Below, piece by piece: positions 1 through 64,000 of a stretch of DNA of 64,000 bases. The stretch is from Variovorax atrisoli 110B. Its GTDB lineage: Bacteria > Pseudomonadota > Gammaproteobacteria > Burkholderiales > Burkholderiaceae_C. The position numbers and the translations under genes are program-made. The stretch lies in the NCBI RefSeq assembly GCF_000382045.1, contig NZ_KB907451.1, positions 186,001-250,000 of the forward strand, in the 5' to 3' direction. Under the pieces are notes generated by a model. The model was not told the origin of the DNA and did no database searches. It saw only the letters and a list, made by a program, of their open reading frames with translations. Position 1 is the stretch's first letter. Each line of letters opens with the position of its first letter.

Positions 1-140
1 CGCACGAGGTGCCGCAGGCGCAACTGCTCGGCGCGCTGCTGGCGTACAGGGGCCTCTACTACCTGCTGCCCCTGGCGGTGGCCGCGCTGGCCTACCTGTT
101 CACCGAGGCGCGGGCCCGGCGGCTGCGCGGCAGGCGCTAG
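1..140 (+). CDS. C-terminal end of a YbhN/UPF0104-type integral membrane protein (partial)
   Basis: The gene enters from the left edge in the frame beginning at base 3 and stops with TAG at 138-140. Only 45 residues are visible. They contain a hydrophobic segment (ALLAYRGLYYLLPLAV) followed by a basic cytoplasmic tail ending in RGRR. An 'LLAYR.lYYLLPL' block close to the C-terminus is typical of the last membrane segments of the YbhN / lysylphosphatidylglycerol synthetase transmembrane-region family. That family assignment rests on this short stretch only, so the function is not determined. It converges with pagL, whose stop lies 6 bases away. Confidence 0.55.
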   Translation, partial: HEVPQAQLLGALLAYRGLYYLLPLAVAALAYLFTEARARRLRGRR

Positions 141-146
141 GCGTAC

Positions 147-725
147 CTAGAAGTGATACGTGTAGCGCAGCCGCACGAAGTTCTCGCCCGGGTTGGGCTT
201 CTTGATGCCGGCGTTGGAGAAGTGCTGCAGCCGCAGCGCAAGTTCGTGCGCGCCGTGCTCGCCGAAGCTGCGTCCGATGCCGATCGCCTCGGTGAACTGG
301 AAGGCGGTGCTGAAGCTGCGATCGGGCGTGCGGTAGACGTGGTCCATCACCGTGGCACCGACGCCGCCTTCGGCGAACCAGGGAGAGCTGCCGTGGTCGA
401 AACGGTAGCGCCAGGTGTAGATCGCACCGACCTGCGCGTAGTCGTGCGGACCGTCGGCCAGCGCCGGTGCATGCCAGTTGCTCAGGAAGAGATCCCAGTA
501 GGTGGTGAGCGCACCCTCCTGAACCGGCTGCCGCGGCGACCACGGAATGGTCATGCCCACCGTTGCCGAATTGGTGCTGCCCTTTTCACCGTGCGCCGCT
601 CGGCCGCCTTCGACGTAGAAGCCGCGCTCCTTGTCTTCGAAGGCATGGGCACTGGGGCCCGCCAGACCGAGAAGACCCGCGACCAGAGCGGTTGCGGCGG
701 CAGGCAGGCGGATGTGAAATCTCAT
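147..725 (-). CDS. pagL: PagL-family lipid A 3-O-deacylase
   Basis: An outer-membrane beta-barrel esterase that removes the 3-O-linked acyl chain from lipid A, changing LPS acylation. The 192-residue product has a signal peptide (MRFHIRLP... ending near PSAHA) and the family's C-terminal signature. This includes the H-x-S-N motif (H168, S170) and a downstream Glu (E181, in PNPGENF), the positions of the PagL catalytic triad. The last residue is Phe, as expected for a barrel. An upstream in-frame start at 926 would add 67 residues without signal-peptide character, so the ATG at 725 is preferred. The gene is monocistronic and divergent from the phasin-like gene. Confidence 0.85.
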   Translation of the reverse strand: MRFHIRLPAAATALVAGLLGLAGPSAHAFEDKERGFYVEGGRAAHGEKGSTNSATVGMTIPWSPRQPVQEGALTTYWDLFLSNWHAPALADGPHDYAQVGAIYTWRYRFDHGSSPWFAEGGVGATVMDHVYRTPDRSFSTAFQFTEAIGIGRSFGEHGAHELALRLQHFSNAGIKKPNPGENFVRLRYTYHF

Positions 726-929
726 GATGTGGCTGGCGAGTGCACTGGATGGAATCGAGAGGCCATCTTCAATCTCCGCTGCTGTTCGCACCCGAGCGGC
801 ACGTAATTTCCACATCGGAAAGTAGGACTCGATCAACAAAAATGCAGAACCGCCGTTCTTGTGCACCAACCGCTTGCGCCGGCTCGCGCCTATAGTGGCC
901 TCGACTTCCTCTAAGGCCCTTTCCACAAC

Positions 930-1439
930 ATGTCGTCTTCTTCTTCAAGTCCAGTCGCTCGCCTTCAGGCACCGCTCACGCAGCAGTGGCTCGACCTGGC
1001 GCTCAAGACCCACGAGCTGCTGCTGTCCTCCGGCCTCGTGATCGGCATGCGCACCGGACGCATGGCCCGTGCTGGGCTCGCCCCCAGCGCGGACGATCTC
1101 GCCGAGTTCCAGCTCATGGGGCAGGAGAAGCTCGAGGCCGCGAGCGAGTCGGGCATCGCGATGGCGCGGCAGTGGCACAGCAGCCATTTCTCGCTTGCCA
1201 ACCGGGTGCTGCAGCAGTGGCTGCAGAGCACGACGGCCTTCTTCTCGCTCGCAGGCAGCGTCACGCCGGCGCAGGCGGCCGCGCACGGCGACGCCTTCGT
1301 GCAATCGGCGGCGGACACGGTCGATGCGGCGAGCGAGCTGCCCGCGATCGCGGCGGACATCGCAAGGCAGGGCCTCACGCCGATCCACGCCGCCGCCACT
1401 TCCAACGCGCGGCGGCTGTCGGGGCTCGAAGAGTCCTGA
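930..1439 (+). CDS. Phasin-like / polyhydroxyalkanoate-granule-type protein
   Basis: A 169-residue, mostly alpha-helical, Ala/Gln/Ser-rich cytoplasmic protein without a signal peptide or membrane segment. Size and composition resemble the phasin group of granule-associated proteins: long amphipathic helices, QQW and 'A..H..F..S' patterns, and an Ala-rich region around residues 100-150. Polyhydroxyalkanoate storage is common in Comamonadaceae, which makes a granule-surface role plausible, but no diagnostic phasin motif is clear by eye. The stop lies 6 bases from the stop of the convergent phosphoesterase gene. The ATG at 930 is the first start in frame. Confidence 0.5.
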   Translation: MSSSSSSPVARLQAPLTQQWLDLALKTHELLLSSGLVIGMRTGRMARAGLAPSADDLAEFQLMGQEKLEAASESGIAMARQWHSSHFSLANRVLQQWLQSTTAFFSLAGSVTPAQAAAHGDAFVQSAADTVDAASELPAIAADIARQGLTPIHAAATSNARRLSGLEES

Positions 1440-1445
1440 GCCTTT

Positions 1446-2696
1446 TCAGGCCTTCGCCGGCACCAGCGTCAGCAGTGTGATCTCGGAAGGCGCGCCGAAG
1501 CGCTTGGGCGGGCCCCAGTAGCCGGTGCCCCGGCTCACGTAGACCCACATGTCGTGCAGCCGGTGCAGGCCGGCCGTGAAGGGCTGCTGCATCGGCACGA
1601 ACAGGTTCCACGGAAAGAACTGGCCGCCGTGCGTATGGCCCGACAGCTGCAGCTGGTAGCCGGCCGCGGCCGCCAGCGGCGCGCTGCGCGGCTGGTGCGC
1701 GAGCAGCACGCGCGTGTGCACCAGCGGCGGCGCGTCGTGCAGCGCCAGGTGCGGGTCGCTGGCATGTGCTGCGTCGAAATGGCCGGCGGTGAAGTCGGTC
1801 ACGCCCGCGAGCACCAGCGCGCTTTCGAAGAGCTCTTCGTCGGTCTGCGCGCCGCGCACGTTGCGCGTCTGCAGCACCACGTGCTCGTTGAGCAGCACCT
1901 TCAGGCCCAGGCGGCGCAGTTCGTCGATCCAGGCATGCGCGCCCGCGTAGTACTCGTGGTTGCCGGTGACCACGAAGGTGCCGTGCCGCGCGCGCAGCCC
2001 GGCCAGCGGGGCGATGTGCTCGCGCAGTTCGGGCACGCTGCCGTCCACCAGGTCGCCCGTGATCGCGATGGCGTCCGCGCCCAGGCGGTTCACCGCGTCG
2101 ACGATGCGCTGGATGTAGCTGTTGCGGATCGTCGGCCCCACGTGGATGTCGCTGAGCTGCGCGATGGTGAAGCCCTCGAGCGCCTGCGGCAGGCCGCGGA
2201 TCGGCACCTCCACCCGCTTCACGCCGGCCGTGCGGCGCGCGTTCAGGAAGCCGACCACCGACGTGGCGGTGGCCACCACGAGCACTGCGAGTGCGCTCCA
2301 GGGCAGCAGCGCATTCCACGGCACCTGCAGGCCGCCCGCCGCGCCCGCGAGCCAGGCCAGCAGCAGTCCGGCGTCGCGCACCAGCGTCAGCACGAACATC
2401 GAGGAGAACCAGCCCATGCTGATCAGGCCGGTCCACTTGAGCAGGTCGCTGTTGCCGGCACCTTCGCGGCGGCCGCGGCGCGAGACGAAAGGCAGGGGAA
2501 TCGTCACCGCCGACACCACCAGCGCGGCGAGCGCCAGCGGCCAGGCGGGAGTGAGCACGGCCAGCGCCGGCAGCAGGCGCAGCGCGATATAGACGTGCAA
2601 CAGCGCGGTGAGCGCGCTCAGGGGACGGATCGGCATCGGGGCAATGGGGTCGGGCACTGCCCGGGACAGGCCATCTGCAAGGCGCATGCCGCGCAT
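1446..2696 (-). CDS. Membrane-anchored calcineurin-like metallophosphoesterase (YkuE/YaeI type)
   Basis: A 416-residue protein with about four N-terminal transmembrane segments (residues 25-150) and then a phosphoesterase domain. The dinuclear-metal motifs occur in order: D-x-H (LSDIHVG), GDLVDG, GNHEYY, a lone His (LLAHQPRS) and GHTHGGQ. Family members hydrolyse phosphodiester or pyrophosphate bonds, including in lipids such as UDP-diacylglucosamine, but the substrate here cannot be read from sequence. The start is uncertain: the Met at 2636 (MPIRPLSAL) begins directly before the first membrane helix and may be the true start. The domain call is secure. Confidence 0.85.
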   Translation of the reverse strand: MRGMRLADGLSRAVPDPIAPMPIRPLSALTALLHVYIALRLLPALAVLTPAWPLALAALVVSAVTIPLPFVSRRGRREGAGNSDLLKWTGLISMGWFSSMFVLTLVRDAGLLLAWLAGAAGGLQVPWNALLPWSALAVLVVATATSVVGFLNARRTAGVKRVEVPIRGLPQALEGFTIAQLSDIHVGPTIRNSYIQRIVDAVNRLGADAIAITGDLVDGSVPELREHIAPLAGLRARHGTFVVTGNHEYYAGAHAWIDELRRLGLKVLLNEHVVLQTRNVRGAQTDEELFESALVLAGVTDFTAGHFDAAHASDPHLALHDAPPLVHTRVLLAHQPRSAPLAAAAGYQLQLSGHTHGGQFFPWNLFVPMQQPFTAGLHRLHDMWVYVSRGTGYWGPPKRFGAPSEITLLTLVPAKA

Positions 2697-2723
2697 TCAA
2701 GACACCGCGAGGCGCCCTGGGTC

Positions 2724-2740
2724 GCTATTTTTTCTATAGC
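2724..2740. repeat. Short palindrome GCTAT-N7-ATAGC (copy 1)
   Basis: An intergenic palindrome with 5-bp arms GCTAT and ATAGC around a T-rich 7-base loop, followed by TG. It has the same geometry as the copy at 4078-4094. I associate elements of this kind with Comamonadaceae intergenic regions from general familiarity; their role is unknown to me. Confidence 0.5.
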
Positions 2741-2830
2741 TGTCGATGCCCGGATAGCAAGCCTTGCGGCCGGCGAATCCATGATTGTGCGCCAGATCCG
2801 GAGCCGCGTCCGGCGCCCCGGAGCCTCGTG

Positions 2831-3325
2831 CTACTGCACCGCGCGCGTGCCGGCCGAGGCCATGTCGGTGCCGGCCGGCCAGACGAACGTCGCCTTGGCC
2901 GTCGCACCCTCCGGCACGCGAAGCTGCTGCTTCAGCACCTGGCCGCCCAGCCGGGCCTCGACTTCATAGCTGCCCGGCTCGAGCCGCGCCACCATGAAGG
3001 GGCCGCCCGAGACCACGTTGTCGAGCAGCGCCGTGCCGCTGCTGTCGCGCACCGTCACGTGCACGTTGGAGGCGAAGTCGGCGCCCTTGCTGTCCTTGAC
3101 CGCGAATTCGAAGGTGGCGGGCCAGCGTGGAGAAACCGTCTCCATCAGCCTGGCCTCGTCGCTGCCGATGCCGCCGCTCATGTACTCGACGCCGTGCGAC
3201 ATGTAGATCGGCGGATTCATCGCGGCCTGCGCGGGCGAGAGCGCGCCGAACAGGACGGCGCCGCAGAACATCGCGGCCGCCAGCGGCCGCAGCGCGCGCA
3301 GCGAGGATGGGAAACGGGAGTTCAT
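2831..3325 (-). CDS. Exported hypothetical protein, paralog of the next gene
   Basis: The 164-residue product has a clear signal peptide ending near AQA-AMNPP. The start at 3325 is chosen because an AAGGA ribosome-binding site precedes it and the signal peptide begins there; a longer frame to 3388 lacks both. The mature part opens with PPIYMSHGVEYMSGG...DEA..ME.VSPRW and then a beta-rich region resembling a carboxypeptidase-regulatory-like (prealbumin-type) fold. It shares this whole layout with the protein at 3444-3965. Role unknown; periplasmic or secreted location inferred. Confidence 0.75.
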   Translation of the reverse strand: MNSRFPSSLRALRPLAAAMFCGAVLFGALSPAQAAMNPPIYMSHGVEYMSGGIGSDEARLMETVSPRWPATFEFAVKDSKGADFASNVHVTVRDSSGTALLDNVVSGGPFMVARLEPGSYEVEARLGGQVLKQQLRVPEGATAKATFVWPAGTDMASAGTRAVQ

Positions 3326-3443
3326 TCTCAGGTCCTTTCTTTCCTTGGTCGTCATGGCAACAGGCCACGAAGCCACTGTGCGGCGCACGGCTTAGGAAAG
3401 TCTGACCTGGGGGCCTGCTCCCGCCCGCCTTGGCGGGCCGGGC

Positions 3444-3965
3444 TCAGCGGACGCTGGCGGAGGACTGCGCGAGCGTCTGCGCCTGCGGCGGCGTCACCGA
3501 GGCCATATCGAAGTTCGATGGCCACGCGAAGGAGGCGCGCGCCGGCACGCCCGCGATCACGACCATCGTCTGCGTCAGCGTGAGGCCTCCGAGCGTCACG
3601 TTCACGTCGTAGGCGCCCGGATTCAGGCGCGCGAGCATGTAGGGGCTCTGCGATTCCACGCTCATAACCGGCTGGCCGGTGTATTTCTGGCGGATCTCCA
3701 CCGAGGCCTTGGCCGGGAAGCCCGGCTGCAGCGCGCCCTTGCCGTCACTGATGCCCAGCTCGATGGTGGCGGCCCAGCGCGGCGAGACCATTTCCATGAA
3801 CGCGGCCTCGTCCCTGGCGGCGCCGCCGCACATGTATTCGATGCCCTGCGCCATCTGGATGGGCGGGTTAGTGAACGCATGGGCCGTGCTCACGGCCCCG
3901 AGGAATGCTGCTGTGCCGCCCAATACCAGCGCGGCCAGCGGCCGGCGGAGACGCTTAGGGTTCAT
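3444..3965 (-). CDS. Exported hypothetical protein, paralog of the preceding entry
   Basis: A 173-residue protein with a signal peptide (cleavage near AHA-FTNPP). The mature N-terminus reads PPIQMAQGIEYMCGG..RDEA.FME.VSPRW, aligning closely with its neighbour at 2831-3325. Both end in a region with SPYMLARLNPGAYDV-type and ASFAWPS-type blocks. Two adjacent co-oriented genes with the same architecture indicate a tandem duplication. This copy has an extra Cys in the GG motif. The gene order suggests one transcript with this gene first, separated by 118 bases. No function is recognised. Confidence 0.75.
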   Translation of the reverse strand: MNPKRLRRPLAALVLGGTAAFLGAVSTAHAFTNPPIQMAQGIEYMCGGAARDEAAFMEMVSPRWAATIELGISDGKGALQPGFPAKASVEIRQKYTGQPVMSVESQSPYMLARLNPGAYDVNVTLGGLTLTQTMVVIAGVPARASFAWPSNFDMASVTPPQAQTLAQSSASVR

Positions 3966-4269
3966 TGCTGTGTGGTCCTCGATCTTGCGTGACGTGAAAT
4001 CCGTCGGGGATTTTGCTTAGCAAGAGTCGGGCTAGATATAGCGTTTACGAGGAACGATCTGCGGATTGGAACTGAATGCTATTGTTTTCATAGCTGATGA
4101 CGGCCATGTGACGTGGCCGTGGCCCGATTCGCGGGACCACGATCAGGAAAACCCTGATCGGCACCTTTGCGGCGCGTTCGCCGATGCGGGCATGGCGAAC
4201 GCCTACAACGGTGCATGGCGCCCCGGGCTAAGAACGACGGCTGGAAACTGCAACGAAGGAGCTTCAGCC
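3966..4269. other. 304-bp divergent intergenic region
   Basis: The region lies between the leftward exported-protein pair and the rightward small membrane protein, so it should hold both promoters. It contains the second GCTAT-N7-ATAGC palindrome at 4078-4094 and a stretch less GC-rich than its surroundings (about 4000-4100). I see no convincing sigma-70 pair and no conserved RNA. Confidence 0.4.
4078..4094. repeat. Short palindrome GCTAT-N7-ATAGC (copy 2)
   Basis: Arms GCTAT (4078-4082) and ATAGC (4090-4094) surround a 7-base loop, again followed by TG. Arm length, loop length and the TG flank match copy 1 at 2724-2740. Confidence 0.5.
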
Positions 4270-4575
4270 ATGTCTTTGGAATCCACGATCAACGAATTCA
4301 GGCGCGTCGACGCGCAGCGCGAGGACTACCCCGGCGAGCATCTGGTGGTGCTGGGCGTGGGCGTCCTGCTGCTGCTGGCGGCCGGGCGCAGCCGCTCGCT
4401 CGCGGCGCGGCTGGCTGCCGGCGCGGCCGGCGGCGCGCTGATCGGGCGCGCAGCGAGCGGCACCGGCGGGATCGCCAGGCTGACGCGGCAGATGCAGCGC
4501 GTGCTGGAGAGGCAGTTCAACCTCGGCTGCGCCCGCAGCGGCAACCGTGAAGGCAACGGCGCTGGCGCCACGTGA
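4270..4575 (+). CDS. Small hypothetical membrane protein
   Basis: A 101-residue protein with a good AAGGAG ribosome-binding site about 10 bases before the ATG at 4270. A polar N-terminus (about 20 residues) is followed by two short hydrophobic stretches (VVLGVGVLLLLAAG and an Ala/Gly-rich segment near residues 45-60) and an amphipathic basic tail. The Gly/Ala-rich second helix recalls small stress-associated membrane proteins, but no family is recognised. A longer in-frame start at 4066 lacks a ribosome-binding site. Confidence 0.55.
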   Translation: MSLESTINEFRRVDAQREDYPGEHLVVLGVGVLLLLAAGRSRSLAARLAAGAAGGALIGRAASGTGGIARLTRQMQRVLERQFNLGCARSGNREGNGAGAT

Positions 4576-4765
4576 TCTGACGTGATGTGACGGATCTCGC
4601 CTCCCGATGGCGGCTGCCATGCGCAGCCCCATCGACGAGCGCGGGCGTGTTCCGCATCCACGAGCCGCGTCGCCGCACGGCAGCAGGGATGTTCGCGGGG
4701 CCCTATGCTCGGCGGTCTAGAACAACAATCCCCGTCCCGGCCGCTGCCGCGCGACGATCCCATCC

Positions 4766-5659
4766 ATGCAACCGACCGGAACCCTGCGCGGCATCGTGGC
4801 GATGCTGCTGGCCTGCGCCTTCTTCGCCTGCATGGACGCCATGCTCAAGACCCTGGCCGGCCATTACCCGCCGCTGCAGGTGACGGCGCTGCGCGGCCTT
4901 ACCGCCCTGCCCCTGGTGTGCCTGTATATCGCCTGGCGGCGCGAAGCGGGCGGCGTCTTCAACCGCCGGCTGCGCTGGCGCCTGCACCTGCTGCGCGCCA
5001 CGCTCAACATGGCGATGCTCGTGCTTTTCGTGTACGGCCTGAGGACGCTGGGCCTGGCCGAGGCCTACACGCTCACCTTCATCGCGCCGCTGCTGATGGT
5101 GCTCATCGCGGTGCCGTTGCTGGGCGAATCGATCCTGCCGCGGCACTGGGTGGCCATCGGGCTGGGCTTCGCAGGCGTGGTGATCGCGCTGCGGCCCGAG
5201 CAGGACGCCTTTCTCTCGCCCGGCGCGCTGGCGATCCTGGTGGCGGCGGTCTGCTATGCGCTGTCGAACATGCTGGGCCGGCTCATCAGCCGCACCGAGC
5301 CGAGCGCCGCGTTGGTCTTCTGGACCACCGCCGGCATGGCCCTGGGCGGCAGCCTGCTGGCTGCGCCGCAATGGGTGCCCATCCAGCCGCAGCACGCCTG
5401 GGTGCTCGCGGGCCTGGCCCTGAGCGGCTTCCTGGGCCAGCTCGCCATCGCGGAGGCTTTCCGCCACGGGCAGGCCGCAGCCATCGCGCCGTTCGAGTAC
5501 AGCGCCCTGGCCTGGGGGCTCTTGATCGACTGGCTGTTCTGGAACGCCGCGCCCGATGCCTGGACGCTGGGCGGCGGTGCGCTGATCATCGCCAGCGGGC
5601 TTTGGCTGGCGCGAAGCGAGGCGCCGAGGTCGAAGAAGCCGCAGGAGCGCGCTGCCTGA
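4766..5659 (+). CDS. EamA/DMT-superfamily transporter
   Basis: A 297-residue inner-membrane protein with about ten hydrophobic helices in two repeated EamA halves (residues 5-140 and 150-285). The first half ends in the common 'GESILPRHWVAIGLGFAGVV' pattern of drug/metabolite exporters. The paired repeat and the length are normal for the family. The substrate is unknown; relatives export amino acids, nucleosides or import S-adenosylmethionine. The stop is 4 bases from the stop of the convergent GntR gene. Confidence 0.85.
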   Translation: MQPTGTLRGIVAMLLACAFFACMDAMLKTLAGHYPPLQVTALRGLTALPLVCLYIAWRREAGGVFNRRLRWRLHLLRATLNMAMLVLFVYGLRTLGLAEAYTLTFIAPLLMVLIAVPLLGESILPRHWVAIGLGFAGVVIALRPEQDAFLSPGALAILVAAVCYALSNMLGRLISRTEPSAALVFWTTAGMALGGSLLAAPQWVPIQPQHAWVLAGLALSGFLGQLAIAEAFRHGQAAAIAPFEYSALAWGLLIDWLFWNAAPDAWTLGGGALIIASGLWLARSEAPRSKKPQERAA

Positions 5660-5663
5660 GCCG

Positions 5664-6371
5664 TCACTCGATCAGCGCGCGCTTCACGTCTTCCTGCAGG
5701 CTGCGCAGGTGGTCGCGCATGGCGGAGCGTGCGCGCTCGGCGTCACGCTCGCGCAGCGCACGGACGATCTCTCCGTGCTCGTCGTGGTTCTCCGAATGCC
5801 TGTGCAGCGGGCTGTGCAGACGGAAGAGCCGCGCGTTGACGCGAAGCTCCTCCACCAGCCGCGGGAACACGACATTGCCGCTGGCCGTGGCGATCAGCAG
5901 GTGGAAGCGGTCGTCGAAGTGCCAGTGCTCGGTCTCGCTGTGCTCGCCGCCGCCCAGCGTGGCGATGTCGGCCTCCAGCGCGTCGATCTCCGCATCGGTG
6001 ATCTTGCCCACTGCCAGTGCGATCGCCTCGCACTCGATGACTTCGCGCGCGCGCATGCAGTCGAAGTACTCCTTGGTGCCGAGCGCGCGCACGGCATAGG
6101 AGCGCGCGTCGCGCCGCACCAGCAGGCCCTCGCCCGCCAGCCGCACCAGCGCCTCGCGCATGGGCGTGCGGGAGATGCGCAGGTCTTCCGCCAGCCGTGC
6201 CTCCTGCAGCGGGCTGCCGGCCGAGATCTGCCGATCGAGGATCAGCGTGCGCAGCCGGTCGTAGGCCTGTTCGGCCAGGCTGGCGGAGCGCACCTCAAGG
6301 GGGGCGATCGTGATGGTGGCGGGCTGCGTGGGGCTGGGAAGGCTGGGCATGCGGGAACGGGCGAAAGCCAC
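5664..6371 (-). CDS. GntR-family transcriptional regulator, FCD (FadR-like) subgroup
   Basis: A 235-residue regulator. An N-terminal winged helix-turn-helix (residues 30-95, with SRTPMREALVRLAGEGLL) is followed by an all-helical FCD ligand-binding domain with metal-type residues (D/H in HFDDRFHLLI and the late HSENHDEHGEIV). FCD regulators usually sense a small organic acid and repress the adjacent catabolic genes. The gene is last in the leftward run DapA-like / binding protein / permease / dihydropyrimidinase / regulator. It is therefore the best candidate to bind the GTATAC palindromes at 10528-10556, which match the type of site common for FCD proteins (inference). Confidence 0.88.
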   Translation of the reverse strand: MAFARSRMPSLPSPTQPATITIAPLEVRSASLAEQAYDRLRTLILDRQISAGSPLQEARLAEDLRISRTPMREALVRLAGEGLLVRRDARSYAVRALGTKEYFDCMRAREVIECEAIALAVGKITDAEIDALEADIATLGGGEHSETEHWHFDDRFHLLIATASGNVVFPRLVEELRVNARLFRLHSPLHRHSENHDEHGEIVRALRERDAERARSAMRDHLRSLQEDVKRALIE

Positions 6372-6422
6372 GAGGGCGGGTGAGCTTAGCAGGGCCGGCC
6401 GGGCGGCCTCAGCGCCATTCTT

Positions 6423-7877
6423 TCAGAGCCATTTGTCCAGCGGATTGCCGTCGTTGGGCGCGCGCGGCCGCAGGCAAGGCAGGAACTGGCCGGAACCGGG
6501 CTCGGCCTGGAACACGCCGTCCTGCCACACGATGCGCCCGCGCGAGACGGTCATGCCGGGCCAGGCGCGCAGCCGCATGCCCTCGTAGGGCGTGTAGTCG
6601 GCATCGTGGTGGAGCATGTCGTTGGTCAGCAGCTTCTCCTGCCCTTCGGGGAACATGTCCCACACCACGAAGTCGGCGTCGCTGCCCACGGCGATGGTGC
6701 CCTTGCGCGGGTACAGGCCGTACAGGCGCGCCGGGTTGGTGGCGGTGAGCTCGACGAAGCGGTGGATGTCGATGCGCCCCTTGAGCACGCCTTCGCTCAT
6801 GAGCAGCGGCAGGCGGGTCTCCACGCCGGGAATGCCGTTGGGGATGCGGTCGAAGGAAGCGTTGTCGCCGGCCACGCGCTTGCCGTCGCTGCCGTTCATG
6901 TTGAAGGGGGCGTGATCGGACGAGACGATGGTGAAGAGCCCGCTGGACAGGCCGTTCCAGATGAACTGCTGGTTCGCCTTGTCGCGCGGCGGCGGGCTGC
7001 AGATGCAGCGTGCGCCGTGCATCGGGTCGTCGGGGTCGATGCCCAGGTCCTCGGCGCTCAGGAACAGGTACTGCGGGCAGGTCTCGGCGTGGATCGGCAG
7101 CCCGCGCCCGCGCGCCCAGTGGATCTGCTCGACGGCCTCGCGGCCCGAGACGTGGACGATCAGGATCGGCGTGTCGACCAGTTCCGCCAGCGCGATGGCG
7201 CGGTGCGTGGCCTCGCGCTCCACCGCCATCGGCCGCGAGCTGGAGTGGTAGCGCGGCGCGGTGAGGCCCGCGTCGAGCAGCTGCTCGGTGAGCCAGGCGA
7301 TGCAGTCGCTGTTCTCGGCGTGGATCATCGTCATCGCGCCGTGGCGGCGCGCGGTGGCGAGCACCTCGATGATCTGGCGGTCGTCCAGCTTCAGGTCGTC
7401 GTAGGTCATGTAGATCTTGAAGGAGGTGTAGCCCTTCTCGATCAAGGCGGGCAGCTCGCGCTGCGTCACGTCGCGCGTGGCGTCGGCCACGATGAGGTGG
7501 AAGGCGTAGTCGATCACCGCCTTGCCCTCGGCGCGGCGGTGGTAGTCGTCCACGGCCTCCTGCACGCTGCGGCCCTTCTGCTGCGCGGCGAAGGGCAGCA
7601 CTGTGGTGGTGCCGCCGCATGCGGCCGAGCGCGTGCCGGAGAGGAAGTCGTCGGCGAAGCGCGAGCCGTCGCTGGTGGGCTGGTCGAAGTGGCAGTGGCC
7701 GTCGACGCCGCCGGGCGTGACCAGCCGGCCTCGCGCGTCGATCTCGCGCGCGGCGCTCGCGTCGAGCCCCTGCGCGATGGCGCAGATGCGCCCGTCGCGC
7801 ACGCCGATGTCGGCGGTGTAGCGGTCGCCGGCGGTGGCGATGTCCGCGTTGCGCAGGATCAGGTCGTAGGTGCTCAT
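6423..7877 (-). CDS. Dihydropyrimidinase / D-hydantoinase-family cyclic amidohydrolase
   Basis: A 484-residue member of the metal-dependent amidohydrolase superfamily that opens cyclic ureides or imides such as dihydropyrimidines and hydantoins. It has the H-x-H metal pair in GHCHFDQ and the carboxylatable Lys in SFKIYMTY. It also has the His ligands in IHAEN and HVSG and the catalytic Asp in SSDHAPF. The C-terminal beta sandwich region (KGTIAVGSDADFVVWD) is complete. It lies 36 bases after the permease gene in the leftward operon. The neighbours suggest use in catabolism of an imported nitrogen compound rather than general pyrimidine breakdown. Confidence 0.9.
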   Translation of the reverse strand: MSTYDLILRNADIATAGDRYTADIGVRDGRICAIAQGLDASAAREIDARGRLVTPGGVDGHCHFDQPTSDGSRFADDFLSGTRSAACGGTTTVLPFAAQQKGRSVQEAVDDYHRRAEGKAVIDYAFHLIVADATRDVTQRELPALIEKGYTSFKIYMTYDDLKLDDRQIIEVLATARRHGAMTMIHAENSDCIAWLTEQLLDAGLTAPRYHSSSRPMAVEREATHRAIALAELVDTPILIVHVSGREAVEQIHWARGRGLPIHAETCPQYLFLSAEDLGIDPDDPMHGARCICSPPPRDKANQQFIWNGLSSGLFTIVSSDHAPFNMNGSDGKRVAGDNASFDRIPNGIPGVETRLPLLMSEGVLKGRIDIHRFVELTATNPARLYGLYPRKGTIAVGSDADFVVWDMFPEGQEKLLTNDMLHHDADYTPYEGMRLRAWPGMTVSRGRIVWQDGVFQAEPGSGQFLPCLRPRAPNDGNPLDKWL

Positions 7878-7913
7878 GGGCTTTCGTTCCTTCCGCTTTC
7901 TTTCAGGTTCTTC

Positions 7914-8636
7914 CTAGCGTTGCTCGAGCGCGGGTTCCGCAGGCACCACCGGCGCCGCGGAGGCATTGCCGTAGGCGCGGCCGTAGTGGCGCTCGATGCG
8001 TCGCTGGATGAAGTCCCAGGCGGTGGTCATGAGCAGGTAGTAGATGGCCGCGACGATGAAGAGCTCCAGCACCATGAACTTCTCCTGCATCAGCACCTGC
8101 GTGCGGCGCAGCAGCTCCTCCATCGAGATCACCGAGGTGATGGAGGTGGTCTTGAGCAGTCCGTTGATGCTGTTGCCCAGCGTGGGCACGATCAGGCGCA
8201 TGGCCTGCGGCAGCACGATGTAGCGCATGGTCTGCGCGCTGCTGAAGCCCACGGCGCGCGCGGCGTTGGTCTGCCCCGCGGGAATCGACTGGATGCCGCC
8301 GCGCACGATCTCGGCGAGGTAGGCCGCCTCGTTGAGGATGAGGCCCAGCAGCGCCGACTCGATCACCGAGAGCTTCAGCCCCAGCTGGGGCAGCCCCGTG
8401 AAGATGATGATGAGCTGCACCAGGAGCGGCGTGCCGCGGAACACCCAGATGTAGAAGTGCGCCGGCGCCGCCAGCCACCGGTGGCTGGACAGCCGTGCCA
8501 GGGCCAGCGCGCAGCCCACCACCAGCCCGCCCGCGATCGCCGCGAGCGTGAGCCACAGCGTGGTCACCGCGCCGCTGAGGATGTAAGGATTGAACAGGTA
8601 GTCGAAGAAGCCCGACCAGCTCCAGCCTTGTCCCAT
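7914..8636 (-). CDS. Amino-acid ABC transporter permease (HisM/GlnP family)
   Basis: A 240-residue inner-membrane permease with about five helices. The cytoplasmic coupling loop is clear (EIVRGGIQSIPAGQ followed by ARAVG), as in polar amino-acid uptake permeases. Only one permease gene is present, which would imply a homodimer. It sits 52 bases after the binding-protein gene. The matching ATPase is encoded on the other arm of the cluster (14829-15563), so the transporter is split across two divergent operons. Confidence 0.92.
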   Translation of the reverse strand: MGQGWSWSGFFDYLFNPYILSGAVTTLWLTLAAIAGGLVVGCALALARLSSHRWLAAPAHFYIWVFRGTPLLVQLIIIFTGLPQLGLKLSVIESALLGLILNEAAYLAEIVRGGIQSIPAGQTNAARAVGFSSAQTMRYIVLPQAMRLIVPTLGNSINGLLKTTSITSVISMEELLRRTQVLMQEKFMVLELFIVAAIYYLLMTTAWDFIQRRIERHYGRAYGNASAAPVVPAEPALEQR

Positions 8637-8688
8637 GGAAGTTTCCTTCGCTTGCTTGCTCTATGGCGATGCGGACGGCGGCGCGCCC

Positions 8689-9522
8689 TCAGCTCGCCGG
8701 GCCCTTGACCGTCACGGCGCCGTCGGCGGCCTTGACGCCGTACTGGTCGAACAGCTTCTGGAAGCTGCCGTCGGCCTTCATGTCGTTCATGACCTTGGCC
8801 ATCGCGGCGGCCAGCTCCTTGTTGCGCGCGGCCAGCGCGACCGGCGTGGGGAACAGGCCGTTGAGCACGCGCTCGAAGTCGCCGCGCTTCTGGTATTCGG
8901 CGCCGGTCGAGTCGATGGACAGCGCCACCTCGACCTGGCCCGCGCGCAGCGCCTGGAAGGCCATCGCGAAGTTCTCGAAGGTGCGGATGGTCATGCCCTT
9001 CATGCCCTTGTCGGTGAGCTGCTTGTCGAGCTCGCGCGCCTTGCGCTCCTCGAAGCCGCCGATCTCCACGCCGATGCTCTTGCCCGAGAGGTCGTCGGGC
9101 TTGGCGATCTTCAGCGGGTTGCCCTTGGCGGCGCTGATGCTGATGGCCTGGTCTTCGTAGACGAGCATCTGCATCAGCTTGGCGCGCTCCTCGGTGAAGA
9201 AGATGCCGGTGTTGATGACGTCCCAGCGGCCGGCCTGCAGGCCGGGGATCATGGCCGAGAACTCGATGCGCACGTATTCGGGCGTGAGGCACAGGCGCTT
9301 GGCGATCTGCTCGCCCAGTTCCACGCGCATGCCCTTGAGCGCGCCGGTCTGGTCGACGAACTGCATCGGCGGCAGCGTCGGGTTGACCGACATGGTCAGC
9401 GTGCCCTTCTTGACGAGCGCCGAATCGGGCACCGGCGACTTGCAGGCCTGCTGCGCGTTCGCGGCGCCAGCGAAGGAGATGAGGAGTGCCGTTGCCGACG
9501 CGAGAGCGGGAAGCAGTTTCAT
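8689..9522 (-). CDS. Periplasmic amino-acid-type substrate-binding protein (SBP family 3)
   Basis: The 277-residue product starts with a signal peptide (MKLLPALASATALLIS... cut near ANA-QQACK). The family-3 solute-binding fold follows, including the LTMSVNPTLPPMQF entry strand and the GALKGMRVELGEQIAKRL block. The start at 9522 is chosen for the signal peptide; an in-frame extension to 9666 has no export character. It would deliver its ligand to the permease at 7914-8636. The ligand is probably an amino acid or related zwitterion by family, otherwise unknown. Confidence 0.9.
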   Translation of the reverse strand: MKLLPALASATALLISFAGAANAQQACKSPVPDSALVKKGTLTMSVNPTLPPMQFVDQTGALKGMRVELGEQIAKRLCLTPEYVRIEFSAMIPGLQAGRWDVINTGIFFTEERAKLMQMLVYEDQAISISAAKGNPLKIAKPDDLSGKSIGVEIGGFEERKARELDKQLTDKGMKGMTIRTFENFAMAFQALRAGQVEVALSIDSTGAEYQKRGDFERVLNGLFPTPVALAARNKELAAAMAKVMNDMKADGSFQKLFDQYGVKAADGAVTVKGPAS

Positions 9523-9598
9523 GGTGTGGTCCTTGAGGAAGGGATCGAGGCGACGAGGTGGGAAGTCAGGGAGAGATGGAAACGAGTTGCCGGCTGCC

Positions 9599-10495
9599 TC
9601 AGGCGCGGATCGAGTCCAGCAGTTCGAGGCGCGCGAGCTCGCGGCGCAGATCGGCGGCATCGGCATCGGGCAGCGGCAGGCGCGGGGCGCGGGGCTTGCC
9701 GACCGGCAGGCCCATCATCGACAGGCCGTCCTTGGAGGCCGCGACGTAGCGGTGGCCGCCGACCCAGCGCACGATCGGCAGCATCTTCTTGTAGAGCGCG
9801 AGCGCGGCGGGCATGTCGCGCTCGTCGGCCACCAGCTCGAACAGGCGCGCCGACATCTTCGGGATGAGGTTGGAGCACACGGCCACCCAGCCCTGCGCGC
9901 CGAGCCAGAACGACTCGTAGCCCAGGATGCCCGCGAACACCGTCATGCGGTCGCCGCACAGCTCGATGATGTCGCGCACGCGGGTGACCTCGAGCGTCGA
10001 CTCCTTGATGTACTTGCAGTTGTCGATGCGCGAGAGGCGCGCCACCAGCTCGGGCTTGAGGTCGACGTTGGCGGTGGCCGGGTTGTTGTAGACCATGATC
10101 GGAATGCCGATCGCCTCGCCCACCTTGCGGTAGTGCTCGAACAGCTCGTCGTCGGTGGGCGTGCTGTAGAAGGGCGGAATGATCATGACGCCGTCGGCGC
10201 CCATGCTCTCGGCCTCGCGGCTCAGCCGCACGCACTCGTCGGTCCACTCCGCGCCGGTGCCGATCAGCACCGGCACGCGTTTTGCAGCGGTGCTCACACA
10301 GGTTTCGATCACCAGCTGGCGTTCGTCGGGCGTCAGCGAGAGGAACTCACCGGTGCTTCCCAGGGGGATCAGCCCGTGGATGCCTTCCTCGATTTGCCAA
10401 TCGACCAGCTTCTTCAGCGCAGGCACGTCCACGTGCTTGCCGTCGGCGGTCATGGGGGTGATGAGCACCGTATAGGTGCCGCGGAACGCTGTCAT
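9599..10495 (-). CDS. Dihydrodipicolinate synthase-family aldolase/deaminase
   Basis: A 298-residue DapA-family TIM-barrel enzyme. The GSTGEF motif, the catalytic Tyr in MVYNNP and the Schiff-base Lys in YIKEST are all present. Family members act on 2-oxo acids or imines (aldol cleavage, or deamination/dehydration as in hydroxyproline catabolism). The start is set at 10495 because an AAGGA site precedes it; the frame runs on to 10558 through the operator. Placement next to an oxidase of the HcnABC/D-hydroxyproline-dehydrogenase type favours a role after amine oxidation. True DapA for lysine synthesis is unlikely here. Confidence 0.85.
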   Translation of the reverse strand: MTAFRGTYTVLITPMTADGKHVDVPALKKLVDWQIEEGIHGLIPLGSTGEFLSLTPDERQLVIETCVSTAAKRVPVLIGTGAEWTDECVRLSREAESMGADGVMIIPPFYSTPTDDELFEHYRKVGEAIGIPIMVYNNPATANVDLKPELVARLSRIDNCKYIKESTLEVTRVRDIIELCGDRMTVFAGILGYESFWLGAQGWVAVCSNLIPKMSARLFELVADERDMPAALALYKKMLPIVRWVGGHRYVAASKDGLSMMGLPVGKPRAPRLPLPDADAADLRRELARLELLDSIRA

Positions 10496-10527
10496 GGGCA
10501 GTCCTTGGAAAGAATTCGGGCAGTTCG

Positions 10528-10556
10528 GTATATGTATACGTTGAGTATACGTATAC
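10528..10556. promoter_or_regulatory. Candidate operator: two 12-bp GTATAC-type palindromes
   Basis: In the 108-bp gap between the divergent arms lie GTATATGTATAC (10528-10539) and the perfect palindrome GTATACGTATAC (10545-10556). They differ at one position and their centres are 17 bp apart. Sites of the GTATAC type are usual for GntR/FCD regulators, and one is encoded at 5664-6371. Binding here could control both operons. Confidence 0.65.
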
Positions 10557-10603
10557 AATTTGGCGCGTCAATCGTAAGTTGACGTTCTTCCTTCGCACTG
10601 CCC

Positions 10604-13552
10604 ATGAGCGCCAGACTGACCCACCCTTCCATCACCCCGGCCGGGCGCCCCGTGCGCTTCTGGTACGACGGGCAGCCCGTCGAGGGCCTGGAGGGCGAGA
10701 CCATCGCCGCGGCGCTGGCGGCCGGCGGCATCAAGGCGATGCGCCATACCCGCGGCGGCGAGCGCCGGGGTCTCTATTGCGGCATGGGCGCGTGTTTCGA
10801 CTGTCTCGTCACCGTCGACGGCCAGGCCAGCCAGCGCGCCTGCCTCACGAAAGTGGCGGACGGCCAGCAGGTGCGTTCGACCCAGCCCGCCGGCACGCCC
10901 GACGACCCGCTGCAGCCGCTCACTCCGCAGGCCGGCGCCGAACCCGATCGCCGGCAGGTCGACGTGCTCGTCATCGGCGCGGGCCCGGCCGGCCTTTCGG
11001 CCGCGCTCGCCGCGCGCCGTGCGGGTGCCGACGTGCTCGTGCTCGACGAGCGCCCGCAGTCCGGCGGCCAGTTCTACAAGCCGCTCGCGCCCTCGCATGC
11101 GGCGCCCTCCCCCGCGGACCGCCAGTTCGCGCAGGGCCTCGCGCTGGAAAGCGAAGTCCGCGCCGCCGGCGTCGCCATCGCCCAGGGCGCGCAGGTCTGG
11201 GCGGCCTTCTCTGCACACGAAGTCGCCGCACTCATCGACGGGCGAGCCTGCGTGATCGGCTGCCGGCAGCTCGTGATCGCACCCGGCGCGTACGAGCGGC
11301 CGGTGCCCTTTCCCGGCTGGACCCTCCCCGGCGTGATGACCACCGGCGCCGGCCAGACGCTCGCACGCGCCTACCGCGTAGCGCCCGGACGCCGCGTGGT
11401 GATCGCCGGCAACGGGCCGCTGAACCTGCAGCTCGCCGCGGAGCTTCTCGCGGGCGGCGCCGATGTCGTCGCCGTGCTGGAGTCGGCCCCGCGCCCTTCG
11501 CCGCGGCAATGGCGCCACTTGCTGAGCGCGGCGCGCACCGCCCCCGACCTGCTGCTCGACGGCTGGCGCTACCTGCGCAAGCTGCGCGCCCACAAGGTGC
11601 CCGTGCTGTGGGAACACGCCGTCGTTTCCGCGGAAGGCCCGACCGGATTGAGCTCGGTGCAGGTCGCCCGGATCGACGCGCAGGGCCATGCCGTGCCCTC
11701 CACGCTGCGCCGCCTCGAAGCCGACACCCTCTGCCTCGGCTACGGCTTCATCCCCTCCACCGAACTCGCGCGCATGCTGGGCTGTGAGCACCGCCTCGCG
11801 CCCCGCCATCTCGGCTACCTGGCAACCGTCACGCAGGAAGACGGCGCCACCAGCCTGCCCGGCGTGTATGTCGTGGGCGATGGCGCCGATCTGGGCGGCT
11901 CCCGCGTCGCGCTCGCGCGCGGCACGCTGGCGGGTGCCGCAGTCGCGCGCAACCTCGGCCTGAAGGCCCCCGAGCCGGACGAGGCCGTTGAAAAGCTGCA
12001 TCGCGCCGAATGCTTCCAGCAGGCGCTGTGGTCGATCTACGCGCCGCCGCCCGTCACCCTCGCGGAGGTGCCCGACGAAACCCTGCTGTGCCGTTGCGAG
12101 GAAATCACCTTCGGCTCGGTGCGCGAGCAGATCCGCGCCGGCAGCGACACGCTGGCCGCGCTCAAGCGCAACACCCGCCTGGGCATGGGCCGCTGCCAGG
12201 CGCGCTACTGCGGCGTCACCGCGGGCCGGTTGCTGGCCGAGATGACCGGCAGGCCGCCGCAGGTCGAGCAGTACTTCGCACCGCGTCCGCCCGCCAAGCC
12301 GGCGCCGGCCGGCGCGCTCGGCTTCGAGAAACCCGAGTGGGGCGGCCACAAGCCCGCCATCACGCCCAATCTCGCGCGTCCGGTGGAGCAGCCACCCTTC
12401 GAGGGCACGCTGCGCACCGACGTGCTCGTGATCGGCGCCGGCGTGCTCGGCTCCTGCCTCGGCTACTACCTGTCGAAGGCCGGCCAGGACGTGACGGTGG
12501 TCGACCGCGACGACATCAACCTGCAGGCCTCGGGCGCCAATGCCGGCAGCCTGCACGTGCAGCTGCTGTCCTTCGACTTCGGCGCCAAGGCGCAGGAAGG
12601 CGGCGGGCCGGCCGCGGCCACGCTGCCGCTCGGGCCGATGTCGGTGCGCCTGTGGCAGGAGATCGAGGCCGACTGCGGCGAAGACCTCGAGATCAAGATC
12701 ACCGGCGGCCTCATGGTGGCCGACAGCGAGGCCGGCATGCGTTTTCTAGAAGCCAAGGCCGCGCTGGAGCGCAGCCACGGCATCGACGCGCAGGTGATCG
12801 ACGGCGCCGAACTGCGCCGCCTCTCGCCTGCCCTGTCCGACGAGCTGCTGGGCGCGGAACTCTGCCCCATGGAAGGCAAGATCAACCCGCTGCGCGCCAC
12901 CTACGCCGTCGCCCGGCGCGCGCAGCAGCATGGCGCGCGCATGCTGCGCGGCTGCGACGTGCAGTCCATCGAGGCGCTGCCGGGCGAAGGCGCCGGCTTC
13001 ATGGTGCGCACCTCTCGCGGCGCCATCCACGCGGGGCGCGTCGTGAACGCGAGCGGCGCCTGGTCGAGCGCCGTCGGCCGCATGCTGGGCGTGAACATCC
13101 CCGTCAAGGGCGCGCCGCTGCAGATGATCGTGACCGAGCCCGCGCCGCCGCTGGTCAACCACCTGATCGCGCATGCCGACCGGCACCTGAGCCTGAAGCA
13201 GGCGGCCAGCGGCGGCCTGATCATCGGCGGCGGCTGGACCGCCGCCTTCAACGAAGGCATGCGCCTCAACCGCGCCGAGCGCGAGAGCATCGAAGGCAAC
13301 CTCTGGGTGGCGGGCCATGTGCTGCCGGCCGTGCGCGGGCTGCACATGGTGCGCTGCTGGGCCGGCATGAACGTGAACATCGACGGCGCGCCCATCCTCG
13401 GCGAAGTGCCCGGCCGCCCCGGCTTCTACAACGCCGTGACCTCCAACGGCTACACGCTCGCCCCCGTCACCGCGCGGCTGGTCACCGACCTCATCGTGCG
13501 CGGCCGAGCCGACATCGACATCAGCCCCTTCCTCATCGACCGCTTCCTCTGA
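10604..13552 (+). CDS. Triple-fusion FAD/iron-sulfur amine oxidase (HcnA-HcnB-HcnC-like domains in one chain)
   Basis: A 982-residue protein that joins three parts normally encoded as separate subunits. Residues 10-95 form a [2Fe-2S] ferredoxin-like domain (C59, C64, C67, C80). Residues about 118-480 form an FAD/NAD-type oxidoreductase (GAGPAG at 125-130), followed by a BFD-like [2Fe-2S] domain with C496, C498, C531 and C536. Residues about 606-982 are a D-amino-acid-oxidase-type FAD domain (VIGAGVLGS near 609-617). Separate-subunit relatives oxidise glycine to HCN, opines, or D-hydroxyproline. The substrate here is unknown; an imino or D-amino acid fits the neighbouring genes. The next gene begins 5 bases after the stop. 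Confidence 0.88.
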
Positions 13553-13557
13553 CCGCC

Positions 13558-14805
13558 ATGACCGAAAACGCCTCCCCGCGCGACACGCTGCGCGACTACA
13601 TCGACGCGCACTTCGACGAGCAGGTCCGCGCGCTCACCGAACTCGTGCGCTGCCCCTCGGACAACCCGCCGGGCGACTGCGCCCCGCACGCCGAACTCAC
13701 CGCCCGGCTGCTCGAAGCCATGGGCTTCACGGTCGAGCGCCACGAAGTGCCTGCCGAATTCGCGGCCGCGCACGGCATGCGCAGCGTGACCAACCTGATC
13801 GTGCGCGAACGATTCGGCGACGGCCCGGTGGTGGCGCTCAATGCGCACGGCGACGTGGTGCCGCCCGGCGCGGGCTGGAGCGTCGACCCCTACGGCGGCG
13901 AGGTGCGCGACGGCTGGCTCTACGGGCGCGGCGCCGCCGTGTCGAAGTCGGACTTCACCACCTACGCCTTCGCGATGCGCGCGCTCAAGCACCTTGCGGC
14001 CTCGGGCACGCCCCTGGCCGGCAGCGTCGAGCTGCACCTGACCTACGACGAGGAAACCGGCGGCATGACGGGCCCCGACTGGATCCTCTCCAAGGGCCTG
14101 AGCAAGCCCGACTTCGTGCTCTCCGCCGCGTTCTCGCACCACGTCGTGGTGGCGCACAACGGCTGCCTGCATCTCGAGGTCGTCGTGCGCGGCACCTCGG
14201 CGCATGCTGCACGGCCCGACACCGGCCACGACGCGATCGAGGCCGCGGCCACCCTGCTGCCCGCGCTCTACCGCTACCGCGACAGCCTCGCCGATCGCCC
14301 GTCGCTCACGCCGGGCATCACCCACCCCACGATGGTCGTGGGCCTGATCGACGGCGGCATCAACACCAACGTGGTGTCCGACGTGCTGACCCTGCGCATC
14401 GACAGGCGCATCGTTCCCGAAGAATCGCCCGAGGCCGTCGAGGCCGAACTGCGCGAGGTGATCGAGTCGGCCTGCCGTCCGCTGCCCGGCATCTCGGCCG
14501 AGATCCGCCAGATACTGCTGGCCCGTCCCTTCGCACCCGCGCCCGGCGCAGACGAGTTCGCGGCGCTCGTGTGCCGCGAGGCCAGCGAAGTCATGGGCAA
14601 ACCGGTCACACCGATCGGCGTGCCGCTGTACACCGACGCGCGCCTCTACAGCGAGGCCGGCATTCCCACCGTGATGTACGGCGCCGGCCCCGAGTCGCTG
14701 CTCGAAGCCAACGGCCACCGCGCCGACGAGCGCGTGCCGCTGGACGAGTTGCGCAAGGCCACGCGCGTGGTCGCCAACACGCTGCACCGGCTGCTGTCGC
14801 GCTGA
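13558..14805 (+). CDS. M20-family (ArgE/DapE-like) deacylase with atypical metal site
   Basis: A 415-residue protein starting 5 bases after the fusion oxidase, so co-transcribed. The overall M20 layout is intact: [25 protein letters not shown], a dimerisation insert ([12 protein letters not shown]) and a late His in NGHRADE. Compared with ArgE/DapE, the bridging Asp of the usual GRGxxDMK motif is Val. The acidic ligand of the usual VGEP block is also absent (VLSAAFSHH). It may therefore bind one metal, use other ligands, or have changed chemistry. By context it would hydrolyse an N-acyl or N-carbamoyl group on the imported substrate. The longer in-frame extension upstream overlaps the oxidase gene and is rejected. 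Confidence 0.8.
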
Positions 14806-14828
14806 ACCTCATCTCACCGGGACACGAC

Positions 14829-15563
<735 letters not shown>

Positions 15564-15565
15564 GG

Positions 15566-15594
15566 CTGGGCGCTCCGGTGGAGCGCGGCCCCAG
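15566..15594. terminator. GC-rich hairpin between convergent ABC ATPase and gyrB genes
   Basis: Arms CTGGG+CGCTCC (15566-15576) and GGAGCG (15580-15585) plus CCCAG (15590-15594) form a bulged stem in the 45-bp gap between two stop codons. No T-run follows on either strand, so it is a weak terminator candidate at best. Confidence 0.35.
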
Positions 15595-15608
15595 GGCAGG
15601 GAGAAGAA

Positions 15609-18272
<2,664 letters not shown>

Positions 18273-18300
18273 TCAATTCGCCGCCTCTTGAAAGCGCAAA

Positions 18301-18318
18301 CCCGCGGAGGGCCGCGGG
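18301..18318 (-). terminator. Hairpin between dnaN and gyrB
   Basis: CCCGCGG (18301-18307) and CCGCGGG (18312-18318) form a 7-bp stem with a 4-base loop in the 135-bp gap. On the minus strand it is followed by TTTGCGCTTTC. It could act as a partial terminator or attenuator ahead of gyrB. Confidence 0.4.
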
Positions 18319-18350
18319 TCGTGTGCGCAAGGCGCTGTGGTCTGTGTCTT

Positions 18351-19457
18351 TTAGATCCGCATCGGCATCACGACGTACTTGAAGGATGCGTTCTCGGGGA
18401 TGGTCAGCAGCGCCGAACTGTTGGAGTCGGCAAGGTCGATCTTGACCATGTCCTGGTCCATGTTCGACAGCGCGTCGATCAGGTAGGTCACGTTGAAGCC
18501 GATCTCGATCGTGTCGCCGCCGTAGTCGATGTCGAGCTCGTCCTGGGCCTCTTCCTGCTCGGCGTTGTTCGACGCGATGCGCAGCGTGCCCGGCTCGATG
18601 TTCAGGCGAACGCCCTTGAACTTCTCGCTGGTCAGGATGGCGGTGCGCTGCAGGCTGGCCAGCAAAGGCGCGCGACCCAGCGTGACGGTGTTCTTGTGGT
18701 TCTTCGGGATGACGCGGTTGTAGTCGGGGAACTTGCCCTCGACCAGCTTGGTGACGAACTCCATGCCGCCGAAGCTGAACTTGGCCTGGTTGTTCGCGAA
18801 CTGCATCTCGATGGCGCCTTCGGCGTCGGACAGCAGGCGCTGCATCTCGAGCACGGTCTTGCGCGGCAGGATCACTTCCTGGCGCGGCACTTCGACGTCG
18901 AGCGTGGCGGAAGAGAAGGCAAGGCGGTGGCCGTCGGTGGCGACCAGGCTCAGCTGCCTGCCCTCGGCCACGAACAGGATGCCGTTGAGGTAGTAGCGGA
19001 TGTCGTGCACGGCCATCGCGAACGAGACCTGCGAGAGCAGGTCCTTCAGCGTCTTCTGCGGCACGCTGAAGACGGGGCCGAAGTTGGCGGCCTCCTGCAC
19101 CAGCGGGAAGTCCTCGGCGGGCAGCGACTGCAGCGTGAAGCGGCTCTTGCCGCCCTTGAGCACCAGCTTGCTCGCGCTCGACTCGAGGCTCACGGTCTGG
19201 TCGGCCGGCATGGTGCGCAGGATGTCGATCAGCTTGCGCGCGCCGATGGTGGTGGTGAAGTTGCCGTCGTCGCCGCCCAGCTCGGCGGTGGTGCGGATCT
19301 GGATCTCGAGGTCGCTGGTGGTCAGCTGCAGCTGTCCGCCGGTCTTGCGGATCAGCACGTTCGCCAGGATCGGCAAGGTGTGACGCCGCTCCACGATGCC
19401 CGCCACCGACTGCAGCGCGGCGAGGACCTTGTCCTGGGTTGCCTTCAAAACGATCAT
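18351..19457 (-). CDS. dnaN: DNA polymerase III beta sliding clamp
   Basis: The 368-residue clamp that encircles DNA and tethers Pol III. Three clamp repeats are present. The N-terminus MIVLKATQDKVLAALQ and the C-terminus ending in YVVMPMRI (the usual clamp end V.MP.R.) are both canonical, and the length is normal. It lies 96 bases downstream of dnaA in the same direction and is probably co-transcribed with it. Confidence 0.98.
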   Translation of the reverse strand: MIVLKATQDKVLAALQSVAGIVERRHTLPILANVLIRKTGGQLQLTTSDLEIQIRTTAELGGDDGNFTTTIGARKLIDILRTMPADQTVSLESSASKLVLKGGKSRFTLQSLPAEDFPLVQEAANFGPVFSVPQKTLKDLLSQVSFAMAVHDIRYYLNGILFVAEGRQLSLVATDGHRLAFSSATLDVEVPRQEVILPRKTVLEMQRLLSDAEGAIEMQFANNQAKFSFGGMEFVTKLVEGKFPDYNRVIPKNHKNTVTLGRAPLLASLQRTAILTSEKFKGVRLNIEPGTLRIASNNAEQEEAQDELDIDYGGDTIEIGFNVTYLIDALSNMDQDMVKIDLADSNSSALLTIPENASFKYVVMPMRI

Positions 19458-19553
19458 GTCTTCTTCCTCTTCCTATCTCTTTGAATCAGCTTGCAGGGCG
19501 CCATTCTCCGCTGTCGCGGGGAGCTTCCTGGACGACATTCGATTTCTTTCCGG

Positions 19554-20933
<1,380 letters not shown>

Positions 20934-21250
20934 GGGCGTAGGGAAAAGTGAAGGGACCCTCGGGCATTTTTTGGTATAGGTATTGTGGATATTCTCTGCT
21001 GGAAGGCGCCTGACATTCTAACTTGTCAAAACCTTATCCACACGCCGCCGAGTGTGTCGAAAGGCCCGCAAATCTGCTCGAAGATTGTTCAGGGGCCCAA
21101 TGTTTGCGATAATTGCGGGTTTCCCTGAAAACCTCTTTGCGTCTTTCGGGGGTCATCCGAAACACGCTCGCCCGGCGCCCCGCAGGTACTTCAGGCTTTC
21201 GCACGCGAAAGCGCGAAGGGCCAGCGCGAACAGGGAAATAGGAAATCACC
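20934..21250. other. Putative chromosomal origin region (oriC) between dnaA and rpmH
   Basis: A 317-bp gap separates the divergent dnaA and rpmH operons, the usual origin position in Proteobacteria of this type. It holds a perfect DnaA box TTATCCACA at 21034-21042 and a one-mismatch box on the other strand at 20984-20992 (TGTGGATAT). An AT-richer patch lies around 20970-21000 (a TTTTTTGG run followed by tataggtatt) and could serve as the unwinding element. Only two good boxes are visible, so the full origin may extend further or use weak boxes. Confidence 0.6.
21085..21113 (+). promoter_or_regulatory. Sigma-70 promoter for the rpmH-rnpA-yidD-yidC operon
   Basis: TTGTTC (21085-21090) and GATAAT (21108-21113) are separated by 17 bp, and TGC directly precedes the -10 element (extended -10). 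Start of transcription would be near 21120, giving an rpmH leader of about 130 bases. Confidence 0.6.
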
Positions 21251-21385
21251 ATGAAACGCACCTACCAAGCATCCAAAGCCCGCCGCGCCCGTACCCACGG
21301 CTTCCTGGTCCGCATGAAGACCCGCGGCGGCCGTGCCGTCATCAACGCACGCCGCGCCAAGGGCCGCAAGCGCCTGGCCGTCTGA
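21251..21385 (+). CDS. rpmH: Ribosomal protein L34
   Basis: A 44-residue, highly basic protein, [18 protein letters not shown]..., with the canonical C-terminus GRKRLAV. It is a component of the 50S subunit. It differs from the common consensus by Ala for Pro at residue 7 and Ala for Val at residue 10. First gene of the rightward operon. Confidence 0.97.
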
Positions 21386-21486
21386 CGGCAGCCCACCTGC
21401 CGTTGCCAGCAGCCGGTTCGTCAGCGCCAACTCCAACAGCCAGCGTGGCTGGCCCGAACAGGCGCGACGCCAGCGGCCCGGCTCTC

Positions 21487-21915
21487 ATGCAGCGGCTCAA
21501 GACCCGCGCGCAATTCCAGGCCGTCCTCGCAGGTGCCACCGTGGCGCGCACTGCTCATTTCGCATTGCATCGCTGTGCGCTCGATCTCGCATCGAGCGCA
21601 CAGCCTTTGTTCGCGTCCGACGACGTCTGGCTGGGTGCCATGGTGCCCAAGCGCTGGGCGCGCCGCGCGGTCACGCGCAACGCCATCAAGCGCCAGATCT
21701 ATTCCGTGAGCGCCGAGTCGGGCGCCGGCCTGCCGCGTGCGGCGCACGTGGTGCGCCTGCGCGCGGGCTTCGACCGCAAGGAGTTCGTGAGCGCCTCCTC
21801 GGACAAGCTCAAGGCCGCCGTGCGCGCCGAGCTCCGGCAATTGCTCGCACGGGCCGTGCGCACTCCCGCGGCGCAGGCTCCGGCCCCTTCTGCGGCACCC
21901 TCCTCCTCGCCATGA
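21487..21915 (+). CDS. rnpA: Ribonuclease P protein component
   Basis: The 142-residue protein subunit that helps the RNase P RNA trim tRNA 5' leaders. The central RNR-like motif is visible as TRNAIKRQIYSV, after a beta-strand region (VWLGAMVPKRWARRAV). The tail after about residue 118 is Ala/Pro-rich and probably disordered. The ATG at 21487 (MQRLKTRAQF) is the normal start; the open frame upstream overlaps rpmH and is ignored. The stop overlaps the yidD start by ATGA. Confidence 0.95.
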   Translation: MQRLKTRAQFQAVLAGATVARTAHFALHRCALDLASSAQPLFASDDVWLGAMVPKRWARRAVTRNAIKRQIYSVSAESGAGLPRAAHVVRLRAGFDRKEFVSASSDKLKAAVRAELRQLLARAVRTPAAQAPAPSAAPSSSP

Positions 21916-22199
21916 AACGCGTGCTGATCGGCATCGTGAAGGCCTACCGCCTGCTGCTGAGCCCCTGGCTCGGCCAGTCGTGCCGCTTCACGCCGACCTG
22001 CTCCGTGTATTCGATCGAGGCGCTGGAAGTGCATGGCGCGCTCAAGGGCAGCTATCTCACCCTGCACCGTATCGCGCGATGCCAGCCCTGGTGCCAGGGC
22101 GGCCACGATCCGGTCCCGCCGAAATCGCAGCGTCGCACTGAGCGGTCAGGATCGCTGTTTTCGTCTCTTCTCTCTTCCGACAAGAAGTCTTCGTCATGA
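21912..22199 (+). CDS. yidD: Membrane protein insertion efficiency factor YidD
   Basis: A 95-residue amphipathic protein that assists YidC-mediated insertion. It carries the YidD core YRLLLSPWLGQSCRFTPTCS-type block with three conserved Cys and the CxPWCQGGHDPVP block. About 20 extra Ser-rich residues follow at the C-terminus. The ATG overlaps the rnpA stop and its own stop overlaps the yidC start (ATGA both times), so translation is coupled through the operon. Confidence 0.95.
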   Translation: MKRVLIGIVKAYRLLLSPWLGQSCRFTPTCSVYSIEALEVHGALKGSYLTLHRIARCQPWCQGGHDPVPPKSQRRTERSGSLFSSLLSSDKKSSS

Positions 22200-23893
22200 A
22201 CGATATCCGCCGCACGATACTGTGGGTGATTTTTGGTTTCTCGCTGGTGCTGCTGTGGGACCAATGGCAGGTCTTCAACGGCAACAAGCCGACCTTCCTG
22301 CCGTCGACCAAGCCGGCCGCCACGGCCGCCGCCCCCGCCAACGCCACCCCCGCGGCCAACAACGGCGTGCCGACCGCATCCGCCGCTGCCGGCGGCAACG
22401 CGGGCGCAGTGCCCACGCAGCCGGCCGCGGCCACGCCGCGCGAGCAGGTCAAGGTGACCACCGACCTGTTCAAGGCCACGATCGACAGCGAAGGCGCCAC
22501 CGTCAACTACCTCGAGCTGCTGAAGTACGACGAGGCCGACCGCACCAAGCACGTGGTGCTGTTCGAAAATGGCTCGCCCGCCACCCGCTACGTCGCGCAG
22601 ACCGGCCTGCTGAACCAGGTCGACACCGGTGAGCGCTACCCCAACCACCTGACGCAGATGACGCCCAAGCCCGGCCCGCGCGAGATGGCCGACGGCCAGA
22701 ACACGCTGGAAGTGAGCTTCGAGAGCGCCCCCGTCGGCGGCCTGAAGTACGTCAAGACCTATGTGTTCCACCGCGGCGACTACGCCATCGGCGTGCGCCA
22801 CGAAGTGGTCAACACCACAGACCAGCCGCGCGACGCGCAGCTCTACATGCAGCTGCTGCGCCACGGCACCGTGGCCGCCGGCACCATGTTCGGCACCAAC
22901 ACCTTCACCGGCCCGGCCGCGTACACCAACGAGAAGAAGTTCCACAAGCTCGACTTCAAGGACATCGCCAAGGGCAAGGTCGAGCCGCCGCCGCCGGCCA
23001 ACGACGGCTGGATCGCCATGGTGCAGCACTACTTCGTGTCGGCCTGGCTGCTGCGCGGCGACCCCGCCAGCGAACAGCTGCGCCGCGAGTTCCGCGTGAA
23101 GGACCTGGGCGACAACCAGTTCTCCATCGCCATGGTGGCCACGCTGCCGAAGATCGCCCCCGGCGCCACGCAGGTCGTGAACAGCACGCTGTTCGCCGGC
23201 CCCGAGGAAGAGAAGAAGCTCGAAGCCATCGCCCCCGGCCTGGACCTGGTGAAGGACTACGGCATCTTCGCGATCATCTCCAAGCCGCTGTACTGGCTGC
23301 TGAACCAGCTGCACGGCCTGATCGGCAACTGGGGCTGGTCGATCGTCGCGCTGGTGGTGCTGCTGAAGGCGGCTTTCTACTGGCTCAACGCCAAGGCCTA
23401 CGCCAGCATGGCCAAGATGAAGGCCATCAACCCCAAGATCATGGAAATGCGCGAGCGGCTGAAGGACAAGCCGCAGGAGATGCAGCAGGAGATGATGCGG
23501 ATCTACAAGACCGAGAAGGTCAACCCGATGGGTGGCTGCTTCCCGATCCTGATCCAGATCCCGGTGTTCATCGCGCTCTACTGGGTGCTGCTGTCGTCGG
23601 TCGAGATGCGCCATGCGCCCTGGATCGGCTGGATCACCGACCTGTCGGCACCCGACCCCTGGTACATCCTGCCGATCGTGATGACGGCCACGTCGCTCTT
23701 CCAGACCTGGCTCAACCCGACGCCGCCCGATCCGATGCAGGCCAAGCTGATGTGGATCATGCCGCTTGCGTTCAGCGTGATGTTCATCTTCTTCCCGGCC
23801 GGCCTGGTGCTGTACTGGATCACGAACAACGTGCTGTCGATCGCGCAGCAGTGGTTCATCAACAAGCGGCTGGGCGTGCTCGGCACCAAGTGA
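22196..23893 (+). CDS. yidC: Membrane protein insertase YidC
   Basis: The 565-residue inner-membrane insertase for Sec-dependent and independent clients. TM1 is at residues 5-22. A large periplasmic domain (about 75-350) follows an Ala/Pro/Thr-rich linker, and the conserved core helices come after it (LHGLIGNWGWSIV, ending WFINKRLGVLGTK). Length and architecture are standard for Gram-negative YidC. A terminator lies about 40 bases after the stop. Confidence 0.97.
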   Translation: MNDIRRTILWVIFGFSLVLLWDQWQVFNGNKPTFLPSTKPAATAAAPANATPAANNGVPTASAAAGGNAGAVPTQPAAATPREQVKVTTDLFKATIDSEGATVNYLELLKYDEADRTKHVVLFENGSPATRYVAQTGLLNQVDTGERYPNHLTQMTPKPGPREMADGQNTLEVSFESAPVGGLKYVKTYVFHRGDYAIGVRHEVVNTTDQPRDAQLYMQLLRHGTVAAGTMFGTNTFTGPAAYTNEKKFHKLDFKDIAKGKVEPPPPANDGWIAMVQHYFVSAWLLRGDPASEQLRREFRVKDLGDNQFSIAMVATLPKIAPGATQVVNSTLFAGPEEEKKLEAIAPGLDLVKDYGIFAIISKPLYWLLNQLHGLIGNWGWSIVALVVLLKAAFYWLNAKAYASMAKMKAINPKIMEMRERLKDKPQEMQQEMMRIYKTEKVNPMGGCFPILIQIPVFIALYWVLLSSVEMRHAPWIGWITDLSAPDPWYILPIVMTATSLFQTWLNPTPPDPMQAKLMWIMPLAFSVMFIFFPAGLVLYWITNNVLSIAQQWFINKRLGVLGTK

Positions 23894-23931
23894 CGGCGGC
23901 AGTAGCCGCACGGCACTCCAGCCATCCTTCG

Positions 23932-23956
23932 AAGGGCCGCGTCAGCGGCCCTTTTT
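23932..23956 (+). terminator. Rho-independent terminator after yidC
   Basis: Stem GGGCCGC (23934-23940) / GCGGCCC (23945-23951), extended by flanking AA/TT, has a 4-base loop GTCA and is followed by a T-run at 23952-23956. It separates the rpmH-yidC operon from mnmE. Confidence 0.85.
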
Positions 23957-23977
23957 GCTGAAAGAATCCGCACCACC

Positions 23978-25384
23978 ATGCTCGCCCGCACCTCCGATCC
24001 CATCGTCGCCATCGCCACCGCCTCGGGGCGCGGCGCGGTCGGCATCGTGCGCGTGTCGGGCGCGAGGCTGGCGCCGCTGGTCGACGCGATCTGCGGCCGC
24101 GCGCTCAAGCCGCGCGAGGCCACCTACCTGCCGTTCCGCGACGCCGAGGGCGAGCCCGTCGACCACGGCCTGGCCATCCACTTTCCCTCACCGCACTCCT
24201 TCACGGGCGAAGACGTGCTCGAACTGCAGGCCCACGGCGGATCGGTGGTGCTGCAGCTGTTGCTGGCGCGCTGCCTGGAGGCGGCGGCCGAGCCCGACCC
24301 GGTCACCGGCCGCCCCCGCCTGCCCGGCCTGCGCGTAGCGGAGCCCGGCGAATTCAGCCAGCGCGCCTTCCTCAACGGCAAGATCGACCTGGCGCAGGCC
24401 GAGGCCATCGCCGACCTGATCGACGCCAGCACCGAGGCGGCCGCGCGCAGCGCCGGGCGATCGCTCTCGGGCGCCTTCTCGCGCGAGATCCATACGCTGC
24501 GCGACGCGCTGATCCACCTGCGCATGCTGGTGGAGGCCACGCTCGACTTTCCCGAGGAGGAAATCGACTTCCTGCAGAAGGCCGACGCGGCCGGGCAGCT
24601 GGCGAAGCTGCAGTCGCAGCTTGCCGCCGTGCAGCAGCGCGCGCGCCAGGGCGCCCTGCTGCGCGAGGGCATCAAGGTCGTGATCGCGGGACAGCCCAAT
24701 GCGGGCAAGAGCTCGCTGCTCAATGCGCTGGCCGGGGCGGAGCTGGCCATCGTGAGCGCGGTGGCGGGCACGACGCGCGACGTCGTCTCGCAGACCATCC
24801 AGATCCACGGCGTGCCGCTGCACGTGGCCGACACCGCCGGCCTGCGCGAGAGCAGCGATGAGGTCGAGCAGATCGGCGTGGCGCGCGCCTGGGGGCAGAT
24901 CGAGAGCGCCGATGCGGTGCTGTTCCTGCACGACCTGACGCGCGCGGACCAGCCCGACTACGCCGCCGCCGACGCGGAGATCCTGGACGGCCTTCAGCGC
25001 AAGCTGCCCGCGAGCGTGCCGGTGCTCGACGTCTGGAACAAGCAGGACGCAGCGCCGGACACCCGGCCGGCGCAGGGCATCGCCCTCTCCGCCAAGACCG
25101 GCCTGGGCATCGAGGCCCTGCGCGAGCAGCTGCTGGCCATGGCGGGATGGCAGGCCGTGCCCGAGGGCGTGTACCTCGCGCGTGCGCGCCACGTGCAGGC
25201 GCTGGCGCGGGTCGAGACGCACCTGGCGCTGGCCGCCGACCACCTCGCGGCGCAGGCGCAACTGCTCGACCTGCTGGCCGAGGAGTTGCGCCTGGCGCAG
25301 AACGCCCTGAACGAGATCACCGGCGAGTTCGGCGCGGACGACCTCCTGGGCGTCATCTTTTCGCGCTTCTGCATTGGCAAATAG
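23978..25384 (+). CDS. mnmE: tRNA uridine-5-carboxymethylaminomethyl modification GTPase MnmE
   Basis: A 468-residue GTPase that with MnmG modifies the wobble uridine of several tRNAs. It has an N-terminal tetrahydrofolate-binding domain (residues 1-125) and a helical domain. The inserted G domain contains P-loop [16 protein letters not shown] and NKQD. The essential C-terminal motif is FCIGK. The start ATG directly follows the yidC terminator, so it probably has its own promoter. Confidence 0.97.
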
Positions 25385-25486
25385 CCACAGACGGCCGCTG
25401 CCGGCCCCCAAAAAACGTAAACAGTTGTAGCGAAATAACATGGCCATGGCGGATACTTCAGCCCACATGCGGGGGCCGAGAAACAC

Positions 25487-25948
25487 ATGTCCATCCAGAA
25501 CCTGAGCCGCGCCATCGCGGAGAACATCAACACCGACGCGTTCGCGTTGACGTTCAGCGTCCAGCAATGGGAAACGCTGGCGGGTTACCTGCAGCCGATC
25601 GACACCGGCGTCGGCGACGTGCTGATCGAACAGGGCACGCCCGACCGCTCGGTGTTCTTCGTCGAGAGCGGCGCCATCAGCGTGCACCGCGTCAGCAGCA
25701 AGGAACAGATGAAGCTGGCCGTGCTCACCGCGGGGTCGGTGGTCGGCGAAGGCTCGTTCTTCTCGCGGCAGCCGCATTCGGCCAACGTGGTGGTCACCGG
25801 CGCGGGCCGTGTCTGGCGGCTCACGGCGATCCGCTTCGGCGAACTGGGCAACCGCCAGCCCAACATGGCGCTGGAGATCGCGATGGCGCTGGGCGGCGTG
25901 ATCGCCAAGCGCATGGCGCACCGTTCCAAGCGCGTCGCGGTGACCTGA
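25487..25948 (+). CDS. Stand-alone cyclic-nucleotide-binding-domain protein
   Basis: A 153-residue protein made of one cNMP-binding beta-roll (residues 25-125; GDVLIEQGTPDRSVFFVESGAI and VGEGSFFSRQPHSANVV) plus C-terminal helices. No helix-turn-helix follows, so it is not a CRP/FNR transcription factor. The phosphate-binding cassette lacks the classical GE.a...-R-aAtv Arg, having an H-S-A-N-V pattern, so cNMP binding is doubtful. It may be a regulatory subunit or partner. The next gene encodes a zinc-ribbon membrane protein in the same direction. Confidence 0.75.
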   Translation: MSIQNLSRAIAENINTDAFALTFSVQQWETLAGYLQPIDTGVGDVLIEQGTPDRSVFFVESGAISVHRVSSKEQMKLAVLTAGSVVGEGSFFSRQPHSANVVVTGAGRVWRLTAIRFGELGNRQPNMALEIAMALGGVIAKRMAHRSKRVAVT

Positions 25949-26054
25949 GCAGGAAGCTTCATCTCCCGCCTGCCGCCGGATCGATCCTGCGGACGCGGGC
26001 CAGCCACCGCCGTCCAAGACCCCCGAAAAACAAGAAGTAGTCAGCAAGCAATCC

Positions 26055-27038
26055 ATGGCCTCGATCTGTCCGGTCTGCAGCACGGAGAACCGTGACGGCG
26101 CGAATTTCTGCAGGAGCTGCGGCATCAAGCTGTCCGCCGCGGGAGACCGGATTCCTCCGCCGCCGACCCCCGAACGCGAATGGGCCACCACCGCACCCGC
26201 CCAGCTCCGCGCCCCGACCATTCCTGCGCCGCTCCAGGAGATCCCGCCGGCCCCGACGCCGGCCCGCCCGTCGTTCTTCAGCAGGTCGCCGGCCTCCGCG
26301 CCGCGGCATGACGACGACGAGCAGACCGTCCTCATGCTGCACGACGACGGCTCGCCGCGCGTGCCGGCACCGCCCGCGGCGCCGCAGGGGCTGGAATCGA
26401 GCTGGGCGCTGTCGCGCGAGAGATCGAAGAAGCCCCGCGTCAGGATCCGCAAGCCCGCTGCGGTCGACCGGGCGCCGCGCTGGCGGGCGATCCTGCTGTG
26501 GGTCGGCCTGCTGCTGGTGGCGGTGGCGATGATCGTGGCGGGCTGGTCCGGCTACGGAACGCGCAAGACAGCGCCGGCCGCCGAGGAAACCGCGCCGCCG
26601 GCCGCCGTGGCGCCTGCGCCCGTCGCCGCACCGCCCGCGGCCGAGCCGCCACAGCCGGCACCCGTGGAGCCCCCCGCAGCGGATGCGCAGGCTGCCGATC
26701 AGACGGCACCGGCGGCTCCCGCGGAAGCCGCGCCGACGGCATCTACGCCGCCGAAGCCCCCCGCCGCCAAGCAGGCGCGCAAGCAACCGGCCGCTGCTGC
26801 CGTGCCCCAGCCCGCCGCCGAGGCGCCGCCTCCCGTCGCAGCCCCTGCCCCGCCGCCCGCACCGGCGGCCCCGGCCGAGCCCGCAGCCATGTGCGGCGAC
26901 CGCAATTTCATCGCCAGGGCCCAGTGCATGGCGGCGCAGTGCCTGAAGCCCGAGTTCAAGGCCCACGCGCAGTGCGAGGCGGTGCGCCGCCAGCAGCGCA
27001 TCGAGGAAGAGAAGCGCAACCCGACGCTCATCAACTGA
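26055..27038 (+). CDS. Zinc-ribbon, single-pass, proline/alanine-rich protein
   Basis: A 327-residue protein of unknown role. Residues 5-25 form a zinc ribbon (CPVC...CRSC). A polar region follows to about residue 130, then a basic stretch and one transmembrane helix near residues 150-175 (ILLWVGLLLVAVAMIVAG). A long Pro/Ala-rich linker (about 180-280) leads to a small C-terminal Cys-containing module (MCGDRNFIARAQCMAAQC...CEAV). Topology would place the ribbon in the cytoplasm and the Cys module in the periplasm. It follows the cNMP-domain gene by about 105 bases and may be co-expressed with it. Confidence 0.7.
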   Translation: MASICPVCSTENRDGANFCRSCGIKLSAAGDRIPPPPTPEREWATTAPAQLRAPTIPAPLQEIPPAPTPARPSFFSRSPASAPRHDDDEQTVLMLHDDGSPRVPAPPAAPQGLESSWALSRERSKKPRVRIRKPAAVDRAPRWRAILLWVGLLLVAVAMIVAGWSGYGTRKTAPAAEETAPPAAVAPAPVAAPPAAEPPQPAPVEPPAADAQAADQTAPAAPAEAAPTASTPPKPPAAKQARKQPAAAAVPQPAAEAPPPVAAPAPPPAPAAPAEPAAMCGDRNFIARAQCMAAQCLKPEFKAHAQCEAVRRQQRIEEEKRNPTLIN

Positions 27039-27075
27039 GCGCAGCGGCGAGAAGGCAGGGGCGGCGCGCCGCCGC

Positions 27076-29061
27076 TCAGCCCTTCTGCAGACGCTCGACG
27101 GCCATCGCCAGCGCGGCCGGCTTGCCGGACAGCACCAGGGTGTCGCCGTCCGACAGCACCGTGTCGTCGGCCACCGGGCGCGGCTGGCCGTCGTGGCGGC
27201 GCAGGCTTGCGATGCGCACACCCAGCGTATTCAGCCCGAGCCCCGACAGCGTCTGTCCGACGGCGCGCGCACGGGCGTCGAGCGTGAAGCTGTTGAGCCG
27301 CTCGTGGTCGATCTCGTCGGCGTTGTCGTCGTCGGCACCGTGGAAGTAGCCGCGCAGCAGGTTGTAGCGGGCGTCGCGCTGGTCCTGCACCACGCGGATC
27401 ACGCGTCGCATCGGCACGCCGACGAGTGCCAGCGCATGGCTCGCAAGCATCAGCGAACCCTCGATGGCCTCGGGCACCACCTCGGTCGCTCCGGCGGCCT
27501 GCAGCTTCTCGAGGTCGTGGTCGTCCTGCGTGCGCACGATCACCGGCACGTGCGGCGCGTGGGCGCGCGTGTTGGCCAGCACCTTCATCGCGCCGGGCAC
27601 GTCGAGGTAGGTCACGACCACCGCGCTGGCCCGCGCCAGGCCCGCGGCCATCAGCGCCTGCAGCCGCGCCGCGTCGCCGAACACCACCGAGTCGCCGGCG
27701 GCGGCGGCCTGCCGCACGCGGTCTGGGTCGAGGTCGAGCGCCATGTACGGGATGCCCTCGCGCTCCAGGATGCGCGCCAGGTTCTGGCCGCAGCGTCCGT
27801 AGCCGCAGATGATCACGTGCTGCGCCGTGTTGATGGTCTTGCGCGCGATGGTCGTCATCTGCAGCGACTGCTGCAGCCAGTCGCTGGCCACGAGCTTTCG
27901 CACGATGGCGTTGCTGTACATGATGATGAAGGGCGTCGCGAGCATCGACAGCACCATCGAGGCCAGCACCGGGTTGGCCAGCCATTGCGGCAGCAGGCTG
28001 CGCTCCTGGGCCAGCGTCAGCAGGACGAAGCCGAACTCGCCGGCCTGCGCGAGGTACAGGCCGGTGCGCAGCGACACGCCCGAGGTGGCGCCCAGCACCC
28101 GCGCCAGCACCGTCACCAGCGCCAGCTTGAAGGCCAGCGGCAACAGCAGCAGCACGCCCACCAGCACCCAGCGCTCCACCACGATGTGCCAGTCGAGCGA
28201 CATGCCCACCGTGATGAAGAACAGCCCCAGCAGCACATCGTGGAAGGGGCGGATGTCGGTCTCGACCTGGTGCTTGTATTCGGTTTCCGATACCAGCATG
28301 CCCGCGATGAATGCGCCCAGCGCCAGGCTCAGGCCGGCCAGTTCGGTGAGCCAGGCCAGGCCCAGCGTGATCAGCAGCACGTTCAGGATGAAGAGCTCCT
28401 CGCTGCGGCGGCGCGCCACCAGCGTGAGCCACCAGCGCATCACGCGCGGGCCGCCGTACAGCAGCACGCCGATCAGGAAGCTCGCCTTCAGCAGCGCCAG
28501 GCCCAGCGCCTTGGCCAGCGCTTCCGGCGGCGCGCCCAGGGCGGGGATCAGCACCAGCAGGGGAACGACCGCCAGGTCCTGGAACAGCAGCACGCCCATC
28601 ACGCGCTTGCCGTGCTCGCTCTCCAGTTCGAGCCGCTCGGCCATCAGCTTGACCACGATGGCGGTGCTGCTCATGGTGAGCGCGCCCGACAGCGCCAGCG
28701 CCGTCTGCCAGCCCAGGTGCCATGCGGGCGGCAGCAGCCGCGCCATCAGCAGCGCGCCGGCGGTGGCGAGTGCCATCGTCAGCAGGACCTGCAGCATGCC
28801 CAGGCCGAACACGTGCTTTCGCATCGCGCGCAGCTTGGGCAGGCTGAATTCCAGCCCGATCACGAACATCAGGAACACCACGCCGAACTCGCCGAGGTGC
28901 TGGATGCCCTCGGTGTTCTGGGCCAGCGCGAAGGCGTGCGGCCCGATCAGCACGCCGGCCGACAGATAGCCCAGCATCGGCGGCAGCTTGAGGGAGCGGC
29001 ACGCCACCACGCCGATCACCGCGGCCAGCAAATACAACAGCGTGAGATCGAACGAAGACAT
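27076..29061 (-). CDS. Kef-type K+/H+ (CPA2) antiporter with TrkA-N and TrkA-C domains
   Basis: A 661-residue protein. Residues 1-385 hold about twelve transmembrane helices of the CPA2 exchanger fold. The TrkA-N (RCK) domain has the nucleotide motif GYGRCGQNLARIL (about 410-530), and a C-terminal TrkA-C domain (about 575-655) ends in a DTLVLSGKP block. Members exchange K+ or Na+ for H+, gated by nucleotides. The start at 29061 (MSSFDLTLLYLL) is set by the first membrane helix; the open frame continues far upstream as a shadow of kdsD. It converges with the zinc-ribbon gene. Confidence 0.92.
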   Translation of the reverse strand: MSSFDLTLLYLLAAVIGVVACRSLKLPPMLGYLSAGVLIGPHAFALAQNTEGIQHLGEFGVVFLMFVIGLEFSLPKLRAMRKHVFGLGMLQVLLTMALATAGALLMARLLPPAWHLGWQTALALSGALTMSSTAIVVKLMAERLELESEHGKRVMGVLLFQDLAVVPLLVLIPALGAPPEALAKALGLALLKASFLIGVLLYGGPRVMRWWLTLVARRRSEELFILNVLLITLGLAWLTELAGLSLALGAFIAGMLVSETEYKHQVETDIRPFHDVLLGLFFITVGMSLDWHIVVERWVLVGVLLLLPLAFKLALVTVLARVLGATSGVSLRTGLYLAQAGEFGFVLLTLAQERSLLPQWLANPVLASMVLSMLATPFIIMYSNAIVRKLVASDWLQQSLQMTTIARKTINTAQHVIICGYGRCGQNLARILEREGIPYMALDLDPDRVRQAAAAGDSVVFGDAARLQALMAAGLARASAVVVTYLDVPGAMKVLANTRAHAPHVPVIVRTQDDHDLEKLQAAGATEVVPEAIEGSLMLASHALALVGVPMRRVIRVVQDQRDARYNLLRGYFHGADDDNADEIDHERLNSFTLDARARAVGQTLSGLGLNTLGVRIASLRRHDGQPRPVADDTVLSDGDTLVLSGKPAALAMAVERLQKG

Positions 29062-29203
29062 AGACGCCGATGCTAGAGCAAGAGCCGTGCGCGCCGCCTC
29101 AGTGAGGACACCGGGCGCCGCGCGGCGCAGGCTGGCCGGCGTGCCCGTGCCGCAAGGGGCCCGCCGGGCGCGGGGGCAAGCCGCGGGCCCGTAAAATCCG
29201 GCG

Positions 29204-30205
29204 ATGAGCTCCCGTCCCGCCCCGGCCCCCGTGGCCGATCCCGAGGCCATCCTGGCCCGGGCACGCCTCACCTTCGACATCGAAGCCGAAGCCGTTGCCG
29301 GCCTGAAGAGCCGCGTCGGCCCGAGCTTCGTCGAGGCCGTGCGCAAGATCCTCGAAGTGCGCGGCCGCGTGGTCGTGATGGGCATGGGCAAGAGCGGCCA
29401 CGTCGGCCGCAAGATCGCCGCCACCCTCGCCTCCACCGGCACGCCGGCGATGTTCGTGCACCCGGCCGAGGCCAGCCACGGCGACCTGGGCATGATCAAG
29501 TCGGTCGACCTGGTGCTCGCCATCTCCAACAGCGGCGAGGTCGACGAGCTCACCGTCATCCTGCCGGTCGTCAAGCGCCAGGGCGTGCCCCTGATCGCCA
29601 TGACCGGCCGCCCCGAATCCACCCTTGCCCGCCACGCCGACATCGTGATCGACGCCGGCGTGTCCAAGGAAGCGTGCCCGCTCAACCTCGCCCCCACCGC
29701 CAGCACCACCGCCCAGATGGCGATGGGCGACGCGCTGGCCGTGGCGCTGCTGGACGCACGCGGCTTCGGCTCGGAAGACTTCGCGCGCTCGCATCCGGGC
29801 GGCGCGCTCGGACGCAAGCTGCTCACCCACGTGAGCGACGTCATGCGCTCGGGCGACGACGTCCCGCGCGTGGCGCCCGACGCCAACATCAGCGAGCTGA
29901 TGCGCGCCATGAGCAACAAGGGCTTCGGCGCCGCGGCCGTGGTGGAGCCCGACGGCCGTGCCTCGGGCATCTTCACCGATGGCGACCTGCGCCGGCTGAT
30001 CGAGGCCGGCGCCGACCTGCGCAGCCCGAGGGCGGCCGAGGTCATGCACCGCAACCCGCGCACCATCCGGGTCGACGCGCTGGCGGTGGAGGCCGCCGAG
30101 CTCATGGAGCAGTGCGGCATCACGCGGCTGTTCGTGATCGACGGCGAAGGCGTGGTCGTCGGCGCGATCAACACCAACGACCTGATGCGGGCGAAAGTCA
30201 TCTGA
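29204..30205 (+). CDS. kdsD: D-arabinose 5-phosphate isomerase
   Basis: A 333-residue enzyme that converts ribulose 5-phosphate to arabinose 5-phosphate, the first committed step to Kdo for LPS. The SIS domain (GMGKSGHVGRKIAATLASTG, EASHGDLGM) is followed by two CBS domains (about residues 205-330). It heads the kdsD-kdsC-lptC run; its stop overlaps the kdsC start (TGATG). Confidence 0.95.
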   Translation: MSSRPAPAPVADPEAILARARLTFDIEAEAVAGLKSRVGPSFVEAVRKILEVRGRVVVMGMGKSGHVGRKIAATLASTGTPAMFVHPAEASHGDLGMIKSVDLVLAISNSGEVDELTVILPVVKRQGVPLIAMTGRPESTLARHADIVIDAGVSKEACPLNLAPTASTTAQMAMGDALAVALLDARGFGSEDFARSHPGGALGRKLLTHVSDVMRSGDDVPRVAPDANISELMRAMSNKGFGAAAVVEPDGRASGIFTDGDLRRLIEAGADLRSPRAAEVMHRNPRTIRVDALAVEAAELMEQCGITRLFVIDGEGVVVGAINTNDLMRAKVI

Positions 30206-30753
30206 TGCCGCTCGAGTTCCAGGCCGAGGCATTGCTCGCCGCGCAGGACGTGCGCATCGCCTTCTTCGACATCGACGGCGTCCTGACCGACGGCGGCGTG
30301 TACTTCACCGAGCACGGCGAGACGCTCAAGCGCTTCAGCATCCTCGACGGCTACGGCCTGAAGCTGCTGCGCAAGGCGGGCATCGTGCCGGCGGTGATCA
30401 CCGGGCGCGATTCCAAGCCGCTGCGCGTGCGCCTGGAGGCGCTGGGCATCGAGCACGTGCGCTACGGCACCGAAGACAAGCTGCCCGCAGCGCAGGCGAT
30501 GCTCGACCAGCTCGGCTTCGGCTGGGCGCAGGCCGCGGCCATCGGCGACGACTGGCCCGACCTGCCGGTGCTATCGCGCGTGGGCTTCCCGGCGGCGCCG
30601 GCCAATGCCCATGCGGAAGTGCGCGGCATCGCGCGCTACGTGACCAAGGCCCGCGGCGGCGAAGGCGCGGCGCGGGAGTTCTGCGACCTGCTGCTCACGG
30701 CCTGCGGCCAGTACCGCGTCATGCTCGACGCGGCCCGGGGGCCGATCGCATGA
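30205..30753 (+). CDS. kdsC: 3-deoxy-D-manno-octulosonate 8-phosphate phosphatase
   Basis: A 182-residue HAD-superfamily phosphatase, FFDIDGVLTDGG with the DxD catalytic pair, plus a late GDDWPDLPVL acidic motif and ITGRDS. It releases Kdo from Kdo-8-phosphate. The start at 30205 overlaps the kdsD stop by one base and its end overlaps lptC by ATGA. Full-length for the C0 HAD group, which lacks a cap domain and works as a tetramer. Confidence 0.95.
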   Translation: MPLEFQAEALLAAQDVRIAFFDIDGVLTDGGVYFTEHGETLKRFSILDGYGLKLLRKAGIVPAVITGRDSKPLRVRLEALGIEHVRYGTEDKLPAAQAMLDQLGFGWAQAAAIGDDWPDLPVLSRVGFPAAPANAHAEVRGIARYVTKARGGEGAAREFCDLLLTACGQYRVMLDAARGPIA

Positions 30754-31415
30754 GCGGCGTGAAACGCGCATGGGGCATGGTGCGCGACGGCCTCGACCGC
30801 GCCACGATCTACCTGCCGATCATCCTGACGGCCGCCGTCGCGCTCGGCACCTACTGGCTGGTGCGCAACGCGCCCAAGCTGCTGGAGCCCACTCCCAAGG
30901 TCGCGCCCACGCACGAGCCCGACTACTTCATGCGCGACTTCGTCATCAAGAACTTCCTGCCCAACGGCGACCTGCGCAGCGAGCTGCACGGCGTCGAAGG
31001 CCGGCACTACCCCGACACCGACACCATCGAGATCGACAAAGTGCGCATGCGCTCGGTGTCCCCCGAGGGGCTCGTGACGCGCGGCAGCGCCGACCGCGGG
31101 CTGTCGAATTCCGACGGCAGCGAGATCCAGCTCTTCGGCAATGCGATCGTCATCCGCGACCCCTCCGTGGGACCGAACGGCAAGCCCACGCCGCAGCTGG
31201 AGTTCCGCGGCGATTTCCTGCATGCCTATGTCGACACCGAGCGCGTCACCTCGAACAAGCCGGTCACGCTCATCCGCGGCACCGACCAGTTCACCGGCGA
31301 CACGCTCGACTACGACAACCTCAGCGGCGTGGCCAACCTGAACGGCCGGGTGCGCGGCGTGCTGATCCCGTCGGCGGCAGCTGCCGCGGCTCCCGCGCCG
31401 GCCAAGAAGCGCTGA
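30750..31415 (+). CDS. lptC: LPS export system protein LptC
   Basis: A 221-residue bitopic inner-membrane protein with one N-terminal helix (residues 20-38, IYLPIILTAAVALGTYWLV) and a periplasmic beta-jellyroll. The jellyroll carries LptC-type blocks (YFMRDFVIKNFLPNGDL..., FRGDFLHAYVDTERVTSN). It relays LPS from the LptB2FG complex to LptA. It overlaps kdsC by 4 bases. lptA does not follow, unlike in many Proteobacteria. Confidence 0.92.
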   Translation: MSGVKRAWGMVRDGLDRATIYLPIILTAAVALGTYWLVRNAPKLLEPTPKVAPTHEPDYFMRDFVIKNFLPNGDLRSELHGVEGRHYPDTDTIEIDKVRMRSVSPEGLVTRGSADRGLSNSDGSEIQLFGNAIVIRDPSVGPNGKPTPQLEFRGDFLHAYVDTERVTSNKPVTLIRGTDQFTGDTLDYDNLSGVANLNGRVRGVLIPSAAAAAAPAPAKKR

Positions 31416-31429
31416 GGAAGATTCGTCGC

Positions 31430-32218
31430 ATGGCCAACGGCAGCTCCCCGCTCGTCTTCATCACCGGCGCTTCCAGCGGCATCGGCCAGGCACTGGCCGC
31501 GAGCTTCTACGACGCGGGCTACCGGCTGGCGCTGGTCGCGCGGCGCACGGGAGAGATCGAATCGTGGGCGAGCGCCCGCCGGCTGAGCCCCGACCGCTAC
31601 CGGGTCTACGGTGCCGACGTCGCCCAGACCGACAGCATCGTCGCCGCCGGCAACGCGTGCATCGAACAGCAGGGCCTGCCCGACGTGGTGATCGCCAATG
31701 CGGGCATCAGCGTCGGCATCGACACGGGGGAGCGCGAGGACATCGACGTGATGGCGCGCACCTTCGCCACCAACAACGTGGGCCTGATGGCCACCTTCCA
31801 TCCCTTCGTGCGGGCGATGGTCCGGCGCGGCAGCGGGCGGCTGGTTGGCATCGGCAGCGTGGCCTCCATCCGCGGACTGCCGGGGCACGGCGCCTACTGC
31901 GCCAGCAAGGCCGGCGTGGTGGCGTACTGCGAGAGCCTGCGCGGCGAACTGCACAAGAGCGGCGTCAAGGTCGTCACCCTGTGCCCGGGCTACATCGACA
32001 CGCCGCTCACGCAGGGCAACCGCTATGGCATGCCCTTCCTCATGAAGGCGGAAGACTTCGCCGCCCAGGCGCTGCGTGCCATCGAGGCCGGCACCAGCTA
32101 TCGCGTGATCCCTTGGCAGATGGGTGTGGTCGCGAAGATCATGCGCATGCTGCCGAACGCCGTGCTCGACCGGGTCGTGCAGGGGCGCGAGCGCAAGAAG
32201 CGAAGCGGCGAAGCCTGA
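31430..32218 (+). CDS. Short-chain dehydrogenase/reductase
   Basis: A 262-residue classical SDR with the cofactor motif TGASSGIG near residue 12, NAG, a catalytic Ser (GIGSVAS) and YCASK (Y-x3-K). The downstream CPGYIDTPLT block is also canonical. The basic residues after the first strand (ARR) favour NADPH. The C-terminus is basic (RERKKRSGEA). It begins 14 bases after lptC and is probably in the same transcript, but no LPS-related role is established. Substrate unknown. Confidence 0.9.
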   Translation: MANGSSPLVFITGASSGIGQALAASFYDAGYRLALVARRTGEIESWASARRLSPDRYRVYGADVAQTDSIVAAGNACIEQQGLPDVVIANAGISVGIDTGEREDIDVMARTFATNNVGLMATFHPFVRAMVRRGSGRLVGIGSVASIRGLPGHGAYCASKAGVVAYCESLRGELHKSGVKVVTLCPGYIDTPLTQGNRYGMPFLMKAEDFAAQALRAIEAGTSYRVIPWQMGVVAKIMRMLPNAVLDRVVQGRERKKRSGEA

Positions 32219-32301
32219 AGAAACTCGGCGGCCTGATCGCATCCGGTCGGACCGAATCCACCGGCAGACACGCAAACAAGCAGATAAGTGGACAGGCAAA
32301 G

Positions 32302-32326
32302 AAAAAGGCTCCCGAGGGAGCCTTTT
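32302..32326. terminator. Bidirectional terminator between the SDR and RRM genes
   Basis: Stem GGCTCCC (32307-32313) / GGGAGCC (32316-32322) with a 2-base gap is flanked by A5 on the left and T4 on the right. It can therefore serve both convergent transcripts. Confidence 0.85.
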
Positions 32327-32361
32327 CAGTCTGAGTGTGCTTTGGAGGAGTGTCGCAGGGT

Positions 32362-32877
32362 TCAGTAGCCGCTGTTGCCGCCGCCGTAACCACCGCCACC
32401 GCCCGAGCGGCCGCCGCCACGGGGGCCTGCGCCGTAGGGGCTGCGGAAACCGCCATCGCCACCACCGCCGCCGCCACCACTGCGGCCACCGCCGCCGTAG
32501 CCGCCACCGCCGCCGGAGCGACCGCCACCACCGTAGCCGCCACCACCACCGCCGCCGTAGCCACCACCGCCGCCATAACCACCACCACCACCACCGCCGC
32601 CGTAGCCGCCGCTGCGCGGAGGACGGGCTTCCATCGGACGTGCTTCGTTGACGACGACGCTGCGGCCGCCCAGGGGCTGGCCGTTCATGCCGTTGATTGC
32701 GGCCTGTGCTTCCGCGTCACTGCCCATCTCGACGAAGCCGAAGCCCTTCGAGCGACCGGTGTCGCGTTCCATCATGACCTTGGCGCTGGTCACGGCGCCG
32801 AACTGCCCGAAGGCTTGTTCGAGATCTCCGTCGCGCACCGAGTAAGGCAGGTTGCCGACGTACAGTTTGTTGCCCAT
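32362..32877 (-). CDS. Glycine-rich RRM RNA-binding protein
   Basis: A 171-residue protein. One RNA-recognition motif (residues 1-78) has RNP2 LYVGNL and RNP1 KGFGFVEM. A tail of about 90 residues follows, almost wholly Gly/Tyr/Arg/Ser in GGGYGGGG-type repeats. Such proteins are cold-induced RNA chaperones in some bacteria, and the low-complexity tail could promote condensation. The ATG at 32877 is favoured over an adjacent TTG at 32880, because GGAG lies 7 bases before the ATG and only 4 before the TTG. Confidence 0.93.
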   Translation of the reverse strand: MGNKLYVGNLPYSVRDGDLEQAFGQFGAVTSAKVMMERDTGRSKGFGFVEMGSDAEAQAAINGMNGQPLGGRSVVVNEARPMEARPPRSGGYGGGGGGGGYGGGGGYGGGGGGGYGGGGRSGGGGGYGGGGRSGGGGGGGDGGFRSPYGAGPRGGGRSGGGGGYGGGNSGY

Positions 32878-33156
32878 CAAGGGACTCCTATAAACACATC
32901 AAGAAAAGCGATGGAGTCCCGAAAGCATCACTCAAACGAGAGCGTCGAGTCGCGCGAAACTGACCGATCACCGAACTGCCTCCCGACCAAATTGAAGAGG
33001 GAGGCTCGTGCATTATGGGTGAAATATCCGAATTGCAAGCGGGAATTTGCTTCTTGAGGTAGCACCTGTCAAAACAATTCGGAAGTTTGCGCATACTCTC
33101 ATGATGGAGCGAAGTCCTTCGCCCTACATCCGTGCCTGCATGTAGAATTCCGATCG
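32878..33156. other. Non-coding leader/promoter region upstream of the RRM gene
   Basis: About 280 bases without a convincing gene between the RRM start and the Mn riboswitch. It is less GC-rich than the rest. A long 5' leader would suit a cold-regulated RRM gene, but no conserved cold-shock element is recognised. A loose promoter-like pair, with a suboptimal 15-base spacer, is present on the minus strand near 33012-33038. Confidence 0.35.
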
Positions 33157-33270
33157 TCATTGGGGAGTAGCCGCCTTCCGATCTGCGAGAAGGGCCCGCG
33201 TCAACAGACTTGTCCTGTCCCACCAGGATATGGCGCGTGCAGTGAAAAACACCTGGCGAGACCTTTGACC
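33157..33270 (+). ncRNA. Mn2+-sensing yybP-ykoY riboswitch aptamer
   Basis: Hallmarks appear in order: GGGGAGTAGCC at 33162-33172, the CAACA-GACTTG-type loop at about 33202-33212, and GCGAGACCTTTGAC at 33256-33269. GTCA (33157-33160) can pair with TGAC (33266-33269) to close P1. This matches the yybP-ykoY family, which senses Mn2+ and controls Mn exporters including GDT1/UPF0016 genes, exactly the gene that follows. Confidence 0.85.
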
Positions 33271-33326
33271 GTGCAACTTCGGGAATATGGCCGAAGGTGT
33301 TGCACGGTCAATTGCGTCCTTCGGCC
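33267..33326 (+). promoter_or_regulatory. Expression platform of the Mn riboswitch: two exclusive hairpins
   Basis: Arm GACCGTGCAAC (33267-33277) pairs perfectly with GTTGCACGGTC (33299-33309) and is extended by TTCGG/CCGAA. Its base overlaps the aptamer's P1 3' strand. Alternatively GGCCGAAGG (33289-33297) pairs perfectly with CCTTCGGCC (33318-33326). The short CCTT (33318-33321) can otherwise pair with AAGG (33328-33331) of the ribosome-binding site. No T-run follows, so translational control seems likelier than termination. Confidence 0.6.
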
Positions 33327-33345
33327 CAAGGAACCCCACGTCATC

Positions 33346-33909
33346 ATGGAAGCTTTTCTCGTAGCAACGGGCGTCGTCGCGCTCGCGGAAATGGGCGACA
33401 AGACCCAGCTCCTGGCCCTTCTCCTGGCCGCGCGTTTCAGGAAACCCTGGCCGATCGTCCTCGGCATCTTCGCCGCCACCGTCATCAACCACGCGCTCGC
33501 GGGCGCGGTCGGCAACTACCTCACTCGCTGGCTCGGACCCGAGGTGCTGCGCTGGATACTGGGCGGCTCGTTCATCGCGATGGCCGTCTGGATGCTGATT
33601 CCCGACAAGCTCGACGACGATGACGCCCCTGGCGCATCGAAGTTCGGCGTCTTCGGCACCACGGTCGTCGCGTTCTTCCTCGCCGAGATGGGCGACAAGA
33701 CCCAGATCGCCACCGTCATGCTCGCCGCCCGCTTCACGCACGACTACTTCTGGGTGGTCGTGGGCACCACGCTGGGCATGATGCTGGCGAACGCGCCCGT
33801 GGTGTGGCTCGGCGAGAAGATCGTGCGGCGTGTGCCGATCAAGCTCGTGCACGGCATCTCGGCAGCGATCTTCCTGGTGCTCGGCGTTCTCATGATCGTC
33901 GGCATATAA
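33346..33909 (+). CDS. TMEM165/GDT1 (UPF0016) family manganese/calcium transporter
   Basis: A 187-residue membrane protein with about six helices in two repeats. Each repeat carries the family's signature E-x-G-D-K-T (EMGDKTQLL near residue 15 and EMGDKTQIA near residue 115). Bacterial relatives such as Vibrio MneA export Mn2+. The ATG at 33346 has AAGGA 13 bases upstream; the TTG-started extension through the riboswitch is rejected. The Mn2+ riboswitch directly upstream supports a Mn-efflux role. Confidence 0.92.
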
Positions 33910-33925
33910 AAAACACCGTCCCCCT

Positions 33926-34022
33926 CCCAGGAACACCGCGGAACCGGCCTTGCCGGGCCGCAGGTGTTGCCCCCTTCCCAAGGGGGCAGGCGAAGCGACA
34001 CGCAGTGCGCGAAGCCTGGGGG
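33926..34022 (-). repeat. Dispersed GC-rich intergenic repeat, copy A
   Basis: On the minus strand it reads CCCCCAGGCTTCGCGCACTG... and ends near GCGGTGTTCCTGG. It closely matches copy B (63097-63190) in the opposite orientation. It begins shortly after the GDT1 stop and runs up to the metX promoter. Confidence 0.7.
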
Positions 34023-34023
34023 A

Positions 34024-34029
34024 TATACT
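34024..34029 (+). promoter_or_regulatory. Probable -10 element of the metXW promoter
   Basis: TATACT lies at the edge of repeat copy A, about 7-12 bases before the riboswitch start, as expected for a -10 box. No good -35 hexamer is visible at 17 bp. Confidence 0.4.
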
Positions 34030-34034
34030 CTCTC

Positions 34035-34084
34035 TGCGCCGATTTGCTTCAGCTTGCGGGCGCTTGATAAATGCAGCTAAAGAC
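34035..34084 (+). ncRNA. SAM-II riboswitch upstream of metX
   Basis: P1 pairs GCGCC (34036-34040) with GGCGC (34059-34063). The conserved segments GATTTG (34041-34046), GCTTGC (34052-34057), TGATAAA (34065-34071) and GCTAAA (34076-34081) follow in the order of the SAM-II pseudoknot aptamer. AGCTTGC can pair with GCAGCT to make the second helix. High S-adenosylmethionine should switch metXW off through the terminator that follows. Confidence 0.88.
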
Positions 34085-34099
34085 AGTCAGTTGGCGAAC

Positions 34100-34133
34100 A
34101 ACCCGGCTCGTTTTTGGCGAGGCCGGGTTTTTT
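34100..34133 (+). terminator. Riboswitch-controlled terminator in the metX leader
   Basis: Arm AACCCGGCTCG (34100-34110) pairs with CGAGGCCGGGTT (34118-34129) with one bulged base, followed by a T-run to 34133. It lies between the SAM-II aptamer and the metX ATG at 34139. Confidence 0.85.
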
Positions 34134-34138
34134 CATTC

Positions 34139-35302
34139 ATGTCTTCGTCGCCACCTTTGGTCGTCACTCCGCAGTCGATGCAGTTCGCAGGCCCGCTGGC
34201 CCTGCGCAGCGGCGCATCGATCAGCGACTACACGCTCGCCTACGAAACCTACGGCACCCTGAACGCCGATCGCAGCAACGCCGTGCTCGTGTGCCACGCG
34301 CTCAACGCATCGCACCACGTCGCCGGCGTCTACCAGGGGCAGGCCCGCTCCGAGGGCTGGTGGGACAACATGGTGGGTCCGGGCAAGCCGGTCGACACCG
34401 ACCGCTTCTTCGTGATCGGCGTCAACAACCTCGGCTCCTGCTTCGGCTCGACCGGCCCCATGCACGTCAACCCCGCCACGGGCCGCGTCTACGGCGCCGA
34501 CTTCCCCGTGGTGACGGTCGAGGACTGGGTCGACGCCCAGGCCGCGCTGCTCGACGCGCTCGGCATCGAGACGCTCGCCGCCGTGATGGGCGGCAGCCTC
34601 GGCGGCATGCAGGCCCTTTCGTGGACGCTGCAGTATCCCGAGCGCGTGCGCCACGCCGTGGTGGTGGCCAGCGCGCCCAACCTCACGGCCGAGAACATCG
34701 CGTTCAACGAAGTGGCACGCCGCGCCATCGTGACCGACCCCGATTTCCACGGCGGCCATTTCTACGAACACGGCGTGGTGCCCAAGCGCGGCCTGCGCAT
34801 CGCGCGGATGATCGGCCACATCACCTACCTCAGCGACGACGTGATGAACGCCAAGTTCGGCCGCATCCTGCGCAGCGCGGTGGAAGGCGAGGCGGCAGGC
34901 GCGGACTACCGCTACTCCACGCAGGACGTCGAGTTCCAGATCGAGAGCTACCTGCGCTACCAGGGCGACAAGTTCAGCGAGTACTTCGACGCCAACACCT
35001 ACCTTCTGATCACCCGCGCGCTCGACTACTTCGACCCCGCGCGCAACCACGGCGGCAAGCTCAGCGCCGCGCTGGCCCAGGCGCGCGCCAAGTTCCTGCT
35101 CGTGAGCTTCAAGACCGACTGGCGCTTCTCGCCCGCGCGCAGCCGCGAGATCGTCAAGGCGCTGCTCGACAACAGCCGCAACGTGAGCTACGCCGAGATC
35201 GATGCGCCGCATGGCCACGACGCCTTCCTGCTCGACGACGTGCGCTACATGGGCGTGGTGCGCTCCTACTTCGAGCGTGTCGCCAAGGAGTTCCAGCAAT
35301 GA
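34139..35302 (+). CDS. metX: Homoserine O-acyltransferase MetX
   Basis: A 387-residue alpha/beta hydrolase-fold enzyme that activates homoserine (acetyl or succinyl donor) for methionine synthesis. The nucleophile Ser is in [10 protein letters not shown], the acid Asp in FKTDWRFSP and the His in [11 protein letters not shown]. The ATG at 34139 follows the terminator directly; upstream in-frame sequence runs through the riboswitch and is not coding. The stop overlaps metW (ATGA). Confidence 0.95.
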
Positions 35303-35889
35303 GCGACCTCGAACACCAAAGACTCATCGCGGAGCTCGTGCCGCAGGGCTCGCGCGTGCTTGACCTCGGCTGCGGCGACGGCGCCCTGCTCGACCTGCTG
35401 CAGCGCGAGCGCGGCTGCACCGGCTACGGCGTGGAGATCGCCGACGGCAACGTGCTGCAGTGCATCCGCCGCGGCGTCGACGTGATCCAGCTCAACCTCG
35501 ACGAAGGCCTCGCGATGTTCGACGACGCCTCGTTCGACGTGGTGCTGCAGATCGACACGCTGCAGCACCTGCGCAATGCGGAGGTCATGCTGCGCGAGAC
35601 AGCGCGCGTGGGCCGCATCGGCATCGTCGCCTTCCCCAACTTCGCGCATTGGCCCAACCGCCTGAGCGTGGCGCGCGGGCGCATGCCCGTCACGCGCCGC
35701 CTGCCCTACCAGTGGTACGACACGCCCAACATCCGCGTCGGCACCTTCAAGGACTTCGAGGTGCTGGCCGGCAAGAACAACCTTCGCATCCTCGACGCCT
35801 TCGGGCTGCAGAACGGCCGCGACGTGCGCTGGCTGCCCAACGCGCGCGCCAGCACGGCCGTCTTCAAGTTCGAGCGCGGCGGCGGCTGA
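35299..35889 (+). CDS. metW: MetW, methionine-biosynthesis methyltransferase-like partner of MetX
   Basis: A 196-residue class I methyltransferase-fold protein with the SAM loop VLDLGCGDG and the MetW-specific VQLNLDEGL-like and [10 protein letters not shown] blocks. Translational coupling to metX by a 4-base overlap is the usual arrangement. In some bacteria MetW is needed for MetX activity. Controlled with metX by the SAM-II riboswitch. Confidence 0.94.
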
Positions 35890-35896
35890 TCGCGCG

Positions 35897-36484
35897 ATGA
35901 GCTTCACGCTCGCACAGCCGGTCCACAGCGAGCTCGTCATCAAGAAGAGCCGTTTCATCGGCTGCGTGCAGCCGGTGGCCGACCGCGCGGCGGCACTGGC
36001 CGTGGTCGCCTCGCTGCGTGCCGAGCATCCCGCGGCGGCGCACGTGTGCTGGGCCCTCATGGCGGGCGGGCAGTCGGCCGCGAACGACGACGGCGAGCCC
36101 GGCGGCACCGCAGGACGTCCGATGCTGGAAGTGCTGCGCCACCAGCAGGTCGAGGGTGCGCTCGCGACCGTGGTGCGCTACTTCGGCGGCGTGAAGCTGG
36201 GCGCGGGCGGGCTCGTGCGGGCCTACACCGATGCGGTCGCGCAGGCCCTGCTCGGCGCCACGCTGGTGCCGCTCCTGCGCCAGCGCAGCCTGCGCTGCTT
36301 GGTGCCCTATGCGCTCGAAGGGCTGGTGCGGCGCGAGCTCGCTGCCGCGGGCGCGGTGCTCGAGGGCGTGCAGCACGGCGACGACGTAGCCTTCGCATTC
36401 TCGCTGCCGGAGCCGGAGGCCGACGCCTTCATCGCGCGCCTCGGCGATGCTGCGCAAGGGCGCGTCGTCTGGCCGCAGGAGTGA
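35897..36484 (+). CDS. yigZ: YigZ/IMPACT-family protein
   Basis: A 195-residue protein. The N-terminal Impact domain (residues 1-110) has KKSRFIGC, NDDGEPGGTAGRPML and VVRYFGGVKLGAGGLVRAY. A C-terminal DUF1949-type ferredoxin-like domain (about 130-190) follows. The molecular function in bacteria is not settled. It begins 7 bases after metW and may share its transcript. Its last 56 bases overlap the convergent ion-channel gene. Confidence 0.92.
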   Translation: MSFTLAQPVHSELVIKKSRFIGCVQPVADRAAALAVVASLRAEHPAAAHVCWALMAGGQSAANDDGEPGGTAGRPMLEVLRHQQVEGALATVVRYFGGVKLGAGGLVRAYTDAVAQALLGATLVPLLRQRSLRCLVPYALEGLVRRELAAAGAVLEGVQHGDDVAFAFSLPEPEADAFIARLGDAAQGRVVWPQE

Positions 36485-37379
36485 GCCTCTTCGCCCGGAC
36501 CGCGGGTGCCGGCTCGACCATCGCGAGAACGCCGCGCTGCGCCACCGGCAGGACGGCCGGTTCGTCGTCGCTCCCGCGCCGCGCCATCTCGGCGGTCACG
36601 ATGCCGGTCGGCACCGCGAGCACGCCCCAGCCCACCAGCATCATCACCGAGGCGATCGCGCGGCCGAGGTCGGTCTTGGGCACGAGGTCGCCGAAGCCCA
36701 CGGTGGCCATCGTCGAGATCGCCCAGTAGACCGCCACCGGAATGCTGGTGAAGCCGTGCTGCGGCCCCTCGACCACGTACATCAGCGTGCCCATCACCAG
36801 CACCACGAGCATCACGAAGCCGACGAACACGGTGATCTTCCGCCGGCTCGCCGCCACCGCCGAGACCAGCGCGCGGTACTCGACCGAGTAGCGCGATAGT
36901 TTGAAGATGCGGAACACGCGCAGCAGTCGCAGGATGCGCACGTCGATGAGATAGCCCAGCCCCATCTCCGGCGCGAAGACCACGAGGAAGGTCGGCAGCA
37001 GCGCGAGCAGGTCGATCACGCCGTAGAAGCTCGTCGCGTAGCGCAGCGGCCTGTTCACGCAGCTCAGCCGCGCGATGTACTCCAGCGTGAAGAGCGCCGT
37101 GAACACCCATTCGAGCACGTTGAACACCGAGCGCCACTGCTCGCGGATGGACTGCACGCTGTCGAGGATCACCACGAGCACGCTCGCCACGATCACCGCG
37201 ATCAGCGCGAGGTCGAACCACAGCCCTGCGCGCGTGTCGGCCTCGAAGATCACCGTGAAGAGCGTGCGCCGCCAGCCGTGCGCGGGCTTGTCGAAGCGCG
37301 AGTCCGAAGAGGCCGACATGGCTCGCGATGCGGGCATGGTGGAAGGCGTGGCGTCGGCTGCGGTGTTCTGGCGGGTCAT
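36429..37379 (-). CDS. Voltage-gated-type K+ channel / ion transporter
   Basis: A 316-residue protein with six transmembrane helices. S4 is visible as RILRLLRVFRIFKLSRYS with regularly spaced Arg. The pore loop has a TVGFGD selectivity filter, which predicts K+ selectivity (GFG variant of GYG). Residues 1-40 are a cytoplasmic Ser/Ala-rich leader and the last 50 residues are basic. The C-terminal 18 codons overlap the yigZ 3' end on the opposite strand. The gene is divergent from bactofilin. Confidence 0.92.
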   Translation of the reverse strand: MTRQNTAADATPSTMPASRAMSASSDSRFDKPAHGWRRTLFTVIFEADTRAGLWFDLALIAVIVASVLVVILDSVQSIREQWRSVFNVLEWVFTALFTLEYIARLSCVNRPLRYATSFYGVIDLLALLPTFLVVFAPEMGLGYLIDVRILRLLRVFRIFKLSRYSVEYRALVSAVAASRRKITVFVGFVMLVVLVMGTLMYVVEGPQHGFTSIPVAVYWAISTMATVGFGDLVPKTDLGRAIASVMMLVGWGVLAVPTGIVTAEMARRGSDDEPAVLPVAQRGVLAMVEPAPAVRAKRLTPAARRRALAQHRRGAR

Positions 37380-37478
37380 GGCGTCACATTGTCATGCGCG
37401 CGATCGACTTATTCAGTTACGCTTCTTGCGCAATGAAGTGCCGCAGGCCGTGAGTGCGTTCTTACGATAGTCCCTTTC

Positions 37479-38015
37479 ATGAGGAGCTCCCCTTTGGCTA
37501 CACAGTCCCCCTTCTTCGGCAAGCGTGATCGTGACACCGATTCGTTGACATCGCGCCCCGCGCCGCTCGTCGGCTCGGGCACCAACCTCTCCGGAAGCCC
37601 CGTCAATCCTTCTTCGCTCACCGCACAGCAAGGCGGCCTGAACACCCCCGCGACCGCGCCGGCCAAGGAAGGCGGCAGCAAGCTGACCGTCGGTCCCAAC
37701 ATCAAGCTCAAGGGCGTGGAGATCACCGATTGCGACACGCTCGTGGTCGAAGGCCTGGTCGAAGCCACCATGGACTCGCGCCTGATGCAGATCGCCGAGC
37801 AGGGCGCGTTCAAGGGCTCCGCCGAGATCGACATCGCCGAGATCCGCGGCGTGTTCGACGGCAGCCTCACCGTGCGCGAGAAGCTCGTCATCCACTCGAC
37901 CGGCAAGGTCACGGGCAAGATCCGCTACGGCAAGATCGTGATCGAGGAAGGCGGCCAGATCTCCGGCGAGATCAGCTTCGGCGCCGCCAAGCCCTCGCTG
38001 CAGGCTGCGGCCTGA
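37479..38015 (+). CDS. Bactofilin-family cytoskeletal protein
   Basis: A 178-residue protein with a disordered Ser/Pro/Thr-rich N-terminus (about 65 residues). A central beta-helix domain (residues 70-165) shows the short repeating IK..G.EI...L.VEG and LTVREKLVIHSTGKVTGKI pattern of DUF583. A short Ala-rich tail follows. Bactofilins polymerise without nucleotide and scaffold cell-wall enzymes at specific cell sites. No peptidase partner gene is adjacent. Confidence 0.92.
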   Translation: MRSSPLATQSPFFGKRDRDTDSLTSRPAPLVGSGTNLSGSPVNPSSLTAQQGGLNTPATAPAKEGGSKLTVGPNIKLKGVEITDCDTLVVEGLVEATMDSRLMQIAEQGAFKGSAEIDIAEIRGVFDGSLTVREKLVIHSTGKVTGKIRYGKIVIEEGGQISGEISFGAAKPSLQAAA

Positions 38016-38019
38016 AGTC

Positions 38020-38113
38020 GGCCCCCCGGCTTTTCACTTCGCTTCGCTGCGTGTAAATCCATCCCTCGAGGGGGATGGCGCGGACCGCCCGGGGAGCGGC
38101 CCGGTGGCGCCCA
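38020..38113 (+). repeat. Dispersed GC-rich intergenic repeat, copy E
   Basis: Begins 5 bases after the bactofilin stop: CCCCCCGGCTTTTCACTTCGC..., an internal CCCTCGAGGGGG palindrome, and a GCGGACCGCC...GGCCCGGTGGCG end. Closest to copy D (61441-61531). Confidence 0.65.
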
Positions 38114-38123
38114 CGGGCGCCTT

Positions 38124-38894
38124 TCACGTGGCAGGCGCGGTCCATCCAAGACGCTCCAGCAAGGCACCGGCAGCAGCCGGTGCCTTTTCCTTTGCGCCGT
38201 TGATGAAGTAGACGAACACGTCGCGCTTCTTCGGCGACGTGCCCCACCCCTGCGCGCGCTCGGCCCAGGTGTCGAGGGCCTTCGGCGCATAACCCAGCTT
38301 CAGCTTGGCGTCGGCCATCATCAGCCGCGCGTAGGCGATGTCGCCTTCGGGCTCTTCGAAGGACGGAAACTTGTCGGCGTCGGTGAACACCGTCGACACC
38401 TTGTACTTCTTCGCGAGCGCCTTGTAGGCGGGCACGATGAAGCTCTCGTGCCGCACGTCCATCACGTGGCGCAGCGCGCGGCTGCCCTCCTTCTTCGGCA
38501 GCAGCGCGAGAAAAGCCTCGAAGTCCTCCGCATCGAACTGCTTGGTCGGCATGAACTGCCACACGATCGGCCCGAGCTTGTCGCCGAGCTCGGCCACGCC
38601 GCTGTCGATGAAGCGCTTGATGGAGTCGCCCGCGCCCGACAGCAGCTTGCGGTTGGTCGCGAAGCGCGAGGCCTTCATCGAGAACACGAAGTCGTCGGGC
38701 GTGTCGTCGTGCCACTTGCGGAAGGTCTCGGGCTTGAAGGTGCTGTAGTAGGTGCCGTTGATCTCGATGGCGCTGACCTTGCGGCTCGCGTAGTTGAGTT
38801 CCTTCGCATGCGCGAGCCCCTTGGGATAGAAGTTGTCGCGCCAGGGCTCGTAGGTCCAGCCGCCGATGCCCACCTTGATGTTTGCCTTGCTCAC
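38124..38894 (-). CDS. DUF72-family protein
   Basis: A 256-residue TIM-barrel-like protein with family blocks GIGGWTYEPWRDNFYP near the N-terminus, EINGTYYSTF, FVFSMKASRFATN and VMDVRHESF. No biochemical function is established for the family. Complete length, own ribosome-binding site, divergent from the M20 gene. The C-terminus is Ala-rich. Confidence 0.9.
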   Translation of the reverse strand: MSKANIKVGIGGWTYEPWRDNFYPKGLAHAKELNYASRKVSAIEINGTYYSTFKPETFRKWHDDTPDDFVFSMKASRFATNRKLLSGAGDSIKRFIDSGVAELGDKLGPIVWQFMPTKQFDAEDFEAFLALLPKKEGSRALRHVMDVRHESFIVPAYKALAKKYKVSTVFTDADKFPSFEEPEGDIAYARLMMADAKLKLGYAPKALDTWAERAQGWGTSPKKRDVFVYFINGAKEKAPAAAGALLERLGWTAPAT

Positions 38895-38989
38895 GTGGCC
38901 CTCCGGGTTGAGATCGCCCGCACTCTACGCGCGGTCGCTCCAAGGCGCAAAATGCGTCCTTTCTTTCGTCACCCGCGGAGAACCCACCG

Positions 38990-40501
38990 ATGAACGCCCC
39001 CCTGCACCGCGAAATGCCCGCCGGCACGCTCGACGCCGAGCGCGCCCTGTCCGACGTCACCGCCCAATGGGACGGCGACATCCTCAAGCAAATCACCGAC
39101 TACATCGGCATCCCCGCGAAGTCGCCCGGCTTCGACAAGGACTGGTCGGCCAACGGCTATCTCGAGACGGTGCTGCGCAACGCCGCCGCGTGGGTCGAGG
39201 CGCAGAAGGTCGAGGGCCTGAAGCTCGAGATCGTGCGCCTGGAGGGCCGCACCCCGGTGCTGTTCTTCGAAGTGCCGGCCACCGGCACCGACATGGGCGA
39301 GACCGTGCTGATGTACGGCCATCTCGACAAGCAGCCCGAGTTCACCGGCTGGCGCAACGACCTCGGCCCCTGGACGCCCAAGTACGAGAACGGCCTGCTC
39401 TACGGCCGCGGCGGTGCCGACGACGGCTACGCGGTGTACGCCAGCATCGCCGCGCTGCAGGCGCTCAAGAACCAGGGCGCGACGCATCCGCGCATCGTCG
39501 GCCTGATCGAGACCTGCGAGGAAAGCGGCTCCTACGACCTGCTGCCCTACGTCGACGCGCTGCGCCCGCGCCTGGGCAACGTCGAGCTCGTGATCTGCCT
39601 CGACTCCGGCGCCGGCAACTACGACCAGCTGTGGCTCACCACGTCGCTGCGCGGCATGGCCAGCGGCACGCTCAAGGTCGAGGTGCTGACCGAGGGCATC
39701 CACTCGGGTGACGCCTCGGGCCTCGTGCCCTCCAGCTTCCGCATCATGCGGCAGGTGCTCGACAGGCTCGAGGACAGCGCCACCGGCCGCCTGCTGCCCG
39801 CGAGCTTCCACTGCGAAGTGCCCGCCGACCGCCTCGCGCAGGCCAAGGCCACCGCCGCCATCCTCGGTGAGGAGGTCTACAAGCGCTTCCCGTGGGCGCA
39901 CTACGACTGCGGCGGCTCGACCGTGTTCGCGCTGCCCACCACCACCGACCCGGTCGAGGCGCTGCTCAACCGCACCTGGAAGCCCACGCTGTCGGTGACC
40001 GGTGCCGAAGGCTTCCCGGCGCTGAAGGACGCGGGCAACGTGCTGCGTCCCTACACCGCCTTCAAGCTGTCGCTGCGCCTGCCCCCGCTGGTGGACGCGG
40101 CCGAGGCCGTGCAGAACCTCAAGACGCTGCTGGAGGACAACGCGCCCTACCAGGCCCGCGTCACCTTCGAGAGCAACGGCGGCGCCACCGGCTGGAACGC
40201 ACCCACCATCACGCCGTGGTTCGAGGACGCGCTCAACAAGGCCTCGAAGGCGCACTTCGGCGCTTCCTGCGGCTACATCGGCCAGGGCGGCACCATCCCG
40301 CTGATGAACATGCTCAGTGCCGGCTTCCCGAAGGCGCAGATGATGGTCTGCGGCGTGCTCGGCCCGAAGAGCAATGCGCACGGCCCCAACGAGTTCCTGC
40401 ACGTGCCCTATGCCAAGAAGCTCACTGCTGCCGTGGCCGAAGTGATCGCCGCATTGCCGGCCGCGCACCGCGCAGCAGCATCGGAGCCGGTGGCCGCTTG
40501 A
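38990..40501 (+). CDS. M20-family dipeptidase-like metallopeptidase
   Basis: A 503-residue cytoplasmic peptidase of the CNDP-like M20 group. Metal and catalytic blocks are intact: YGHLDKQPE, GRGGADDGY, CEESGSYD, LDSGAGNYD and the late AHGPNEF. Substrates are likely dipeptides or N-acyl amino acids, not resolvable here. Unlike the M20 protein at 13558-14805, all five metal-ligand positions are normal. The stop overlaps the downstream hydrolase start (TTGA). Confidence 0.92.
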   Translation: MNAPLHREMPAGTLDAERALSDVTAQWDGDILKQITDYIGIPAKSPGFDKDWSANGYLETVLRNAAAWVEAQKVEGLKLEIVRLEGRTPVLFFEVPATGTDMGETVLMYGHLDKQPEFTGWRNDLGPWTPKYENGLLYGRGGADDGYAVYASIAALQALKNQGATHPRIVGLIETCEESGSYDLLPYVDALRPRLGNVELVICLDSGAGNYDQLWLTTSLRGMASGTLKVEVLTEGIHSGDASGLVPSSFRIMRQVLDRLEDSATGRLLPASFHCEVPADRLAQAKATAAILGEEVYKRFPWAHYDCGGSTVFALPTTTDPVEALLNRTWKPTLSVTGAEGFPALKDAGNVLRPYTAFKLSLRLPPLVDAAEAVQNLKTLLEDNAPYQARVTFESNGGATGWNAPTITPWFEDALNKASKAHFGASCGYIGQGGTIPLMNMLSAGFPKAQMMVCGVLGPKSNAHGPNEFLHVPYAKKLTAAVAEVIAALPAAHRAAASEPVAA

Positions 40502-41355
40502 GCGAGGCGCTGCCTCTGCCCCAGCGCGTTTCGCTGTCCACGCCCGGCGGCGAGACGCTCGCATTGCGCCGGCTGCCCGCGCCCGGCCCGGCGCGCGCCG
40601 TGGTCGTCGTGGTCCACGGGCTCGGCGAGCATGCGGGCCGCTACCACGGCCTGGCCGAGTACCTGCACGAATGGGGCTTCGCGGTGTGGGCGCACGACCA
40701 CTACGGGCACGGCGAATCCAGCGGCCCGCGCGGCGGCCTGCCGAGCGAGCTGCGGCTGGTGGATGACCTCGCGCTGGTCATCGACGACGCGCGCCGCGAG
40801 AACCCCGGCCTGCCGCTGGTGCTGCTGGGCCACAGCCTCGGCGGCCTGGTGGCGGCGAGCCTGGTCGCGCGCGGCGTGCGGCAGGTCGATGCGCTGGTGC
40901 TCTCCTCGCCGGGGCTCGACCCGGGGCTGAGCGGCTTCCAGAAGATGCTGCTCGCGGTGCTGCCGCGCATCGCGCCCGGGCTGCGCGTGGGCAACGGCCT
41001 GGACGACAACTTCCTCTCGCACGATCCGGCCGTGGTGCAGGCCTATCGCGACGACCCGCTCACGCACGACCGCATCGGCGGGCGCCTCGCGCGCTTCCTC
41101 GCGTACGAGGGGCAGACCGTGCTGCAGCAGGCCCCGGACTGGCCCGTGCCGACGCTGCTGCTCTACGCGGGCGACGACCGCCTCGTGCGCCCCGCGGCCA
41201 GCCGCGCCTTCGCCTCGGCGGCGACGCCCGGCGGCAAGGTCGAGGCGCACTGCTTCGACAGCCTGTACCACGAGATCTTCAACGAGCTCGAAGCCGAGCC
41301 GGTCTTCGAGGCCCTGCAGCGCTGGCTCAACCGGCGCTTTCCGCCGCGGATCTGA
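40498..41355 (+). CDS. Alpha/beta hydrolase, monoacylglycerol-lipase type
   Basis: A 285-residue hydrolase with oxyanion region HGLGEHAGRY, nucleophile elbow GHSLGG, acid Asp in YAGDDRLVRP and His in YHEIFNE. These resemble monoglyceride lipase/lysophospholipase proteins. The only start compatible with the conserved N-terminus is TTG at 40498, coupled to the upstream stop as TTGA; no ATG occurs before the catalytic core. The last 29 bases overlap the convergent MFS gene. Confidence 0.88.
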   Translation: MSEALPLPQRVSLSTPGGETLALRRLPAPGPARAVVVVVHGLGEHAGRYHGLAEYLHEWGFAVWAHDHYGHGESSGPRGGLPSELRLVDDLALVIDDARRENPGLPLVLLGHSLGGLVAASLVARGVRQVDALVLSSPGLDPGLSGFQKMLLAVLPRIAPGLRVGNGLDDNFLSHDPAVVQAYRDDPLTHDRIGGRLARFLAYEGQTVLQQAPDWPVPTLLLYAGDDRLVRPAASRAFASAATPGGKVEAHCFDSLYHEIFNELEAEPVFEALQRWLNRRFPPRI

Positions 41356-42511
41356 CGGCGCGCTTGCGGCGCGCCAGCCAGAGCAGCGCCGCACCGGTCA
41401 GCACCACCGGCACCAGCGAGCCGACGTTCAGCAGTTGCCAGCCCTGCGTGGTCACCAGCACGCCCGAGGCGAACGAGGTCAGCGCCAGCGTGGCGAACAC
41501 GCAGAAGTTGAGCGCGCCCTGGGCGCGGTCGCGCTCCTCGGGCGCGTAGGCGGTGAGCGAGAGCGTGGTGCTGCCGGTGAACAGGAAATTCCAGCCCACG
41601 CCCAGCAGGAACAGCGCCACGATGAAGTGATGCAGTTCCACGCCCGAGAGCGCGACGGCGATGCAGCCGAGGTTCAGCAGCAGCCCCACGCCCATCACCG
41701 GCAGTGCGCCGAAGCGGCGGATCAGGTGGCCGGTGAAGAAGCCCGGCGCGAACATGCCGATCACGTGCCATTCGAGCACCAGCGCGGCGTCGGAGAAGGG
41801 CAGGCTGCAGATCTGCATCGCGATCGGCGTCGCGGCCATCAGCAGGTTCATGACGCCATAGCCCAGCGCGCCGGCTGCGGCCGCCACGATGAACACGGGC
41901 TGCCGCGCGATCTCCGACAGCGAGCGTCCGCCGCCCGACTCCTTGCGCGCGGGCGCTGGCGGGAATTCGATGAAGTGCATCACCACCATCGACAGCAGCG
42001 CCACCGCGGCGAGCGCGATGTAGGCGCCCGCGAAAGGCACGGCGAAGGCCTCGCGCGTGGCCTTGGCGAGGTTGGGCCCGGCCACGGCGCCGATCAGCCC
42101 GCCGGCCATCACCATCGACACCGCCTTCTCGCGCCATTCCGGCGCCGCCAGTTCGGCCGCGGCGAAGCGGTAGAGCCCCGCGTTGGCGTTGTAGTAGCCC
42201 GCGATGACGGTGGCGAAGCACAGCAGCCAGAAGTTCCTGGTGACGGCCGCGAAGCAGCACAGCAGCGCCGACACCAGCGCCACAGCCAGACCGGTCTGGA
42301 ACGAGCCGCGCCGGCCGAAGCGCTGCTGCGTGCGCGCCACCAGCCCGGTGGAGAGCGCGCCGCCGATCACGTAGCTCATCACCGGCAGCGTGGCCATCCA
42401 GCCGCGCGGAGCGATGGCCAGGCCCACCAGGCCGTTGATGGCGATGAAGGTGACGTTGTTCGTCAGCAGCAGGCCCTGGCAGATGGCGAGCAGCCAGAGG
42501 TTGCGGTTCAT
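41327..42511 (-). CDS. MFS transporter
   Basis: A 394-residue inner-membrane protein with twelve helices. The RFGRRGSFQTG loop between helices 2 and 3 fits the MFS A-motif position, and ERDRAQGALNF lies in the second half. The substrate is unknown. The ATG overlaps the upstream DUF4132 stop by 4 bases, so the two are translated together. The 3' end overlaps the convergent hydrolase gene. Confidence 0.9.
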   Translation of the reverse strand: MNRNLWLLAICQGLLLTNNVTFIAINGLVGLAIAPRGWMATLPVMSYVIGGALSTGLVARTQQRFGRRGSFQTGLAVALVSALLCCFAAVTRNFWLLCFATVIAGYYNANAGLYRFAAAELAAPEWREKAVSMVMAGGLIGAVAGPNLAKATREAFAVPFAGAYIALAAVALLSMVVMHFIEFPPAPARKESGGGRSLSEIARQPVFIVAAAAGALGYGVMNLLMAATPIAMQICSLPFSDAALVLEWHVIGMFAPGFFTGHLIRRFGALPVMGVGLLLNLGCIAVALSGVELHHFIVALFLLGVGWNFLFTGSTTLSLTAYAPEERDRAQGALNFCVFATLALTSFASGVLVTTQGWQLLNVGSLVPVVLTGAALLWLARRKRAVRSAAESAG

Positions 42512-45441
42512 GGTGCGGTCTCTCGTATCGCGCGCTGCAGGTCGCGCTCGATCTCGCTGAAGGCGATGGCGGGCAGGTCGCCCAGCGTGCGCTCGGTGCC
42601 GGTGAGCGCCACGCCGAGCACGGTCTGGAGCGCCTTGCCGTCGGGGCTGTCCTGCACGAACCAGCCTTCCTCCAGCTGCAGGCGGACCTGGCCCTCGCCG
42701 GGCACGCCCTTGTTGAAGGCGTTGACCATGCCGCCGTCGCCGATCTCGCGCACCCAGCCGCGCGTCTCCAGGCCCATGAGCGCGGCGTTCGACACCGCGC
42801 GGCCGGCCCATTGCGGCAGCTCGCGGCCGGCGCGCAGCGCATCGTCGAGCACGAAGGACTGGCGCGAGAGCTGCTCGAAGGGCTGCAGCAGCTCGTAGTC
42901 GGCCAGCACCTGGCCCCATGCGGCCGCGAGCGAGGCATCGAGCGCTGCGAAGTCCAGCGGATGCGGCAGGCCGATGCGCGCGTTCTCCGCCAGCTTCACC
43001 GGGTCGTCGTTCAGGTCGGCCAGCTCGCCTTCCGCCGTGACGCGGAACGTGCCCTGCAGCCTGTCGGCGGCATCGAACAGGCCCCAGACCAGCGGCCGGC
43101 TGAACACGCGCAGCACCGGATGGTTGGCGAAGAAGGGCATGAATTCGTCGGGGCTCCAGCGGCGCTGCGCGCACATCGCGGCTTCGAGCCGCCTGATCTG
43201 CGTGGTGGCGACGGTCTTCGCGAGCTTGCGCAGTTCCTTGAGCTGGGTCGTTGCGGCGGCCGCCTTGCCGGGGTCGTCGTTCGCGCCGGCCTTGGGCAGC
43301 GTCTTGAGCACCTTGCCCTTCGCATCGTGGACGACGGGCTGGAAGCTGTCGTCCATGCGCACCTCGAAGCTGCGCGAGCCGAAGTCCAGGGTGAGGCGCG
43401 CGCGGACATCGAGGCCGAGCTCGGGCACGGTGCGGTCGGCCAGCTGGTCGAGGCTCAGGCCGCGCTGTTCGGCCACTTCGCCGAGCATGCGGTCGGCGCG
43501 GGTGCGCAGGTCGTCGTAGCGGGTCTGGCGCGAGAGTTCGGCCAGGTGCATCAGCGCGGCGTCGCTGCCGATCTCGCCGAGCATGGCCATGGCGTCGTAG
43601 GCGCGCACGCGGTCCAGCGCGGCGCGCCACTGGCGCAGCAGGCCGTAGAGCTGGCGCGCGGTCTCGCCGTCGCCCAGGCGGCCCTGCAGCGCGAACATCC
43701 AGCGTTCCTTGCTCGGGCGGCCGTTGCCGATCCACCAGGCCAGCAGCGCGCGGCCGAAGCGTGCCAGCGAGTCGGGCGTGATCGCCTCCAGCAGCCCGGC
43801 GAGCCCCGGATAGGGCGCGTCGGCCTTGCCGAGCATCATCGCCATCAGCACGTCGGGCACCACGGCCTGCGGCAGCGCGAGGCCGTCCTTGGCGAGGATC
43901 AGCCGGGGCAGCGTCGGCAGCGGCAGCGTCTTCGGCACCGCGGGCAGGCTGTCGGGCAGCACGTCCTCGGGCGCGATGGACAGCAGCTGCGCCACTGCGT
44001 CGGCGGCTTCGGCGCCGTAGGCCTGCGCCTGCGCACGCACCGCATCGGCATGGCCGTTGTCGTGCAGCCAGCGCAACGCGGCCTGTGCCGATTCATGCGC
44101 GGCGCCGGGCTCGCCCAGCGCGATGGGGACGAGCCCGCGCGCTGCGGTGTCGGGGTAGCGCTCCAGCCATGCGGCCGCCTCGCGCCGCACCCAGCGGTTG
44201 GTGTGGAAGCCCCTGGCGATCCAGCCGGCGAGCGGGTCCCACTCGATGACCGACGCCAGCTCGAACATCGCGCGCGAGCCCTGCTTGAGAAAGCGCGGCA
44301 GCCCCGGCAGCGCGTCCGCGCCGAGGGCGTGGAGGATGGGCCGCACGCGCGCCACGTCGCCCATGAAGTGATCGACGGCCGGCCCGTGCGTGAACGCCGC
44401 CACGGCCAGCGGCGCGGGCAGCTGCCAGATGTATTCGGCCACGCCCCAGCGCGTGCCCGGGAGCGGGCCGAAATCCTCGGGTCCGGCGATCTCGCGGCGC
44501 CCGGCGGCCACGTCGTCGACGAGCTCGGGGCGCAGGCCCAGCATCCACAGCGCCTTGTGCACGCTGCCGCCTTCGCGGATGGCGTCGGGCGCATCGGGCT
44601 GGTGGCGCGGGAACTCGGTCATCCACTGGTTCGAGCGGTCGCGCGAGACGCGCACCTCGCGCGCCAGCCAGTCGGACAGGTCGCCCGTGGCCTGCAGGTA
44701 CTGCGGCGGCTGCAGGTCGGCCCAATGCAGCCGCGCTGTCGGTGGCAGCGGCTGCAGCGCCAGCACCGGAATGACGGGCAGCGCCTGCCGGTTCTTCCAT
44801 GGGGGGCGGCGCAGCAGCGCGGGCCAGTCGTCGGCGGATGCGTCGGCCACGCCGGGAGAGCCGTCTTCCTGCAGGCGCGCGAGCGTCTTGCGCTGCGCCT
44901 CGTCGCAGGAGGCCTCGAGCGGCTTCTGCCATTCGGGGTTCGCCGCGAGCAGCTCCAGGATCAGCGCGGCCCCGGCCTGGTGCCGAGCCGGGTTCGCCGA
45001 CAGCAGTTCGCGCAGCACGAAGAGCGGCCAGCGCGCCGCCTGCTTCACCAGTGCGTTCTTGCAGTCGATCTGCTTGACCTGCGCGACGAAGAAGCGCACC
45101 ACCTCCGCGTCATGGATGGCCAGCAGGTCGGTGACGGCTTCCTTCTGCGGCGAGGGCTCGAAGAGGAGCTCGGCTGCCGCAGCGCCATGCATCTCGAGCA
45201 TGCGCAGCCGCGCGGCGCGCGGGGGATAAAAGCTGGAGCGGTGGCGGCGGAAGAAGTCGAGGCTGTCGGCCAGGCTGCGTTCGTCGGAGAGCGAGCCGCC
45301 GCACTGGCCGCAGGGCCGGTCGTTGAACCGCGCGAGCGCGTCGCGCATGCTCTTGGACCACCGCACCTTGCCGTCGGGCCGCGCGTCGAGGCCGCCCTCT
45401 TTCTTCTCGTCTTCTCCCTTCGACTTGCGACTGCCCGCCAT
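42508..45441 (-). CDS. DUF4132 (MolR/YehI-like) large protein
   Basis: A 977-residue cytoplasmic protein. A short basic N-terminus with a CGQCGG pair is followed by long helical, HEAT-like sequence. The C-terminal DUF4132 domain contains RRWSPDEFMPFFANHPVLR, RPLVWGLFD and ARIGLPHPLDF. E. coli relatives have no firm function. The ATG at 45441 is chosen because the 18 residues upstream run into the terminator at 45494-45517. It forms a two-gene unit with the MFS transporter. Confidence 0.85.
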   Translation of the reverse strand: MAGSRKSKGEDEKKEGGLDARPDGKVRWSKSMRDALARFNDRPCGQCGGSLSDERSLADSLDFFRRHRSSFYPPRAARLRMLEMHGAAAAELLFEPSPQKEAVTDLLAIHDAEVVRFFVAQVKQIDCKNALVKQAARWPLFVLRELLSANPARHQAGAALILELLAANPEWQKPLEASCDEAQRKTLARLQEDGSPGVADASADDWPALLRRPPWKNRQALPVIPVLALQPLPPTARLHWADLQPPQYLQATGDLSDWLAREVRVSRDRSNQWMTEFPRHQPDAPDAIREGGSVHKALWMLGLRPELVDDVAAGRREIAGPEDFGPLPGTRWGVAEYIWQLPAPLAVAAFTHGPAVDHFMGDVARVRPILHALGADALPGLPRFLKQGSRAMFELASVIEWDPLAGWIARGFHTNRWVRREAAAWLERYPDTAARGLVPIALGEPGAAHESAQAALRWLHDNGHADAVRAQAQAYGAEAADAVAQLLSIAPEDVLPDSLPAVPKTLPLPTLPRLILAKDGLALPQAVVPDVLMAMMLGKADAPYPGLAGLLEAITPDSLARFGRALLAWWIGNGRPSKERWMFALQGRLGDGETARQLYGLLRQWRAALDRVRAYDAMAMLGEIGSDAALMHLAELSRQTRYDDLRTRADRMLGEVAEQRGLSLDQLADRTVPELGLDVRARLTLDFGSRSFEVRMDDSFQPVVHDAKGKVLKTLPKAGANDDPGKAAAATTQLKELRKLAKTVATTQIRRLEAAMCAQRRWSPDEFMPFFANHPVLRVFSRPLVWGLFDAADRLQGTFRVTAEGELADLNDDPVKLAENARIGLPHPLDFAALDASLAAAWGQVLADYELLQPFEQLSRQSFVLDDALRAGRELPQWAGRAVSNAALMGLETRGWVREIGDGGMVNAFNKGVPGEGQVRLQLEEGWFVQDSPDGKALQTVLGVALTGTERTLGDLPAIAFSEIERDLQRAIRETAP

Positions 45442-45493
45442 GCCATTGCTCTCCGTTGATGCCGCAGGGATTGTCGGCCAACACGCGCGGGCC

Positions 45494-45517
45494 AAAAAAA
45501 AGCGCCCTCGCGGGCGC
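45494..45517 (-). terminator. Rho-independent terminator after the YidB-like gene
   Basis: On the minus strand, stem GCGCCC / GGGCGC with a 4-base loop is followed by eight T (A-run 45494-45501 on the plus strand). It ends the leftward YidB-like transcript ahead of the DUF4132 gene. Confidence 0.88.
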
Positions 45518-45543
45518 TCGAACGCTGGAGAAGGCAGTCCGGT

Positions 45544-46005
45544 TCAGGACTGCTTGCCTTGCAGCAGACCGCTGAGCGAGCCCAGCAGGTCGTCATGGTT
45601 GCCCAGCCCCTGGTCGGGGACCTTGCCGTGGGGCGTGAGCTGGTCGATGAGCGCCGGCAGCATGGTGGCCAGCATTGGCAGGAGCGTCTGCGCATTGATG
45701 CCGAGCTTGGATGCGATGCTCGCGATGGTGTCGCTGCCCAGCGCGTTCTGCAGCTGGTCGCCGGTGACGGGCTGGTTTTCTCCCTTGCCGATCCAAGAGC
45801 CGATGACGTCGCCCATGCCGGCCTGCTCGAACTTCGAGACCAGGCCACCCAGGCCACCCACGCTGCCGTTGTTGGCGAGCAGGCCGCCCAGCGCGCCGGC
45901 CAGGCCGCCCAGATCACCCAGACCGCCGAGGCCTCCACCTTGCGGCTGCTGCTGTTGCGCAGCGCCTCCGAGCACCTGGCCGAGTACCGAATCGAGCAAT
46001 CCCAT
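45544..46005 (-). CDS. YidB-like DUF937 protein
   Basis: A 153-residue protein. The N-terminus MGLLDSVLGQVLGG, a Gln/Gly-rich stretch and the DUF937 core (GMGDVIGSWIGKGENQPVTGDQL, LLPMLATMLPALIDQLTP) match the YidB family, whose role is unknown. The ATG at 46005 has an AAGGAA site. The tail ends with LLGSLSGLLQGKQS. Confidence 0.9.
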   Translation of the reverse strand: MGLLDSVLGQVLGGAAQQQQPQGGGLGGLGDLGGLAGALGGLLANNGSVGGLGGLVSKFEQAGMGDVIGSWIGKGENQPVTGDQLQNALGSDTIASIASKLGINAQTLLPMLATMLPALIDQLTPHGKVPDQGLGNHDDLLGSLSGLLQGKQS

Positions 46006-46105
46006 GGCTGTTTCCTTGATGTGTGACAGAACCGCCAACATTGTTAAATGCCGCGGACCGTAAGTCGAAAGTGCCACGCCACTTTCGAACCGGCAACGTG
46101 ACAAA

Positions 46106-47467
46106 TTACTTGGTACGTGCCGTCCGTTTGGCGAGCAGCGCGGGGCTGACTCCCTGCACGCCCACCAGGCCGAGCACGGTGACGAGCGAATTCTGCGCGC
46201 CTTTCCACGCATCTGTCATGTCAATGGACTCGCTCAGCGAATGGAATCCCGAGGCCCTTCCTCCGCCGCCCACGATGATCGCCGGCACGCCCAGCGAGAT
46301 CGGCACGTTGGCGTCGGTGCTGCCGCCGCGCAGCAGCGTCCTGTTGCCGAAGGCGGCGTTCGAGCGGATCGCGGCCTCGACGATCGGCGAGTCGGGCGGC
46401 GTACGGCCTCCGGGGCGCTCGCCGATGAGCTTGGTGCTCACGCTCAGCGTGCTGACGTTCCAGCGCCTGTTCTCCTCGACCACGGCTTCGTCGATGGCCG
46501 CAAGGATCTTCTTCTCGGTCTCCAGCAGCGAGGCCATGTCGTCCGAACGGATGTCGATGGCCATGCGCGCATCGGGCGCGATGGTGTTCACCGACGTGCC
46601 GCCGCTCACGGTGCCGACGGTGAACGTCGTCTTCGGGAAACTCGGCGTGCGGATGTCGGCGATCTTCGCGATGGCGCGGCCCATGCCGTGGATCGCGCTG
46701 GGCACCTGCCCGAAGGCGCCGAAGCTGTGCCCGCCGGGCCCCTGGAAAGTGACCTCGTAGCGGTGGCTCGCGGTGCCCAGCACCAGCACCGAGCCGGGCG
46801 CCGAAGGCTCGAGCCCCACCATGCCGTCGATGTCGAGGTGGTCGCGGAAGATCGCCTTCATGCCGCGCAGGTTGCCGAGTTCTTCCTCGCCCACGTTGGC
46901 GACGAACATCAGGTCGCCCACCGTCTGGATCCTGTTGTCGTTGAGCACCTTGAGCCACGACAGCAGCACTGCGAGGCCGCGCGTGTCGTCGGCGATGCCC
47001 GGCGCATGGAGCCGGCCGTCGCGCTCCTTGACCTTCACGTCGGTGCCGGCGGGGAACACGGTGTCGAGGTGGGCCGAGATCAGCAGCTTGGGCCCGTTGC
47101 CCGTGCCCCTGCGCAGGCCGACCACATTGCCTTCGGCGTCGATCTTCGCGCTCGTCAGCCCGAGCGCCTTCATGCGGGCGAGAAAGGCTTCGGCGCGCCG
47201 GTGCTCCTTGAACGGCGGGGCTTCGATCTCTGTGAGCATCTTCAGGTCTTCGATCGAGCGGTCGTGGTCGGCCCTGACTGCGTCCAGCAGCTTCTGGATG
47301 GGGGGGGACGCCATCAGCTGGGTGAAAGCCTGGTCGATCTCGGGGCTGACCTGAGCGGGCGTCGGGGCGACGGCCTGGGGCTGGGCGAGCGCGCCTTGAG
47401 CCGCGCAAAGCAGCGTCGCGGCAAGTGTCAGAGGGGCGAGGCGCAGCAGGCCGGGCAACTTGAACAT
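46106..47467 (-). CDS. Exported M20-family metallopeptidase
   Basis: A 453-residue protein with a signal peptide (cut near ALA-QPQAV), so periplasmic or secreted. M20 catalytic blocks are complete: SAHLDTVFP, GIADDTRG, GEEELGN, GLEPS and the late GFHSLSE. A dimerisation domain lies between about residues 215 and 335. It is similar to tripeptidase T-like exported peptidases and probably degrades peptides or N-acylated compounds outside the cytoplasm. It lies about 120 bases downstream of rsmE. Confidence 0.9.
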   Translation of the reverse strand: MFKLPGLLRLAPLTLAATLLCAAQGALAQPQAVAPTPAQVSPEIDQAFTQLMASPPIQKLLDAVRADHDRSIEDLKMLTEIEAPPFKEHRRAEAFLARMKALGLTSAKIDAEGNVVGLRRGTGNGPKLLISAHLDTVFPAGTDVKVKERDGRLHAPGIADDTRGLAVLLSWLKVLNDNRIQTVGDLMFVANVGEEELGNLRGMKAIFRDHLDIDGMVGLEPSAPGSVLVLGTASHRYEVTFQGPGGHSFGAFGQVPSAIHGMGRAIAKIADIRTPSFPKTTFTVGTVSGGTSVNTIAPDARMAIDIRSDDMASLLETEKKILAAIDEAVVEENRRWNVSTLSVSTKLIGERPGGRTPPDSPIVEAAIRSNAAFGNRTLLRGGSTDANVPISLGVPAIIVGGGGRASGFHSLSESIDMTDAWKGAQNSLVTVLGLVGVQGVSPALLAKRTARTK

Positions 47468-47588
47468 GGGCGCGGGAGTCCTTCTTTTGTCTTAAAGAAG
47501 TAACGATTGTTTCTCAGGCTGTCCGGGCGCGCGTTGCGGAAAACACCCACCGGCACGCCGGCGGCGCTCCGCCTGACTGTTCGCCCGC

Positions 47589-48302
47589 CTAGAGGCCGGC
47601 CAAGGCCACCAGCGCGGCCAGCGCCGCCGTCTCGGCACGCAGCACCCTCGCGCCGAGGGTGACGGGAGCGAAGCCTCGGGCGATGGCCTGCTGCTCCTCT
47701 GCGGCGCTCAGGCCGCCTTCGGGGCCGCTCAGCACGGTCGCGCCCTGGTCGCCCGGGGCGATGGCCGCGATGCCGCGCGTGCCCTCGGCCAGGCTCAGCA
47801 CCAGGCGCACGGCCGGCTCGCGCCGGGTTTCGAGCCAGGTCGCGAAAGGCTGCACCGGATGGATCGCCGGCACGCGGTTGCGGCCGCATTGCTCGCAGGC
47901 CGCGACGGCGATGGCTTCCCAGTGCGCACGCTTCTTCTCGGCACGCTCGCCGGCCAGGCGCAGCACGCCGTGGGCCGTGGCCAGCGGCTGGATGCTCGCC
48001 ACGCCGAGTTCGGTCGCCTTCTCGACCAGCCAGTCCATGCGCTCGTTGGCCGGCATGCCGACTGCGAGATGCACCGCGCGCGGCGCTTCGCGCTCCACGG
48101 CGAGGTGCGCGCCGACCGTCACCGAGACGTCGCTGCGGCCCATGCGCTCGACCGTGGCCGCGTACTCGCCGCCCGCGCCATCGAACAGCGTAAGGGCATC
48201 GCCGGGCTGCATCCGCAGCACCTGCACATGGCGCGCGGCGCCTGCCGGCAGCGCCAGGCTGGCGCCGACGCTCAACGGCACTGAACAATGGAAACGCGGC
48301 AT
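47589..48302 (-). CDS. rsmE: 16S rRNA m3U1498 methyltransferase
   Basis: A 237-residue SPOUT-class enzyme. The N-terminal PUA-like domain (residues 1-70, RHVQVLRMQPGDALTLFDG) is followed by the knotted SAM-binding domain with VLSGPEGGLSAAEE and the C-terminal LGARVLRAETAALAAL. It methylates U1498 of 16S rRNA. Normal length, downstream of amgK with a 69-base gap. Confidence 0.93.
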   Translation of the reverse strand: MPRFHCSVPLSVGASLALPAGAARHVQVLRMQPGDALTLFDGAGGEYAATVERMGRSDVSVTVGAHLAVEREAPRAVHLAVGMPANERMDWLVEKATELGVASIQPLATAHGVLRLAGERAEKKRAHWEAIAVAACEQCGRNRVPAIHPVQPFATWLETRREPAVRLVLSLAEGTRGIAAIAPGDQGATVLSGPEGGLSAAEEQQAIARGFAPVTLGARVLRAETAALAALVALAGL

Positions 48303-48371
48303 GCTCCGGAATCGATAGCTGCGAGCGGCCGTTGCGCGGGCGCCGCAGGGTGGTGCTTTTTCAGTTCGCCT

Positions 48372-49496
48372 TCAGACACGGCCGTAGGCGTAGCCGGTGA
48401 TGGCCGAGGTGCCCTCGATCTCGTCGATCACCCGCGACAGGGGCGTCAGTTCCGAATAACGGCTCGCGGTGGCGCGGATGTAGGCGATGAAGCGCGGCGT
48501 GTCGGCCAGGTAGCGCGGCTTGCCGTCGCGCAGCGTGAGGCGCGCGAAGATGCCGGCGACCTTCAGGTGGCGCTGCAGGCCCATCCACTCGACCGCGCGA
48601 TAGAAGGCGCCGAAGTCCTCGTCGACCGGCAGCCCGGCCTTGCGCGCCGCCTGCCAGTAGCGGATGGTGACGTCGAGCACGAACTCCTCGTCCCAGCTCA
48701 GGAAGGCGTCGCGCATCAGGCTGGCGATGTCGTAGGTGATGGGGCCGTACACCGCGTCCTGGAAGTCGAGCACGCCGAGAGCAGCGCCCGAGTCGCCGCC
48801 GGGCGTGGGGGCCGCATCCACCATCAGGTTGCGCGGCATGAAGTCGCGGTGCACGTAGACGCTGGGCGACGCGAGGTTGCTCTCGACGATAAGCTTGAAG
48901 CTGCGCTCGAGCCGCTCCTTCAGCTTGCCCTCGACGGCGATGCCGCGGTGGCGGCCGATGTACCACTCGGGGAAGAGGGCCAGTTCGCGCTCCAGCAGCG
49001 CCCGGTCGTAGGGGGGAAGCACGCCGGGCCTGGAGGAAAGCTGCCAGCGGACCAGCGCGTCGATGGCCTGGTCGTAGAGCGGGCGGGCGGCCTCCGGGCG
49101 GGTCGGATCGATCACGTCCAGCATGGTCTGGCGGCCCAGGTCGTCCAGCAGCAGGAAGCCGTTGGGCTCGTCCCATTCGAGCACCGTGGGGGCCAGCACG
49201 CCGGCCGTGGCCATCAGTCCGGCCACCTGCACGAAGGGGGCGCTGTTTTCCTTGTCGGGCGGGGCGTCCATGACGATGCGCGTGGGGGTGGCAGCGTCGG
49301 TGGTGTCGAGCCGGAAGTAGCGGCGGAAGCTCGCGTCGGCCGAGGCGAGCCTCACGGTTTCGGGCCGCAGCGCGTGGCGCGGCGCGACGGCCGCCAGCCA
49401 GCCTCGGAACGCTTCGGCCCGCTGCGGATCCGTCCAGGCAATGGTTTCGGCGGGGCGGCTTGGGGCCAATGCGGCCGGGGGCGGGGGTGCTGTCAT
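48372..49496 (-). CDS. amgK: Anomeric N-acetylmuramate/N-acetylglucosamine kinase (AmgK-like phosphotransferase)
   Basis: A 374-residue aminoglycoside-phosphotransferase-fold kinase with the catalytic HRDFMPRNLMV and metal-binding GVLDFQDAVYG motifs. AmgK recycles cell-wall sugars to their 1-phosphates in a fosfomycin-tolerance pathway. Position next to lptD is the same as in Pseudomonas, which supports the assignment. The usual partner murU is not the next gene; rsmE is. The N-terminal 25 residues are Ala/Pro-rich. Confidence 0.82.
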   Translation of the reverse strand: MTAPPPPAALAPSRPAETIAWTDPQRAEAFRGWLAAVAPRHALRPETVRLASADASFRRYFRLDTTDAATPTRIVMDAPPDKENSAPFVQVAGLMATAGVLAPTVLEWDEPNGFLLLDDLGRQTMLDVIDPTRPEAARPLYDQAIDALVRWQLSSRPGVLPPYDRALLERELALFPEWYIGRHRGIAVEGKLKERLERSFKLIVESNLASPSVYVHRDFMPRNLMVDAAPTPGGDSGAALGVLDFQDAVYGPITYDIASLMRDAFLSWDEEFVLDVTIRYWQAARKAGLPVDEDFGAFYRAVEWMGLQRHLKVAGIFARLTLRDGKPRYLADTPRFIAYIRATASRYSELTPLSRVIDEIEGTSAITGYAYGRV

Positions 49497-49731
49497 GGAT
49501 AATCGATTCTACAAATCCGCCTGGCGCGGCAATCCCCCTTGGCCGGCTTCCGGCCGATGCGGATCGCCACCGGCCCCTGCAACCCGCCGGCCTGCCGCGC
49601 CGTCCCCCGACGACCTTTCGTTCCGAACCGATGCCTACGACCCAAAGCCCTCACGCTTGGCACCTTGTGCGCTCGCTGCTCTCCACGGGAGAGTCGCCGG
49701 CTTTCCTCGGAACGGCCGGGCGGGAGGCCTG

Positions 49732-52329
49732 ATGAGCCGACGTCGTGTCGCCGCCCCGCGTCCGCGGCGCCCGGGCGTGCCGCCCCTGCCGCTGGCCGTG
49801 CTGTCGCTGGCGCTGATCCATGTGCACGGCGCCTCGGCCCAGACGGCCGGCAATCTCGCCGACGCCCCGCTCACGCTGAAGCGCACGCCGCAGCTCACCG
49901 AGACCCTGACGCCCGCCGACCGCGGCCAGATGCCCAGCCTGGTCACCGGCGACCGCATCTCCGGCCGGCCCGACCTCGAGACCGTGGTCGAGGGCAACGC
50001 CACGCTGCGCCGCGGCGCGGTGTCCATCACCGCCGACCGGCTCGAGTACTACCAGCCCGACGACCGCGCCAAGGCCACCGGCAACGTGCGGGTCAACCAG
50101 GCCGGCAACGTCTATGAAGGCCCCGAGCTGCAGCTCAAGCTCGAGACCTTCGAGGGCTTCTTCAACAACGTGCGCTACCAGTTCCTCGCGAACGAGGCGC
50201 ACGGCGAGGCCAAGCGCATCGACTTCGTCGACGCCAACGTCTCCATCGCCCGCGAAGCCACCTACACCACCTGCCGCCGCGAGGACTTCCCCGGCTGGAT
50301 GCCCGCCTGGCTGCTGACCGCGACCTCGATCACCACCGACACCGAGGAGAACGAGGGCGTGGCGAAGAACGCGCGCCTGAGCTTCATGGGCATCAGCACG
50401 CCGCCCATCCCGAGCGTGAGCTTCCCGCTGTCGAACGACCGCAAGACCGGCCTGCTGCCGCCCACCATCGGCATCGACAACATCAACGGCCTGGAGATCG
50501 CGCAGCCGTACTACTGGAACATCGCGCCCAACCGCGACGCCACGTTCACGCCGACGATCATGAGCAAGCGCGGCGTCAACTTCAGCAACGAGTTCCGCTA
50601 CCTCGAGAAGCAATACAAGGGCGAGATCCGCCTCGACCTGATGGGCAGCGACCGCCTCGTGGGCGACCGCTACAACGAGCTGCGCACCAGCCAGCTCCAG
50701 CAGCTGGCCAACGGGCAGATCACGGCCGGCAGCCTGACCAACCCGCCGAAGAACACCCGGCGCTGGGGCCTGTGGCTCACGCACCACCAGGACTTCGACG
50801 CCAAGGCGCTCGGCCTCGATTCGCTCTCGGCCAACGTCACCATCAACCGGGTGAGCGACGACGACTACTGGCGCGACTTCACCCGCACGCCCTCGCTCGC
50901 GCAGCGCCAGCTGCCGAACGACGCCTCGCTGAACTGGAGCAAGGGCGACTGGAGCGGCATGATCCGCACGCTCAAGTACCAGAACCTGCAGTACAACCTG
51001 TCGCCGATCACGCCGTCGTACGACCGGATGCCGCAGATCACGGCCAACTACAGCAAGTACGACTGGCACGGCTTCGACGTCGCGCTGAACCTCGACTACA
51101 CGCGCTTCCGCGTGAACAAGCTCTCGCCGACGCAGCTCGGCTACGACGTCAACCAGCAGTCTCAGCCCGACGGCGACCGCGCCATGGCCGTGGCGACGAT
51201 CAGCCGGCCCTTCATCACGCCGAGCACGTACGTCATCCCGAAGCTGATCCTGAACGCGGCTTCGTACAACTACTACCTGCCGCAGGCCGATATTCCGAAG
51301 CTCACGCTCAATGGCGTGCAGTACGTCAACGGACAGGTCTACAACCCGAGTTCGCTGTACTTCTTCCCGACGTCCAGCAACCGGGTGGTGCCGACCTTCA
51401 GCCTCGACAGCGGCATGACCTTCGAGCGCGACGCCAGCTATTTCGGCCGCGCCTTCCGCCAGACGCTGGAGCCGCGCGCGTACTACGTGTACACGCCCTA
51501 CCGCAACCAGAGCATGCTGCCGAACTACGACTCGGCGGCCAACGACTTCAGCTTCGCGACCATCTACACCGAGAACGCGTTCTCGGGCGGCGACCGCATT
51601 TCCGACACCAATGCGCTCACGCTGGGCGTGACCTCCCGCCTGATCGACCCGGACACCGGCGTCGAGGCCGCGCGCTTCGGCATCGCGCAGCGCCTGCGCT
51701 TCAGCGACCAGAAGGTCACGCTGCCGGGCGGCACGCCGGTGACCGACCGAGCGAGCGACCTGCTGCTGGGCGCCACGATCAACTGGACGCCCAAGTGGAG
51801 CCTGGACACGCTGGTCCAGTACAACCCCGACACCCGCCGGTCCGAGCGCTCGGCCATCAGCGCGCGCTACAACCCCGAGCCGTACCACAACCTGAGTGCG
51901 GCCTTCCGCTATCAGGCGCCCAGCACCCCGACCGCGACCGACGGCAACAAGTCGATCGACGTGGGCTGGCAGTGGCCGCTGAACGACCTGTGGGGCGACA
52001 AGGGCAAGAACCTCGGCCCCGGCAAGGGCCAGGGCGGCGGGCGCTGGTATGCGGTCGGCCGGCTCAACTACAGCCTGCAGGACAAGAAACTCACCGACGG
52101 CGTGCTCGGCTTCGAGTACGACGGCTGCTGCTGGATCGGTCGCGTGGTGATGCAGCGCATCACCACCGGCCAGGTGACGGCGAACACGCGCATCATGTTC
52201 CAGCTCGAATTCGTCGGCTTCTCCAGCATCGGCTCGAGCCCCATGCAGACGCTGCGGCAGAACATCCAGCGCTACGAACCCCTGCGCCAACCGGGCGAAG
52301 CGCCCAGCCGCTTCACCAACTACGACTGA
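49732..52329 (+). CDS. lptD: LPS-assembly outer-membrane protein LptD
   Basis: An 865-residue beta-barrel that with LptE inserts LPS into the outer leaflet. Signal region (residues 1-37, ending SAQTAG), N-terminal jellyroll/OstA domain (about 85-200) and C-terminal barrel are present. The adjacent Cys pair (GCCWIGRVVMQR) is near residue 802 and an N-terminal-half Cys is in YTTCRRED, in line with the disulfide-linked LptD design. The ATG at 49732 has GGGAGG 4 bases upstream, and the TGATG overlap with a 33-codon open frame (49631-49732) is noted. Confidence 0.95.
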   Translation: MSRRRVAAPRPRRPGVPPLPLAVLSLALIHVHGASAQTAGNLADAPLTLKRTPQLTETLTPADRGQMPSLVTGDRISGRPDLETVVEGNATLRRGAVSITADRLEYYQPDDRAKATGNVRVNQAGNVYEGPELQLKLETFEGFFNNVRYQFLANEAHGEAKRIDFVDANVSIAREATYTTCRREDFPGWMPAWLLTATSITTDTEENEGVAKNARLSFMGISTPPIPSVSFPLSNDRKTGLLPPTIGIDNINGLEIAQPYYWNIAPNRDATFTPTIMSKRGVNFSNEFRYLEKQYKGEIRLDLMGSDRLVGDRYNELRTSQLQQLANGQITAGSLTNPPKNTRRWGLWLTHHQDFDAKALGLDSLSANVTINRVSDDDYWRDFTRTPSLAQRQLPNDASLNWSKGDWSGMIRTLKYQNLQYNLSPITPSYDRMPQITANYSKYDWHGFDVALNLDYTRFRVNKLSPTQLGYDVNQQSQPDGDRAMAVATISRPFITPSTYVIPKLILNAASYNYYLPQADIPKLTLNGVQYVNGQVYNPSSLYFFPTSSNRVVPTFSLDSGMTFERDASYFGRAFRQTLEPRAYYVYTPYRNQSMLPNYDSAANDFSFATIYTENAFSGGDRISDTNALTLGVTSRLIDPDTGVEAARFGIAQRLRFSDQKVTLPGGTPVTDRASDLLLGATINWTPKWSLDTLVQYNPDTRRSERSAISARYNPEPYHNLSAAFRYQAPSTPTATDGNKSIDVGWQWPLNDLWGDKGKNLGPGKGQGGGRWYAVGRLNYSLQDKKLTDGVLGFEYDGCCWIGRVVMQRITTGQVTANTRIMFQLEFVGFSSIGSSPMQTLRQNIQRYEPLRQPGEAPSRFTNYD

Positions 52330-52364
52330 GACGACTGACTCCGACTGAGCTAGCGAGCGACGCC

Positions 52365-53771
52365 ATGAAAAACATCCGTTCCATCATCACCCTGGGTTGC
52401 CTCGCGGCGATCGCCGCCACGGCGGGTGCCCAGGGCTATCGTCCCGGTACCGGCATCACGGACATCATGCGCGCCGGTCCGCGCCTGGGTCCGCCGCCGG
52501 CGCGCCCGTCCACCGCTCCTGCGGCGGCCCCGGTGCAGCGCTCGGCGGAATTCATCGTCGCGCTGGTCAACTCCGAGCCGATCACCAACACCGACGTGCA
52601 GTCGCGCGTGACGCGGCTCATCAAGGAGAACCCCGACGCCGAGCGCGTGCCCCGCGGCGAGCTCACGCGGCTCGTGCTCGAGCGCCTGATCACCGAGCGC
52701 GCGCAGCTGCAGCTCGCGAAGGAAAACGGCATCAAGGTCGACGAAGTGGCCATCGACCAGGCCGAGCAGACCGTGGCGCGCCAGAACGAGATCAGCCTGG
52801 TGGAGCTGCGCCGCCGCGTGGCTGCCGAGGGCATCGCGCAGCAGGACTTCCGCAACGACCTGCGCGACCAGCTGCTGCTCACCCGACTGCGCGACCGCGA
52901 GGTCGAGTCGAAGGTCAAAGTCAGCGACGCCGAGGCCGACGAGTACCTGCGCGATCAGCGCAACCAGTCCGTCAAGAACGTGGCGCTGGAGAACCTCAAC
53001 CTCGCCCAGGTGCTGGTGGCCGTTCCCGAGAACGCCACCGACGCGCAGGTGGCCGCCGCCCAGAAGAAGGCGCAGGACATCGCCCAGCGCGCCCGTGCCG
53101 GCGAAGACTTCGCCAAGCTGGTGCGCGAGAACTCCGATTCGCCCGACCGCGGCAACGGCGGCGCCATCGGCATGCGAAGCGCCGACCGCTACCCCTCGCT
53201 GTTCGTCGAGGCCACGCAGTCGACCGCCGTGAACGGCATCGCCGGGCCCGTGCGTTCGAGCGCCGGCTTCCACGTGCTGAAGGTGCTGGCCAAGGCCCAG
53301 ATCGGTTCCGGCGACGCCACCGTCACCCAGACCCAGGTGCGCCACATCCTGCTGCTCAACGATCCCAAGCGCACCACCGCTCAGGCGGTTGCGCAGCTGG
53401 CCGAGTTCAAGCGCCGCATCCAGGCCGGCACGGCAGACTTCGCGGGACTGGCGCGCGACAACTCGCAGGACGGCAGCGCCAAGCAGGGCGGCGATCTCGG
53501 CTGGTCGCGCCCCGGGCAGTTCGTGCCAGAGTTCGAGGAAGCCATGGACCGCCTCTCGCCCGGCCAGATCAGCGACCCGGTTGTCTCGCGCTTCGGCGTT
53601 CACCTGATCCAGGTGGTGGCGCGCCGCGATTCCAAGCTGAGCCAGTCGGAGCAGCGCGAAGCCGCACGCGCCGCGCTGCGCGAACAGCGCGTCGAGGAAG
53701 CCTTCACCACCTGGGTGCAGGAAGTGCGCGCGCGTGCCTACGTCGAATACCGTGAGCCGCCGCAGTCCTGA
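52365..53771 (+). CDS. surA: Periplasmic chaperone/peptidyl-prolyl isomerase SurA
   Basis: A 468-residue chaperone for outer-membrane proteins, including LptD. Signal peptide (cut near AGA-QGYRP), Pro-rich linker, SurA N-terminal domain (about 60-200) and two parvulin domains (about 210-315 and 330-430, the latter GGDLGWSRPGQFVPEFEEA) are visible. It follows lptD by 35 bases in the conserved lptD-surA order. Confidence 0.95.
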   Translation: MKNIRSIITLGCLAAIAATAGAQGYRPGTGITDIMRAGPRLGPPPARPSTAPAAAPVQRSAEFIVALVNSEPITNTDVQSRVTRLIKENPDAERVPRGELTRLVLERLITERAQLQLAKENGIKVDEVAIDQAEQTVARQNEISLVELRRRVAAEGIAQQDFRNDLRDQLLLTRLRDREVESKVKVSDAEADEYLRDQRNQSVKNVALENLNLAQVLVAVPENATDAQVAAAQKKAQDIAQRARAGEDFAKLVRENSDSPDRGNGGAIGMRSADRYPSLFVEATQSTAVNGIAGPVRSSAGFHVLKVLAKAQIGSGDATVTQTQVRHILLLNDPKRTTAQAVAQLAEFKRRIQAGTADFAGLARDNSQDGSAKQGGDLGWSRPGQFVPEFEEAMDRLSPGQISDPVVSRFGVHLIQVVARRDSKLSQSEQREAARAALREQRVEEAFTTWVQEVRARAYVEYREPPQS

Positions 53772-53863
53772 TGGCATGCGCCCAGGCTGCGCGCACCTCG
53801 GGTCGGTTTCCCGGCTTCCTTGCGGGAGCCGGCTCGCTTTCACATCGATGACGGCCTGACGGT

Positions 53864-54634
53864 ATGGCGCAGCACATCGCCAGGAAGCGATTCGGCCAGC
53901 ACTTCCTGTCCGACGGCGGGATCATCGATGCGATTGTGCGCGAGATCGCGCCGCAGCCCGGCGATGCCATGGTCGAGATCGGCCCGGGGCTCGCCGCGCT
54001 GACGCAGCCGCTGGTGGAGCGGCTGGGCCGGCTCACCGTGATCGAGCTCGACCGCGACCTTGCGAAGCGCCTGCGCGAGCATCCGCAGCTCGACGTGGTC
54101 GAATCCGACGTGCTCAAGGTCGACTTCGCCGAACTGGCCGCGAGGTTTCCGGCCGGCAAGCCGCTGCGCGTGGTGGGCAACCTGCCCTACAACATCTCCA
54201 CGCCGATCCTGTTCCATCTGCTGGGCTGCGCCCATCTGGTCGCCGACCAGCACTTCATGCTGCAGAAGGAAGTGATCGACCGCATGGTGGCCAGGCCCGC
54301 CACGTCCGACTACAGCCGCCTGAGCGTGATGCTGCAATGGCGCTACGAGATGGAGAACGTGCTGTTCGTGCCGCCCGAGAGCTTCGACCCGCCGCCGCGC
54401 GTGGACAGCGCCGTGGTGCGGATGGTGCCGCTGGCGACGCCGCCGACCGTCGACGAGCAACGCCTGGGCGAAATCGTGCAGGTCGCCTTCAGCCAGCGCC
54501 GCAAGCTGCTGCGCCACACGCTGGGCAAGTGGCTGGAGGAACACGGTTTTTCCGGCGACTTCGACACCCAGCGGCGGGCCGAGGAGGTGCCGGTGGCCGA
54601 CTACGTGGCGCTGGCCCAGGCCGTACCCCGATGA
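53864..54634 (+). CDS. rsmA: 16S rRNA dimethyladenosine transferase
   Basis: A 256-residue KsgA-family enzyme that dimethylates A1518 and A1519. The N-terminus [10 protein letters not shown], the SAM motif [11 protein letters not shown] and the catalytic NLPYNIS are canonical. pdxA, which often lies between surA and rsmA, is absent here. The gene ends directly at a terminator. Confidence 0.96.
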
Positions 54635-54662
54635 AAAAAGCGCGCCTGGGGCGCGCTTTTTT
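54634..54662. terminator. Terminator after rsmA, potentially bidirectional
   Basis: A6-GCGCGC (54634-54645) pairs with GCGCGC-T6 (54651-54662). The symmetrical A and T runs let it serve the rightward lptD-surA-rsmA operon and leftward transcripts. Confidence 0.88.
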
Positions 54663-54705
54663 CATTTGCTCGTCGTCGCCGGCAAGCTTTGCCGACTTTT
54701 CCCGA

Positions 54706-54933
54706 TCAAGCGGCAGCGAGCCAATAGCCCGCGTTGAAGGGGCTGCTCATGCGCAGCGCCAGCGGCGAGACGTCGACCAGTTTGTCGGTCGGCATCTTTT
54801 CGCCGGCCGGCTCGGCTGCTGCCGTGGAGTTCACTTCGATGCCATCGAGGGTTTCAACGTTCGGTTGAGCCTCGTTCGCCCGTTCTGCTTGGCTGGTGGA
54901 TGCAGAACGGGCTACAGAAAAGAATAGAAGCAC
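54706..54933 (-). CDS. Doubtful small ORF downstream of barstar
   Basis: A 75-residue open frame overlapping the barstar 3' end by 22 bases. The product has no signal peptide, membrane helix or recognised motif. A late MPTDKLVDVSPLALRMSSPF segment could be a shorter product of its own. It lies between barstar and a bidirectional terminator, so it would be co-transcribed, but coding is not shown. Confidence 0.25.
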   Translation of the reverse strand: MLLFFSVARSASTSQAERANEAQPNVETLDGIEVNSTAAAEPAGEKMPTDKLVDVSPLALRMSSPFNAGYWLAAA

Positions 54934-55391
54934 CGGAACGGGACCTTGCGGTCGCCCCAGTAGTCCGAGGCATCGCGGAAGATGTCGAGCAGCTGCTCGC
55001 GGGCTTCCTTGTCGAACTTGGCGTTGGCCGGAATCTGCTCCAGCACGATGACGAATCCCGGCTGCGGGCCCGATTTATGCAACGGGTCGGTCATGCAGTC
55101 GTACAGCGCGTCGAAGTTCTTCCCGAAGTGGGCCGGGAACGTGAACTGCTGCGCGATCAGGTCGAGGACGTCCTGCTTGGTCTGGGCGTTGCCCAGGTTG
55201 GCGTACAGGAAGTGCTGGCCGGCCGCATTGGCTGCGTCCTGCAGGTCGTTCACGCGGAACGCGCGGATCGATTGCACGATGTTCGGGCGTACGGCACGAA
55301 GGGATAAGGTCATCTCCGCTGGTCTTTCCATAGTCATCATCATTTCGTCGGGGCGCTTCGAGGCGCCGCTCAGGTCGTTTTCATCGCTCAT
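54912..55391 (-). CDS. Barstar-family ribonuclease inhibitor
   Basis: A 159-residue cytoplasmic inhibitor. A variable N-terminal 45 residues is followed by the barstar fold: FGKNFDALYDCMTD (inhibitory helix with acidic residues) and the C-terminal YWGDRKVPFRCFYSF. It is encoded with a 4-base overlap (ATGA) after a secreted barnase-type RNase, so it very likely protects the cytoplasm from that enzyme. Confidence 0.92.
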   Translation of the reverse strand: MSDENDLSGASKRPDEMMMTMERPAEMTLSLRAVRPNIVQSIRAFRVNDLQDAANAAGQHFLYANLGNAQTKQDVLDLIAQQFTFPAHFGKNFDALYDCMTDPLHKSGPQPGFVIVLEQIPANAKFDKEAREQLLDIFRDASDYWGDRKVPFRCFYSFL

Positions 55392-55801
55392 GGCGCAATC
55401 CGTCTGAAGCTCGCGTAGTGGTCTGCGGTGTACCAGCAGGCCTCGGGCGCGGTGCGTCGCTCTCCGCCGCAGACGATCCGCCGTGCGCCGCGGTCGCGAG
55501 AACCGGGCGTGGATACCGTGTATTCACGGTAGTGGCCACGGCGGGCGGGCGGCAACAGACGTTCGCGATTGCCGAACACCGAGCCGTCCTTGTCATACCG
55601 GAAGGGGCCGCCATCGAGGATGGCCTGGTAGGTCCGCTGGCCCTGTACCGGCAGGTCGGCCAGTGCGATGGTTTCATCGGCGGAGGTCTTCCCGGCGCCG
55701 AACCATCCGCGGGCCTCGGCCCCCGTCGTCAACGCCACCAGCATCAGACTGGTGAGCGCAAACTTTGTGACAGAGGACGTGATCGAGGCGTAAGCCGCCA
55801 T
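55388..55801 (-). CDS. Exported barnase/RNase Sa-type guanyl-specific ribonuclease
   Basis: A 137-residue protein with a signal peptide (cut near AEA-RGWFG). The microbial-RNase core has catalytic-type Glu (E93 in HYREYTV), Arg (R108 in ARRIVCGG) and His (H128 in TADHYASF). These align with the E/R/H triad of RNase Sa, whose TPGxRxRGxRRI block is matched by TPGSRDRGARRI. A small insert carrying a possible C111-C122 disulfide is extra. It is expected to cleave RNA outside the cell. The start at 55801 is chosen for the signal peptide. Confidence 0.88.
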   Translation of the reverse strand: MAAYASITSSVTKFALTSLMLVALTTGAEARGWFGAGKTSADETIALADLPVQGQRTYQAILDGGPFRYDKDGSVFGNRERLLPPARRGHYREYTVSTPGSRDRGARRIVCGGERRTAPEACWYTADHYASFRRIAP

Positions 55802-55905
55802 GGGGCACCACAAGAAAAGAGCGGGGGGTCGAATCGGCGATCAACGTCGGGGTTAACCCGCAAATTCAAGCCCGCGAGTGTGCACCACGCTGGCGAAAAT
55901 AGCAA

Positions 55906-55932
55906 GCGACTGCCCAAAGTTTGAGCAGTCGC
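55906..55932 (-). terminator. Terminator after maeB
   Basis: GCGACTGC (55906-55913) pairs with GCAGTCGC (55925-55932). On the minus strand the stem is followed by TTGCTATTTTCG. It ends maeB transcription ahead of the RNase gene. Confidence 0.65.
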
Positions 55933-55981
55933 GAGGCTATCGAATGGCTTTTCAAGTTGGCGGCCACTCTCGCCAGAGGGC

Positions 55982-58330
55982 TTATCTCTCGGCGTTTGCG
56001 TCCGCCACCGTCAAGGCTGTCATGTTCACGATGCGCCGAACAGTTGCACTCGCCGTGAGAATATGCACAGGTTTGGCCGCACCAAGCAGAACCGGGCCGA
56101 TGGCGATGTTGCCGCCCGCTGCCGTCTTGAGCAGGTTGTAGGAAATATTGGCCGCGTCGATGTTCGGGAAAACCAGCAGGTTGGCGTCGCCCGCCAGCGC
56201 GCTGTGGGGCATGACGACGGCGCGCTGCTTGCTGTCGAGCGCCACGTCGCCGTGCATTTCGCCGTCAACCTCGAGCCAGGGCGCCTGAACGCGCAGCAGG
56301 TCGAGCGTGCGGCGCATCTTGACGGCGCTGGGCCCGTTGCTGGTGCCGAAGTTGGAGTGCGACAGCAGCGCAGCCTTCGGCTTCAGGCCGAAGCGCATCA
56401 TTTCCTCGGCCGCCATGGTGGTGATCTCGGCCAGTTCCTCGGGCGAGGGGTCGTAGTTGACGTGCGTGTCGACCAGGAACACCTGGCGATCGGGCAGCAG
56501 CAGGCCGTTCATGCAGGCGTACACCGGCACGTCCTGCGGGGTGCTTTCGCAGCCGCCGGGGCGCTTGCCGATCACCTGGTCGATGTAGTGCAGGTGGTTG
56601 GCGGTCGTGCCCCAGGTGCCGCAGATCAGGCCGTCGACCTCGCCCTTGTGCAGCAGCATCGAGCCGATCAGCGTCAGGCGCCGGCGCATCTCGATCTTGG
56701 CGACCTGCACCGTCACGCCCTTGCGCTCGGTCATGCGGTGGTAGGTCTGCCAGAACTCGCGGTAGCGGTGGTCCTGCTCGACGTTGACCACGTCGTAGTC
56801 CAGCTCCTCCTTCAGGCGCAGGCCGAATTTCTCGATGCGCTGGGCGATGATGGCCGGCCGGCCGATCAGCGTCGGGCGTGCCACGCCCTCGTCCACCACG
56901 ATCTGGGCCGCGCGCAGTACGCGCTCTTCCTCGCCTTCCGAATACGCCACGCGCTTCTTGCTGGCGCGCCGGGCGGCGTCGAAGATCGGCTTCATCGTGG
57001 TGCCCGAGGCGTAGACGAAGCTCTGCAGCTTGTCGCGGTAGGCGTCCATGTCCTTGATGGGACGCTGCGCCACGCCGCTTTCCTCGGCAGCCTTGGCCAC
57101 GGCCGGCGCGATCTTCATCATAAGGCGCGGGTCGAAGGGCTTCGGGATCAGGTATTCGGGGCCGAAGCTGAGCTTTTCACCGACGTAGGCGGCGGCCACG
57201 CGCTCGCTCTGCTCGGCCTGGGCCAGGTCGGCGATGGCGTGCACCGCGGCGATCTCCATCTCGTCGGTGATCGTCGTCGCGCCGCAGTCCAGCGCGCCGC
57301 GGAAGATGTACGGGAAGCACAGGACGTTGTTGACCTGGTTCGGATAGTCGGTGCGGCCGGTGGCCATGATCACGTCGTCGCGCACCGCGTGGGCGTCTTC
57401 CGGAGCGATCTCGGGGTTGGGGTTGGCCAGCGCGAAGATCACCGGGCGCTTGGCCATCTTGGCCACCATGGCGGGCTTGAGCACGCCGCCGGCCGACAGG
57501 CCCAGGAACACGTCGGCACCCTCGATCACCTCGCCGAGCGTGCGCGCGTCGGTCTTCTGCATGAACTGGCGCTTGTCGTCGTCCATCAGCTCGGTGCGGC
57601 CTTCGTAGACCACGCCGGCCAGGTCGGTGACGAACACGTTCTCGCGCTTCAGGCCCACCTTGAGCAGCAGGTTCAGGCAGGCCAGCGCCGCGGCGCCCGC
57701 GCCGGAGGCGACCAGCTTGACTTCCTCGATCTTCTTGCCGGCCACCTTCAGGCCGTTGACCATCGCGGCCGCCACGGTGATGGCCGTGCCGTGCTGGTCG
57801 TCGTGGAAGACCGGGATCTTCATGCGCTTGCGCAGCTCGCGCTCGACGTAGAAGCAGTCGGGTGCCTTGATGTCTTCCAGGTTGACGGCACCGAAGGTGG
57901 GCTCCAGCGAGGCGATGATGTCCACCAGCTTGGCCGGGTCCTTCTCGTCGATCTCGATGTCGAACACGTCGACGCCCGCGAATTTCTTGAAGAGGACGCC
58001 CTTGCCTTCCATCACCGGCTTGGAGGCCAGCGGGCCGATGTCGCCCAGGCCCAGCACGGCGGTGCCGTTGCTGATGACGGCCACGAGGTTGCCCCGGGAG
58101 GTGTACTTGAAGGCGTTGGCCGGGTCCTTGACGATCTCCTCGCAGGGAGCCGCCACGCCGGGCGAATAGGCCAGCGACAGGTCGCGCTGGTTGACCATCT
58201 GTTTCGTCGCCGCGATGGCGATCTTGCCGGGAACGGGAAACTCGTGGTACTCGAGGGCGGCACGGCGCAGCTCTGCGCGTTTGTCTTCGGGCGTGGGAGT
58301 CGATGAGGTCGAGGGGGTCGAATCTGACAT
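55982..58330 (-). CDS. maeB: NADP-dependent malic enzyme with C-terminal phosphotransacetylase-like domain
   Basis: A 782-residue MaeB-type enzyme that decarboxylates malate to pyruvate and makes NADPH. The malic N-domain (residues 15-160, [11 protein letters not shown]), the NAD-binding domain ([23 protein letters not shown]) and a phosphate-acetyltransferase-like domain (about 430-775) are complete. The latter is regulatory in the family. The ATG at 58330 has AGGAG upstream. The gene is divergent from the SPFH cassette. Confidence 0.95.
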
Positions 58331-58509
58331 GTGCCGTAGCTCCTGGTGGCGCTTCTTCTGGGGGCGCCGATTGTAGACCTCGCGCATGACGCCCTAGGCC
58401 GCATGGCCAGGGGCTCCCATGACCAATAGCACGGGTGTTTCCGCGGGGCTGTGTGGCAATATGCACGGTTCGGACAAAACCTGAAAAACCTGAAGAGGAG
58501 TGACCGACC

Positions 58510-59559
58510 ATGGCCCTGATGGATTTCATCAAGAAGCAGTTCATCGACATCATCCAGTGGACCGAGACCGGCGATGGCACGCTGGCCTGGCGCTTCCCGA
58601 TGGCGGAGATGGAAATCCAGAACGGCGCCTCGCTCACGGTGCGCGAATCGCAGGTCGCCGTCTTCGTCAACGAGGGCAAGGTGGCCGACGTGTTCGGCCC
58701 CGGCATGTACAAGCTCACGACGCAGACGCTGCCCGTGCTCACGTACCTGAAGAACTGGGACAAGCTGTTCGAGTCCCCCTTCAAGAGCGACGTCTACTTC
58801 TTCAGCACCCGCCAGCAGGTCGACCAGAAGTGGGGCACGCCCCAGCCGATCACCATCCGCGACAAGGACTTCGGCGCCGTGCGCCTGCGCGCCTTCGGCA
58901 ACTACTCCTTCCGCATCGGCGATGCCAAGGCCTTCCACACCGAGATCTCCGGCACGCGCGACACCTACACCGTGGCCGACCTCGACGGCCAGCTGCGCGG
59001 CCTGGTGCTGCAGAACATCAGCAACGCCATCGCCTCCAGCGGCGTGCCCTTCCTCGACCTCGCGGCCAACCAGATCCAGTTCGCGCAGGCGCTCGCCGCC
59101 CAGCTGGTGCCCGAGTTCGAGAAGATCGGCATCAAGCTCGAGAACATCACGGTCCAGAACGTCTCGCTGCCCGAGGAGCTGCAGAAGATCCTCGACCAGA
59201 AGATCGGCATGGGCATGGTCGGCAACGACATGGGCAAGTTCATGCAGTACCAGACGGCGCAGGCGATTCCCAAGTTCGCCGAGGGCGCGGCCGGCGGCGG
59301 CGGTGTCGCCGGCGACGCGATGGGACTTGGCGCGGGCGTGGCGCTCGGCCAGGTGCTGGCGCAGAACCTCGCGCAGGGCCTGAGCCCCAACGCCGCGGCT
59401 GCCGCTGCAGCCCAGCAGCAGCAACCGTCGGTGGCCGTGGTGAGCGCTGCCGACGTGATGACCACGCTCGAGAAGCTCGGCGAACTCAAGACCAAGGGCA
59501 TCCTCACCCAGGAAGAGTTCGACGCCAAGAAGGCCGAACTGCTCAAGAAGCTGGTCTGA
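58510..59559 (+). CDS. SPFH/band-7 protein with C-terminal SHOCT motif (YdjI-like)
   Basis: A 349-residue protein. Residues 25-230 form an SPFH-like domain of the group often named virion core protein-like (SLTVRESQVAVFVNEGKV, FGPGMYKLTT, FRIGDAKAFHTEI). A Gly/Ala/Gln-rich linker and a C-terminal SHOCT helical pair (LGELKTKGILTQEEFDAKKAELL) follow. No transmembrane helix. Such proteins scaffold membrane-proximal complexes. First gene of the right-hand cassette, with a ribosome-binding site (AGAGGAG) before the ATG. Confidence 0.88.
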   Translation: MALMDFIKKQFIDIIQWTETGDGTLAWRFPMAEMEIQNGASLTVRESQVAVFVNEGKVADVFGPGMYKLTTQTLPVLTYLKNWDKLFESPFKSDVYFFSTRQQVDQKWGTPQPITIRDKDFGAVRLRAFGNYSFRIGDAKAFHTEISGTRDTYTVADLDGQLRGLVLQNISNAIASSGVPFLDLAANQIQFAQALAAQLVPEFEKIGIKLENITVQNVSLPEELQKILDQKIGMGMVGNDMGKFMQYQTAQAIPKFAEGAAGGGGVAGDAMGLGAGVALGQVLAQNLAQGLSPNAAAAAAAQQQQPSVAVVSAADVMTTLEKLGELKTKGILTQEEFDAKKAELLKKLV

Positions 59560-59650
59560 CCCCAGGCTTCGCGCACTTCGTGTCGCCCTCCCTCGTCCCT
59601 TGCAGGGGGCGATGCCAGCAGCCCGGCATAGCCGGCTGCGCGGTATCTCC
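59560..59650 (+). repeat. Dispersed GC-rich intergenic repeat, copy C
   Basis: Begins directly after the SPFH stop: CCCCAGGCTTCGCGCACTTCG..., then an internal GC-rich palindromic part and a CGGCATAGCCGGCTGCGCGG end. It matches copies A and B. Confidence 0.65.
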
Positions 59651-59682
59651 CGCCTCGTTCGTCGTGTCTTCAGCCGCGTGCC

Positions 59683-61167
59683 ATGGCTGAGGAAAACGGC
59701 AACCAGCGCTACTACCGGGCGCCCTGCCCCGGCTGCGGAGCGCCGGTCGAATTCCGCTCGGCGCAGTCGACCCATGCGGTCTGCCCCTACTGCCAGAGCA
59801 CCGTCGTGCGCCAGGGCGACACGCTCGCGCGCACCGGCAAGATGGCGGAGCTGTTCGACGACTTCAGCCCGCTGCAGCTGTTCGCCGCCGGCCGCATCCA
59901 GGACAAGCCCTTCACGCTGATCGGCCGGCTGCAGTACACCTACCCCGGTGGCCGCTGGACCGAATGGATCGCCGCGCTCGACGGCGACCGCACCGCCATC
60001 CTCAGCGAGGACAACGGCGCCTACGTCTTCGCCCTGCCCTTCGACCTGCAGCGCGCGGCGCCGCCGCCCGGCGACCTTCGCGTGGGCGCCACCAGCGCCT
60101 TCGCCGGCCAGAGCTACACCGTCACCTCGAACGAGCAGGTGGCGCTGACCTCGGCGCAGGGCGAGCTGCCGCACCCGCCCGAGCTCGGCCGGCCCTTCGC
60201 GATGGTCGAGCTGCGCAACGACCGCGGGCTGGTGCTCAGCATCGACTACGGCACCGCCAAGCCCAGCGCCTACCTCGGCCGCTCGGTACAGCTGGAAGAC
60301 CTGCAGCTGACCGGCCTGCGCGCCGAGTCCGCCAAGGACGAAAAAGGCCGCAGCTTCAACTGCCCCAACTGCGGCTCGCCCGTCACCGTCAACCTCGCCG
60401 ACAGCAAGAGCATCACCTGCGGCTCGTGCCACAGCATCATCGACCTGTCGCAGGGCATCGGCGGCGAGCTCAAGCACGCCACGCAGGACGAGCCCGTGCG
60501 CCCGCTCATCGCGCTGGGCAGCATGGGCCAGCTGCAGGGCGCGCAGTGGCAGGTGGTGGGCTTCCAGCACCGCATGGGCAGCGAGCCCGGCGACGACGAG
60601 CACTTCGGCTGGGACGAATACCTGCTCTACAACAACAAGCGCGGCTTCAGCTTCCTGGTGGACGCCGAGGACGGCTGGAGCATGGTCAAGCCGACCACCG
60701 GCGCGCCGGTGATGGCCGAGAACGGCACGAGCGCCACCTACCTCGGCAAGCGCTACCAGCAGCAGTACGCCTACAACGCCGAGACCACCTACGTGGCGGG
60801 CGAGTTCTACTGGCAGGTCGAGCGCGGCCAGAAGACCTTCAACCGCGACTTCGCCAGCGGCGGCGCGCTGCTGTCGATGGAGCGCTCGGCCAACGAGCTC
60901 ACCTGGTCTGCGGGCAGCAAGATCGACAGCGGCGCGGTGGCCACCGCCTTCAAGCTCGACGCGAAGAAGGACATGTTCAAGCGCGCCGACGCGCTGCCGG
61001 TGAGCGCCGCGTCGGGGCTGGGCTGCGGCACCATCATCCTCATCATCGTCGTGATCATCATCCTGCTGATCATCCTGAGCACCTGCAGCAGCAGCGGATC
61101 GTCCAGCGGCTACCGCAGCTCGGGCGGCTCCTACGGCGGCTATTCCAGTGGCGGCGGCCACAAATGA
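59683..61167 (+). CDS. Double zinc-ribbon DUF4178 protein with C-terminal membrane anchor
   Basis: A 494-residue protein. The first zinc ribbon has C15, C18, C34 and C37, followed by a DUF4178-type beta domain (about 65-200). The second zinc ribbon has C227, C230, C246 and C249, followed by a second DUF4178-type domain (about 255-430, FGWDEYLLYNNKRGF). One hydrophobic helix lies near residues 445-466 and a Ser/Gly/Tyr-rich tail follows. DUF4178 genes occur next to spermidine-synthase-like and DUF350 genes in polyamine-linked membrane-stress loci, as here. Biochemical role unknown. Confidence 0.85.
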   Translation: MAEENGNQRYYRAPCPGCGAPVEFRSAQSTHAVCPYCQSTVVRQGDTLARTGKMAELFDDFSPLQLFAAGRIQDKPFTLIGRLQYTYPGGRWTEWIAALDGDRTAILSEDNGAYVFALPFDLQRAAPPPGDLRVGATSAFAGQSYTVTSNEQVALTSAQGELPHPPELGRPFAMVELRNDRGLVLSIDYGTAKPSAYLGRSVQLEDLQLTGLRAESAKDEKGRSFNCPNCGSPVTVNLADSKSITCGSCHSIIDLSQGIGGELKHATQDEPVRPLIALGSMGQLQGAQWQVVGFQHRMGSEPGDDEHFGWDEYLLYNNKRGFSFLVDAEDGWSMVKPTTGAPVMAENGTSATYLGKRYQQQYAYNAETTYVAGEFYWQVERGQKTFNRDFASGGALLSMERSANELTWSAGSKIDSGAVATAFKLDAKKDMFKRADALPVSAASGLGCGTIILIIVVIIILLIILSTCSSSGSSSGYRSSGGSYGGYSSGGGHK

Positions 61168-61221
61168 CGGCGAAGATGCGCGCGATGCTCTCTCTAACTA
61201 CTGCTACGACTGGAGGTCCCC

Positions 61222-61440
61222 ATGGGATTTGAATGGCTGAAACCGGGCGTGGTCCTCGGATCGCTCGTGTACGCGCTGATCGGCGTCGTGATCTTCTGGC
61301 TGTGCTTCCTGATCATCGACAAGATCACGCCCTACGACCTGTGGGGCGAGATCGTCGAGAAGCAGAACGTGGCGCTGGGCCTCGTCGTGGCGGCAATGAG
61401 CCTCGGCATCAGCATCATCGTCGCAGCAGCGATCCATTAG
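61222..61440 (+). CDS. DUF350 small membrane protein
   Basis: A 72-residue protein with two hydrophobic helices (about 10-32 and 48-71) around a short polar loop (DKITPYDLWGEIVEKQN), the DUF350 pattern including the E..QN..L motif before the second helix. It is a single-unit form; some relatives carry two units. It sits 54 bases after the DUF4178 gene and probably forms a membrane complex with the cassette's other proteins. Confidence 0.88.
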   Translation: MGFEWLKPGVVLGSLVYALIGVVIFWLCFLIIDKITPYDLWGEIVEKQNVALGLVVAAMSLGISIIVAAAIH

Positions 61441-61531
61441 CCCCCGGCCTTGCACTTCGCTTCGCTACGCGTCGTTCGCCACCCCCCGCGGGGGAGGCGC
61501 GGTCCGCCTCGGGGCGGTCCGGCGGCGACCG
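61441..61531 (+). repeat. Dispersed GC-rich intergenic repeat, copy D
   Basis: Starts at the base after the DUF350 stop: CCCCCGGCCTTGCACTTCGC..., internal CCCCCCGCGGGGG palindrome, and a GGTCCGCC...GGCGGCG end. Closest to copy E (38020-38113). Confidence 0.65.
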
Positions 61532-61539
61532 CCTGATCC

Positions 61540-63087
61540 ATGGATACCCCTGCCAGTCCGCTGCCGGCCAAAGGCCCGCAGCCCGTGGAGATCGCGCTGC
61601 TCGCCAGCGTGTTCGTGGTCGCCGCCTGCGGGCTGGTCTACGAGCTCACCGCGGCCGCGCTCAGCTCCTACCTGCTGGGCGACTCGGTGCTGCAGTTCAG
61701 CACCATCATCGGCACCTACCTGTTCGCCATGGGCGTGGGCTCGTGGCTCTCGCGCTACTTCGAGCGGCAGCTGCCCGCGCACTTCCTTCGCATCGAACTG
61801 CTGGTGGCGCTGATCGGCGGCGCGCTGCCGGCGATCCTGTTCCTGGCCAACGCCTACGTGCCCGGCGCGTTCCGGCTGCTGCTCTACGGGCTGGTGATGG
61901 TCGTGGGCACGCTGGTGGGGCTCGAGATCCCGCTGGTGATGCGCATCCTGAAGCGCAACATCGTGCTGAAGAACCTGGTGTCGCAGGTGCTCACCTTCGA
62001 CTACCTCGGCGCGCTGGCGGTGTCGGTGGCGTTCCCGCTGATCCTGGTGCCGCAGCTCGGCATGATCCGCACCGGCCTGCTGTTCGGCTTCATGAACGCG
62101 GCGGTGGCGGTGTGGGCGCTGTGGCTCTTCCGCCATGAGCTGCGCCGCGTGGGCGCGCATGCCGTCGCGTGCGTTCTCGCGCTGGGGGCGCTGGTGGGGG
62201 CTTTCGTCGGCGCCGACCACATCACCACACTGGCTGAAGACAAGTTCTACCAGGACCGCATCGTCTTCAGCGCCACCTCGCCCTACCAGCGCATCGTGGT
62301 CACGCGCGGGCTGCTGGGGCACCGGCTCTTCCTCAACGGCAACCTGCAGTTCGCCGAGCGCGACGAATACCGCTATCACGAGGCGCTCGTGCATCCGGTG
62401 ATGGCCGCCCAGGGCGCGCCGAAGAAGGTCGCGGTGCTCGGCGGCGGCGACGGCATGGCGGTGCGCGAGATCCTCAAGTACCCGTCGGTCGAATCGATCA
62501 CGCTGGTGGAGCTCGACCCGAACATGACCAGGCTCTTCACAGAGCACGAGACGCTGGCCGCGCTGAACGGACATTCGCTGTCTTCGCCGAAGGTGAAGAT
62601 CGTCAACACCGATGCCTTCCAGTGGCTGCAGCAGCCCGGTGACATGTATGACGTGATCGTGGTCGACTTCCCCGATCCCACCAACTTCGCCATCGGCAAG
62701 CTCTACACCAACAGCTTCTACGCGCTGCTCGAGAAGCGGCTGTCGGCCAGCGGCTACGCGGTGATCCAGACCACCTCGCCGCTGGTGGCGCGCAAGAGCT
62801 ACTGGACCGTGGCGGCGACCATCGAGTCGGTGGGACTGCGCGCCACGCCGTACCACGCGCACGTGCCCAGCTTCGGCGAATGGGGCTACATCATCGCGAG
62901 CCGCAGGCCCTACCGCATGCCCGATGCGCTGCCGCCCGGCCTGCGATTCCTCTCCCCGACCACCCTGCCGCTGATGTTCGACTTTCCGCTCGACATGGCG
63001 CGCGTGCCGGCCGAAGTGAACCGCCTCTCGAACCAGATCCTCGTCACCACCTACGAGCAGGAGTGGGGCAAGGTCATGGCGCATTGA
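61540..63087 (+). CDS. Membrane-anchored polyamine aminopropyltransferase (spermidine synthase-like)
   Basis: A 515-residue protein. Seven or so transmembrane helices (residues 15-215) are followed by a cytoplasmic spermidine-synthase-fold domain. That domain has the GGGDG nucleotide motif at 301-305, an acidic residue binding the cofactor ribose (TLVELDPN) and the active-site block VVDFPDPTNF. The reaction would move an aminopropyl group from decarboxylated SAM to an amine. Membrane fusion separates it from cytosolic SpeE and suggests a membrane-linked acceptor. No SAM decarboxylase gene is inside the window. Confidence 0.88.
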   Translation: MDTPASPLPAKGPQPVEIALLASVFVVAACGLVYELTAAALSSYLLGDSVLQFSTIIGTYLFAMGVGSWLSRYFERQLPAHFLRIELLVALIGGALPAILFLANAYVPGAFRLLLYGLVMVVGTLVGLEIPLVMRILKRNIVLKNLVSQVLTFDYLGALAVSVAFPLILVPQLGMIRTGLLFGFMNAAVAVWALWLFRHELRRVGAHAVACVLALGALVGAFVGADHITTLAEDKFYQDRIVFSATSPYQRIVVTRGLLGHRLFLNGNLQFAERDEYRYHEALVHPVMAAQGAPKKVAVLGGGDGMAVREILKYPSVESITLVELDPNMTRLFTEHETLAALNGHSLSSPKVKIVNTDAFQWLQQPGDMYDVIVVDFPDPTNFAIGKLYTNSFYALLEKRLSASGYAVIQTTSPLVARKSYWTVAATIESVGLRATPYHAHVPSFGEWGYIIASRRPYRMPDALPPGLRFLSPTTLPLMFDFPLDMARVPAEVNRLSNQILVTTYEQEWGKVMAH

Positions 63088-63096
63088 ATGACGTAC

Positions 63097-63190
63097 TCCC
63101 CCAGGCTTCGCGCACTTCGTGTCGCTTCGCCAACCCCCTCGCCGGGGGCAACACCTGCGGCCGGGCGGAGCCGGTTCCGCGGTGTTCCTG
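63097..63190 (+). repeat. Dispersed GC-rich intergenic repeat, copy B
   Basis: Starts 10 bases after the aminopropyltransferase stop: CCCCCAGGCTTCGCGCACTT..., a CCCCCTCGCCGGGGG stem and a CCGGTTCCGCGGTGTTCCTGG end. It is the reverse-oriented near copy of copy A (33926-34022). Confidence 0.7.
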
Positions 63191-63206
63191 GAACAGGCAG
63201 GTGCGT

Positions 63207-64000
63207 ATGAGGCGGCGTGGGTTTCTTGGGGCTGCCGCGGGGGCTGCTGGTGCATTCGCGCTCGCCGGCTGCGAGGCGCCTCCGCCGCCCATCGAGGGTG
63301 GCTTCACCGGCATCGACGTCACCCGTGGCCATGCGATGCGCGACCACACTCTCGGGAGCACGACGCCTGCCGTGGTGAAGCGCACGCGCGTGGTCATCGC
63401 GGGCGGTGGCGTGGCGGGCCTTGCCGCGGCCCGCGCGCTGCGGCTCTCGGGCGTCGACGAGTTCGCGCTGCTTGAGCTGGAAGACACTGCCGGCGGCAAC
63501 GCGCGCGGCGGCATGGTCAACGGCATCGCCTGCCCGCTCGGCGCGCACTACCTGCCGGTGCCGGGCGACGACGCGCGCGAGGTGCAGGACCTGCTGGAAG
63601 AGCTCGGCCTGCGCCGCCGCGTGGCCGGCCGCTGGGAATACGACGAGGTCACGCTCTGCCACAGCCCCCAGGAGCGCCTGTTCTTCCAGGGCGAGTGGCA
63701 GGACGGTCTGCTGCCCGTGCATGGCGTGGGCGAGGCCACGCTCGCGCAGTACCGCAGGTTCGCGCAGCGCATCGACGCGCTGCAGCATGCCGCGCATTTC
63801 GCCATTCCAACGCTCAAGGTCGCCATCACGCCCGAGCTGCTGGCGCTCGATGCGGTCAGCTTCCAGAACTGGCTCGACAGCGAAGGCTTCAGCGATGCGC
63901 AGCTGCGCTGGTACCTCGACTACTGCTGCCGCGACGACTACGGCGCCGGCATCGGGCAGGTGTCGGCCTGGGCCGGCATCCACTACTTCGCGAGCCGGCA
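63207..64000 (+). CDS. Tat-exported lipoprotein-like FAD-dependent oxidase (partial, runs off right edge)
   Basis: Visible 264 residues. The N-terminus MRRRGFLGAAAG is a twin-arginine signal and LAGC (Cys22) a lipobox, so the product is expected folded, exported and possibly lipidated. An FAD-binding Rossmann fold follows (VVIAGGGVAGLAAARAL; GGG at 66-68, with acidic ELED at the second strand). The sequence resembles flavin amine oxidases/desaturases. Next to an aminopropyltransferase, oxidation of a polyamine is a fair inference. Start ATG at 63207, just after repeat copy B; 3' end missing. Confidence 0.8.
   Translation, partial: MRRRGFLGAAAGAAGAFALAGCEAPPPPIEGGFTGIDVTRGHAMRDHTLGSTTPAVVKRTRVVIAGGGVAGLAAARALRLSGVDEFALLELEDTAGGNARGGMVNGIACPLGAHYLPVPGDDAREVQDLLEELGLRRRVAGRWEYDEVTLCHSPQERLFFQGEWQDGLLPVHGVGEATLAQYRRFAQRIDALQHAAHFAIPTLKVAITPELLALDAVSFQNWLDSEGFSDAQLRWYLDYCCRDDYGAGIGQVSAWAGIHYFASR

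Follow-up and report, generated by a model that had tools for sequence, protein, structure and literature searches.

In Variovorax atrisoli 110B, the RNA that joins a manganese riboswitch aptamer of the yybP-ykoY class to the Shine-Dalgarno sequence of a GDT1-family gene can form two perfect helices, A and B, which cross one another and whose counterparts covary among leaders of the same kind. This covarying platform of crossing helices is what is new here and, judged from sequence comparison, suggests a shared way of switching the gene; the aptamer, the target gene and the competition between P1 and an anti-P1 hairpin are already known. A description of a crossing helix pair at the ribosome site was not found in the literature searched, comprising the excerpts available of PMC6754395, PMC11087558, PMC11647493, PMC9603457, PMC9495176, PMC2258182, PMC3874183, PMC7838592 and PMC7011215, and the founding papers on the Mn2+ riboswitch or the first alx paper may hold one. 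All papers cited by PMC number are cited from such excerpts. The window referred to throughout is the whole stretch of DNA that was analysed, 64,000 nucleotides in length.

Results

A covariance-model scan with RF00080, the Rfam family of the Mn2+ riboswitch (yybP-ykoY), matches positions 33150-33328 with 62.7 bits (E 4.2e-14; gathering cutoff 45) and spans the full model (1-177), which bears out the riboswitch class assigned in a preliminary description of this DNA. RF00080 is the sole Rfam family above its gathering score in the 64-kb window, and the leader is its only match in the whole genome (7,515,890 bases), which thus holds the GDT1 riboswitch and no second copy. The loop sequences GGGGAGUAGC and GCGUCAACA, which we take to be the conserved loops of the metal site, are both present in the aptamer when it is aligned to RF00080, and GUCA/UGAC occupies the P1.1 positions in 99 of the 148 leaders analysed below. 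The GDT1 assignment of the downstream gene, made earlier as well, stands on its PF01169 score (Table 1); the translation contains two EMGDKTQ motifs, fitting the two E-x-G-D-[KR]-[ST] motifs by which the GDT1/UPF0016 family is defined (PMC7380456), and its closest named relative is a protein of Variovorax guangxiensis (99% identical). According to a review, a UPF0016 member lies under a yybP-ykoY riboswitch in 328 of the 333 screened bacterial strains having one (PMC7380456), so the pairing of riboswitch and GDT1 gene is in itself ordinary. The divergent neighbouring gene (32362-32880, minus strand) encodes an RRM RNA-binding protein (PF00076) whose tail is rich in glycine.

Table 1. Features of the riboswitch leader and its target gene (positions in the window)
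Feature	Position	Strand	Remarks
Mn2+ riboswitch aptamer (yybP-ykoY, RF00080)	33150..33269	+	P1 5' strand to P1.1 3' strand; Rfam match
P1.1 switch helix, 5' strand GUCA	33156..33159	+	pairs with UGAC 33266-33269; from sequence
Helix A, 5' arm UUGACCGUGCAAC	33265..33277	+	perfect 13 bp with 33299-33311; first 5 nt overlap P1.1 3' strand
Apical strand a' UUCGG	33278..33282	+	pairs with 33291-33295 atop helix A in minimum-energy folds
Helix B, 5' arm Ba GGCCGAAGG	33289..33297	+	in helix A loop, 1 nt from A 3' arm; perfect 9 bp
Helix A, 3' arm GUUGCACGGUCAA	33299..33311	+	perfect 13-bp helix; changes on both sides in congeners
Helix B, 3' arm Bb CCUUCGGCC	33318..33326	+	ends one base before Shine-Dalgarno; pairs with Ba
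Shine-Dalgarno AAGGAA	33328..33333	+	12 nt before AUG; one base after helix B
GDT1 (UPF0016) gene, predicted Mn2+ exporter, 187 aa	33346..33909	+	PF01169 156.6 bits, cutoff 27

Helix A is the anti-P1 helix. The preliminary description had given it as a perfect helix of 11 bp that reuses the P1 strand: the pairing is exact, the 11 bp are the inner part of a helix whose true length is 13 bp, and the reuse is real, UUGAC (33265-33269) being common to helix A and the 3' strand of P1.1. The same holds widely: in 147 of 148 leaders, helix A takes up three or more nucleotides from the 3' strand of P1.1/L1. Among perfect inverted repeats in the window with loops of 3-60 nt, helix A ranks third in length; the two longest lie at 54631-54665 and 21572-21604, with arms of 16 and 14 bp and loops of 3 and 5, respectively. 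Minimum-energy folds add to helix A, after a 3-nt bulge, an apical extension of 5 bp formed by strand a', and the fold of the whole leader is only moderately more stable than those of shuffled sequences (z -1.79 and -1.83).

Helix B, described earlier as a perfect 9-bp helix adjoining the Shine-Dalgarno sequence, is likewise exact. It exceeds dinucleotide shuffles of the window leader at p = 0.02, and taken alone it is not rare, the window holding 53 perfect repeats with arms of 9 bp or more and loops of 3-60 nt. The two helices share no nucleotide. Ba lies inside the loop of A and Bb lies beyond A, so that A and B cross in the manner of an H-type pseudoknot, a form in which two stems cross and the loop of the first contains the 5' arm of the second, and to judge by the sequences they may coexist in such a form. 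The preliminary description had called the helices mutually exclusive, which the pairing does not imply, given that no base is held in common; helix B is incompatible with the apical extension of A and with no other part of it, and the pairing equivalent to a'/Ba gives no covariation signal among the leaders of the order (p = 0.72). Pairing of a' with the Shine-Dalgarno region shows a weak trend in the same leaders (p 0.087).

For the comparative analysis, RF00080 was sought in relatives and in the family, order, class and phylum, and the better-scoring loci were taken from its matches, most weak ones being left out. Of the resulting 205 loci, 40 lacked the GDT1 motif by rule (at least two of those failing, L004 and L131, nonetheless look like GDT1) and 4 lacked the aptamer motif, leaving 161, which yielded 151 distinct segments running from the last GAC of the aptamer to the start codon; three segments longer than 110 nt (L174, L178 and L188) were dropped, so that 148 leaders were analysed. 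Each was searched for the strongest stem joining the loop region of helix A to the stretch preceding the start codon. This B stem scores above dinucleotide shuffles in 122 of 148 leaders at p<=0.05 and in 71 at p<=0.01, and its sequence differs from leader to leader (GGCCGG, GGGGGCUGCG, GGGAUCGGACGG, GGGGUUGCG and others), the complement changing with it. When arms were exchanged between species among 60 representatives of less than 70% identity drawn from the 148, the species' own arms paired far better than exchanged ones for helix A (z -16.1) and for helix B (z -15.0), and none of 10000 permutations was as good for either.

Within the genus, 5 of the 13 pairs of helix A are changed on both sides across 34 distinct leaders. 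These comprise 23 cells with a two-sided change, a number matched by none of 500 shuffles; the count of pairs so changed is reached by 13 of the 500. Pair types do not exceed the shuffles in number (101/500). Helix B is nearly invariant in the same 34 leaders and shows no covariation there. Wider searches added 28 loci that passed the GDT1 rule, 25 of them outside the order, and the B stem stands above shuffles (p<=0.05) in 23 of the 28 and in 21 of the 25. A set of 80 named loci, which are not independent since some come from genomes already counted above, fell to 45 after removal of 35 without aptamer and start codon by rule, and 35 of these 45 named GDT1 loci pass the B-stem test. For MntP, identified by similarity to the E. 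coli protein annotated as such, the stem is above shuffles (p<=0.05) in 11 of 22 leaders, 20 of which are from the order, with 10 of those passing.

Several observations concern the other genes found behind RF00080. An MntP-like gene follows the riboswitch in many relatives, several of which also carry the GDT1 riboswitch, so that the MntP one is a second copy (RF00080-MntP loci L051, L054-L057, L059-L061, L063, L064, L066, L142 and L150), and a B stem of the same kind is often seen in these leaders, for example GGUCGGGC/GCCCGACC in L055. Six further leaders (L145, L156, L163-L165 and L168) precede a membrane protein that by eye resembles a cation/Ca2+ exchanger, and by eye they have a similar GC-rich loop strand with its complement. 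Locus L002 (genome G071) has a 106-bit aptamer followed by a frame starting MEAFLISTDIVSLADIGNKTRR that looks like an altered GDT1 start, the longest nearby frame being exchanger-like. In a genome of the same family (G181), two equal-scoring RF00080 matches, L072 and L221, lie 20 kb apart (C2:152205 and C2:172457) with a third elsewhere, and the pair suggests a recent duplication.

With Ba kept free, the loop L2 between Ba and the 3' arm of A measures 0-1 nt in 135 of 148 leaders and is shorter than L1, the gap on the other side of Ba, in 146, an arrangement which, by analogy, has the look of coaxially stacked H-type pseudoknots. In the window, L1, L2 and L3 measure 11, 1 and 6 nt over 13 bp, which is at the limit of the ideal-helix estimate. 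By the ideal A-form estimate, the linker L3 can span a full-length helix A in 58 of 148 leaders and is too short in 90; with nucleotides 1-6, the aptamer's own strand, left outside A, it reaches in 143, and with nucleotides 1-10 outside in 136.

Nested folding was used to compare the two states, with energies that ignore pseudoknots, Mg2+, kinetics and proteins and with the 'A' state taken as any fold in which Bb is unpaired; on this basis, the Bb-free fold beats helix B in 103 of 148 leaders when the P1 strand is free (45 do not prefer it even then), helix B wins in 136 when nucleotides 1-10 are taken, and both preferences occur together in 92. The median of E(A)-E(B) moves from -2.8 kcal/mol with the P1 strand free to +6.6 kcal/mol once it is taken, and the window leader behaves alike (A -30.5 versus B -29.1 kcal/mol with the strand free; A -20.8 versus B -25.8 kcal/mol with it taken). 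The weakening of A by loss of the strand is built into the calculation; that the balance lies near enough to flip is not. The relay of helices put forward in the preliminary description is in this respect compatible with the nested energies of those 92 leaders.

Among the 124 leaders in which a Shine-Dalgarno sequence was recognised, it lies outside helix B in 102, partly inside in 17 and fully inside in 5, so that B mostly leaves it free. Where a GGA is present in the stretch around the ribosome site (114 leaders), B ends 0-3 nt before it in 84 and overlaps it in 21. The single-sequence fold of the window pairs AAGG with CUUU (33353-33356) in the coding region, and masking of the Shine-Dalgarno sequence by the first codons was tried as a candidate and is not favoured across the order, all 5000 permutations pairing as low as the leaders' own first codons. 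Pairing of Bb with its own downstream ribosome-site region is not favoured either and is in fact depleted among order leaders (p 0.999). In the 60 representatives, the ribosome-binding stretch shows less pairing to the Bb and first codons of its own leader than to those taken from other species, as if selected to be open. No conserved structure blocking the ribosome site in the A state was found among the pairings tested, those with Bb and with the first codons, which leaves the OFF state with A alone unexplained at the level of translation. Median energies for opening the ribosome site are 7.8 kcal/mol with A only, 7.0 with P1 and B, and 4.4 for the RNA downstream of Bb only, the last being lower partly because less RNA is folded; the A-only value exceeds that of P1 with B in 91 of 148 leaders and is not decisive for ON or OFF.

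The lack of a T-run in the leader, pointed out earlier, is confirmed, since no terminator-like site (GC-rich stem with T-run) was found between 33150 and 33345, and the stretch following helix A in the window reads UUGCGU. Across the 148 leaders, the 12 nt before Bb are U-rich (0.36 versus 0.23 for the whole segment).

Discussion

The reading that we favour, with rather less than even confidence, is that a Mn2+-responsive yybP-ykoY switch turns on the GDT1 exporter and that helix B belongs to the ON state. What was computed here is the aptamer match, the overlap of P1 and A, the pairings of A and B with their covariation, the conserved position of B beside the ribosome site and the nested energy balance; Mn2+ binding, the ON direction, the place of B in the ON state and an OFF route that would run through ribosome access, Rho or both are inferred. 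The ON direction comes from known members of the yybP-ykoY class, which Mn2+ switches on, and not from this sequence. Without Mn2+, the 13-bp hairpin A would take the 3' strand of P1.1, its apex would also hold Ba, and the gene would be OFF; with Mn2+, the aptamer would keep P1.1, helix A would lose its base, more linker would be at hand between A and Bb, and Ba and Bb would pair just upstream of an unpaired Shine-Dalgarno sequence, with helix B as a simple hairpin or as a pseudoknot stacked on the shortened A, and the gene would be ON. Mn2+ stabilises P1.1 (PMC6754395), which competes for its strand with A but leaves B untouched, so Mn2+ is expected to shift the balance towards B; on the premise that Mn2+ turns the gene on, as it does at the E. 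coli mntP switch (PMC11647493), B should then be compatible with expression. The mostly unpaired Shine-Dalgarno sequence and the alx and B. pertussis parallels described below also speak for this reading. Weighing against it are the lack of a conserved block of translation with A alone, the missing covariation of a'/Ba, and of B within the genus, the greater distance of the alx stem from its start codon, and the 45 leaders in which the Bb-free fold is not preferred even with the P1 strand free.

Known members of the class offer partial parallels. The yybP-ykoY riboswitches of L. lactis, B. subtilis and X. oryzae have the same aptamer and the same competition between P1.1 and a downstream hairpin (PMC6754395, PMC11647493). 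Their competing hairpin is described as a terminator, whereas that of Variovorax has no T-run, and, unlike in the descriptions given there, its loop pairs with a strand adjoining the ribosome site. A further parallel is E. coli alx (PRE; hairpins C, D, S and C/D), in which the loop of an anti-P1 hairpin, C, pairs downstream (C/D) as here; active and inactive forms were probed, and the C/D pairing has been placed in the translationally active structure (PMC3874183). The strongest B-like stem that we find in alx, CGGAAGGCG/CGUCUUCCG (p 0.028, hand-set search windows), fits the published C/D pairing, the two being matched by residue numbers in this analysis. It ends 34 nt before the start codon and has its partner in hairpin D, whereas here the stem lies next to the Shine-Dalgarno sequence, and alx is described as alternative hairpins and not as a pseudoknot, a word absent from that paper (PMC3874183).

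At E. coli mntP, where the ribosome site is reported to be inaccessible without Mn (PMC11647493), the best B-like stem, GCUGGGG/CCCCGGU, lies just before the Shine-Dalgarno sequence. It exceeds shuffles only slightly (p 0.09 when the hand-set windows are wide, 0.03 when they are narrow), and the likeness is therefore a lead; by eye, the loop equivalent to that of helix A holds a further hairpin in mntP, unlike here. B. pertussis belongs to the same order as Variovorax. Its BP3410 has a yybP-ykoY riboswitch and is induced by Mn, a GG change in the aptamer abolishes the induction, and the authors infer an early end of the transcript, at ~200 nt, without Mn; the excerpts describe no platform structure (PMC8546581). 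Given this inferred early end in a relative, the control of translation rather than transcription put forward in the preliminary description may but need not apply. In SAM-II, the aptamer itself is a pseudoknot with a stem at the ribosome site or close to it, and the ligand turns genes off. The preQ1 riboswitch resembles the present leader in placing a pseudoknot stem there; it differs in that its aptamer itself is the pseudoknot and its ligand turns genes off (PMC9495176).

That nothing conserved was seen to close the ribosome site when A is formed leaves room for two alternatives in particular. In the first, which we regard as possible and on the unlikely side, A and B together form an H-type pseudoknot; this would be the OFF state and would hinder the ribosome at the Shine-Dalgarno sequence without Mn2+; Mn2+ would stabilise P1.1, A would open and the block would weaken. 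The position of Ba in the loop of A, the short L2 (at most 1 nt in most leaders, and nearly always shorter than L1) and the ending of B at or within a few nucleotides of GGA are all consistent with such a block, as is a ribosome site that otherwise avoids structure, with no other block needed or seen; the test of the first codons, by removing another possible block, raised this alternative and slightly lowered our confidence that B belongs to the ON state. Against it, B becomes more favourable, not less, when the P1 strand is taken, as the shift in median energy difference shows, the ideal-helix estimate makes L3 too short for a full A in the majority of leaders, and the corresponding alx pairing has been placed in the active form (PMC3874183).

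The second alternative, which appears distinctly unlikely, is that A acts chiefly as a transcription attenuator, through a terminator-like or Rho-dependent stop without Mn2+, and that B is secondary, for example a shield against Rho or nuclease. An intrinsic terminator competes in the L. lactis and B. subtilis relatives (PMC6754395, PMC11647493), Mn2+ suppresses Rho termination at E. coli mntP in vitro (PMC11647493), and the short B. pertussis RNA (PMC8546581) and the U-richness before Bb point the same way. The window leader, however, has no terminator-like site, UUGCGU being what follows helix A, the mneA and terC riboswitches of Vibrio parahaemolyticus show no pronounced drop in RNA-seq coverage (PMC13274385), and attenuation leaves the upkeep of B at the ribosome site unexplained.

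It is highly improbable that the Shine-Dalgarno sequence is masked, when Bb is free, by a local hairpin that B opens: in the window, UCCUU/AAGGA (33317-33321/33328-33332) does pair over exactly 5 bp at -3.7 kcal/mol, yet the hairpin is not maintained even within the genus, where the Shine-Dalgarno sequence varies to UUGGA, UCGGA and UAGGA, and leaders of the order show a deficit of such pairing between Bb and the Shine-Dalgarno sequence. Chance complementarity in GC-rich DNA, for which the number of perfect repeats in the window might speak, is a negligible prospect for A and B and is ruled out as the origin of the pair by its conservation in swap tests, shuffles and compensatory changes.

A broader reading, which we put forward as doubtful, is that many proteobacterial yybP-ykoY riboswitches share a platform gated by reach, undescribed in the papers searched, that serves GDT1, MntP and perhaps other exporters. 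With the anti-P1 hairpin at full length, the linker behind it would not extend far enough to let the hairpin loop and the strand at the ribosome site pair; Mn2+ would return the P1 strand to the aptamer, so that the hairpin would shorten, the linker would lengthen, and a pseudoknot would form beside the Shine-Dalgarno sequence.

For the Gram-negative members of the class, the route from Mn2+ binding to the ribosome is thinly described in the literature excerpted here. The crossing helices, kept across Burkholderiales and in most of the sampled GDT1 leaders outside the order, provide a concrete structure for tests by compensatory change, and the helix pair could extend the Rfam family RF00080 at its 3' end.
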